From the NCBI GenBank assembly GCA_017525245.1, contig JAFXTE010000090.1, positions 1-36,272 of the forward strand: 36,272 nt of DNA, given 5' to 3'. This document shows, in pieces, positions 1 through 36,272 of this stretch. Numbering within the stretch: position 1 is the first letter of the stretch; the number at the start of each line of letters is the position of its first letter. The DNA is from Bacteroidales bacterium (GTDB lineage: Bacteria; Bacteroidota; Bacteroidia; Bacteroidales; WCHB1-69). The notes under the pieces are model-generated. The model saw only the letters and a list, made by a program, of their open reading frames with translations, searched no databases and was not told where the DNA came from. The position numbers and the translations under genes were made by a program.

Positions 1-515
1 TCACGTGGAAGTACCCGGGCTGCATCCTCAAGGGCGACAACAGCGTGGGCGAGTTCTACTCCGTGGCCGTCACCAACAACTACCAGCAGGCCGACACGGG
101 CACGAAGATGATCCACTTGGGCCGCAACACCCGCAGCTTGATCGTCTCCAAGGGCATCTCCGCGGGCCACAGCCAGAACAGCTACCGCGGACTCGTGCGC
201 GTGGATAAGAACGCCGAGAACGCCCGCAACTTCTCGCAATGCGACTCGCTGCTGATGGGCGACAAGTGCGGCGCGCACACCTGGCCCGACCTGCAGTGCG
301 CCAACTCGTCTTCAGTACTGGAGCACGAGGCCACCACTTCGAAGATCTCCGACGACCAGCTCTTCTACTGCCAGCAGCGCGGCATCGACCAGGAGAACGC
401 CGTGAGCCTCATCGTCAACGGCTACGCCAAGGAGGTGCTCAGCAAGCTGCCGATGGAGTTCGCCGTCGAGGCGCAGAAACTGCTGAGCCTGACGCTGTCG
501 GGGAGCGTGGGGTGA
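1..515 (+). CDS. sufB: SufB, Fe-S cluster assembly scaffold (3' part only)
   Basis: This is the C-terminal part, about 170 residues, of SufB. SufB is the scaffold subunit of the SufBCD complex that builds Fe-S clusters in the cytoplasm. The 5' end lies outside the window; the open frame starts at base 3. The right-handed beta-helix core characteristic of the family is recognisable, with [20 protein letters not shown] followed by [16 protein letters not shown] and a segment reading [17 protein letters not shown]. The C-terminus ([19 protein letters not shown]) is that of a complete SufB. In many bacteria sufC and sufD follow sufB directly; here the next gene, dnaE, converges only 34 bases away, so sufB is the last gene of its unit or stands alone. 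The identification is secure. Confidence 0.95.
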
Positions 516-549
516 AACATAGAAACGCAACTATTGTCTTATCACATCA

Positions 550-3500
550 TCACCCCTCCAACACCATCTTATACTCCGCCGGCAACGAGAAGTTATGCAC
601 GAACTTCTCGGGATCGACCTTCGCGGCGAAGTTAAAGAAGTCGGTGTAGAACACCTTGCCTTTTTCGTAAATGCGGATGTTGAACGGGGTCTTGCCGGAA
701 TATTTGTCCAACATATCCTTGATTTGCAGGGCTAACGCGCCGGTAATGTCCCCCAATTGCAGCTGCAGCTGCACCCCCTTGCACATCTTCTCATAGACCT
801 CGTTCAACGGATAGATATAGACGGGATTGATGTCGTAACGCACCACTTCCTGCTGGGTGACCTTGTCTTTCCACGAGTTCTGCTTCACGGAGGCATTGAC
901 GAAAATGCGGTTGCCAACCTTCAGCAGCCACTCGTATTTCTCGAAGTTGGAGCCGCGCAGGAACCAGGTCCAAGTACCATTGTAATCCTCCAGAACCACT
1001 TTGCCGTAAGGATTACCCGTTTTGCTCACCCCGCTCATGACGCTGCTCACGATGCCCGCGAACATCAACCCTTTGCCGCCCTGCACCGTGTGGGAAAGGA
1101 AATCCGTGTCATCCAACTGCGAAAGCTCCGTATTCGAAAAACTGTCGATAATCACCTGGTACTCTTTCAGCGGATGACCCGAAATGAAGAATCCCGCCAC
1201 CTCTTTTTCGTATTTAAGCTGGTCGTAGTAGTTCCACGGGTCACACTGCGGGAAGGTGAAAGAATCCTCCACCGCACCGCCGCCATCACCCGACATCTCC
1301 GCGAACATGTCTATCTGCGAAGCGTTTTTCTCCTTGGCGGTGGCTCTTGAAATGAGCAGGTCAATGGTGTTGCGGCCTTTGTCGTTGACAATGAAATACT
1401 GCGCCCGGTGGACATCGGGGAAACAGTCGAACGCGCCGGCGTAGGCCAAGGATTCGAGACAGCGCTTGTTGCAGCTGCCGAGGTTCACCCGCTCGAAGAA
1501 GTCCATGATGCTGGTGTATGGTCCGTGGGCGTTGCGCTCCTCCACGATGCTGCTCGCCGCACTGAAGCCGACACCCTTCAACGCCGCCAGACCGAAACGG
1601 ATATCGCCGTCTTTGTTGACGGTGAACGTCTCGTCGGACTCGTTGATATCCGGCCCCTTGACGGTGATGCCGCTCTTCTGGCAGTCGTCGATGAAAACGG
1701 TGATCTTCTTGATGTCCGTGACGCTGTTCGTCAAGTTGGCGGCCATGAACTCGGCGCGGTAATGCGCTTTGAGATAGGCGGTTTGGTAGGCGACCCACGA
1801 GTAGCAGGTGGCGTGGGACTTGTTGAAGGCGTAGGAGGCGAACTTCTCCCAGTCTGCCCAGATCTTCTCCAACGTTTTCTCGTCGTGACCGTTGGCCTTG
1901 CCGCCATCGATAAACTTGGGTTTCAACGCATCCAGCTTGTCTTTCAGCTTCTTACCCATCGCCTTACGCAACGTATCGGACTCGCCACGGGTGAAGTTGG
2001 CCAACAAACGCGACAGTAACATCACCTGCTCTTGATAGACGGTGATGCCGTACGTGTCCTTCAGGTATTTCTCCATCACGGGAATGTCATAAACGATAGG
2101 CTCGCGACCCTGTTTGCGGTCGATGAACTGCGGAATGTAGTCCATGGGACCAGGGCGGTAGAGTGCGTTCATAGCGATAAGATCCTCAAACGTAGAGGGT
2201 TGCAGCTCGCGCAAGTACTTCTGCATACCGCCGGATTCAAACTGGAACGTACCCACCGTGTCGCCGTCGCAGAAGAGCTGGTACGTAAGCGGGTCGTCCA
2301 ACGGTATATGGTCAATGTCTATGTCTATTCCTTTGGATTTCTTGATGTTGGAGATGGCCTCCTTGAGGATGGTAAGGGTGGAGAGCCCGAGGAAGTCCAT
2401 CTTGATGAGTCCCACATCCTCAATGACCGAACCTTCGTACTGCGTGACGATGATGTCCTCTTTCGCTTCTTTGTCCTCCACGGTGGAAAGCGGGGCGAAC
2501 TTGGTGAGGTCGTCGGCGCCGATGATGACACCGCAAGCGTGGATACCCACCTGACGCACTGTGCCTTCCAGCTGGGAGGCGTAGTCGATGATGTCATGAA
2601 GTTTCGGATTGCCATCGTAGGCGGCCTTGAACTCCGGCACATTCGCCAGACAGTTCTTGATGTTCACCTTCGGGGCCTTGTGCGTTTTCGGGTCTTCCGG
2701 CAGCTTGACCGGAATCATCTTGGTGAGCCGGTCCGACTCGGGGATGGGCAGGTCGTGCACGCGGGCCACGTCCTTCAAGCTCGATTTGGTGGCCATGGTG
2801 CCGTAGGTGATGATGTGCGCCACCTTCTCCTTGCCGTATTTTTGGATAATCCAGTTGAGAATCTTATAACGTCCCTCATCATCGAAATCAACATCGATAT
2901 CGGGAAGGGAAATACGGTCGGGGTTGAGGAAACGCTCGAACAGAAGGTCGTATTTGAGCGGATCCACATCGGTGATTCTCAAGCAGTAGGCGACCACCGA
3001 TCCGGCAGCGGAACCACGTCCCGGACCCACGGAGACGCCCATTTTGCGGGCCGCCGCGATGAAGTCCTGCACGATGAGGAAGTAACCCGGGAAACCCATG
3101 TTGCGCATCACGCTCAACTCGAACTCGATGCGTTCGAGGATTTCGGGATCCACGGGATCGCCGTAACGCTGCACAGCACCTTCCATGGTCAGCTTTTTCA
3201 GGTAGTCGGCTTCCAATTTGATACGATAGACGCGCTCCAGACCGCCCAGCTTCTCGATGCGGCCTTCCCCACCCTCTCCACTCTCGAACTCGGCACGGAG
3301 ATCTTCTTCTGAAAAACGCTGCTTGTAGCTCTCCACCGTTCCGAACTCCTCGGGAATCTCGAACATCGGCATAATGGGGGCGTGTTTCAGCGCGTATGTC
3401 TCCACTTTATCGACAATCTCCTGCGTGTTGGCCAACGCCTCGGGCACATCCTCGAAGATGGCGGCCATCTCCTCAGGAGTCTTCAGCCACTCCTGCTTGG

Positions 3501-4374
3501 TGTAGTGCATACGGTCGGTGTCATCAAATTTCTTGCCCGTGCTGAGACAAATCAGCCGGTCGTGCGCCTCGCCATCCTCCTCGTTCACAAAGTGGACGTC
3601 GTTCGTGGCAATCACTTTCGTGTCGGTCTCCGCCGCCAGCCGCAAAATCCCTTCGTTGGCAACTTTCTGCTGCTCATAGACGCTACGGTCTCCTCCCGGC
3701 TTGTCCGTCTTATGTCTCTGTAATTCAAGATAGTAGTCATCACCAAAGATGCTTTTGAACCACATCACCGCCTCTTTGGCTTTTTCGTAATTGCCATCGG
3801 TGATGTTTTTCGGCACCTCGCCGGCGAGACATGCGGAGGAGACAATCAACCCCTCATGATACTCCTCCAAAAGGGCACGGTCGATGCGCGGACGGTAGTA
3901 TTTGCCGTCAATCCACGCCAGTGAAATAATCTTGCAAAGGTTGTGATAACCTATCTCATTCTTGGCCAGTAGAATCAGGTGGTAACCGCTGCCGTTCTCC
4001 TTATGCTCATGCACCAGACGGCTGCCCTCCGGATTCGTATTCGTCTTACGCGCCACGTATGCCTCGCAACCGAAAATCGGTTTGAAGATTTTCTGTTTCA
4101 AATCCGATATTTTCTGCTGACAATCCGCGATTTCCGCTTCATCCGTCAACTCACCCAGCTGCTTTTCCAACGTCTTGATTTCATCCTTCACCTTCCCATT
4201 CTTTTTGCTGACCACATCGGAAAACTCCTTGATGCCGTACATCACTCCGTGGTCCGTGATGGCTAAGGAATTCATGCCGTTGGCAAGGCATTTGTCCACC
4301 AAAGCGGTGATGTCGGACATGCCGTCCAGAATAGAATACTGCGTATGCACATGAAGGTGTGTAAACTTGCTCAT
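550..4374 (-). CDS. dnaE: DNA polymerase III alpha subunit
   Basis: The product is the 1274-residue catalytic alpha subunit of the replicative polymerase, DnaE type. It opens with a PHP domain (residues 1 to about 340, beginning FTHLHVHTQYSILDG). PHP metal-ligand positions look intact: HVH, TDHG, CEAYV, SSACLAG and TNDVHF. The polymerase palm follows, with GPGRGSAAGSVVAY and the catalytic aspartates of PDIDVDF near residue 493. A helix-hairpin-helix-like region (FGLAALKGVG) and an OB-fold region (about residues 1050-1130) come last. The ATG at 4374 is preferred over a TTG two codons upstream because it gives the normal start MSKFTHLHVH. A TATTTTTGC promoter box lies 45 bases upstream. The gene converges with sufB. 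Confidence 0.97.
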   Translation of the reverse strand: MSKFTHLHVHTQYSILDGMSDITALVDKCLANGMNSLAITDHGVMYGIKEFSDVVSKKNGKVKDEIKTLEKQLGELTDEAEIADCQQKISDLKQKIFKPIFGCEAYVARKTNTNPEGSRLVHEHKENGSGYHLILLAKNEIGYHNLCKIISLAWIDGKYYRPRIDRALLEEYHEGLIVSSACLAGEVPKNITDGNYEKAKEAVMWFKSIFGDDYYLELQRHKTDKPGGDRSVYEQQKVANEGILRLAAETDTKVIATNDVHFVNEEDGEAHDRLICLSTGKKFDDTDRMHYTKQEWLKTPEEMAAIFEDVPEALANTQEIVDKVETYALKHAPIMPMFEIPEEFGTVESYKQRFSEEDLRAEFESGEGGEGRIEKLGGLERVYRIKLEADYLKKLTMEGAVQRYGDPVDPEILERIEFELSVMRNMGFPGYFLIVQDFIAAARKMGVSVGPGRGSAAGSVVAYCLRITDVDPLKYDLLFERFLNPDRISLPDIDVDFDDEGRYKILNWIIQKYGKEKVAHIITYGTMATKSSLKDVARVHDLPIPESDRLTKMIPVKLPEDPKTHKAPKVNIKNCLANVPEFKAAYDGNPKLHDIIDYASQLEGTVRQVGIHACGVIIGADDLTKFAPLSTVEDKEAKEDIIVTQYEGSVIEDVGLIKMDFLGLSTLTILKEAISNIKKSKGIDIDIDHIPLDDPLTYQLFCDGDTVGTFQFESGGMQKYLRELQPSTFEDLIAMNALYRPGPMDYIPQFIDRKQGREPIVYDIPVMEKYLKDTYGITVYQEQVMLLSRLLANFTRGESDTLRKAMGKKLKDKLDALKPKFIDGGKANGHDEKTLEKIWADWEKFASYAFNKSHATCYSWVAYQTAYLKAHYRAEFMAANLTNSVTDIKKITVFIDDCQKSGITVKGPDINESDETFTVNKDGDIRFGLAALKGVGFSAASSIVEERNAHGPYTSIMDFFERVNLGSCNKRCLESLAYAGAFDCFPDVHRAQYFIVNDKGRNTIDLLISRATAKEKNASQIDMFAEMSGDGGGAVEDSFTFPQCDPWNYYDQLKYEKEVAGFFISGHPLKEYQVIIDSFSNTELSQLDDTDFLSHTVQGGKGLMFAGIVSSVMSGVSKTGNPYGKVVLEDYNGTWTWFLRGSNFEKYEWLLKVGNRIFVNASVKQNSWKDKVTQQEVVRYDINPVYIYPLNEVYEKMCKGVQLQLQLGDITGALALQIKDMLDKYSGKTPFNIRIYEKGKVFYTDFFNFAAKVDPEKFVHNFSLPAEYKMVLEG

Positions 4375-4418
4375 AGTCAATGGTTTTTATTTGTAAGAAG
4401 GACAAAATCCGTGAAAAA

Positions 4419-4427
4419 GCAAAAATA
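4419..4427 (-). promoter_or_regulatory. Promoter -7 box for dnaE
   Basis: On the minus strand the sequence TATTTTTGC matches the Bacteroidota TAnnTTTG element and lies 45 bases before the dnaE ATG. No TTG box is evident at the expected distance upstream. Assignment is by motif and position only. Confidence 0.55.
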
Positions 4428-4509
4428 CACTTTTTAACGAAGGGTGAGGTGGTATGACGACATAGAAAAAAAAATAAAATTTTTTATTAATCTAAATCAA
4501 AAAAAATTA

Positions 4510-4518
4510 TATCTTTGC
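4510..4518 (+). promoter_or_regulatory. Promoter -7 box for the 29-residue basic ORF
   Basis: TATCTTTGC matches TAnnTTTG and lies 22 bases before the ATG at 4541. The preceding tract is extremely A/T rich and has no clear TTG. The box diverges from the dnaE promoter, about 80 bases away, so the interval 4428-4509 carries both upstream regions. Confidence 0.6.
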
Positions 4519-4540
4519 CGCATCATATAATTAAAGAATT

Positions 4541-4630
4541 ATGGCACCAAAGAAAGCAAAAAAAGAACACAAAAAAACATCGGGAAGAAAGAGCAAAAAA
4601 AACAGAAAAGCAAGATTCATAGGCATTTAA
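4541..4630 (+). CDS. Small, very basic protein of 29 residues, unrecognised
   Basis: A short frame with ATG and TAA encodes 29 residues, 13 of them Lys or Arg. It begins MAPKKAKKEHKK and ends NRKARFIGI. A good Bacteroidota promoter box ends 22 bases upstream, giving an expected leader of about 15 bases, which is why this is listed despite its size. Small basic proteins of this kind are either ribosome-associated (compare the bTHX peptide of Thermus and Bacteroidota) or nucleic-acid binding, but the sequence does not show a clear THX motif and no function is claimed. No terminator was seen behind it. The A-rich composition could produce such a frame by chance, so confidence is moderate. Confidence 0.5.
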   Translation: MAPKKAKKEHKKTSGRKSKKNRKARFIGI

Positions 4631-4785
4631 AAAGGATGATTCCACAACGACGAATCTATATTCAACCTCGGCTAATCATAATTTCACATGCGTCACAACA
4701 TGCTAGATCAATAGGTGTTAGATTTGACTCTTAAGACGTTGGAGTGATTTTACTGGCCACGGCTGAAAGACGCGGCCGAAGCCCA

Positions 4786-4834
4786 ATTCCCCTTCTATTT
4801 TAGAAGGGGTGCCCGAAGGGCGGGGTAGTAATAT
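4786..4834 (+). repeat. Left 49-bp inverted repeat of the DUF559 unit
   Basis: This is the inverted partner of 5351-5399, with one mismatch in 49. It contains the hairpin CCCCTTCTA-TTT-TAGAAGGGG followed by GCCC-GAA-GGGC. A possible GTG start of the nuclease (4809) lies inside it. Confidence 0.9.
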
Positions 4835-4859
4835 AGACATCAAAATTCTTTGTGAATCA

Positions 4860-5276
4860 ATGACAATCATCAACGGCATCAGAATAAAAGACCGCTACGT
4901 CCACAATCTCCCTGAAAATAGAGAGTTGCTGAGTTACGCACGTAAAAATCGCAAAGCTGGCAATATGGCCGAAATCGCGTTTTGGAAACAAGTACACAAA
5001 AAAATCTTCCACGGGCTTGATTTTGACAGACAAAAAGTCATAGGCAACTATATCGTTGACTTTTTCGTGAAAAAACTTGGACTTGTAGTCGAGATCGACG
5101 GTGGTTCTCACAATGACAAAGCAGACTATGACGCCCGACGAGACAAATATCTGGAAAAATTTGGACTTAAAGTCTTCCACACGACAGATTTTGATGTACT
5201 ACAGCATGTGAAATTAGTGTTGGCGGATTTAAGGAAATACATAATTGAAAATTATGAGCATGAGGATCTCAAATAG
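4860..5276 (+). CDS. DUF559 family PD-(D/E)XK-like endonuclease
   Basis: The product is a small single-domain protein of the DUF559 family, related in fold to very-short-patch-repair (Vsr) endonucleases and other PD-(D/E)XK nucleases. From the ATG at 4860 it has 138 residues. Recognisable pieces are YARKNRKAGNMAEIAFWKQV, FDRQKVIGNYIVDFF with a likely catalytic Asp, and LVVEIDGGSHNDKADYDARR with Glu and Asp at the active-site strand, then YLEKFGLKVFHTTDFDV. The frame stays open upstream to a GTG at 4809 that lies inside the left inverted repeat, which would add 17 residues; ATG 4860 is preferred because the extra residues are encoded by repeat DNA. It is enclosed by the inverted repeats and followed by a decayed copy of its own tail. 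The family has no established cellular role known to me. Confidence 0.82.
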   Translation: MTIINGIRIKDRYVHNLPENRELLSYARKNRKAGNMAEIAFWKQVHKKIFHGLDFDRQKVIGNYIVDFFVKKLGLVVEIDGGSHNDKADYDARRDKYLEKFGLKVFHTTDFDVLQHVKLVLADLRKYIIENYEHEDLK

Positions 5277-5278
5277 GG

Positions 5279-5344
5279 GAAGTCTTCATGCAAGACTAAG
5301 CAGACGTACTGCAACACGTCCTTGAATATTACAAGGAATACTGA
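5279..5344 (+). pseudogene. Decayed second copy of the DUF559 gene tail
   Basis: Directly after the nuclease stop codon, the frame reads EVFMQD, a stop, then ADVLQHVLEYYKEY and a stop. It aligns codon for codon, without gaps, with KVFHTTDFDVLQHV of the intact gene (5169-5210): 8 of 14 positions are identical, including all six of DVLQHV. Synonymous third-base changes (GTA CTA CAG CAT GTG against GTA CTG CAA CAC GTC) show that this is an old protein-coding duplicate rather than a recent slip. It ends 6 bases before the right inverted repeat. Confidence 0.65.
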
Positions 5345-5350
5345 TATTTA

Positions 5351-5399
5351 ATATTACTACCCCGCCCTACGGGCACCCCTTCTAAAATAGAAGGGGAAT
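5351..5399 (-). repeat. Right 49-bp inverted repeat of the DUF559 unit
   Basis: This is the inverted partner of 4786-4834. The one difference is in the loop of the small hairpin (GCCC-TAC-GGGC here, GCCC-GAA-GGGC on the left), so the stem is preserved. A further perfect hairpin, CGGCAC-TGTA-GTGCCG, lies just outside at 5410-5425. Confidence 0.9.
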
Positions 5400-5511
5400 A
5401 CTCCCGCATCGGCACTGTAGTGCCGTGGACAGTAATTGAGTGCAGACGAGTGACTTGGCACTTCTATAATATAATCGTAACCTACTCGCTGAAGCAAATT
5501 GACTCACAAAA

Positions 5512-6306
5512 TCAAAGCTGTTTCCGAAGCTCCTTCACATCCAGAAATAGTCTATTGTAATCGGGAGCATAGCGTTGGGCTTGACGGCTGAACAACGCTA
5601 AAAACTCAACGTTCTTGTGCTTTTCGAAAAGCGTAGAAACGGAAATATCCTTCAGATAATAATGATGGTTCATCGCCTCGCTCACAACCTTCTGAATGGC
5701 TGTTTTGTACCCTTTTTCATCCTTCACAATGCCCGACTTGTTCAGAAAGGAGGGGCCCGCCTCAAACTGTGGCTTGATCAGGAACATCATCTGTCCATCT
5801 GGTCTCAAAAAAGGATCAATATAGGGGATTATATAGGTCAATGAAATGAATGAGACATCGGAAACAATGAAATCAAATTTCTGATTGTCAACATCTCCTA
5901 TTGTAAGTTCACGAAAGTCCTTGTTTTCAAAGACCGTCACGTTGGGATGATTCCGCAACTGCTCTACCAATTGGGCCGTGCCCACATCGACAGTGGTGAC
6001 CGATGCGGCGCCATGCTGCAAGGCGCAGTCCGTGAAACCGCCCGTGGAAGCCCCGATGTCCAACACCGTCTTCCCCGCAAAATCCAAGCCGAAATCCTTT
6101 ATCGCTTTCTCCAACTTCAACCCGCCCATGCTGACATACTTATTGAAAAGGTCTATCACCTCCACACGCATCGACTCTGTGATGTCCATGGACGCTTTCG
6201 TCACGATACGCCCGTCCACCATCACCGTCTCGTGCTTGATGGCGGTCTGCGCCTTCTCCCGCGAGGGGAAGAAGTTGTTGTCGGTAAGGAATTTGTCTAA
6301 TCGCAT
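5512..6306 (-). CDS. tlyA: TlyA-family rRNA 2'-O-methyltransferase
   Basis: The 264-residue product combines an N-terminal S4 RNA-binding domain (residues 1-60, starting MRLDKFLTDN) with a Rossmann-fold FtsJ-like methyltransferase. The SAM-binding loop DIGASTGGFTDC spans residues 83-94. Further motifs are TTVDVGTAQL and FIVSDVSFISL, and a catalytic-type lysine lies in LIKPQFEAG. In mycobacteria TlyA methylates ribose in 16S and 23S rRNA; related proteins are often annotated as hemolysin. Length and domain order are normal. The gene lies 158 bases downstream of ftsK on the same strand; no separate promoter box was found, so it may be read from the ftsK unit. The gap is filled by short AGACGTA-type repeats. 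Confidence 0.93.
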   Translation of the reverse strand: MRLDKFLTDNNFFPSREKAQTAIKHETVMVDGRIVTKASMDITESMRVEVIDLFNKYVSMGGLKLEKAIKDFGLDFAGKTVLDIGASTGGFTDCALQHGAASVTTVDVGTAQLVEQLRNHPNVTVFENKDFRELTIGDVDNQKFDFIVSDVSFISLTYIIPYIDPFLRPDGQMMFLIKPQFEAGPSFLNKSGIVKDEKGYKTAIQKVVSEAMNHHYYLKDISVSTLFEKHKNVEFLALFSRQAQRYAPDYNRLFLDVKELRKQL

Positions 6307-6314
6307 AATAAAGA

Positions 6315-6346
6315 TGTTAGACTTGAGACGTAAGACGTGAGACTTT
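6315..6346. repeat. AGACGTA/AGACTTG-type heptad repeats upstream of tlyA
   Basis: The tract runs TTAGACTTGAGACGTAAGACG and onward with variants of a 7-base word (AGACTTG, AGACGTA, AGACGTG). The same words occur at 6436-6468, 30924-30952 and, as the complementary word, 30991-31009. Confidence 0.75.
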
Positions 6347-6435
6347 GGGGGCCTACGGTTGTGTCTTGTAATTCGGCAAAAAGTTCTTCGTATTTCATTT
6401 CTTCCTCTAATCGTTTATTCTAATACTCCTTTTAT

Positions 6436-6468
6436 CTCACATCCTACGTCTCACGTCTTACGTCTTAC
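6436..6468. repeat. Heptad repeats (ACGTCTC/ACGTCTT) at the ftsK stop codon
   Basis: This is the inverted form of the 6315-6346 tract, with the words TACGTCTC, ACGTCTT and ACGTCTT. It runs into the ftsK stop codon at 6465-6467. Together the two tracts make an imperfect inverted pair in the ftsK-tlyA gap. Confidence 0.75.
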
Positions 6469-9101
6469 AACAATTGCAAATCCGCCAAATGCTGCCGCAG
6501 CTCCGCCTCGGTCTTGATGAGGACCTGGCGGGGTTTGCTGCCGCTGCCGGGACCGACAATCTTGAGGTCCTCGAGCTGGTCCATGATGCGGCCGGCACGG
6601 TTGTAGCCGAGACTCAGCTTCCGTTGGATCGAGGAGGTGGAACCCTGCTGGGTCTGCACAATCAACGTGGCCGCCTCTACCAACATGGGATCCAGTTCGT
6701 TGGGATTCGTCGGACCATCGTTTCGGGCACCGCCTTCATCGCCAGGTTCGGGGACATCAGGCAGTTCGTAGGGTTCAAGCAACGGATGCAACTCTTCTTG
6801 CTTCTCGATGAATTCCGCAATCTTTTCCACCTCGGGCGTATCCACGAATGCGCACTGCAGGCGCACCACGTCGCTGCCGGTGGAGATGAGCATATCGCCC
6901 TTGCCGATGAGCTGGTTGGCGCCGGTGGCATCGAGGATGGTCTTGGAATCAACACCCGACTGCACACGGAATGCGATACGGGCGGGGAAGTTGGCCTTGA
7001 TGCTGCCGGTGATGATGTTCACGGAAGGACGCTGCGTGGCGATCACCAAGTGGATACCGATGGCACGCGCCAGCTGAGCCAGACGGGCCAACGGCTGCTC
7101 CACCTCACGACCCGCCGTCATAATCAAGTCGCCGAACTCATCGATAACCACCACGATGTAAGGCATGTAGCGGTGACCGGCCACCGGTGAAAGCTCGCGG
7201 GCGCAGAACTTGGCGTTGTATTCCTTGATATTACGCATCTTGGCAGCCTTCAGCAAGTCATAGCGCGTGTCCATCTCCACACAGAGGGAGTTAAGCGTGC
7301 GCACCACTTTCTTCGTATCGGTGATAATAGCATCGCCGTTATCGGGCAGCGTGGCAAGATAGTAGTTTTCAATAACGGAATAGAGCGTGAACTCCACCTT
7401 CTTCGGATCAACCAACACGAACTTCATCTCGCAAGGATGCTTCGTGTAGAGTAGAGACGTGATTATGGCGTTCAGACCAACGGATTTACCTTGACCGGTG
7501 GCACCGGCGACCAACAGGTGCGGCATCTTCGCCAGATCCACCACAAAAGATTCGTTGTTGATGGTCTTGCCCAAACCGATGGGCAGCGCATAGTTGTTCT
7601 TGCGGAATTTATCGGAGTTGATAATCTCGCGCATGGAGACGATGTTGGGGTTCTTGTTGGGCACCTCAATGCCAATGGTGCCGCGACCCGGGATGGGTGC
7701 GATGATACGGATGCCCAACGCAGATAAGCTCAACGCAATGTCGTCCTCCAAGTTCTTGATTTTGCTAATACGAACACCCTCTTTGGGGACAATCTCGTAC
7801 AAGGTTACGGTAGGGCCGACCACGGCGGAGATGCTTTTGATGGCGATGCCGAAGCTGAGCAGTGTCTTCTCGATGCTCACCTTGTTTTCCATCAACTCTT
7901 TCTTTATCAGCTCTTCCGTGGAGGCGGTGAAGGGATAGTCTTTTAGCAGGTCAACCGGAGGGAACTCGAAATGGGAGAGTTCCTTCGTCGGGTCGAATGG
8001 CTCCAGCTCGCGCACCTCTTCCGGCGTAAGCTCACGCGGCTTTTCTTCATCACCAGACTCATCGCTCAACTCATCGTCTGATTCATCGCTCAATTCATCG
8101 TTTATTTCATCGGCCGCTTTGTCGTTCGTGTTCACGAAATCAAATGGAATATCATCGGTCTGTTTCTCAGCTTCTTCATCCTCAAAAAGTTGGTCGGCAT
8201 CTATGATGTCGTTGGCACGTTCCTTCTCCGTTTCAGTTTCCGACTCTGTCTCATCCTCCTTATTATCCACCAAATCATAGACTTTCGGTTTGTATTCATC
8301 GCTAAGGGTGCCATGATCGGTGATATAGAGATCCGGCTGGTCTTCATGTTGAGTATGGGTGACAGGGATGGCTTGTCGCACTTTCTCCGCACGCCGTGCC
8401 ATTTTCCGCTCTCGGGCATTAACAGCCATCTGTTGAAATCCTTCCGCAATTCCCTGGATGTTCATCTCATAGCAGAATACGAGAACCAGCACCAAAATGG
8501 CGATGTCAATCAGCACAGAGAAGACCATGCCTACATGCTCCACAAGGAATTGGCAGATGAAATTCCCGAAATAGCCGGCCAGGAAAGGACTGCTGTTGGA
8601 ATTATAGCCTACCAGACCGAGGGTGATGGAAACCCATGCCATCGTCATCAGCACGGCGAAAGTGGTTCGACCGAGCGGAAGAACCGACTTTTTGGCGACA
8701 AGTCTGATACCATATAATAATATAAGGAAAGGAAAGCCAATCGAAATGACGCCGAAAAAGAACTGAACAAAGAAATAAGACAGGGTTGCCCCTACCCCTT
8801 TCGCTATGTTCAAGGCGGGCTCCGCGTGGTCGCTTTCCACAAACGCGACATTGTTATGCGCATTGAAGTAGAACGACCCTATCGAGAGGAAGAGAAGAAG
8901 GGCAAACAAGATGAGCAAAACACCATAAAAAATGATCATCTTGTCTCCTGAAATGAACTTCCAGAAGGAGAATGAGGATGTTTGGGTTTTGGACGAGTTG
9001 TTTTTTGACGACGTGCTCTTCCGGCTGTTTTTCTTCGACGACCCGCCGTTTTGCTCACTAGCCAGTCGTTGCATATTGGACGTATTCGATTTTTTTGCCA
9101 C
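6465..9101 (-). CDS. ftsK: DNA translocase FtsK/SpoIIIE
   Basis: The 878-residue product pumps DNA at the division septum during chromosome segregation. Residues 1-50 are a basic Ser/Asn/Lys-rich tail. About four membrane spans follow within residues 50-220, then a long acidic linker with a repeated DELSDES motif (around residues 335-355). The motor has Walker A GATGQGKSVGLN near residue 530 and Walker B YIVVVIDEFGDLI. The C-terminal winged-helix gamma domain reads QRKLSLGYNRAGRIMDQLE. The start is a GTG; no in-frame ATG upstream is as well placed, and the next (the Met of SNMQRLAS) would remove only nine residues. A 33-bp repeat ends 5 bases before the start. Confidence 0.96.
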   Translation of the reverse strand: MAKKSNTSNMQRLASEQNGGSSKKNSRKSTSSKNNSSKTQTSSFSFWKFISGDKMIIFYGVLLILFALLLFLSIGSFYFNAHNNVAFVESDHAEPALNIAKGVGATLSYFFVQFFFGVISIGFPFLILLYGIRLVAKKSVLPLGRTTFAVLMTMAWVSITLGLVGYNSNSSPFLAGYFGNFICQFLVEHVGMVFSVLIDIAILVLVLVFCYEMNIQGIAEGFQQMAVNARERKMARRAEKVRQAIPVTHTQHEDQPDLYITDHGTLSDEYKPKVYDLVDNKEDETESETETEKERANDIIDADQLFEDEEAEKQTDDIPFDFVNTNDKAADEINDELSDESDDELSDESGDEEKPRELTPEEVRELEPFDPTKELSHFEFPPVDLLKDYPFTASTEELIKKELMENKVSIEKTLLSFGIAIKSISAVVGPTVTLYEIVPKEGVRISKIKNLEDDIALSLSALGIRIIAPIPGRGTIGIEVPNKNPNIVSMREIINSDKFRKNNYALPIGLGKTINNESFVVDLAKMPHLLVAGATGQGKSVGLNAIITSLLYTKHPCEMKFVLVDPKKVEFTLYSVIENYYLATLPDNGDAIITDTKKVVRTLNSLCVEMDTRYDLLKAAKMRNIKEYNAKFCARELSPVAGHRYMPYIVVVIDEFGDLIMTAGREVEQPLARLAQLARAIGIHLVIATQRPSVNIITGSIKANFPARIAFRVQSGVDSKTILDATGANQLIGKGDMLISTGSDVVRLQCAFVDTPEVEKIAEFIEKQEELHPLLEPYELPDVPEPGDEGGARNDGPTNPNELDPMLVEAATLIVQTQQGSTSSIQRKLSLGYNRAGRIMDQLEDLKIVGPGSGSKPRQVLIKTEAELRQHLADLQLL

Positions 9102-9106
9102 TTTTA

Positions 9107-9139
9107 TAATGGTTATGGGTTATTGGTTATTGGTTATTG
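9107..9139 (-). repeat. 33-bp ATAACC-type repeat, copy A, before ftsK
   Basis: On the minus strand this reads CAATAACCAATAACCAATAA and ends CCCATAACCATTA, stopping 5 bases before the ftsK start. It has the same length and ending as the copies at 26395, 27562 and 31984, with the internal hexamers in a slightly different order. Confidence 0.85.
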
Positions 9140-9173
9140 AAAACAGGAAATATCGAATGAAAATTTCAACGAA

Positions 9174-9181
9174 CAAAAATA
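9174..9181 (-). promoter_or_regulatory. Possible promoter -7 box for ftsK
   Basis: TATTTTTG on the minus strand lies about 72 bases before the ftsK start, upstream of the 33-bp repeat. If used, the repeat lies in the 5' untranslated leader. There is no clear TTG box. Confidence 0.4.
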
Positions 9182-9282
9182 CAATATTTAAAGGCAAAAC
9201 GAGTTATTACAATTTGTATTATATAAACATCGCAATGTTAGAAAAAAAAAGATAGAAAACAAAAAAACATTCAATAAGTACG

Positions 9283-9291
9283 TATTTTTGC
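9283..9291 (+). promoter_or_regulatory. Promoter -7 box for the exbB-exbD-tonB operon
   Basis: TATTTTTGC lies 15 bases before the ATG at 9307, so the leader would be very short. The upstream region is A-rich without a clear TTG. The short distance rules out the TTG codon at 9301 as a comfortable start. Confidence 0.6.
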
Positions 9292-9306
9292 ATAAAAATT
9301 TTGAAT

Positions 9307-10011
9307 ATGAACGGATTAACATTGTTATTAACGGCAGTAAACGATTCCATGGGGGCAGTTGCCTCCGCAGTTGAGCCTCACGTGGAAGAAACCTCCTATT
9401 TTAAATTGGTGTTTGCGGTCAACAGTCTTTGGATCATCATCCCGTTGATTCTGATGCTCGCTTTCGCCATCTATTTCTTTGTGAAGAAGCTCTTGGTGGT
9501 GAACCGCGCCTCTCAGGAGGAGGGCAACTTCATGAACAACATCCGCGACTTCATCCACGACGGGAAACTGGATTCAGCAGTTGCGCTCTGCCGGAACAAC
9601 AACAATCCCACGGCCCGCATGATCGACAAGGGTCTCAGCCGTCTCGGCCGCCCGCTGGACGACATCCGCACGGCAATCGAAAACGAAGGCAATCTGGAGG
9701 TCTCCCGCCTGGAGAAAGGCGTGTCCGCCTTAGCCACTATCGCAGCCGTCGCCCCGATGATGGGTTTCTTGGGAACCGTCGTCGGCATGGTGGGTGCGTT
9801 CCACAACATGGCCGCCGACCCGAACAACTTCAACATCGGCACCCTGTCTTCCGGCATCTACACCGCAATGATAACCACGGTGGGCGGTCTGGTCGTCGGC
9901 ATCATCGCCTTGGTGTTCCACAACCTGCTGATCTCCAGAATCTCCAACGTCGTCTATATGTTAGAGGTGCGCACCACCGAGTTCATGGATCTGCTTCACG
10001 AGAACGCTTAA
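9307..10011 (+). CDS. exbB: ExbB/TolQ/MotA-family proton channel protein
   Basis: The 234-residue inner-membrane protein is the channel-forming partner of ExbD and energises TonB-type systems with the proton motive force. It has a hydrophobic span near residues 38-60 (SLWIIIPLILML). A cytoplasmic region follows. The two conserved C-terminal spans begin with the family core LATIAAVAPMMGFLGTVVGMVGAFHNM and end with TAMITTVGGLVVGIIALVFHNLL. The ATG at 9307 is chosen over a TTG two codons upstream. It heads a three-gene unit with exbD (12-base gap) and a tonB-like gene. ExbB and TolQ cannot be told apart by reading alone. Confidence 0.92.
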   Translation: MNGLTLLLTAVNDSMGAVASAVEPHVEETSYFKLVFAVNSLWIIIPLILMLAFAIYFFVKKLLVVNRASQEEGNFMNNIRDFIHDGKLDSAVALCRNNNNPTARMIDKGLSRLGRPLDDIRTAIENEGNLEVSRLEKGVSALATIAAVAPMMGFLGTVVGMVGAFHNMAADPNNFNIGTLSSGIYTAMITTVGGLVVGIIALVFHNLLISRISNVVYMLEVRTTEFMDLLHENA

Positions 10012-10023
10012 GCCCCCGCTGCC

Positions 10024-10464
10024 ATGGCTATCAAGATGCAAAACCGCATTGACCCGACGTTCAGCGCGACATCCATGTCCGACCTGGTGTTCCTGCTGCT
10101 GATCTTCTTCATGCTGACCTCGACGATGATTTCACCCAACGCCATCAACCTGGTGTTGCCTAAGAGCACAGCGGAGAAACAACTCTCGAACAGACAGTTG
10201 GAAGTCTATATCGACGCTGACCTCAACTACTATGTGAATCCGGAAGGTTCCACCTCGCAACCTACCGAATATGAGAACCTGCTTCCCACACTGATGGACG
10301 CCGTGACAAAAGTCAACCCTGACCAGAAAAACATCATCCTCCGCGCCGACAAGAGTGTCCCGATTGAGAATGTGGTCGCCTTGATGGATGTCTTGAACGA
10401 ATTGAACGAAAACTTCCCCGAGGAAGAAAGATATAAATTGGTACTTGCCACAGAAGCCAAATGA
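10024..10464 (+). CDS. exbD: ExbD/TolR-family biopolymer transport protein
   Basis: The 146-residue protein has a single N-terminal span (about residues 20-40) that carries the proton-binding aspartate in SMSDLVFLLLIFFMLTSTM. A periplasmic domain follows, with NLVLPKSTAEKQL and, near the end, the usual IILRADKSVPIENVVALMDVL. Length is normal. It overlaps the following tonB-like gene by 4 bases (ATGA), so the two are translationally coupled. Confidence 0.93.
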   Translation: MAIKMQNRIDPTFSATSMSDLVFLLLIFFMLTSTMISPNAINLVLPKSTAEKQLSNRQLEVYIDADLNYYVNPEGSTSQPTEYENLLPTLMDAVTKVNPDQKNIILRADKSVPIENVVALMDVLNELNENFPEEERYKLVLATEAK

Positions 10465-11159
10465 TCAAAACTAACGAGAATAGGAAAGATAATGTGATTG
10501 CATGGTGTACGACTATCGGCACCATGACATTATTATTGATTTTGCTTCTGGCCTGTAGTCTTAAGACGCAGATTCCTCCGCCACCGCCAAAACAGTTGGT
10601 CTATGTTGACATAGCCCCGATGGGCGGCGGCGGTGGTGGCGGTACCCCTCAGGTTGCCTCCAACCCGAAGCCTGCAGCCGGGCAGAACTACGCCACTCAA
10701 AACGCGCAGGACGCCCCTGCGGTGAGCCATTCGAACCGGACAACCACAAAGCCGACCTCACAAACCGTTCCGTCCCAACCTAAACCCGACCAGTCTTCCA
10801 TGTACCACGGTCGCGGCGGCAGTGGTAGCGGTGGCGGTTCAGGCAGCGGTATCGGCAGCGGCACGGGCTCCGGCCTCGGTCCCGGCGAAGGCGGCGGCAG
10901 CGGCGGCGGTGTCGGCTATGGCACCGGCCATCGCGGGATGTTAAACAACATTGCTCTTGATGTCAATGAGGAAGGGCAAGTATGCATAGAAGTGCATATC
11001 GCCGCCGACGGTCATGTCATTGATGCCCGTGTTGTTAACAATGCCCAGCACAAGACCACCATCACGAACCGCAACATACAACAACAGTGTGTGGCCCGCG
11101 CCAAACAGGCACTATACAAGCCCGGGAAAGAGGAACTGCGAATAATCGTATTCAGCTAA
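10461..11159 (+). CDS. TonB-family energy transducer with a Gly/Ser-rich linker
   Basis: The 232-residue protein has one N-terminal membrane span (residues 18-33, TIGTMTLLLILLLACS), then PPPPPK. A long low-complexity linker follows: poly-Gly at about residues 54-60, a Pro/Thr/Gln region, then Gly-Ser repeats (GSGSGGGSGSGIGSGTGSG). The C-terminal domain (about residues 158-232) has the TonB-like pattern GQVCIEVHIAADGHVIDARVV and ends KPGKEELRIIVFS. It is the third gene of the exbB-exbD operon and would link the motor to outer-membrane receptors. The Gly-rich linker replaces the usual Pro-Lys/Glu rod, which is unlike classical E. coli TonB. The outer-membrane partner is not in the window. Confidence 0.85.
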   Translation: MIKTNENRKDNVIAWCTTIGTMTLLLILLLACSLKTQIPPPPPKQLVYVDIAPMGGGGGGGTPQVASNPKPAAGQNYATQNAQDAPAVSHSNRTTTKPTSQTVPSQPKPDQSSMYHGRGGSGSGGGSGSGIGSGTGSGLGPGEGGGSGGGVGYGTGHRGMLNNIALDVNEEGQVCIEVHIAADGHVIDARVVNNAQHKTTITNRNIQQQCVARAKQALYKPGKEELRIIVFS

Positions 11160-11292
11160 CGGCGAATTTTGCGAATTTCACGAATTTTATAGTCGGCGAA
11201 TTTTGCGAATTTTGCGAATTTTATTAGCCCGCGAATTTTGCGAATTTTGCGAATTTTTTAGCCCGCGAATTTTGCGAATTATACGAATTTGA
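11160..11292. repeat. GCGAATTTT short tandem array behind the tonB-like gene
   Basis: The array starts at the base after the tonB-like stop codon. It contains about ten copies of CGAATTTT-type words, in blocks joined by ATAGTCG, TTAGCCCG or TAGCCCG. A related, shorter array begins immediately after the folC stop (12786-12838), so folC is bracketed by the two. No promoter or gene is visible within it. Confidence 0.9.
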
Positions 11293-11385
11293 TAATTTTT
11301 CAATAATGTGGATTGTGCATCTGTTTTACTTGGTCGCATAGTCCACACTCTTTCTGTCCCCATAATCTCATAATTCAAAAAAAAC

Positions 11386-11394
11386 TATCTTTGC
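11386..11394 (+). promoter_or_regulatory. Promoter -7 box for folC
   Basis: TATCTTTGC is followed by a leader of about 80 bases made mostly of TTGAACT heptads before the folC ATG at 11484. There is no convincing TTG box. Confidence 0.6.
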
Positions 11395-11410
11395 ACCCCT
11401 AAATCCACTC

Positions 11411-11446
11411 TTGAACTTTGAACTTTGAACTTTGAACCTTGAACCC
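11411..11446. repeat. TTGAACT heptad repeats in the folC leader
   Basis: Five successive TTGAACT or TTGAACC words with one-base variation are followed by looser CTGAAACCTGAAA copies up to the start codon. The same word occurs at 31961-31983 before the GT2 gene. Confidence 0.85.
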
Positions 11447-11483
11447 TGCTGAAACCTGAAATTTGAAACCTGAAACTACGAGT

Positions 11484-12785
11484 ATGGAAACCTATCACGA
11501 AATACTTGAACGCATTTTCACCGCCTACCCGATGTACCACAAAGTCGGAAGTGCGGCGTACAAAGAAGGACTTGAGAACATCGAAGCCCTTTTAGACATT
11601 ATTGGCAACCCGCAACGAAAGCTGCGTTGCGTGCATGTAGCTGGTACCAACGGGAAAGGCTCGGTATCATCTTTCCTTTCCTCCTATTTCCAAGAACTCG
11701 GCTACCAAACCGGGCTCTTCACCTCTCCGCACTTGGTTGATTTCCGCGAACGCATCCGCATCAACGGGGAGATGATCACCGAAGAGAAGGTGATGGAGTT
11801 CTTCTCCCAATATCAGGATAAATTCCAACATTTGGAACCCTCGTTCTTTGAGATCACTACCGCGTTAGCGTTCCACTATTTTGCCGAACAGAAAGTCGAT
11901 TTCGCGGTCATTGAGGTGGGACTCGGCGGCCGTTTGGATTCCACCAACGTCATCATCCCCCTACTCTCCGTTATCACCAACATATCGCTGGAACATACAC
12001 AGTTGCTCGGCGACACCATCGCGAAAATCGCTTACGAAAAGGCCGGCATCATCAAAGACAAGGTGCCCGTGGTCATCGGAGAGTTCCATCCCGAGAGTTT
12101 CCCCGTGTTCGAGGATGTGGCCCTCAAGCACGACGCGCCACTCTTCCTCGCCGATGCCAACTACGCCGCTGTCGGGAAGTTGGAAAATATTGACATAGAG
12201 GACAATAGCCATAACATCCTGTATAAAAACATACATAATCCTTTGGATGGGGAATACCAACGCAGGAATATCGCCACCTTCGTGCAGGCCGCCAAAGTGT
12301 TGGAGTTCATACTGAACATCCAGGCGGACAAAATCGCTCCAGCCATTGAGCATGTTGTCCTCAACACCGGCATCATGGGGCGCTGGCAACAGTTGGGCGA
12401 ACGTCCGCGCATCATCTGCGACGTAGGCCACAACCTTGCCGGTCTCACCTACACGGTGCAGAGCATCCGCGAGGAATCCGAGAAAGTCACCGGTAAAGCC
12501 CACGTGGTCTTCGGGATGGTACAGGACAAGGACATCGACCACATCGCGCCGATGCTACCGAAAGAGCCGGTCTATTACGTCTGCCGCGCACAGATTGAGC
12601 GGGCAATGGATCAGGAAAAACTCGCGGCAAAGATGCGAGAACAAGGTCTGTCGTGCCACACCTATCCTTCTGTGGAAGAAGCCATTAAGGCAGCAAAGGC
12701 GGCGGCAAAAGAGGAGGATGTTGTGTTTATTACGGGGAGTTGTTTTGTAGTGGGCGAGGCGTTAACGGCGAATTTGACAAATTAA
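11484..12785 (+). CDS. folC: Folylpolyglutamate synthase / dihydrofolate synthase
   Basis: The 433-residue product is the Mur-ligase-like enzyme that makes dihydrofolate from dihydropteroate and adds glutamates to folates. The ATP-binding loop HVAGTNGKGSVSSF is at residues 51-64. The family segments TGLFTSPHLVDFRERIRING and FAVIEVGLGGRLDSTNVI follow, with SLEHTQLLGDTIAKIAYEKAGI after them and the C-terminal-domain motif ICDVGHNLAGL. The ATG at 11484 is preferred to a TTG at 11463 that lies within the repeat leader. Length and motifs are complete. The gene has its own promoter and is flanked by GCGAATTTT arrays. Confidence 0.95.
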   Translation: METYHEILERIFTAYPMYHKVGSAAYKEGLENIEALLDIIGNPQRKLRCVHVAGTNGKGSVSSFLSSYFQELGYQTGLFTSPHLVDFRERIRINGEMITEEKVMEFFSQYQDKFQHLEPSFFEITTALAFHYFAEQKVDFAVIEVGLGGRLDSTNVIIPLLSVITNISLEHTQLLGDTIAKIAYEKAGIIKDKVPVVIGEFHPESFPVFEDVALKHDAPLFLADANYAAVGKLENIDIEDNSHNILYKNIHNPLDGEYQRRNIATFVQAAKVLEFILNIQADKIAPAIEHVVLNTGIMGRWQQLGERPRIICDVGHNLAGLTYTVQSIREESEKVTGKAHVVFGMVQDKDIDHIAPMLPKEPVYYVCRAQIERAMDQEKLAAKMREQGLSCHTYPSVEEAIKAAKAAAKEEDVVFITGSCFVVGEALTANLTN

Positions 12786-12838
12786 GCAGTCGGCGAATTT
12801 CACGAATTAAGCGGTCGGCGAATTTTACGAATTAGGCG
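12786..12838. repeat. GCGAATTT short repeats behind folC
   Basis: Three blocks of GGCGAATTTCACGAATTAAG type start at the base after the folC stop codon. They belong to the family of the 11160-11292 array, which also begins directly at a stop codon. Confidence 0.8.
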
Positions 12839-12865
12839 AATGATATTTGGGGAAAAACGATGAAC

Positions 12866-12988
12866 CGTAGGGGCGTATCGCATACGCCCCACAAACAACA
12901 ACGACAACGTATGGGCATATCGCATACGCCCCACAAACAACAACGACAACGTATGGGCGTATCGCATCGCCCCACAAACAACGACAAC
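12866..12988. repeat. 42-bp tandem repeat, about three copies, with an internal palindrome
   Basis: Copies start at 12866, 12908 and 12950; the third is shortened by small deletions. Each contains the palindrome GGGCGTATCGCATACGCCC (stem GGGCGTA/TACGCCC) followed by ACAAACAACAACGACAA. The array ends 13 bases before the Omp85 gene start, so it would lie in that gene's leader. Frames through the array on both strands look like by-products of the repeat. Confidence 0.9.
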
Positions 12989-13001
12989 GAAACGATAAAT
13001 A

Positions 13002-14516
13002 ATGAAGATTGTAAGAAATACAGTTCTGTCAGTTTTATTTCTGTTCAACGCGATTATAACGTTCGGACAATCTTCTTTGATTATTTATAGCGAAAGTGAC
13101 GCGGAGTTGTTGCGAGATGCGAAAGTCTTCGGGCGTAAAAACCAAGTACTGACCCTGGACAACTATCCGCAAGCGGCTGAAAAAATCGTGCAATACCTTG
13201 AGAACCACGGCTATCCTTTTGCATCCGTACATCTTACCACCGAATGGGAAAACGACACCACTCCACTCTATCGAATGCAAATAGACCACGGTCGTTACAC
13301 AAAAATCGACTCCATCGTGTTGAAAGGCAACCTGAAACTGAGCCAAAGCTACCTTTGGCCATATTTGGGACTGCGGCGGAAAGCCCCTTATTCCGAGAAA
13401 ACTATACAAGAGATTGGAAAAAAGCTGGATGCCATCCCTTTCGCGACGGTCATCCAACCGGCAGGAGTTTCTTTTGAGGAAGACAAAAACCTGCTTTACG
13501 TTTTCTTAGACAAACGACAGGTCAACCGCTTTGACGGCTACATCGGATTCCAGCCCGTAAACGAACAGACGGGCAAGCTGGCCGTCACTGGCGAATTGTC
13601 ATTAGCGTTGCAGAACCTCTTCCACCTCGGGGAGGGTATCTCTCTGGAATGGCGCAGCAGCGAAAGACACTCGCAGTATCTGAACCTTGATGCTACTTTC
13701 CCATTCCTTTTCCGCACACGTTTCGGTATCGACGGGCATTTCCGCCTTGACAAGCAGGACACTACCTACCTGACCCTAAATTACCACATCGGCATCCCGT
13801 ACCATTTCCGTCACGACAGCTACATCCGCCCCTACATCGACTTTGCGCAATCGCAGCTGTTGAACACTTCCAGCACTTCTTCGACTGTGGACACTTCGTG
13901 TATGGGGCACCGCAACATCCTATACGGATTGTCTCTGCAAGTCAGGCAGGTGGACAATCCCTACCAGCCGAGGCTTGGTTTCAAGCTTTACGCGGATGCA
14001 GCTGCCGGGCGCAGAACCCTGATGCCCAACCAGCGCGATAACGAAACTGTGGCATCAGACCTCAACTTAGTGAAGACTTCCTATCGACTGATGGGTGGGA
14101 TAACCGGCTATTTACCTATTTACAAGCAGCTTATCCTGATGCTTCGGACACAGGCTGGCAGTATGCTCACGGGCCCGCATTACCGTAACGAAATGTTCAA
14201 GATCGGCGGGGAAGGCCAAATCAGAGGGTTCACGGAGAACGAGCTTTACGCCAGCACATACCTGCTTTACACGGCGGAGCTTCGTTATCTTTTCGGCCGC
14301 AACTCCGACGTACACCTGTTCTTTGATGGCGGCACATACGAGCAACAAGGGTACTACAACTACCTGTTTGACACGCCGTTCGGCTTCGGATTGGGTGTCA
14401 ATGTCGGGGTGCGAAGCGGCGTTTTCTATTTCGAGTACGCTTTACCGAGACAAAGGAACAATCCCATCTCCCTCAAAACGGGGAAGATTCATTTTGGAGT
14501 GAAAGTTTCGTTCTAA
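13002..14516 (+). CDS. Short Omp85-family (BamA/TamA-like) outer-membrane protein
   Basis: The 504-residue protein begins with a signal peptide (MKIVRNTVLSVLFLFNAIITFGQ). About residues 25-165 are POTRA-like, including the KIDSIVLKGNLKLSQSYLWP stretch typical of a POTRA strand. The rest is a beta-barrel of roughly 330 residues with alternating aromatic strands. It includes the Omp85 loop-6 signature in GGEGQIRGFTENE. The protein ends in Phe (HFGVKVSF), as outer-membrane barrels do. It is far shorter than BamA and has only about one or two POTRA domains, so it resembles accessory Bacteroidota Omp85 proteins. Its substrate is unknown. The start at 13002 fits the signal peptide. No promoter box was found, so read-through from folC is possible. 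Confidence 0.82.
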   Translation: MKIVRNTVLSVLFLFNAIITFGQSSLIIYSESDAELLRDAKVFGRKNQVLTLDNYPQAAEKIVQYLENHGYPFASVHLTTEWENDTTPLYRMQIDHGRYTKIDSIVLKGNLKLSQSYLWPYLGLRRKAPYSEKTIQEIGKKLDAIPFATVIQPAGVSFEEDKNLLYVFLDKRQVNRFDGYIGFQPVNEQTGKLAVTGELSLALQNLFHLGEGISLEWRSSERHSQYLNLDATFPFLFRTRFGIDGHFRLDKQDTTYLTLNYHIGIPYHFRHDSYIRPYIDFAQSQLLNTSSTSSTVDTSCMGHRNILYGLSLQVRQVDNPYQPRLGFKLYADAAAGRRTLMPNQRDNETVASDLNLVKTSYRLMGGITGYLPIYKQLILMLRTQAGSMLTGPHYRNEMFKIGGEGQIRGFTENELYASTYLLYTAELRYLFGRNSDVHLFFDGGTYEQQGYYNYLFDTPFGFGLGVNVGVRSGVFYFEYALPRQRNNPISLKTGKIHFGVKVSF

Positions 14517-14528
14517 ACAATCGGATTT

Positions 14529-14571
14529 TTTGCGGAAAATATGCGGAAAGGCGGAATATGCGGAAACGATA
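14529..14571. repeat. ATGCGGAAA short repeats between convergent genes
   Basis: Variants of TGCGGAAA occur four times (TTGCGGAAAAT, ATGCGGAAAGG, GGCGGAATA, ATGCGGAAAC) in the 59-base gap between the Omp85 gene and cdsA. No terminator hairpin is evident. Confidence 0.7.
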
Positions 14572-14575
14572 AAAC

Positions 14576-15445
14576 CTAATCACAGCAACTTAGGCAAAAA
14601 AGTAACACCGGGATGGTAGCGAAAAGAATGGAATCGACTCTGTCGAGGACACCGCCATGACCGGGAATGATTTTTCCGCTATCTTTCACGCCGGCCTTGC
14701 GTTTGAACAACGACTCTATCAGATCGCCCATCAATCCGAAGATTTCCACTAATATAGCCATCACTATCCATTGCCACAAACACAATCCAGCTTGCTGGAA
14801 ATACGGGATATAGAAAAGCCCGACAGCCAAACCTGCCGTGAAAACGCAACTGCACAGGAAACCTTCCCACGTTTTGCCCGGCGAGATATTCGGTGCCAGT
14901 TTGTGCTTGCCGAACAACGACCCGAAAACGTATGCAGCTGTGTCTGCCATCCAAATCAGGATAAAGAAGGCCAGCACCAACATAGGCTGTTTCGGAATCC
15001 ATACAAAAAACAACAAGCTCAATGGTAAAATGATCCAAAATAATGAAAGAAGCCCCATGCCGATATTCAAAACCGGATTCTCATGGCGACAAATCAGCTC
15101 GGGCAAGAAAATGCCAAGTATGGCCAACACCAGCATCACGCATTCCCCAGGCCTGAGAAAGTGAATATTCCCCATTACATCTGGCGCACTATTCAAAAAT
15201 GCATACATTTGAGATGCGAACAAGAAAGCCAACAACATGGTCATGGCGGAAATATTGACAAAAGGATAACATTCCTTAAGTTCCGGGGTCTCGTACATCT
15301 TATACAATTCCCAAATACCCACCAGTCCAAAAAAGTAAGCCAACGGCACGGCCACCCATGGGGTGAAAACCGCCGCTACCATCAAAGCCACATAAACGAT
15401 TCCGGAAGCAGTTCTGACAAACAGATTACGAGTTTTGGGGTTCAT
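14576..15445 (-). CDS. cdsA: Phosphatidate cytidylyltransferase (CDP-diglyceride synthase)
   Basis: The 289-residue integral membrane enzyme makes CDP-diacylglycerol from phosphatidate and CTP, the branch point of phospholipid synthesis. About eight hydrophobic spans are visible. The CDS signature near the C-terminus is complete: SLFKRKAGVKDSGKIIPGHG followed by GVLDRVDS. The LAPNISPGKTWEG motif precedes it. The frame is open 39 codons further upstream, but that part is not hydrophobic or family-like; the ATG at 15445 gives MNPKTRNLFVRT, a normal start, and overlaps the upstream LUD gene by 20 bases. It is the last gene of rsfS-ftsH-LUD-cdsA. Confidence 0.95.
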   Translation of the reverse strand: MNPKTRNLFVRTASGIVYVALMVAAVFTPWVAVPLAYFFGLVGIWELYKMYETPELKECYPFVNISAMTMLLAFLFASQMYAFLNSAPDVMGNIHFLRPGECVMLVLAILGIFLPELICRHENPVLNIGMGLLSLFWIILPLSLLFFVWIPKQPMLVLAFFILIWMADTAAYVFGSLFGKHKLAPNISPGKTWEGFLCSCVFTAGLAVGLFYIPYFQQAGLCLWQWIVMAILVEIFGLMGDLIESLFKRKAGVKDSGKIIPGHGGVLDRVDSILFATIPVLLFCLSCCD

Positions 15446-16082
15446 TTTTAGGGGGATTATCGTCCAAAAGCAACAGAATATATCGAGGATTCTTTGTTGT
15501 GCGCACCTCTTTGCCGTTTTCCTTCGGCAACGGAGTCGGAGTGATGAACTCCATGCCGGCATCCTTGGCGAATTTGGCGTTTCGCTTCAGCGCTGTCTCG
15601 AAATCAGGGACTATATCACACATGCGGGAAATCACAATAACATCAAGAGCGAGATTCCGCATCGAGACAAATCGTGAGATAGGCTGAGTGAAACCGATAC
15701 TGCCGTTACGTGCCACTAAAGCTGTGGACAGCACATACACCGCATCAATCGGCATACTCGTTGTGATGGAATTGACATAGTTGACCTGTGCCTGCTCCAA
15801 ATCAGCACAAAGGTTATTATGGGTGTTCAGCACCACGTTGTACTGCTTGTCATCCGCCAGCATCTTCAGAAATTTCTGACGGTCCTCACGAGTATAGCAG
15901 CGGAGAATCTTTCCACCATTGGCTTGGAAATTCTGCCAAAACTCAACCTGTATATTATCCATAGGGGCAAAATACTGCAAGGATGGCTGCCCATCAGGTT
16001 TGTGGTCATGCGACACGGTGCTCTTCCTGATCACACCGCGTATATATTCTTTATCTGTTATGAAATTATCAATCTCACTCAT
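15426..16082 (-). CDS. LUD-domain (LutC/YkgG-like) protein
   Basis: The 218-residue protein carries a LUD domain, the fold of LutC of the lactate-utilisation system. The core is readable as NNLCADLEQAQVNYVNSI, then YVLSTALVARNGSIGFTQPI and LDVIVISRMCDIVPDFETAL. No Fe-S cysteine clusters are present, unlike LutB, and no lutA or lutB gene is nearby, so a lactate role is not supported here. The gene overlaps ftsH by 4 bases (ATGA) at its start and cdsA by 20 bases at its end. I recall this gene order as common in Bacteroidota, which would suggest a link to membrane or protein quality control; its biochemical function is unknown. Confidence 0.82.
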   Translation of the reverse strand: MSEIDNFITDKEYIRGVIRKSTVSHDHKPDGQPSLQYFAPMDNIQVEFWQNFQANGGKILRCYTREDRQKFLKMLADDKQYNVVLNTHNNLCADLEQAQVNYVNSITTSMPIDAVYVLSTALVARNGSIGFTQPISRFVSMRNLALDVIVISRMCDIVPDFETALKRNAKFAKDAGMEFITPTPLPKENGKEVRTTKNPRYILLLLDDNPPKNEPQNS

Positions 16083-18181
16083 TGCTCTGGATTTGGTTCT
16101 TCAGTATGCGTAAGCTTTTCAGATTCATCACCCTGTGCTTCGGAAGTTTGCTTTTCCTCCTTAGGTTGGAACGGACGGTCACCAAGGATATTCTGCACGT
16201 CTTCGGAGAAAATCACCTCACGTTCCAGCAACAGTTTAGCCAGCTGCTCAACCTTGGCATAGTTCTCCGTCAGAATTCCTTTTGCCCTGTTATAGGCGGT
16301 TTCAATCAACAAATGCACACGTTCGTCAATCTCCTGCGCGGTTTTCTCGCTGTAAGGCTTCGTCATGCTGTATTCCTGCTGACCCGTTGAGTCATAATAG
16401 CTTACATTCCCGATTTTCTCGTCAAGTCCATAATAGACAATCATTGCGTATGCTTGCTTGCTGACTCTTTCGAGGTCATTGAGGGCACCTGTGGAGATTT
16501 TGCCGAAGAAAACGTCTTCAGCTGCGCGACCGCCCAATGTGGCCGTCATCTCATCGAAAAGCTGGTCGTAGGTGGTCAGCTGACGTTCTTCGGGGAGATA
16601 CCAAGCCGCACCTAACGCCTTGCCACGGGGAACGATGGTCACTTTCATCAGCGGGGAGGCGTAACGGAGCATCCAGCTCACGCACGCATGGCCGGACTCG
16701 TGGTAGGCGATGGTTTTCTTCTCTTCGGGAGAAATGACATTGCCGCGCCGCTCCAAGCCGCCGACAATACGATCAACCGCCGCAAGGAAATCCTCTTTCT
16801 CGATATACTGTTTGTTCTGGCGGGCGGCGACCAACGCAGCCTCGTTGCAAATATTGGCGATGTCGGCACCAGAAAAGCCTGGAGTCTGTTTCGCGAAGAA
16901 GTCCAAATCCACATCGGGACCAAGTTTAAGGTTGCGCACATGTACGCCGAAGATGCCGCGACGTTCGTTCAAGTTAGGCAGTTCCACTTGGATTTGGCGG
17001 TCGAAACGTCCGGCGCGCAGAAGCGCACGGTCGAGGATGTCAGCGCGGTTGGTGGCAGCCATAATGATGACACCTGCATTGGTACCGAAACCGTCCATTT
17101 CCGTAAGCAGTTGGTTCAGCGTGCTTTCCCGTTCATCATTAGCATTAGAGAATGCTCCTTTGCCCCGAGCGCGCCCGATAGCGTCAATCTCATCAATGAA
17201 TATGATGCAGGGGGCCTTCTCCTTGGCGGTGCGGAACAGGTCGCGCACACGGGAGGCACCCACACCCACGAACATCTCCACAAAATCGGAGCCGGACATC
17301 GAGAAGAACGGCACTTTCGCCTCACCGGCCACCGCCTTGGCCAACAGGGTCTTACCCGTTCCCGGAGGGCCGACCAAAAGCACACCTTTGGGAATTTTGC
17401 CGCCTAAGACGGTATATTTCTGCGGGTTCTTCAAGAAATCTACCACCTCTTCAATCTCGAACTTCGCGCCTTCCAAACCGGCCACATCTTTGAACGTCAC
17501 AACCTGACCTGACTTCTCGTCAAACTCCTGCGCCCGCGACTTTCCGATGTTGAAGATATTGCCAGGGCCGCCAAATCCGTTGCCGCCGCGCATCGAACGC
17601 ATCGAAAAATAGTAGAGCAGGAAAATCAAAACAACAGGCAGCATCCAGAAAATAATCTCAAATCCCCAGCTTTGGGAATTGTCCTGTTTCATCGGGAAAT
17701 CATATTCCTTGGCTATCTCATTGGCGACCAGAGTACTGTCTTCGGCCAAACGTTCTTGCACATACTGGTTCTTCATCTCCCGCAAATTCTCATTATAGAC
17801 TTGCAGGTCTGTAACCACCAAGAAATATTGAGGTCCTGTTGTATTGTTTTTCACTTCTTCGTATGCGGAATTCTGCTCAAGAGCTTCCTTTTTGAGAAAT
17901 ACGTTTATGTGGGAATTCTTCTTCACATACTCAACATGCTCCACCTCGCGGTTCTTCACCATTTGGTAGAACTCCATGTCATTCACCTCCCGCACCGAAT
18001 CACCGGACGAGAAGAAATAAATCCCTATCAGCGCAAGCGTAATCAGGATATAAAAAAGCGACCAACTGAATTTTCCCCCATCCTTCTTTCGCTCATTTTT
18101 GTTGCCAAAAGGGTTTTGGATTCCTCTTTTTCCGTTGCTATTATTGTTGTTGTTATTACTGTTATTGTTATCTTCCGGCAT
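16079..18181 (-). CDS. ftsH: ATP-dependent zinc metalloprotease FtsH
   Basis: The 700-residue membrane-anchored AAA+ protease degrades unassembled and misfolded membrane proteins. The N-terminus starts with an unusual Asn tract ([20 protein letters not shown]). Two spans enclose a periplasmic domain (first span about 40-60, second about 175-195). The AAA module has Walker [14 protein letters not shown] near residue 270, Walker [13 protein letters not shown] and the second region of homology [20 protein letters not shown]. The zinc site HESGHA is near residue 492. Length is normal. The upstream gap to rsfS is 56 bases, and translation is coupled to the LUD gene downstream by an ATGA overlap. 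Confidence 0.97.
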
Positions 18182-18237
18182 TTTCCTCTAAAAATACATG
18201 ATAAAAAAAGCAAATATCTCGCTTGTGGGATTAGTCA

Positions 18238-18618
18238 TCAGAACTTCTGGATGTCTGCATCACCCCAAAGGGATTCAATTTGGTAGTATTCCCGCGCCTC
18301 AGGCAAGAATATGTGTACCAAAATATTGAAATAGTCCAAAAGCACCCACTCCTTGTTCTCAAGTCCCTCCACATGGATGGGCGTGATGTTGGCCACCTTC
18401 TTGGTCTGCTCCTGCACAAAATCACACAAAGTGTCCACATGCGGTTTGGAGGTACCGGTACAAACAATAAAATAGTCAAAATAGACGTGGTTGATTTTCT
18501 TGAGATTGAGGCAGTGGATGTCCACTCCTTGTTTCTCAAGCAACGCCTGAATTATCAATTCCTCAAGGTTTCCCTCAAACGGAACTCCCTCATATTTTAC
18601 TTTTCTTTTCGTTGCCAT
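18238..18618 (-). CDS. rsfS: Ribosome silencing factor RsfS
   Basis: The 126-residue protein is of the RsfS/Iojap family, which binds ribosomal protein L14 and blocks subunit joining when nutrients are short. The motif FDYFIVCTGTSKPHVDTLCDF and the C-terminal WVLLDYFNILVHIFLPEAREYY with HVEGLENKEW before it are diagnostic. The ATG at 18618 is correct rather than the TTG at 18642: the minus-strand promoter box TATTTTTGC at 18639-18647 overlaps that TTG, which would therefore lie upstream of the transcript. It is the first gene of rsfS-ftsH-LUD-cdsA. Confidence 0.94.
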   Translation of the reverse strand: MATKRKVKYEGVPFEGNLEELIIQALLEKQGVDIHCLNLKKINHVYFDYFIVCTGTSKPHVDTLCDFVQEQTKKVANITPIHVEGLENKEWVLLDYFNILVHIFLPEAREYYQIESLWGDADIQKF

Positions 18619-18636
18619 ACTGTCATTAAAAAACGG

Positions 18637-18668
18637 TTGCAAAAATACGATTTTTTTTATATTTTTGC
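18637..18668 (+). promoter_or_regulatory. Promoter of the T9SS protease unit (TTG and TATTTTTGC)
   Basis: A TTG at 18637-18639 is followed after 20 bases by TATTTTTGC (18660-18668), an excellent match to the Bacteroidota vegetative promoter. The start codon lies 36 bases downstream at 18705. Confidence 0.75.
18639..18647 (-). promoter_or_regulatory. Promoter -7 box of the rsfS-ftsH-LUD-cdsA operon
   Basis: TATTTTTGC on the minus strand lies 20 bases before the rsfS ATG. Its last bases overlap the TTG box of the divergent protease promoter (18637-18639), so the two units may compete for polymerase. Confidence 0.65.
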
Positions 18669-18704
18669 CGCCTTGATTTAAACTGAATTTAAACCTTAAA
18701 TTTT

Positions 18705-20378
18705 ATGAGAAAATATTTTATCCTTACGGTTTTATTTTTGTTGGCTACCAGTGTATTAGTCGCACAAAGTGGAAACAAGCCGCAACCATTCTCTTTTGGC
18801 AAAAAGGGGATTTCCCAAGCCATTGACGTGAACATCATGCCGAATACAGACAACGAGATGTTAATTAAAGAGGATGCCGAACGACAAGACAAAAGCCTTC
18901 CGTTCCGTGTCGGCATCGGCCACAGCGTGGCAAAAACACTTGACAATTCAGGCCGCAAGGATATTCTGGATGACGGCAGCATATTATGGCGCGCCAAATT
19001 TGTGTCGGAGAACGCCATCATGACCTACCTTGTCTTCGACAAATTCAACATCCCTGAAGAGGCACAACTCTTCATCTACAGTCCCGACCAGACCCAGGTT
19101 TTCGGTCCCTACACGAACGATGACGTACAGAATGTGGGAAAATTGGTTACGGACGACATCATCGGTGACGAAGTTATTGTGGAATACTACGAACCCGCCG
19201 CCGCTTCGTTCAAAGGGGAATTCCAGATTGCCGCTGTGATGCACGTTTACAGGGATTTCCTGCACACACGTTCTTTGGAGAAAGGGCCTCACGGTGATGC
19301 TGAAGGCACCTGCCATATCAACGTGGCGTGTCCCGAGGCGAACCCCTGGCGTGACCCCATCAAATCGGTCGTCTGCATCGGCATTACCGCATACGTCCCC
19401 TCTGAGGGCGGATGGGGCGGATACCTCTGCTCCGGTGCCATGGTCAACAATGTGCGGCAAGACAAGACCCCGTACGTGCTCTCCGCCGAACATTGCGTTG
19501 CCGCCGACGACCAGACTCACAAATTCTATTTCAACTACCAACTCTATGAATGCAACGGAACCGATGGGTTTTCCGGTTATGTGGCTAACGGCGGTGAAAT
19601 CATTGCCCGTTCTGGAGCTGTCAACACAAACGAAAAGTCCGACTTCCTTCTGCTGAAAATCACCCGAAACCTGAATTCTTTTGCATGGCACGACAGTATT
19701 GTATTCGCCGGATGGGACAGAAGCGGAGTGGCATCTTTGGGCGCAGGCATCCATCACCCTGGCGGTGACTGGAAGAAAATCAGCTTCCCGAGCAGTGTGT
19801 CCACCATCACTTCCGGCAATATGGCCCAAAAGTATTTCAAAGTTTTATGGAAGACTAACCCTAACAAAGGCGTAACCGAACAAGGCTCCTCCGGCTCTCC
19901 TCTGTTCAACACCAACCAGCGGATTATCGGAACGTTGACCAGCGGATCAAGTTCTTGCAACTATGTGTATGGCTCCGACAACTACGGCAGAATGTACTAC
20001 CACTGGAACAACAACAACGCCTCCAATGCCACCAACAGACTCCAGCCTTGGCTTGATCCCGACAACACGGGAGCGGTCACCCTGAACAGCATGAAATTCG
20101 ACGGTACCATCCTCGGCATCCAACAACATGAAACATCCACTTTTGACATTTATCCCAACCCGAGTGAAGACGGCCGCATCACCGTCCAAGGTGAGTTCCT
20201 GCCTGAACAAGCCACTTGCCAAATCTACAACGTCCTCGGACAAATGGTCAAGAACATGGAGGTGTTCACTGACGCGACTTTCACCCTGAACGTCAGCGAT
20301 CTCGATAACGGTGTATATTTCATTGACATCCTCGGTTCCGAACGCACCTACCGTTCCAAACTGATCATCGCCCGCTAA
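18705..20378 (+). CDS. Secreted trypsin-like (lysyl endopeptidase-type) serine protease with a T9SS sorting domain
   Basis: The 557-residue protein begins with a signal peptide (MRKYFILTVLFLLATSVLVAQ) and a propeptide-like region to about residue 200. A chymotrypsin-fold protease domain follows, with catalytic His in VLSAEHCVA, Asp in KSDFLLLKI and Ser in GSSGSPLF. Paired cysteines (GTCHINVAC, LCSGAMV, EHCVA, YECNG, SSCNYV) resemble those of lysyl endopeptidases such as Achromobacter protease I. The last 70 residues form a type A T9SS sorting domain: FDIYPNPSEDGRITVQG, then CQIYNVLGQMV, VSDLDNGVYFIDI and KLIIAR. It should cross the outer membrane through T9SS and be secreted or surface-anchored. 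A T9SS plug protein is encoded at 33764-35041. The Lys specificity is inferred. Confidence 0.9.
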   Translation: MRKYFILTVLFLLATSVLVAQSGNKPQPFSFGKKGISQAIDVNIMPNTDNEMLIKEDAERQDKSLPFRVGIGHSVAKTLDNSGRKDILDDGSILWRAKFVSENAIMTYLVFDKFNIPEEAQLFIYSPDQTQVFGPYTNDDVQNVGKLVTDDIIGDEVIVEYYEPAAASFKGEFQIAAVMHVYRDFLHTRSLEKGPHGDAEGTCHINVACPEANPWRDPIKSVVCIGITAYVPSEGGWGGYLCSGAMVNNVRQDKTPYVLSAEHCVAADDQTHKFYFNYQLYECNGTDGFSGYVANGGEIIARSGAVNTNEKSDFLLLKITRNLNSFAWHDSIVFAGWDRSGVASLGAGIHHPGGDWKKISFPSSVSTITSGNMAQKYFKVLWKTNPNKGVTEQGSSGSPLFNTNQRIIGTLTSGSSSCNYVYGSDNYGRMYYHWNNNNASNATNRLQPWLDPDNTGAVTLNSMKFDGTILGIQQHETSTFDIYPNPSEDGRITVQGEFLPEQATCQIYNVLGQMVKNMEVFTDATFTLNVSDLDNGVYFIDILGSERTYRSKLIIAR

Positions 20379-20380
20379 CG

Positions 20381-21016
20381 TTGAAAAATCGTCTGCTTTC
20401 CACCGCCTACCTCCCGCCTGTGGAGTATTTCGCCTTCCTTCTCACCGGCGAGGCGCTCATCGACGGGGAGGAACGGTACCAGAAACAGTCGTATCGCAAC
20501 AGAGCCGTCATCATGAACGGCAACGGCGTCCTGAACCTCATCATCCCCACCATTCATAACCAAAGGATGGGTGTTGTGAAGGAGGTACGCATTGAGTACG
20601 TCACCCCGTGGCAGCGGGCGCACTGGCGTTCCATTGAATCCGCCTACAACAACACGCCCTTCTACCTCTACTACAAGGATGCCTTGAAGCCCTTTTTCGA
20701 ACAAAAATTCGATCTTCTCTTTGATTTCAACACGCAACTTACGCAGACCCTGCTGAAATTACTGCAGATTGACACGAACATTATGTTCACCCAAACTTTC
20801 TCCCCGTACGAAGATGACGACCTCCGTATGGATATTCATCCTAAAAAGGCGAAAAGAACAGACTATCGCTATCTTCTTAAAACTCCTTATTATCAGGTTT
20901 TTGAAGACAAGTTCGGATTCCAGCCCAACCTTTCCGTCATCGACTTGCTTTTCAACGAAGGCCCTCATGCCACCGTATATCTGCACCAGCTCGCCCAATC
21001 TTTTGTAACGCTATGA
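20381..21016 (+). CDS. WbqC-like family protein
   Basis: The 211-residue protein has the WbqC-like family pattern: STAYLPPVEYFAFLLTGEAL near the N-terminus, YQKQSYRNRAVIMNGNGVLNL and the central WRSIESAYNNTPFYLYYKD. The C-terminal part includes YYQVFEDKFGFQPNLSVIDLLFNEGP. WbqC proteins are associated with polysaccharide and amino-sugar synthesis, but their reaction is not firmly established. The start must be TTG at 20381, two bases after the protease stop; the first internal ATG (20510s) would remove the conserved N-terminus. It is coupled to the next gene by a 4-base ATGA overlap. Confidence 0.8.
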   Translation: MKNRLLSTAYLPPVEYFAFLLTGEALIDGEERYQKQSYRNRAVIMNGNGVLNLIIPTIHNQRMGVVKEVRIEYVTPWQRAHWRSIESAYNNTPFYLYYKDALKPFFEQKFDLLFDFNTQLTQTLLKLLQIDTNIMFTQTFSPYEDDDLRMDIHPKKAKRTDYRYLLKTPYYQVFEDKFGFQPNLSVIDLLFNEGPHATVYLHQLAQSFVTL

Positions 21017-22902
21017 ACAACAAGTCGAAGGAAACCGCCTCTTTTTGGGAACGGCTGTTCATCCGCATCAAAAACGGGGTGGACAAGTTTCTCTATTATG
21101 ACAATCTTTTCGACGACAACGTGTGGAAAATCCGCTTTTCGAAAGCCAAAAAGCAAAACATCAAGTACCAGATTGAAAAAAGCCAGTTTTCCTTTTCTTT
21201 GAAGACCAGCGATGACATCTTCAAGTACTTATGGATGGCGCTGTTGGTGGTTTCGCTCGTGTGGATGTTGGTGCTGAGCCGTCACATCGGCATTTCCGAC
21301 AGGGAGGTTGCACAAACCGAATATTCCGAGCTGTTATACAACCACTTCCACCATATCGGGGACGCCGATGCCTACAAGCAGCATCCGTACGCGCACACGC
21401 AGGCACAAGTCGTGGATCTGCTCACCTACTCCTTCTGCAAGACCTTCCATATCCGTGACCCATACGCCTACCGGCACGTCCTAAGCACCATATTCGGCTG
21501 GTTGTTAGTGGCTTATCTCTCCCTCATCTTGCTGCGTGCCTTCAACTGGAGGGCGGCGTTCTTCACGGCCTTCTTCCTGCTCATCTCCCCACGATTCTTC
21601 GGATATTCGCTCAGCAACATCGTGGATGTGACCTTCGCCTGCTTTTTCATCTACAGCATCATGCAGATGTACTATTTCTCGAGGGAATTGCCGGTCATCC
21701 GCATTTCACGACTGGTACGCATTGCCGCCGGCATCTTGCTGAGCTTGTCGGTACACAACGCAGGCTCCTCGCTGCTGCACATGTTTTTTGTTTTCACCCT
21801 GCTGAACTTCCTGCTATACAACCCCATCAAGAAAATATTCACCAAAGAATACCTTGTCTCTTTAGGCTGGGTGTCGCTCGTGGTGGTCTGCATGTATGTG
21901 GGCGTGTATATTGTCCATTCGGCATGCACCTTCTTCCTGGAGACCTCCTTCATCCTCCCCAACAAGGCATTTGCCACGTTGGTGACGAACATCCCTTACG
22001 ACCAGAACCAAATCTTTGAAGGGCATCTCATCGGTCCCGACAACTTTCCAAACCGCTACCTTGTCAAGTATTTGTACGTCACCACCCCGACCGTGGTGCT
22101 CATCAGTTTCCTGCTATTCTTCATCTTCTTCAAGAATGCCGTCAAAAGTCTGAAGCCCTTCTCCATATTCATATTTATATATACGCTCCTGTTCTGCATC
22201 AACCAGGTGAAGACGCACTACATGAACCCCGACACCTTGTGGGCCATCCATTACTGCATCTATCCATTATTCATGCTTGTGGCGGCCAGCGGAGTGGAAT
22301 GCACGCTGCGACAGATACAGGACCGATATACCAACGTCGTCATTTTAGGGTTGCTGGTGTTCCTCTCGTTCATGCCTATCCGGCATATCGTCCAAAACAG
22401 CCCATATACGTCTCTCTATTTCAATGAGATATCCGGCGGCATCCATAACGCCTACTCCAAATACGCTTTGGACAGTAACTTCGAGGCCAACAAAGAGGCG
22501 AATGTGTGGATGCAGAATTATATTTACCAGCACGACATTTACAGTCATTACGTCTCCCGGCCTGTGGTTGTGGCCACCAACGGGAACGCTGCCTGTGCGC
22601 TCTTCTATCAGAAAGACCCGCATTTCAACCTCGTTTTCAAAGGCTTCGACCGTTTGGACACCACGTGGGACTATTACGTGGCCTACTGCAACCAAATACC
22701 GGCCACCCAGCTGCGCAACGGCACCTGGCCACCCGACTCCGCCATACACCTCATGACGTTCGAGCAGAAGCCCATGGTCGCCTTCTATCGCAACGAAGCA
22801 CGGTTCCGCGAATGGAATCTTCAGGACAGCCTCGCACGCGTCGCCGACTCGCTGCAGCATATTGCCGACAGCCTGAGTCTGATGGAATCAAAAAAGGAAT
22901 AA
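21013..22902 (+). CDS. Polytopic membrane protein, GT-C type glycosyltransferase-like
   Basis: The 629-residue protein has a cytoplasmic N-terminus of about 72 residues, then about 11-13 spans from LWMALLVVSLVWMLVLS to ILGLLVFLSFMPI. A soluble C-terminal domain of about 150 residues has an acidic, Ser-rich end. The layout, with a large first outer loop carrying acidic residues (ISDREVAQTEYSELLYN), resembles GT-C fold enzymes of the PMT/ArnT kind, which use lipid-linked sugars. The loop acidic residue and the multi-span body are the only evidence; no exact family signature was found. It follows wbqC with a 4-base overlap, supporting a role in surface polysaccharide or protein glycosylation. 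Its stop codon abuts that of the convergent ABC permease with no base between. Confidence 0.6.
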   Translation: MNNKSKETASFWERLFIRIKNGVDKFLYYDNLFDDNVWKIRFSKAKKQNIKYQIEKSQFSFSLKTSDDIFKYLWMALLVVSLVWMLVLSRHIGISDREVAQTEYSELLYNHFHHIGDADAYKQHPYAHTQAQVVDLLTYSFCKTFHIRDPYAYRHVLSTIFGWLLVAYLSLILLRAFNWRAAFFTAFFLLISPRFFGYSLSNIVDVTFACFFIYSIMQMYYFSRELPVIRISRLVRIAAGILLSLSVHNAGSSLLHMFFVFTLLNFLLYNPIKKIFTKEYLVSLGWVSLVVVCMYVGVYIVHSACTFFLETSFILPNKAFATLVTNIPYDQNQIFEGHLIGPDNFPNRYLVKYLYVTTPTVVLISFLLFFIFFKNAVKSLKPFSIFIFIYTLLFCINQVKTHYMNPDTLWAIHYCIYPLFMLVAASGVECTLRQIQDRYTNVVILGLLVFLSFMPIRHIVQNSPYTSLYFNEISGGIHNAYSKYALDSNFEANKEANVWMQNYIYQHDIYSHYVSRPVVVATNGNAACALFYQKDPHFNLVFKGFDRLDTTWDYYVAYCNQIPATQLRNGTWPPDSAIHLMTFEQKPMVAFYRNEARFREWNLQDSLARVADSLQHIADSLSLMESKKE

Positions 22903-24027
22903 CTATTTGCTGCTCTCACGGTAGCTCAAAATGGCACCGGTGTTGATGACCACAGCCATCACGGAAAGCACTATGGTTTCCGTTTGAACACTGGGAAAAT
23001 CACCGCCTTTCAGCACCACCTTCTTAATCACCTCCATGAAGAACGACATGGGGTTGAAATAGTTGATTTTATGCGCCCAATCTGGCATTCCCTCCGTGGG
23101 GGTGAACAGACCGCTTAGCAGCACAAACACGATGAAAAGGAACAGCACGATGAACATTGCCTGCAGCTGGTTTTCCGCAACACTGGAAATGAAGAAGCCC
23201 AACCCCAACATCACTAACAGATAAATAGCGGTGATACCTAACAACATAGGGATGCTTCCCTGCACGGTAATGCCGAAAACAATTTTCATGATAAACAACC
23301 CCACATTGAACTCGACCATACCCAATATCCAAAAAGGAATCATTTTCCCAATCAAGAACTGCCAGCGTCGAATCGGGGTGACATTCACCTGTTCTATTGT
23401 TCCTATTTCCTTCTCTCTCACCAAGTTAAGAGCCGTAACATAGCAACCGATCAGTGTAACCAAAATCACCAGAATGCCAGGCACAATGAGGTTTTTGTAG
23501 TTCATCTGTTCATTGTACCAATAGACGTTCGACAGCTTGATTTCCGCATTCCTTGTACCGAACTGATCGGGAACTTTGTTCATTTCAGCAAATTGGCGCA
23601 TATAGTCGCCAATCACCTCCTGCACATAGCCCGTCCCGATGCCGGCCTTCACCGTGTTGATGGCATTGGCCGTGGAACTGATCTGCGTCGGCTGGCCGGT
23701 ATATAAGTCGTGTTCGAAACGCGCCGGAATCTCAATCAGGATGTCGATTTTGTCGTGCCGCATCATCTCCTCCGCTTCAGACTGGCTTTGCAGCACGCCG
23801 TGAGGGATAAAATAGCCCGAAGAGTTAAACGTGTTGATAATGTCCTTGGAAACAGAAGAACGGTCATTATCAATGAAAGCGATATCCAGCATCTTGATTT
23901 CGTAGTCGGCACAGAAGGGGAAAATCACGAACTGCACCAACGGTGCCACAACCAAAATACTGATCAGCAACGGATTGCGGAACACCTGCAAAAACTCTTT
24001 CTTTATTAGTATCAATATCGTCCTCAT
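22903..24027 (-). CDS. ABC-2 type transporter permease (second of pair)
   Basis: The product of about 374 residues has an N-terminal span (LLISILVVAPLVQFVIFPF), a large periplasmic loop to about residue 170, and five C-terminal spans. The central ABC-2 motif is LVREKEIGTIEQVNVTPIRRWQFLIGKMIPF. It resembles YbhR/YbhS of multidrug exporters. The ATG at 24027 is preferred; a TTG two codons upstream overlaps the previous stop codon. It is the last gene of an ATPase-permease-permease operon. Confidence 0.9.
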   Translation of the reverse strand: MRTILILIKKEFLQVFRNPLLISILVVAPLVQFVIFPFCADYEIKMLDIAFIDNDRSSVSKDIINTFNSSGYFIPHGVLQSQSEAEEMMRHDKIDILIEIPARFEHDLYTGQPTQISSTANAINTVKAGIGTGYVQEVIGDYMRQFAEMNKVPDQFGTRNAEIKLSNVYWYNEQMNYKNLIVPGILVILVTLIGCYVTALNLVREKEIGTIEQVNVTPIRRWQFLIGKMIPFWILGMVEFNVGLFIMKIVFGITVQGSIPMLLGITAIYLLVMLGLGFFISSVAENQLQAMFIVLFLFIVFVLLSGLFTPTEGMPDWAHKINYFNPMSFFMEVIKKVVLKGGDFPSVQTETIVLSVMAVVINTGAILSYRESSK

Positions 24028-24029
24028 AA

Positions 24030-25133
24030 TCAATTTCTTTTATCCAACTGTTTGATACTGAACGTAATGAAAACGACTGCCATCAGGAAAAGCACTAACA
24101 TATAGCGCCAGATGTCCATAAAGCCAGAGCCTTTGATCATCACATCCTTGATGGCGAGAATGAACCATTTGGCAGGGAAAATGTTTGCCAGCCATTGGAA
24201 GAACAACGGCATGCTGTTCAGCGGGAAAAGAAAGCCCGACAGCAGCACGGTGGGAAGAAAAAGCCCCATCATCGTGATCATCATGGCATCCAACTGCGAG
24301 GTGCTGACCGAGGAAATCAACATTCCGAACGATGCTGCCGTCATCATGAAAATGACACAAAGGAACAACAGGAAGGGAACACTGCCGTTAATCGGCATTT
24401 TGAATACCAAAACACTGATAACCAATATGATAATGGTACTCAAAAAGGAAATTATCATGTAGGGAATAACTTTCCCGATGATAATGTGGATTTTGCTGAC
24501 AGGGGTAATTAGGAGCATCCGCATCGTGCCAGTCTCCTTTTCGCGAGCCAGCGTGATGGAGGTCATCAGCGCCGTCACCAAAATCATGATCAGTGTGATG
24601 ATGCCCGGCACAAACATATAAACGCTGTTCGATGTCGGATTGTACAACATCTTGGTGTTGATAGTGAAGTTCTGCGACATACCCGTCGTCGCATTGTAGT
24701 CGCTCTCAAAATCGTGGACCACGGCGCGGACGTAATTGTTCAGGATGGAGGCAACATTCAGGTCGGAAACATCGTTGATGACCTGCAGCGTGGCGGTATG
24801 TTCACGTGACAAGGACTCCTCGAAATGCGAGGGGATGACCAGTGCGAGTTTGATGTTCTTCAGTTTGAAGTCGCTGTCCGCCTCCTGCTCGCTGCCCGGA
24901 TAAGAGACGATTTGGAAATAACCCGAGGCAGACAATTTCTTGCAGAGCTGTTTGGACTCTGAATCGTTCGCCTGGTCCAGCACGGATATTTTCGCGTTGC
25001 GGATTTCTGAGCTGATTGTGAAACCGAAGAGCAGCACCAACGCGATTGGCATGGCCAACACCAGAAAGAGCGTAATTTTATCCCGGAAAATATGGATAAA
25101 CTCCTTTTTCAATATCATCCGTAACTCTTTCAT
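24030..25133 (-). CDS. ABC-2 type transporter permease (first of pair)
   Basis: The product of about 367 residues is homologous in layout to the following permease: N-terminal span (ITLFLVLAMPIALVLLFGF), periplasmic domain, then five spans. The conserved segment TSITLAREKETGTMRMLLITPVSKIHIIIGK matches the ABC-2 family. It probably forms a heterodimer with its neighbour. The ATG at 25133 starts 2 bases past the ATPase stop codon; the same TTGATTATGA junction is found at both gene boundaries of the operon. Confidence 0.9.
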   Translation of the reverse strand: MKELRMILKKEFIHIFRDKITLFLVLAMPIALVLLFGFTISSEIRNAKISVLDQANDSESKQLCKKLSASGYFQIVSYPGSEQEADSDFKLKNIKLALVIPSHFEESLSREHTATLQVINDVSDLNVASILNNYVRAVVHDFESDYNATTGMSQNFTINTKMLYNPTSNSVYMFVPGIITLIMILVTALMTSITLAREKETGTMRMLLITPVSKIHIIIGKVIPYMIISFLSTIIILVISVLVFKMPINGSVPFLLFLCVIFMMTAASFGMLISSVSTSQLDAMMITMMGLFLPTVLLSGFLFPLNSMPLFFQWLANIFPAKWFILAIKDVMIKGSGFMDIWRYMLVLFLMAVVFITFSIKQLDKRN

Positions 25134-25135
25134 AA

Positions 25136-25858
25136 TCAACGGTTCACAAATTTCACAAACACTTCGTCAACACTGCTTACCCCCATCTGCTCCTTCAGTT
25201 CACTGGGAGTGCCAATCAGTTTCATTTGACCGTCCGACATGATGGAGATGCGGTTGCAATACTCCGCCTCATCCATATAATGGGTGGTAACCAAGATGGT
25301 AACTCCTTGGGAAGCAGTCTGATAAATAAGTTTCCAGAACTCGCGGCGCACGATAGGATCCACGCCGCTGGTCGGTTCGTCCAAGAACACAATGTCCGGA
25401 TGATGGAGGATGGCCGTGGCGAACGCCAGCTTCTGTTTCCAGCCGAGCGGGATGGAAGCGACCAACGTACTGGCCTGCCGTTCCATGTCAAGGCTGCGGA
25501 GACTTTCGTAGATCCTGTCCTTGAGCTCTTTGCGCGGGATTTTGTAGATAGTGCCGAACAGCTGCATATTCTCGAAGACCGTCAGGTCGTTGTAAAGGGA
25601 GAAGCGCTGGCTCATGTAGCCGATATGTTTCTTGATGAGTTTCGACTGGGTGAGGATGTCATAACCCGCGATGGTGGCCGTGCCGGACGTAGGCAGTAGC
25701 AGCCCGCTCATCATCTTGATGGCCGTGGTCTTCCCCGCCCCGTTGGCACCCAAAAAGCCGAAAATCTCACCGCGCTTCACCTGGAAGCTGATGTGATCCA
25801 CGGCAGTGAACGTTCCGAACTGCTTGGTAAGCTGGTCTGCTACAATACTATACGTCAT
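25136..25858 (-). CDS. ABC transporter ATP-binding protein (YbhF/CcmA-like)
   Basis: The 240-residue ATPase has Walker A GANGAGKTT at residues 37-45 and the Q-loop in YMSQRFSLYNDLTVFENM. In place of LSGGQ the signature is IPLGWKQKLAFATAI, the form seen in YbhF-type drug exporters. Walker B is IVFLDEPTSGVDP, and the H-loop His is in LVTTHYMDEAEYC. It drives export through the two permeases encoded downstream. No HlyD-type periplasmic adaptor or TolC-type channel gene is adjacent, although such operons often carry them. Confidence 0.93.
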   Translation of the reverse strand: MTYSIVADQLTKQFGTFTAVDHISFQVKRGEIFGFLGANGAGKTTAIKMMSGLLLPTSGTATIAGYDILTQSKLIKKHIGYMSQRFSLYNDLTVFENMQLFGTIYKIPRKELKDRIYESLRSLDMERQASTLVASIPLGWKQKLAFATAILHHPDIVFLDEPTSGVDPIVRREFWKLIYQTASQGVTILVTTHYMDEAEYCNRISIMSDGQMKLIGTPSELKEQMGVSSVDEVFVKFVNR

Positions 25859-25882
25859 CCTTGACAGTCAAAAAAACAATCG

Positions 25883-25891
25883 GCAAAAGTA
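25883..25891 (-). promoter_or_regulatory. Possible promoter -7 box for the ABC exporter operon
   Basis: TACTTTTGC on the minus strand fits TAnnTTTG and lies 25 bases before the ATPase start. A TTG on that strand lies 23 bases further upstream, slightly too far. Confidence 0.5.
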
Positions 25892-25931
25892 CACAAATTA
25901 TGAATATGTACAGACAACCTAATTCCTCCCC

Positions 25932-25953
25932 GTAGAGACGTTTCCTGAAACGT
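25932..25953. repeat. GTAGAGACG palindrome family, degenerate copy
   Basis: GTAGAGACGTTTC, then CTGAAACGTC, forms the inner GACGTTTC/GAAACGTC arms, but the right outer arm is lost. It belongs to the family at 26338, 32986 and 35116. It lies between the divergent ABC operon and the nfu gene. Confidence 0.7.
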
Positions 25954-26058
25954 CCCAACACCTCAGGAAAACATAACATTTCAGGGAAAAGATAAAGTAT
26001 CCTTTTCTGAACGAAATGAATATTTTTCATGAATCGTCAAGTGCATTCACATTTTTTG

Positions 26059-26067
26059 TATTTTTGC
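26059..26067 (+). promoter_or_regulatory. Promoter -7 box for the NfuA/NifU-like gene
   Basis: TATTTTTGC lies 18 bases before the ATG at 26085. It falls inside the longer open frame that begins at 26016, which argues that the longer frame's start is not used. Confidence 0.65.
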
Positions 26068-26084
26068 CGCCTAATTTTGAAGCA

Positions 26085-26333
26085 ATGGAATACGCCACGT
26101 TAGAACAGAAGGTCATCTCGATCATCGACCAGATCCGCCCCTATTTAGTGCAGGACGGCGGTGACATCGAATTTGTGGAACTCACCCCCGAAAATGTCGT
26201 GAAAGTGCGTCTCCAAGGCGCGTGCGGCACCTGCCCCCACGCCAAGATGACCCTCAAAAACGGCGTGGAACAGACGATCAAACACTATTTGCCCGATATT
26301 GATCACGTAGAGGACGTGGTCCTCGGATTCTAA
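26085..26333 (+). CDS. NifU C-terminal-domain (Nfu-type) Fe-S scaffold protein
   Basis: The 82-residue protein consists of a single NifU C-terminal domain. The paired cysteines of CGTC (Cys47 and Cys50) can hold a [4Fe-4S] cluster between two monomers for delivery to apoproteins. RPYLVQDGGDIEFVEL and VRLQGACGTCPHAKMTLKNG are diagnostic. The start at 26085 is set by the promoter box at 26059-26067; upstream residues of the open frame are not family-like. It is not near sufB (position 1-515) but works in the same pathway. Confidence 0.93.
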   Translation: MEYATLEQKVISIIDQIRPYLVQDGGDIEFVELTPENVVKVRLQGACGTCPHAKMTLKNGVEQTIKHYLPDIDHVEDVVLGF

Positions 26334-26337
26334 CCCC

Positions 26338-26365
26338 GTAGAGACGCAAAATTTTGTGTCTCTAC
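26338..26365. repeat. GTAGAGACG 28-bp palindrome, copy behind nfu
   Basis: GTAGAGACGCAAAA is followed at once by TTTTGTGTCTCTAC; the arms pair at 13 of 14 positions. It begins 4 bases after the nfu stop codon, so it might act as a terminator or processing hairpin, though without a T tract. Confidence 0.88.
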
Positions 26366-26394
26366 CACAAACGTAAATCGCAAACTATAAACAT

Positions 26395-26427
26395 CAATAA
26401 CCAATAACCTATAACCAATAACCATTA
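26395..26427 (+). repeat. 33-bp ATAACC-type repeat, copy B, before ychF
   Basis: CAATAACCAATAACCTATAA, then CCAATAACCATTA, ends 3 bases before the ychF ATG. It differs from copies C and D by one base. Confidence 0.9.
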
Positions 26428-26430
26428 CAA

Positions 26431-27527
26431 ATGGGATTAAAATGCGGCATAGTAGGACTGACAAACTCTGGTAAGACCACGATGTTCAACTGCATCTCCA
26501 ACACGAAGGCGGAGGTGACGGACTTCGCGTATAGTACGAACAAGTCCAACATCGGCGTGTGTCAAGTACCCGACGAGCGTCTGACCCACATCGACTCGTT
26601 CATCCATGCCGACAAGCTGGTCTATGCCAACTTGGACATCGTCGATATCCCCGGATTGGCGAAGGGTGCGAGCACCGGCGCCGGCATCGGCAACAGCTTC
26701 TTGGCGGACGTGCGCCTTTGCGACGCGCTCATCCACGTGCTCCGTTGCTTCGACAACCCTGCCCTACCCCACGAGGAAGGTTCCGTGGATCCGGTGAGAG
26801 ACATCGAGATTGTCGATTTCGAGCTGCAATGCAAGGATTTGGAACAGATTGAACGCAAGATCACCAAGGTGGAGAAAGCCGCGAAAGTCGGCGAGAAGAC
26901 CGCCAAGCATGACCTTGCCGTTCTGTTGAAATACAAGGAACATCTGGAAGGTTTCCAGAACGTGCGCACCCTGGAGGTCACGCCCGATGAGAAAGCGGTG
27001 GTGGCTGACATGATGCTACTCACCGAGAAGCCCGTGATGTTCGTCTGTAACGTGAATGACGACGACGCGGCCACCGGGAACGCCTATTCCGAGGCTGTGA
27101 AGAAATATGTGGAGGAGCATGGCGGAGAGATGTTGGTCATCGGTGCCACAGCGAATCCGAAATCGCCGAGCTGGAGAGCGAGGAGGACCGCAAGGCCTTC
27201 TTGGCCGACGTGGGCTTGACCGAGCCGGGCGTCAACAAGGTGATCCGTGCAGCCTACAAGATGCTGGATCTCATCTCCTTCTTCACCGTCGGTGGCAAGG
27301 AGAACCGCGCTTGGACGATCACGCGGGGCATGTTGGCACCGCAGGCGGCGGGCGTCATCCACAGCGACCTGGAACGCGGCTTCATCCGTGCGGAGGTCAT
27401 CAAATACGACGACCTGGTGAAATACGGGTCGGAGCTGAAATGCAAAGAGGCCGGCAAGTTGGCGGTCGAAGGCAAGAACTACGAAGTGCAAGACGGCGAC
27501 ATCCTGCACATTCGATTCAACGTATAA
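26431..27527 (+). pseudogene. ychF: Redox-regulated ATPase YchF, interrupted by a frameshift
   Basis: YchF is a ribosome-associated ATPase of the Obg/OLA1 group. The first 240 residues read normally: P-loop GLTNSGKTT (residues 9-17), VDIPGLAKGASTGAGIGNSF, RCFDNPALPHEEGSVDP and a coiled-coil helical insert. Near base 27152 the frame breaks: the expected ESEIAELESEEDRKAFLADV continues one frame over and runs to the normal TGS-domain C-terminus (ISFFTVGGKENRAWTI to DILHIRFNV) ending at 27527. Loss of one base after GCCACAGC would explain it; the total then corresponds to 365 residues, the usual length. As written, translation stops at 27219 with 262 residues and no TGS domain. Since the remainder is perfectly preserved, a sequencing or assembly error or a very recent mutation is likely. 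Confidence 0.9.
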
Positions 27528-27561
27528 TGGACTAAGGTGAATGGCATCGGTTATCCCATTT

Positions 27562-27594
27562 CAATAACCAATAACCCATAACCAATAACCATTA
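27562..27594 (+). repeat. 33-bp ATAACC-type repeat, copy C, before tRNA-Gly
   Basis: CAATAACCAATAACCCATAA, then CCAATAACCATTA, is identical to copy D (31984-32016). It ends 5 bases before the first base of tRNA-Gly, in the same position relative to the gene as the copies before protein genes. Confidence 0.9.
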
Positions 27595-27599
27595 CAAAA

Positions 27600-27672
27600 G
27601 CGGTAGTAGCTCAGTTGGCAGAGCGGCGGCTTCCCAAGCCGCAGGTCGCGGGTTCGAACCCCGTTTACCGCT
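27600..27672 (+). tRNA. tRNA-Gly (anticodon CCC)
   Basis: A complete 73-base cloverleaf can be drawn. The acceptor GCGGTAG pairs with TTACCGC (one G-U), the D arm is GCTC/GAGC, and the anticodon stem GCGGC/GCCGC carries loop TTCCCAA with anticodon CCC. The T arm holds the invariant TTCGAAC. The discriminator base is U, usual for glycine tRNA, and CCA is not encoded. A strong terminator follows 23 bases later. Confidence 0.96.
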
Positions 27673-27695
27673 CAAAGTCTCATAAGAGAATCAGT

Positions 27696-27731
27696 ATCAG
27701 CAATTTACAGAGGTAAATTGCTGATTTCTGT
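27696..27731 (+). terminator. Terminator behind tRNA-Gly
   Basis: A perfect 13-bp stem (ATCAGCAATTTAC with GTAAATTGCTGAT, loop AGAG) spans 27696-27725 and is followed by a T-rich run (TTCTGTTTT). It closes the ychF/tRNA unit. Confidence 0.85.
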
Positions 27732-28064
27732 TTTAAAATCGGGACAGAAACGGGACAAAATGTTTGTTGATTAAGATTCATCTCGGTTTTGTCAAAAAAT
27801 GCATCATTATTCGTCTCGGTTTTATCATAATTTGTTATTCAAGTTTCGCATATTTTTTTTTGCAATAAGTACTTTTTTAAGTAGAATCGTGGATTATTCG
27901 TGTGCGGATATGAGAGATCAATCCGTTCGCGAAGCAGCCCGATAGGGCTGAAGGGCTCGGTAGCAAATGGGATTTCCATGCGCGAGTTTCGCAGGCCGTC
28001 AGGCCTGCGGGCAAAAAAACATTAAACCATTAGAGCCTGTGTGTTGTAAAGAATATGGATTCCA
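27732..28064. other. Non-coding stretch with short direct and inverted repeats
   Basis: No gene is supported here. It contains two CGGGACA words (27740, 27751) and a 19-base direct repeat at 27776-27794 and 27809-27827 (17 of 19 identical, ATTCATCTCGGTTTTGTCA type). GC-rich palindromes follow: AGCCCGATAGGGCT and GCAGGCC-GTCA-GGCCTGC (27990-28007). The palindromes resemble those at 30403-30486. Confidence 0.6.
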
Positions 28065-28418
28065 TTGGGATTGTCAAACGTGAAACCATCCCCCGCACAC
28101 CTGACGGCGTGCGTATCCCTTCGCGACCGTCCATTCCTACCGAGCCCGGCAGACCTAACGGACTGCCAGCGCTGCCAGCTAGTCAGTGATTTGGCGGAAC
28201 TAGTTGGGCTGGCCGAGGAAAACGTGATGTCAACATCAACGATAAAAAATAGAAATGTATATAGAAAGACTGGGATAAGCATAACGACAAAAGGGACAAC
28301 GGTGCGCTACGGCACGTGAAAATACTGCCGCTATTTGCAATCTCCAATCTGTACGACGAAACTGAAAACACAGCTATGTATGCCGAAAAGGCACAACAGG
28401 ATATAGACCAAATGTAGA
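28065..28418 (+). pseudogene. Decayed coding remnant, unrecognised
   Basis: One frame is open from 28065 to a TGA at 28317-28319 and then continues to a TAG at 28416-28418. The second part reads KILPLFAISNLYDETENTAM, then YAEKAQQDIDQM, which has normal protein composition. The part just before the TGA (STSTIKNRNVYRKTGISI and onward) is also plausible, while the beginning looks random. The reading suggests the end of a gene broken by a nonsense codon. No family is recognised and no promoter box was found upstream. Confidence 0.3.
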
Positions 28419-28431
28419 AAAACGACACCCC

Positions 28432-28656
28432 TTATTTCACATTCCTGAAACTGGTCTTGGTGTTAAAGCCGGCTGACAGGATCTTCTCCGTGTTTGTGCG
28501 GCGGTCCTGAACGGGCTCATCCTTGGTCGCCACCAAATAGTTATAGACATTGGTCCAAACGCTTTCGGGCGAAAGAACTTTTGTGAGCCAAATCATAATA
28601 GTCGCGATGTGGATCTTCAATTTGCATACGTAACAATAATGACACTCTCTTGTCAT
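28432..28656 (-). CDS. Hypothetical 74-residue protein, possibly a gene fragment
   Basis: The frame has ATG and TAA and lies 26 bases downstream of a minus-strand TATTTTTGC box. The C-terminal half (SVWTNVYNYLVATKDEPVQD, then RRTNTEKILSAGFNTKTSFR) looks like real protein; the last part has a faint resemblance to the end of AraC-type helix-turn-helix domains (GFNxxTSFxxxFK) but lacks the final FK. It may be the remnant of a regulator or a small unknown gene. It sits in the gene-poor zone behind tRNA-Gly. Confidence 0.35.
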   Translation of the reverse strand: MTRECHYCYVCKLKIHIATIMIWLTKVLSPESVWTNVYNYLVATKDEPVQDRRTNTEKILSAGFNTKTSFRNVK

Positions 28657-28682
28657 ACTATCTCACGAATAGCAATGACCTC

Positions 28683-28691
28683 GCAAAAATA
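28683..28691 (-). promoter_or_regulatory. Promoter-like -7 box facing the gene-poor zone
   Basis: TATTTTTGC on the minus strand stands 26 bases before the ATG of the 74-residue ORF (28656). There is no TTG box at the expected place. Confidence 0.45.
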
Positions 28692-28960
28692 CATTTTTTT
28701 ATAATGGTACTGCCTCAGCTCCTTGATTTTCTTGGCGTGGTGTATATAATCATTAAAAAGTTTACCATTCATCAAAACAATTTGACACTATTGTTTTAAA
28801 AACATGCACTATTCATGACAAAAATCTCCACTTCTCCCGCCAAAATAAAACGAGACGAAAGTCAGTCATCTGTTCCGAAACCTATGTTTGGAAAATCAAA
28901 AATCCATAACACATTAAAACACTGCATTTTACAAACAGTCGAAAAATATTTCGGACATAG

Positions 28961-28991
28961 TTGCGGATATCAAAAAAAAGTGTATTTTTGC
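28961..28991 (+). promoter_or_regulatory. Promoter of rplS (TTG and TATTTTTGC)
   Basis: TTG at 28961-28963 is followed after 19 bases by TATTTTTGC (28983-28991), matching the Bacteroidota consensus. The rplS ATG lies 43 bases further on. A 65-residue open frame at 28815-29012 overlaps this promoter and is considered spurious. Confidence 0.75.
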
Positions 28992-29034
28992 AACCTCAAA
29001 ATTAAGGAGTAAATAGAAGAAAAAAGATAGAGCA

Positions 29035-29388
29035 ATGAAAAACGAGTTGATTCAATACGTAGAAGATAATTTCATTACGACCCGCGAGTTCCCGAAATTC
29101 AAAGCCGGTGACACCGTGAACGTTTCCTATAGAATTGTGGAAGGTTCAAAAGAACGTATCCAGAACTTCCAAGGCGTTGTCCTGCAAATCAAAGGCAGCA
29201 GCGTGAACAAGACCTTCACCGTGAGAAAGATCTCCGGCGGTATCGGTGTTGAGAGAGTGTTCCCCTTCACCTCCCCGATGATTGCCGACCTCAAGGTGGT
29301 GAAACGCGGTGTCGTCCGTAGAGCAAGAATTTACTATCTTCGTAATTTGACGGGTAAGAAAGCCCGTATTAAAGAGCGCAGAGGGTAA
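29035..29388 (+). CDS. rplS: 50S ribosomal protein L19
   Basis: The 117-residue protein of the large subunit sits at the 30S-50S interface. Typical features are [20 protein letters not shown] and [20 protein letters not shown], then [20 protein letters not shown] and [20 protein letters not shown]. Length is normal. The gene stands alone with its own promoter and terminator instead of being joined to rpsP-rimM-trmD as in Proteobacteria and Firmicutes. Confidence 0.98.
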
Positions 29389-29417
29389 TCATAATGTAAA
29401 GATTTTAATGGTTAATG

Positions 29418-29448
29418 AAAAAAGGATGGCTTTGGTCATCCTTTTTTT
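29418..29448 (+). terminator. Terminator of rplS
   Basis: AAAAAAGGATG pairs with CATCCTTTTTTT across an 8-base loop and ends in seven Ts, a classical intrinsic terminator 30 bases after the rplS stop codon. Its T tract contains the TTTG box of the next promoter. Confidence 0.85.
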
Positions 29449-29477
29449 GTGCGTGTTCGTAATTTGTGTATCTTTGC
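29446..29477 (+). promoter_or_regulatory. Promoter of the ICMT/PEMT-like methyltransferase gene
   Basis: TTTG at 29446-29449 is followed after 19 bases by TATCTTTGC (29469-29477). The start codon lies at 29504. The first box is formed by the end of the rplS terminator. Confidence 0.75.
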
Positions 29478-29503
29478 ACCCTGAAAAAAAAACAGCTGAG
29501 AAT

Positions 29504-30286
29504 ATGGCGTTAATCCAATCCATGGAGCAGAGCGGAGCAAAGCTCTTCAAGTACCGGGGACAGATCCCCGTGCTCATTTTCGTGCTCGCCCTGCCGCTAT
29601 TATGGCTCACCAACAGCAACATCTACGTCTGGGACACGTGGGGTTCGCCCCTGATGATCGTCTGCACCATCTGCGCCGCCGTGCTCACCTTTGCCGGCCT
29701 CGCCCTGCGTGCCTACACGGTCTGCACCACCCCGAAGGGCACATCGGGCCGCAACACCGCCCGACAGGTCGCCGACCACCTCAACACCAAAGGCATCTAT
29801 TCCGTGGTGCGCCACCCTCTCTACCTCGCCAACTACCTCATCTGGGCCGGTCTGCTCGTCTTCACGATGAACATCTGCGTATTCCTCGTCGTCTCCCTCG
29901 TCTATTGGATCTACTACGAGCGCATCATGATGGCCGAAGAGGCGTTCTTGCGCTCCAAATACGGTGACGAATTCGAGGAGTGGGCCACTCATGTGCCCGC
30001 ATTCCTCCCGAAATGGTCACTCTACGAAGGCGGCATGCTGCAATTCTCGTGGAAAACCTTCATCCGCCGCGAATACGCCACTATCATGTCCGTGCTCGTC
30101 TCCTACACCGTCGTGGACTACCTCCTCTTCCACCTGATCTGCGTCCGCAACTGCCCCGACAACGTCTGCCTCGGCTGGACCCGCCCCATGCTCTGGATTA
30201 CCCTCTCCTACACCGTCATTGCCCTCCTCATCAAACTCATCAAACACAAAACCACCTGGCTCGACGCCACCCCCGACCGAGATTGA
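29504..30286 (+). CDS. Membrane methyltransferase-like protein (ICMT/PEMT type)
   Basis: The 260-residue protein has about six hydrophobic spans. Its centre holds the family motif of isoprenylcysteine methyltransferase/phospholipid methyltransferase-type enzymes: GIYSVVRHPLYLANYLIWAG and YYERIMMAEEAFLRSKYGDEFEEW, with the conserved RHPxY and EE that frame the SAM site. Substrate is unknown; isoprenylcysteine itself is unlikely in bacteria, so a lipid or other small substrate is probable. The frame is open back to 29408, but the promoter (29446-29477) and the rplS terminator lie inside that extension, so the ATG at 29504 is the true start. Confidence 0.8.
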   Translation: MALIQSMEQSGAKLFKYRGQIPVLIFVLALPLLWLTNSNIYVWDTWGSPLMIVCTICAAVLTFAGLALRAYTVCTTPKGTSGRNTARQVADHLNTKGIYSVVRHPLYLANYLIWAGLLVFTMNICVFLVVSLVYWIYYERIMMAEEAFLRSKYGDEFEEWATHVPAFLPKWSLYEGGMLQFSWKTFIRREYATIMSVLVSYTVVDYLLFHLICVRNCPDNVCLGWTRPMLWITLSYTVIALLIKLIKHKTTWLDATPDRD

Positions 30287-30290
30287 CTAA

Positions 30291-30329
30291 TTCATAATTC
30301 ATAATTCATAATGCATAATGCTGAATGAA
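30291..30329. repeat. ATTCATA-type short repeats behind the methyltransferase gene
   Basis: Four to five successive words of TTCATAA/TGCATAA type follow the stop codon at 30286. No gene is supported between 30287 and 30520; the second half is a mosaic of GC-rich palindromes. Confidence 0.75.
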
Positions 30330-30402
30330 AAATAAAGAATAAAGAACTCTTATGAGATAGTATGTATGTTAAAAGTCCAATATTATTAAAACATCTTCCT
30401 TG

Positions 30403-30486
30403 AGCAGCCCCGGAGGGGCAAGACGCGCGAAGCGCTAATAACCCCACATAAGCGAAGCGCAGTGTGGGGGCAACAGCGAAGCGCAT
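30403..30486. repeat. Mosaic of GC-rich palindromes upstream of mce
   Basis: Three nested or adjacent palindromes are seen: GCCCCGGAGGGGC, GCGCGAAGCGC (CGAAGCGC recurs three times), and CCCCACA paired with TGTGGGG around AAGCGAAGCGCAG. The same style occurs at 27925-28007. It ends about 35 bases before the mce start. Confidence 0.75.
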
Positions 30487-30520
30487 CAACACGAAGTAAC
30501 AAACAAATAAAACCGCAAAT

Positions 30521-30925
30521 ATGAACATTACCCACATCGAACATCTCGGCATTGCCGTGAAAAGCTTGGAAACCGCAATCCCCTATTATGAGAACATCCT
30601 GGGGATGAAATGCTACAACATCGAAGAGGTCGCTGACCAAAAGGTGAAGACAGCCTTCTTCAAAGTCGGACAAACCAAAATCGAACTCTTGGAGCCGACA
30701 AGCCCGGAGAGCACCATCGCGAAGTTCATCGAGAACCGCGGCGAAGGCATCCACCACATCGCATTCGCGGTGCCCGACACCAACGAGGCTCTCCACGAAC
30801 TGGAGGAAAAAGAAGTGCGCCTCATCGACAAAGCCGCCCGTCCCGGCGCCGAACAGCTGATGATCGGCTTCGCCCACCCGAAAGCCACCGGTGGCGTCCT
30901 CACCGAATTCTGCTGCCCGAAATAA
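30521..30925 (+). CDS. mce: Methylmalonyl-CoA epimerase
   Basis: The 134-residue vicinal-oxygen-chelate enzyme interconverts the (R) and (S) forms of methylmalonyl-CoA, a step between succinate and propionate. Metal ligands fit the family: His8 in HIEHLGIAV, Glu55 in IELLEP, His79 in GIHHIAFAV and Glu129 in GVLTEFCC. Length and both domain halves are complete. The usual neighbours of the pathway (mutase or decarboxylase genes) are not in the window. No promoter box was found; the leader holds the GC-rich palindromes. Confidence 0.94.
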   Translation: MNITHIEHLGIAVKSLETAIPYYENILGMKCYNIEEVADQKVKTAFFKVGQTKIELLEPTSPESTIAKFIENRGEGIHHIAFAVPDTNEALHELEEKEVRLIDKAARPGAEQLMIGFAHPKATGGVLTEFCCPK

Positions 30926-30952
30926 GACGTAAGACTTGAGACGTAAGACGTA
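30924..30952. repeat. AGACGTA heptad repeats behind mce
   Basis: AAGACGTAAGACTTGAGACG and following words begin at the mce stop codon. They are the same words as at 6315-6346 (before tlyA). A related tract of the complementary word, AGTCTCAAGTCTCAAATCC, lies at 30991-31009 just before the DUF4199 gene. Confidence 0.8.
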
Positions 30953-31015
30953 TGATTAATTATCGAGGACATAGAAAGTATCTACCCAAAAGTCTCAAGT
31001 CTCAAATCCAATAAC

Positions 31016-31954
31016 ATGTTAAAAGACAAAACTTTCTGGAAGATCCACCTCAAATGGGGGGGCATCTTGGGCATCTTGCTTATCGGCATTGAATTGCTGA
31101 AAATGTTTGCCCGCAAGGTTGATTATCAAGCCGCGCAAATGCTTGATCTGGCAATGATTGTCGGATTCATACTGATGCTGCACCAAGGGGTGAAAGAATT
31201 CAAGGAGGCATATCCCGAACGGCTCTCGTTTGCCAAAGCATTCCGAAGCTGCATCGTTTTGTCTCTTATAGGAGCATTAGTTCTTTTCGGTTACGATATG
31301 TTCCACTACTCCTTCATTGAAAAAGACGGCCTGCAACAGAAATATACCGTGGCTTTGGACAAATACAAACAGAATCTGGCAAAAGACACCTTGACGAATA
31401 CCGAGCTCAAAGCATATACCGATGCGGCGACGGCTATCTTGGACGGGCAAAAAGAGGCATTGCTCAACAGCGCTACCATCATGAAGGACAACAGTTTGAC
31501 CTCCGATTCTCTTCGTCAAGAGTTACGCAACGAGATCAACAGCGGCATTCTGATTTTCCAGCAATTTTATGTCAACAAACTGTATTCCAAACCCGCAACG
31601 GACAAAGCGCAGTACCAACTCGGCAACTTCACCCCATACGCCAAAAAAGTGCTGATGGAAACGCTTGTAAGCTACACCGAGCAAAACCAGGGAAAAAGTT
31701 CCACACCTTACGTACAGGAGATCGTCCAGCAAACCAACGACTCACTTGCAAACATTGACCCGCTCGAAAAACGCTACGAGGAGAACAAATCCCGGGTGCC
31801 ACATTATGACCAGAACGGCAAATACGCTGCTGTCAGCGCCATGATGTACCTGCTCTACGGCATGTTCTTCGGCCTCTTCGTCGCCATGTTCAACTACACG
31901 TCGAAGAAACCGATTGAAGAGTTCGTCCCGTCCGAAAACGAAGAGACTGAATAA
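31016..31954 (+). CDS. DUF4199 domain membrane protein
   Basis: The 312-residue protein has three spans near its N-terminus (about residues 15-32, 44-57 and 78-95), a long soluble central part of about 170 residues, and a final span (AVSAMMYLLYGMFFGLFVAMF) before an acidic tail. This layout, with FWKIHLKWGGILGI at the start, matches DUF4199 proteins of Bacteroidota, whose function is unknown. The GT2 gene follows 65 bases later on the same strand; I recall this pair as recurrent in the phylum, suggesting a shared envelope role. Confidence 0.75.
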   Translation: MLKDKTFWKIHLKWGGILGILLIGIELLKMFARKVDYQAAQMLDLAMIVGFILMLHQGVKEFKEAYPERLSFAKAFRSCIVLSLIGALVLFGYDMFHYSFIEKDGLQQKYTVALDKYKQNLAKDTLTNTELKAYTDAATAILDGQKEALLNSATIMKDNSLTSDSLRQELRNEINSGILIFQQFYVNKLYSKPATDKAQYQLGNFTPYAKKVLMETLVSYTEQNQGKSSTPYVQEIVQQTNDSLANIDPLEKRYEENKSRVPHYDQNGKYAAVSAMMYLLYGMFFGLFVAMFNYTSKKPIEEFVPSENEETE

Positions 31955-31960
31955 CATAGA

Positions 31961-31983
31961 CTTGAACCTTGAACTTTGAACTT
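31961..31983. repeat. TTGAACT heptads in the DUF4199-GT2 gap
   Basis: CTTGAACCTTGAACTTTGAA is followed directly by the 33-bp ATAACC repeat. The word is the same as in the folC leader (11411-11446). Confidence 0.8.
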
Positions 31984-32016
31984 CAATAACCAATAACCCA
32001 TAACCAATAACCATTA
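31984..32016 (+). repeat. 33-bp ATAACC-type repeat, copy D, before the GT2 gene
   Basis: This copy is identical to copy C (27562-27594) over all 33 bases and ends 3 bases before the GT2 start codon. Confidence 0.9.
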
Positions 32017-32019
32017 GAA

Positions 32020-32976
32020 ATGGAAATATCCGTTATAGTACCCTTGTTGAACGAAGCAGAATCGCTGCCGGAACTGATCGCGTGGATCGAGCGCGTGATG
32101 GCAGAGAACCAATTTTCCTACGAAGTCATCATGGTGGATGACGGCTCCACCGACGAGTCGTGGTCGGTGATTCAGGGATTACACGCCAGAAACAGTGCTA
32201 TCAAAGGCATCCGGTTCCGCCGCAACTACGGCAAATCAGCGGCCTTAAACACCGCTTTCGAAGCTTGCCAAGGCGACGTGGTCATCACCATGGATGCCGA
32301 CCTGCAGGACAGCCCCGACGAAATCCCCGAGCTCTACCGAATGGTCAAGGAGGACGGCTACGATTTGGTATCTGGCTGGAAAAAAGTACGTTACGACTCC
32401 AAACTAGCCAAGAACATCCCGTCAAAGTTCTTCAACTGGACCACCCGACGGATGTCGGGCATCATGCTCCACGACTTCAACTGCGGACTCAAGGCTTATA
32501 AGAAGGATGTGGTGAAATCGATTGAGGTCTATAGCGAGATGCACCGCTACATTCCCGTCATCGCCAAGTGGGCGGGTTTCAGCAATATCGGTGAAAAGGT
32601 GGTCATCCATCAGAAACGCAAACACGGCGTGTCCAAATTCGGTTGGAATCGCTTCATCAACGGTTACTTAGACCTGCTCACCGTCAATTTCATGTCGAAA
32701 TTCGGCAAGAAACCGATGCACCTCTTCGGAAGCCTGGGAACGCTGTCGTTCCTCATCGGTATTGTCATCACCATCATTCTGATTGCGCAGAAACTCTACC
32801 GGATATCGCATCATGTGGCTGGATTCCGTCAGGTCACAGACCAACCGTTGTTCTACCTCGCACTGTTGGCCATGGTGTTCGGTTTGATGCTGTTCCTCGC
32901 TGGATTCCTCGCCGAACTTATCGCCCGCAACGGCTCCGACCGCAACAAATACCTGATTTCCGACAGAATTGAATAA
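32020..32976 (+). CDS. GT2 family glycosyltransferase (DPM1/GtrB/ArnC-like)
   Basis: The 318-residue enzyme transfers a sugar from a nucleotide donor, probably to a polyprenyl phosphate at the inner membrane. The GT-A domain has VPLLNEAESLPEL, VDDGSTDESW with the donor-binding Asp pair at residues 40-41, and the metal-binding DxD of MDADLQDSPDEIP at 92-94. KHGVSKFGWNRFINGYLDLL follows, as in the DPM1/GtrB group. Two C-terminal spans (about residues 240-260 and 278-300) anchor it. It lies directly behind the DUF4199 gene. Confidence 0.9.
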   Translation: MEISVIVPLLNEAESLPELIAWIERVMAENQFSYEVIMVDDGSTDESWSVIQGLHARNSAIKGIRFRRNYGKSAALNTAFEACQGDVVITMDADLQDSPDEIPELYRMVKEDGYDLVSGWKKVRYDSKLAKNIPSKFFNWTTRRMSGIMLHDFNCGLKAYKKDVVKSIEVYSEMHRYIPVIAKWAGFSNIGEKVVIHQKRKHGVSKFGWNRFINGYLDLLTVNFMSKFGKKPMHLFGSLGTLSFLIGIVITIILIAQKLYRISHHVAGFRQVTDQPLFYLALLAMVFGLMLFLAGFLAELIARNGSDRNKYLISDRIE

Positions 32977-32985
32977 TATTCACCC

Positions 32986-33013
32986 GTAGAGACGCAATGC
33001 ATTGCGTCTCTAC
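32986..33013. repeat. GTAGAGACG 28-bp palindrome, perfect copy
   Basis: GTAGAGACGCAATG is followed by its exact reverse complement CATTGCGTCTCTAC. It starts 9 bases after the GT2 stop codon and lies in the leader of the FISUMP gene. Confidence 0.93.
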
Positions 33014-33032
33014 ATGTTTATGGAATCTGAGA

Positions 33033-33767
33033 ATGAACATTTATAGAACTTTTGCCATAATATTCGCCACACTGATGGCAACAGTTTCCATTCATGCCCA
33101 GAACATTCGTGACTGCGGCACCGTGACTGACATCGACGGCAATGTGTACCAAACCGTCTTGATGGGCGACGACTGCTGGATGCGTGAAAACCTTCGTACG
33201 CTGCACTACGCCGATGGTCATGAAATCTCACCCACCCCTGCCGCACCGAACAACGACCAGCAGCAAGTTTTTCGCTATGGCCGTTTATATACTTGGTTCT
33301 CAACGCTTAACGGTGCTGAACCGACAGAAGAAACCGATGGTCGTGTGCAAGGCCCGTGTCCCGACGGATGGCACGTACCCGCCAATTTCGAGTGGATGGG
33401 AGTGGAAGATTTTGTAGGCTACAAGGACTATTACCGCTGCGGCTCCGATGTCAACAATGTGGCGAAAGCCATGGCATCTACCGAAGGTTGGCAGTTCGAC
33501 TTTCTGACCAAAGGTGCGGCGTGCTGCATCATTGAAGAGGTTGCAACAAACAACAGCACAGGGTTTTCCGTGTTACCTGCAGGTAGCGTATGGAACGGCA
33601 AGGCAGAAGGATTTGGAACAAACGCCGGATTTTGGACATGCTCGGATGGCAGTCCAGACACCTCCCCTATCCACCGATTCTACTACACCAACGCCACAGT
33701 GGAAATCAACTGCACACCAAAAGAAGCATTCTATTCGGTGAGATGTATTAAAAACAGAAAGAATTAG
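33033..33767 (+). CDS. Secreted FISUMP-domain protein
   Basis: The 244-residue protein has a signal peptide (MNIYRTFAIIFATLMATVSIHAQ) and one FISUMP domain (Fibrobacter succinogenes major paralogous domain). The domain is visible as VTDIDGNVYQTVLMGDDCWM, RENLRTLHYADG, GPCPDGWHVPANFEW and the C-terminal YSVRCIKN. The fold is seen in surface proteins of Fibrobacteres and Bacteroidota; its role is unknown. The frame opens at an ATG in the palindrome (32997), but ATG 33033 gives the clean signal peptide and is preferred. No Lys-rich T9SS sorting domain is present. Its stop codon overlaps that of the convergent plug gene. Confidence 0.88.
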   Translation: MNIYRTFAIIFATLMATVSIHAQNIRDCGTVTDIDGNVYQTVLMGDDCWMRENLRTLHYADGHEISPTPAAPNNDQQQVFRYGRLYTWFSTLNGAEPTEETDGRVQGPCPDGWHVPANFEWMGVEDFVGYKDYYRCGSDVNNVAKAMASTEGWQFDFLTKGAACCIIEEVATNNSTGFSVLPAGSVWNGKAEGFGTNAGFWTCSDGSPDTSPIHRFYYTNATVEINCTPKEAFYSVRCIKNRKN

Positions 33768-35041
33768 TGCCTGTCTGCAATTGAACACGACTGGAAACCG
33801 ATGAGTCGGTCGTAAAACGTTCCCTCATCCTGGAAATATATATAAATATTGTATATATTATTTGTTTGGTAATGCGAGCCTTCTATATAGGTGGCGTCAA
33901 TCACATTGCTTCCATGCGGAACATACACGTACTGATAATTATAAGCCCCCTGTTTTAAAAAAAGTTCAGCTTCCCAGAAGTCAAACTCCTTGTTGTAACG
34001 AAGTTTGGCATCGTCCTGTAGCTGCCAATCCGTCAATTCCCCAAACACATATACGTCGCCGTCAGTGAACGGGAAACTACTTTTGAGCGTGAAATGGGTA
34101 AACACATAGTCTTCCGAATAATCATTTTTCAAATCCCGATTATAGTAATAGCAACGTCCATTCATGTTTCCTCTACTTTCGTAGGCGGCGTATGGACGCG
34201 CTTCATCTTGCAAAATGTAAGCGTGCGTATGACGATTTAAAAAGGAAATGCCCACAATATGGTCGGCATTGGAGCGCAGCGTAGTGATATCAAAAGTGTG
34301 AAACTCGGCACCTCCCGGGAAAGTGTTACGACCATCCGTAAAATCGAAACGCAATTCTTCAACATCACCGGAATTGTACGTTAGTCCAATTTTGGCGTTA
34401 TCCCATCTGTCATTCTGCTGAATAGTGGCATGTATCGAACGCTGGGGATTCCTGACACGATAGGCACCGGGATAAACAATAAAGTCAACATCCTGATGAG
34501 TGTACATCTTGTTGACATCTACTGCGTAATGCACGTCGCAGGATATCTTGGCGGGCACAGGTTCCATCACCATAAAACGGTGGGTCAAAATGGGGTTTTC
34601 CGGAGTGTCGTCATAAACATACAAAACATAGTTCCCTGATTTTGTGAACGATATATTTTCATTAGGAAACGTCGCTTGGTAATGGATATACGGTTCGATG
34701 GTGTTGAAAGAATGGTCATACGTTGTGATATCCTCTTCCATAAACCCTTCAATATATTCAATAGGATTCAGTTGCGACCACTTCCAATCATGCGTGCAAT
34801 GGATGAACGTATATTTCAAATGACGCGTTTCCAACTCCAAGTCATCAAATGAAAGATGGAACAAGTCAACCCCTAATGTACCGACCGCGTTGGAGAGCTG
34901 GTCGTTTCCCGCCACGAGCTGAACGCTACCGATCCCATTCACATACACTTTGTTATCCAATTGAATATCATATATTTCCACTTGACAATATGCCAAGCTG
35001 CAACTAAACACTAACAGGAAAAAGAGACATTTTTTTCTCAT
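33764..35041 (-). CDS. T9SS plug protein (formerly DUF5103)
   Basis: The 425-residue protein has a signal peptide (MRKKCLFFLLVFSCSLAYCQ). It continues with VEIYDIQLDNKVYVNGIGSVQL and LSFDDLELETRHLKYTFIHC. The signature TFPNENISFTKSGNYVLYVY and MEPVPAKISCDVHYAVDVNK follow, matching DUF5103 proteins. This family has been shown in Flavobacterium to be the plug that closes the SprA translocon pore on the periplasmic side of the outer membrane. The C-terminal part (FPFTDGDVYVFGELTDWQLQ) looks like a beta-sandwich domain. ATG 35041 is preferred to the GTG just upstream. The window also encodes a T9SS cargo (18705-20378). Confidence 0.85.
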   Translation of the reverse strand: MRKKCLFFLLVFSCSLAYCQVEIYDIQLDNKVYVNGIGSVQLVAGNDQLSNAVGTLGVDLFHLSFDDLELETRHLKYTFIHCTHDWKWSQLNPIEYIEGFMEEDITTYDHSFNTIEPYIHYQATFPNENISFTKSGNYVLYVYDDTPENPILTHRFMVMEPVPAKISCDVHYAVDVNKMYTHQDVDFIVYPGAYRVRNPQRSIHATIQQNDRWDNAKIGLTYNSGDVEELRFDFTDGRNTFPGGAEFHTFDITTLRSNADHIVGISFLNRHTHAYILQDEARPYAAYESRGNMNGRCYYYNRDLKNDYSEDYVFTHFTLKSSFPFTDGDVYVFGELTDWQLQDDAKLRYNKEFDFWEAELFLKQGAYNYQYVYVPHGSNVIDATYIEGSHYQTNNIYNIYIYFQDEGTFYDRLIGFQSCSIADRH

Positions 35042-35066
35042 CACAATAAAAGAATTTGATTAAAGT

Positions 35067-35075
35067 GCAAATATA
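35067..35075 (-). promoter_or_regulatory. Promoter -7 box for the T9SS plug gene
   Basis: TATATTTGC on the minus strand lies 26 bases before the plug gene ATG. There is no clear TTG box. Confidence 0.55.
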
Positions 35076-35115
35076 CATAAATTACGAATATACACAGACA
35101 GATAAAATTGACGCT

Positions 35116-35143
35116 GTAGAGACGTTTCATGAAACATCTCTAC
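35116..35143. repeat. GTAGAGACG 28-bp palindrome between the plug and sigma genes
   Basis: GTAGAGACGTTTCA is followed by TGAAACATCTCTAC; the arms pair at 13 of 14 positions. It stands in the divergent region, 41 bases upstream of the plug promoter box and 60 bases upstream of the sigma factor promoter. Confidence 0.88.
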
Positions 35144-35203
35144 AATTTCAAAGGAAAGATACTTTTTTTAGGATTCAAAATAACAAGATTTTTTTTCTGA
35201 ATG

Positions 35204-35234
35204 TTTGGCATATTAAAAAAAAATGTATCTTTGC
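35204..35234 (+). promoter_or_regulatory. Promoter of the ECF sigma factor gene
   Basis: TTTG at 35204-35207 and TATCTTTGC at 35226-35234 (18-base spacing) lie about 105 bases before the start codon. The leader is long compared with the neighbours. Confidence 0.65.
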
Positions 35235-35326
35235 CGCTCAAATAAAAGGCATTATCAATTTTTCAAACATTAAAGAAACACGCTATCGAGAGAACTTCTA
35301 CTTTTTGATTTTAATAACCCATAAAG

Positions 35327-35333
35327 AAAGGAG
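35327..35333 (+). promoter_or_regulatory. Shine-Dalgarno sequence of the sigma factor gene
   Basis: AAAGGAG stands 6 bases before the ATG. Such a strong site is unusual in this window, where most genes have none. Confidence 0.75.
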
Positions 35334-35339
35334 CATATC

Positions 35340-35921
35340 ATGAATTGGAATGCCTTATCCGATAACGAACTGATAGCACGTTATCAATCAGGTGATGAAA
35401 TTGCACTGAAGACTATTATACTCCGCTATGAACGGCGGCTGTTCTCTTATATTATGGTTTCCGTCAAGAACAAAGAGTTAGCGGAGGACATTTTCCAAGA
35501 CACCTTTATCAAGGTTATCAACACCATTCGTTCTGGCAACTATCAGGAAGAAGGAAAATTTTTCCAATGGATCATGCGGATTGCAAACAACCTGAAGATT
35601 GACTATTTTCGGAAAATGCAACGCATGCCGGTTATTGACGGCGGTGAAGAGTTTGACATTTTCACCATCATCGGTTCAAAAGATGAATCCGTCGAGGACA
35701 AGATGATCCGCGAACAGACATACGAGGACATCAACCACTATGTAGAATTCCTTCCCGAGGAACAAAAAGAGGTTTTGAAGATGCGGATTTACATGGACTA
35801 CAGTTTCAAAGAGATTGCAGAACTAACCAAAGTCAGCATCAACACCGCACTTGGCCGTATGAGATACGCCCTCATCAACCTCAGGAAAATCATGGCAAAA
35901 AACCATGTGGTTTTAGAGTAG
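35340..35921 (+). CDS. ECF-type RNA polymerase sigma factor
   Basis: The 193-residue sigma-70 family protein has region 2 (residues about 25-90) with YERRLFSYIMVSVKNKELAE and DIFQDTFIKVI, and the RpoD-like WIMRIANNLKIDYFR. Region 4 (residues about 130-185) has EFLPEEQKEVLKMRIYMDYS and FKEIAELTKVSINTALGRMR. It has no added C-terminal domain. No anti-sigma factor gene is seen on either side, although the downstream gene is outside the window. The promoter and strong ribosome-binding site suggest high expression. The regulon is unknown. Confidence 0.93.
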   Translation: MNWNALSDNELIARYQSGDEIALKTIILRYERRLFSYIMVSVKNKELAEDIFQDTFIKVINTIRSGNYQEEGKFFQWIMRIANNLKIDYFRKMQRMPVIDGGEEFDIFTIIGSKDESVEDKMIREQTYEDINHYVEFLPEEQKEVLKMRIYMDYSFKEIAELTKVSINTALGRMRYALINLRKIMAKNHVVLE

Positions 35922-35978
35922 CCTCCAATTCGGTTTTTGCATCGCAAAGCCAAAAATCTGCGAAATTCATACCCAGAT

Positions 35979-36006
35979 ATTAACTAATCAATTATGATTA
36001 GTTAAT
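35979..36006. terminator. Inverted repeat behind the sigma factor gene
   Basis: ATTAACTAATCA pairs perfectly with TGATTAGTTAAT across an ATTA loop, followed by AAAATTTTT. It is A/T rich and so weak for a terminator, but its place 58 bases after the stop codon fits; a regulatory binding site is the alternative. Confidence 0.55.
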
Positions 36007-36058
36007 AAAATTTTTGCAACAACCTGTCAATCAGCGCAAAAAAAATTTTTAAAAACTC

Positions 36059-36089
36059 TTGACAAACGCTTGTCAATGTTGTATCTTTG
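36059..36089 (+). promoter_or_regulatory. Promoter with its TTG box inside an inverted repeat
   Basis: TTG at 36059-36061 and TATCTTTG at 36082-36089 are spaced by 20 bases. The TTG is the start of the palindrome TTGACAA-ACGC-TTGTCAA (36059-36076), and a further TGTCAA half-site lies at 36025-36030. The palindrome sits where a repressor would block polymerase. The controlled gene lies beyond the right edge. Confidence 0.6.
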
Positions 36090-36091
36090 TC

Positions 36092-36157
36092 ATGTTCAAA
36101 AAAGGGTTGGCACCCCCCATTGAATTTGACCGTGAAATTATTCACCTTGATCACTAA
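36092..36157 (+). CDS. Possible 21-residue leader ORF
   Basis: A small frame with ATG and TAA (MFKKGLAPPIEFDREIIHLD and one more residue) begins 3 bases after the promoter box, too close for a normal leader unless the transcript is nearly leaderless. A second frame is open from a GTG at 36132 to the window edge and is rich in Lys, Arg, Asn and Gln; it may be the start of the next gene or untranslated leader. Neither can be decided from this sequence. Confidence 0.2.
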   Translation: MFKKGLAPPIEFDREIIHLDH

Positions 36158-36272
36158 AACAAAAGACAGCCGCAAGAGAAACAAAACCATTAATCAACCG
36201 ACAAAGAAGATTAACGAAGATAGGAAACTATCGCCTCCGCGAAAGGGAAGCAACAAACAAAACAAACAAAAA

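Follow-up and report, generated by a model that had tools for sequence, protein, structure and literature searches.

We found that a small nuclease gene of the DUF559 family lies in a compact unit with inverted, multi-hairpin ends in a Bacteroidales genome. This unit is probably mobile. It is likely to be a REP/REPIN-like element in which a Vsr/EDxHD-type nuclease replaces the HUH transposase, with lineages that keep to particular sites much as homing genes do. The window, here and below, is the whole stretch of DNA that was analysed (36,272 nucleotides). REP-like palindromes are common bacterial repeats. In the available text of PMC3733652 and PMC3116915, the enzyme tied to such palindromes is the HUH-type RAYT only, and the former also describes CGTC repeats that have no transposase partner.

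Layout of the unit in the window

The unit spans positions 4750 to 5435. Its neighbours are two genes, one for DNA polymerase III alpha and one of the S4/FtsJ (TlyA) type. Its features are as follows.

4750 to 4763, plus strand: outer block of the left end (TTACTGGCCACGGC), with its inverted counterpart at 5422 to 5435 (13/14); read from the sequence
4760 to 4778, plus strand: hairpin 0, left (CGGC...GCCG), with a stem of 4 bp only; read from the sequence
4786 to 4834, plus strand: left 49-bp inverted repeat; inverted-arm search
4789 to 4809, plus strand: hairpin 1, left, the palindrome CCCCTTCTATTTTAGAAGGGG; arm search and end-copy collection
4811 to 4821, plus strand: hairpin 2, left, GCCC-GAA-GGGC; pairing in end copies
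4822 to 4829, plus strand: left G-run tag GGGGTAGT, toward the gene; sequence and end-copy collection
4860 to 5276, plus strand: DUF559 nuclease-family gene, 138 aa, predicted I-Bth0305I/Vsr-like fold; Pfam, alignment and predicted structure
5351 to 5399, minus strand: right 49-bp inverted repeat; inverted-arm search
5356 to 5363, minus strand: right G-run tag, toward the gene; read from the sequence
5364 to 5374, minus strand: hairpin 2, right, whose loop has the sole mismatch; sequence and arm search
5376 to 5396, minus strand: hairpin 1 palindrome, right; arm search
5410 to 5425, minus strand: hairpin 0, right, with a 6-bp stem; read from the sequence
5422 to 5435, minus strand: outer block of the right end; read from the sequence

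An earlier note on this DNA had described two inverted 49-bp blocks, identical at 48 of 49 positions, around one nuclease gene. An arm search reproduced them: the 49-nt arms are 98% complementary (48/49) and are separated by 516 nt. The note had also placed a second inverted pair of 14-bp blocks (13/14) at 22 bases on each side, and reading the sequence confirmed both the blocks and the 22-nt spacers (4764-4785 and 5400-5421) that separate them from the arms. The spacer sequences are unlike and, as had been claimed, both sides can still fold a CGGC/GCCG hairpin (4760-4778; 5410-5425). The only mismatch between the arms, GAA versus GTA, is indeed at the position of a hairpin loop, that of hairpin 2. 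The inverted repeats flanking the gene scored 46 and none of 20 shuffles exceeded 10, so the inverted ends are not due to chance.

The gene between the ends belongs to DUF559 (PF04480; E 2e-25, 89.2 bits against a curated cut-off of 20.6). The mechanically called open reading frame begins at a GTG at 4809, and the alignment of relatives begins at the ATG at 4860. We take the latter as the probable start, a refinement set by that alignment. An Rfam search of positions 4700 to 5500 gave no match at E<=0.5.

It could be that the repeats are the REPs of a RAYT, an HUH Y1 enzyme, and that the DUF559 gene is incidental. The geometry of REPINs and their tags do resemble what we see here (PMC3116915 and PMC3733652, as far as their text was available). 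However, the only other open reading frame of at least 80 aa between the window ends is an antisense one of 107 aa, inside DUF559 and with no Pfam match, and there is no HUH Y1 transposase between those ends. We consider a RAYT origin very improbable. We saw no known transposase in the window unit.

Base pairing in the end hairpins

Read from outside to inside, each end has hairpin 0 (of the type CGGCAC..GTGCCG), hairpin 1 (CCCCTTCT..AGAAGGGG), hairpin 2 (GCCC-NNN-GGGC) and the G-run tag. By similarity and by the hairpin-1 pattern, we gathered 72 end copies that differ from one another. Hairpin 2 could be parsed in 68 of the 72, and all 68 were fully paired. The second base pair of this hairpin is C-G in 47 copies and G-C in 21, that is, GCCC/GGGC switches with GGCC/GGCC; the switches are not independent events because many of the end copies are related. 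When the right arms of hairpin 2 were redealt among the copies, the mean number fully paired was 37.8 and the maximum was 49, versus the 68 observed. Three of the four unparsed copies have a slightly different hairpin-2 setting and one (L011) has no hairpin.

Upstream of hairpin 1, a stem of at least 6 bp (hairpin 0) was found in 36 of the 72 copies, compared to 41 of 1440 shuffled stretches. The remaining 36 copies have no hairpin 0 of at least 6 bp, and some are unlike anywhere outside hairpin 1. There is thus compensatory pairing in the end hairpins, and the view that secondary structure is conserved at the ends held up, with hairpin 2 paired in 68/68 copies across C-G and G-C switches.

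Copies of the ends in the same genome and genus

The ends are multi-copy. A search of the window's own genome located the end at 13 places (E<=1e-5), and four of these are the ends of two DUF559 units. Such matches are present in 37 of the 40 genomes of the genus, with up to 28 per genome. We also asked if related DUF559 genes lack the ends, and found that in general they do not: 11 of 13 related DUF559 loci (some of their contigs reappear among the loci from the genome search) have end copies, at 10 of them on both sides and inverted. Of the two without end copies, one (L043) starts at a contig edge with its gene cut short, and the other (L047) is a distant relative whose inverted ends are of another kind.

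End copies with and without the gene, for which the earlier note had suggested a search, both exist in the genus: there are intact units, units with shortened or remnant genes, and dispersed ends. In four loci from other genus members (L267, L268, L274 and L275) two ends surround a shortened or remnant DUF559 gene, although one of the two ends is partly lost in L275. These internal-deletion derivatives relate to full units as MITEs do to transposons. Some members of the genus (G012 and G004) combine numerous ends with DUF559 matches that are no more than weak.

The unit is not fixed between dnaE and tlyA. Out of 29 other tlyA loci retrieved, 18 were compared. The dnaE side was kept in two of the 18 (G020 and G013; tlyA 90-91% identical), and in both the gap has a different gene and no DUF559 unit. 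At none of the 18 was the site of the window unit cleanly empty. Reading the DNA of these two intervals by eye (L220 and L221), we saw one small gene and another that is PIN/VapC-like.

We made several other observations in these genomes. A second unit of the window type (L033 1255-2085, on G000:C80) has an inverted repeat of ~170 bp that runs well past the end modules. A third DUF559 gene of the same genome (L032 1309-1976, on G000:C105) has, in place of simple inverted ends, a double palindrome of ~110 bp on each side, with the two copies in direct orientation. This genome also has another family of related repeats (CCCCCTGCCCTTCGGGCATCCCCCCTAAAGGGGGGAATGG with its variants) at L013-L026, for example at G000:C60:35208-35255, and part of this family forms a tandem array on C11 (15208-15321) with steps of ~27 bp. 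Within the genus, a protein of ~450 aa with a short DUF559-like stretch recurs (L035, L076 and others). Among loci with such a weak DUF559-like stretch (L035, L075-L077), 0 of 4 have repeat flanks.

Repeats flank DUF559 genes in four phyla

We looked for inverted or direct repeats with a score of at least 15 in the 350 bp on each side of DUF559 genes; the maxima for shuffled sequences were 11 to 16, depending on the group. The loci were the best-scoring among the matches listed, not every match, and three with flanks that were too short (two from the window's genome, genus and order, one from the phylum sample) were left out. Flank repeats were found at 38 of 49 mostly stand-alone DUF559 loci from four phyla: 16 of 22 stand-alone loci in the window's genome, genus and order, 12 of 13 in a sample of the phylum, and 10 of 14 on plasmids of Cyanobacteriota, Alphaproteobacteria, Gammaproteobacteria and Deinococcota. 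The plasmid loci came from 14 of 42 matching records, picked for spread and with human pathogens left out, and one of them is inside a longer open reading frame. Every positive in the three sets scored at least 20, above the shuffles. Some of the repeats are direct, since an entire double palindrome lies on each side of the gene, as in L032. Among DUF559 domains within open reading frames of at least 300 aa, flank repeats were found at 2 of 3 and 9 of 15. Thus, the DUF559 family is associated with palindromic ends in four phyla.

A matching flank pair was absent at 11 of the 49 loci. By eye, the plasmid loci without a pair (L112, L113, L120 and L121) have one-sided modules of the same design. 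At the gammaproteobacterial plasmid locus, the flank pair was not found. The flanks of ycjD in Escherichia coli have no repeats of the end type.

The nuclease might instead be a passenger, or a Vsr-like defence or repair enzyme, near repeats that gather in intergenic DNA or act as terminators or insulators. Some anti-phage proteins (Hhe, ProA) have a DUF559-like domain at their end, to which the S. meliloti protein gave weak matches, and the Caulobacter protein VsrA, a DUF559 protein with the same fold and family as the window protein, acts in DNA damage (PMC12907096, as available to us). Against this, 38 of the 49 DUF559 loci have flank repeats, versus none of 30 loci of UPF0102, a different family of small PD-(D/E)XK nucleases, from genomes within the same order. 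We regard a passenger or defence role as quite improbable. A search of a defence-protein library gave only weak, partial matches. The account of VsrA also differs from ours in that it concerns repair, and the term 'inverted repeat' is absent from its main text, as far as that was available (PMC12907096).

Repeats and DUF559 genes occur in the same genomes

The association of the ends with DUF559 genes, which the earlier note had proposed to check, was seen across the phylum for one repeat class. This class, a palindrome arm plus tag, was defined by the pattern GGAGAGGGN{0,6}GGGTGAGG, which was drawn from DUF559 flanks. DUF559 (E<=1e-10) is present in 163 of 395 genomes and the pattern in 96; a reversed control pattern had 6 matches in total. 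Both were found in 74 genomes, the repeat only in 22, DUF559 only in 89 and neither in 210. The odds ratio was 7.9 (Fisher p 3e-16), where a few pattern matches can be ends of a DUF559 unit itself. When DUF559 was shuffled within taxonomic families, the mean number of genomes with both was 58 and the maximum in 5000 permutations was 69, versus 74 observed (p <=0.0002); the Mantel-Haenszel odds ratio stratified by family was ~6. DUF559 was present in 36 of the 44 genomes with at least five repeat copies, a number reached in 0 of 5000 permutations. With a threshold of at least three copies, the within-family p was 0.0002.

Among the 22 genomes that have the repeat and no strong DUF559 match, 8 were searched a second time, at E<=10. 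Three had matches over the curated cut-off, one had a weaker match, and four (G449, G081, G163 and G184) had none. These four have 5 to 30 palindrome-plus-tag copies each. Their repeats may have another partner, or the DUF559 gene may have been lost.

The nuclease has a predicted Vsr-like fold

An AlphaFold2 model of the window protein, based on 9 sequences, had a mean pLDDT of 89.8. Its best matches among solved folds were 3hrl, an endonuclease-like protein (E 1e-5), and 3r3p, I-Bth0305I (E 2.9e-4). Vsr (1cw0/1vsr) was matched with a fold probability of 0.98/0.96 and an E of about 0.1, and 3hrl was also matched by sequence (E 8e-22). The predicted fold is thus I-Bth0305I/Vsr-like. Residues E38, D67, E78, D80, H84 and D91 are invariant across the 9 sequences. 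These acidic and histidine residues, among which we take those of the EDxHD motif to be, fit a putative Vsr/EDxHD active site.

DUF559 genes have appeared in other settings. In the parts of these reports available to us, a DUF559 gene is ascribed to the EDxHD homing family (PMC9403480), and a repeated segment with a transposase and DUF559 is a recombination hotspot (PMC12308824). In titles and abstract openings of open-licence papers, we found none that ties DUF559 to palindromic mobile ends; an earlier description is possible. We saw no sign that the window DUF559 is a phage gene: phage records had no DNA match to the window unit, and one scan of viral contigs gave only 4 DUF559 relatives.

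Units inserted in frame in conserved genes

Many of the DUF559 domains among the strongest matches are in long open reading frames. Translations and Pfam matches revealed in-frame units inside leuS, metH, hsdR, and methylase and epimerase-type genes. The ends of these in-gene units are translated too, for example as PLSLGEGQGER. The left end in metH is GCCCCCCAACCCCCAAAGGGGGAGT and the right end, from another strain, is GCTCCCCCTTCGGGGGCGGGGGGGGCT. Through such insertions the palindromes become part of translated genes, so they are not only intergenic filler, which also speaks against the nuclease being a passenger.

We found both occupied and empty alleles of one site in metH. The metH region is present in 54 of 61 genomes of one genus, and we read the occupancy of one linker site at 30 of these 54 loci. 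It was occupied in four (one of them the query genome) and empty in 26. No target-site duplication was seen at the borders, where the linker is too diverged for exact borders to be drawn. In leuS, all five inserts examined lie before one and the same motif, FTTR(P/A)DT.

The inserts form site-bound lineages. In a tree of 63 DUF559 domains, which is weakly resolved because it has 117 columns, seven metH inserts (families f31, f42 and f60) are on one side of a branch (support 99/94), and three hsdR inserts are likewise on one side of a branch (100/99). The leuS inserts do not form a single clade in the best tree, and a single clade was not rejected (p-AU 0.24). The epimerase insert joins a leuS insert with low support (87/56). 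Site-bound lineages with occasional moves are consistent with homing combined with rare transposition. For metH, the distribution of the inserts may alternatively stem from vertical inheritance and loss.

It is possible, though we think it unlikely, that these are simply homing endonuclease genes, which cut an allelic empty site and spread by gene conversion only, with the ends serving as a landing pad or site protection and dispersed in some other way. The nearest characterised fold is that of a homing endonuclease, I-Bth0305I, and a DUF559 gene has been placed in the EDxHD homing family, as noted above. Both metH and leuS have inserts that recur at the same site, metH has empty alleles as well, and the metH inserts of three families are on one branch. 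However, one genus has intergenic units, at a place that is empty of units in two relatives, and end copies are dispersed through most genomes of that genus. Allelic homing alone is therefore insufficient. In addition, no intein or splicing domain was found at E<=1e-6 in the 10 insert-bearing proteins scanned (of 17 long open reading frames).

Doublets with and without the gene on plasmids

We ran a generic pattern, CTCCCC..GGGGAG..GGAGGGGG, on nine plasmid records, and it matched in six. One Sphingomonas plasmid had 10 matches, 5 per strand, and none to a reversed control. These make up five doublets, four with a 30-bp spacer and one around a DUF559 domain. That is, one replicon has the same end pair with and without the gene. 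Gene-less doublets that share modules with a gene-bearing one again argue against a passenger. The annotated Sphingomonas gene (67228-67623) extends through the right module, and two transhydrogenase genes are on either side. Two Deinococcus records had 4 and 2 matches (control 0), and an S. meliloti record had 1 match versus 0 for the control. In Azospirillum, Sphingobium and Novosphingobium the reversed control scored above the pattern, and in two of the nine records neither matched. Outside Sphingomonas and Deinococcus, the generic pattern is uninformative because the control was higher, was near-equal, or nothing matched. The tags point inward in the window and Sphingomonas units, and outward in the metH and Deinococcus gene units.

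A palindrome doublet also adjoins a Sinorhizobium DUF559 gene (L113). Matches to this doublet number at least 1238. They come from 179 of 72,556 plasmid records, and 140 of the 179 are from Rhizobium or Sinorhizobium. A DUF559 search of the same collection found 42 records, 4 of them from Sinorhizobium.

A model for the unit and its relation to known systems

In the mobile unit that we propose, inverted end modules of a REP-like kind enclose one gene for a PD-(D/E)XK nuclease (DUF559, of Vsr/EDxHD type). A module consists of a palindrome with C/G runs, in most cases another hairpin that is variable, and the G-run tag. Ends that stand alone or have lost the gene would be non-autonomous descendants of the unit, in the way that REPINs descend from RAYT genes. 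The nuclease may recognise folded or cruciform ends and nick or cut at the ends and at tag-like targets, and repair of the break would then copy the unit into it. Copying would mostly be homing-like, into an allelic empty site, and rarely elsewhere at a tag-like target. We infer that DUF559 itself moves the unit. Counting against the model are the repeat-bearing genomes in which DUF559 is weak or was not found, the bare flanks of ycjD, the 11 loci with no flank pair, the small number of plasmid records with DUF559 relative to those with the Sinorhizobium doublet, the three records in which the generic pattern fell below its control, and the opposite tag polarities; nor did we see a target-site duplication. 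The earlier note had likened the window to a REP/RAYT system with DUF559 as its sole protein, and the multi-copy ends and the relatives that also have ends support this comparison.

The unit and REP/REPIN-RAYT (TnpA_REP) systems have in common tagged palindromic modules, inverted doublets, non-autonomous copies, and a small DNA-processing gene between modules. They differ in the enzyme, which is PD-(D/E)XK and Vsr-like here and an HUH Y1 transposase in RAYTs, in their tags, and in that DUF559 units are also inserted in frame in conserved genes. The predicted fold of the unit's protein is like that of EDxHD homing endonucleases such as I-Bth0305I, and, as with these, its relatives recur at particular positions of conserved genes; in metH, some alleles are empty. 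In contrast to them, DUF559 units have palindromic multi-copy ends, gene-less derivatives and intergenic sites as well, and the insert-bearing proteins scanned have no intein domain. Rickettsia palindromic elements, too, place palindromic DNA in frame within protein genes; to our knowledge they carry no nuclease gene. The doublet beside the Sinorhizobium DUF559 gene has the two-palindrome design of Rhizobium intergenic mosaic elements (RIMEs) and presumably resembles their sequence. We know of no partner enzyme assigned to RIMEs.

A broader notion, which we are as ready to doubt as to believe, is that DUF559/EDxHD nucleases are the engine of phylum-spanning mobile elements that spread palindromes to intergenic places and also insert themselves in frame, without splicing, in conserved genes like leuS and metH, and that they are the missing partner of orphan repeats such as RIME. 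If true, a second, unrelated nuclease family would follow the logic of REP elements, and this way of life would have evolved more than once. Orphan repeat families would gain a partner enzyme that can be tested. A protein of about 140 aa with two hairpin ends would be a simple model for nuclease-driven copying, and that model would also cover the tolerated insertion of a domain, in frame, into a tRNA synthetase and methionine synthase.
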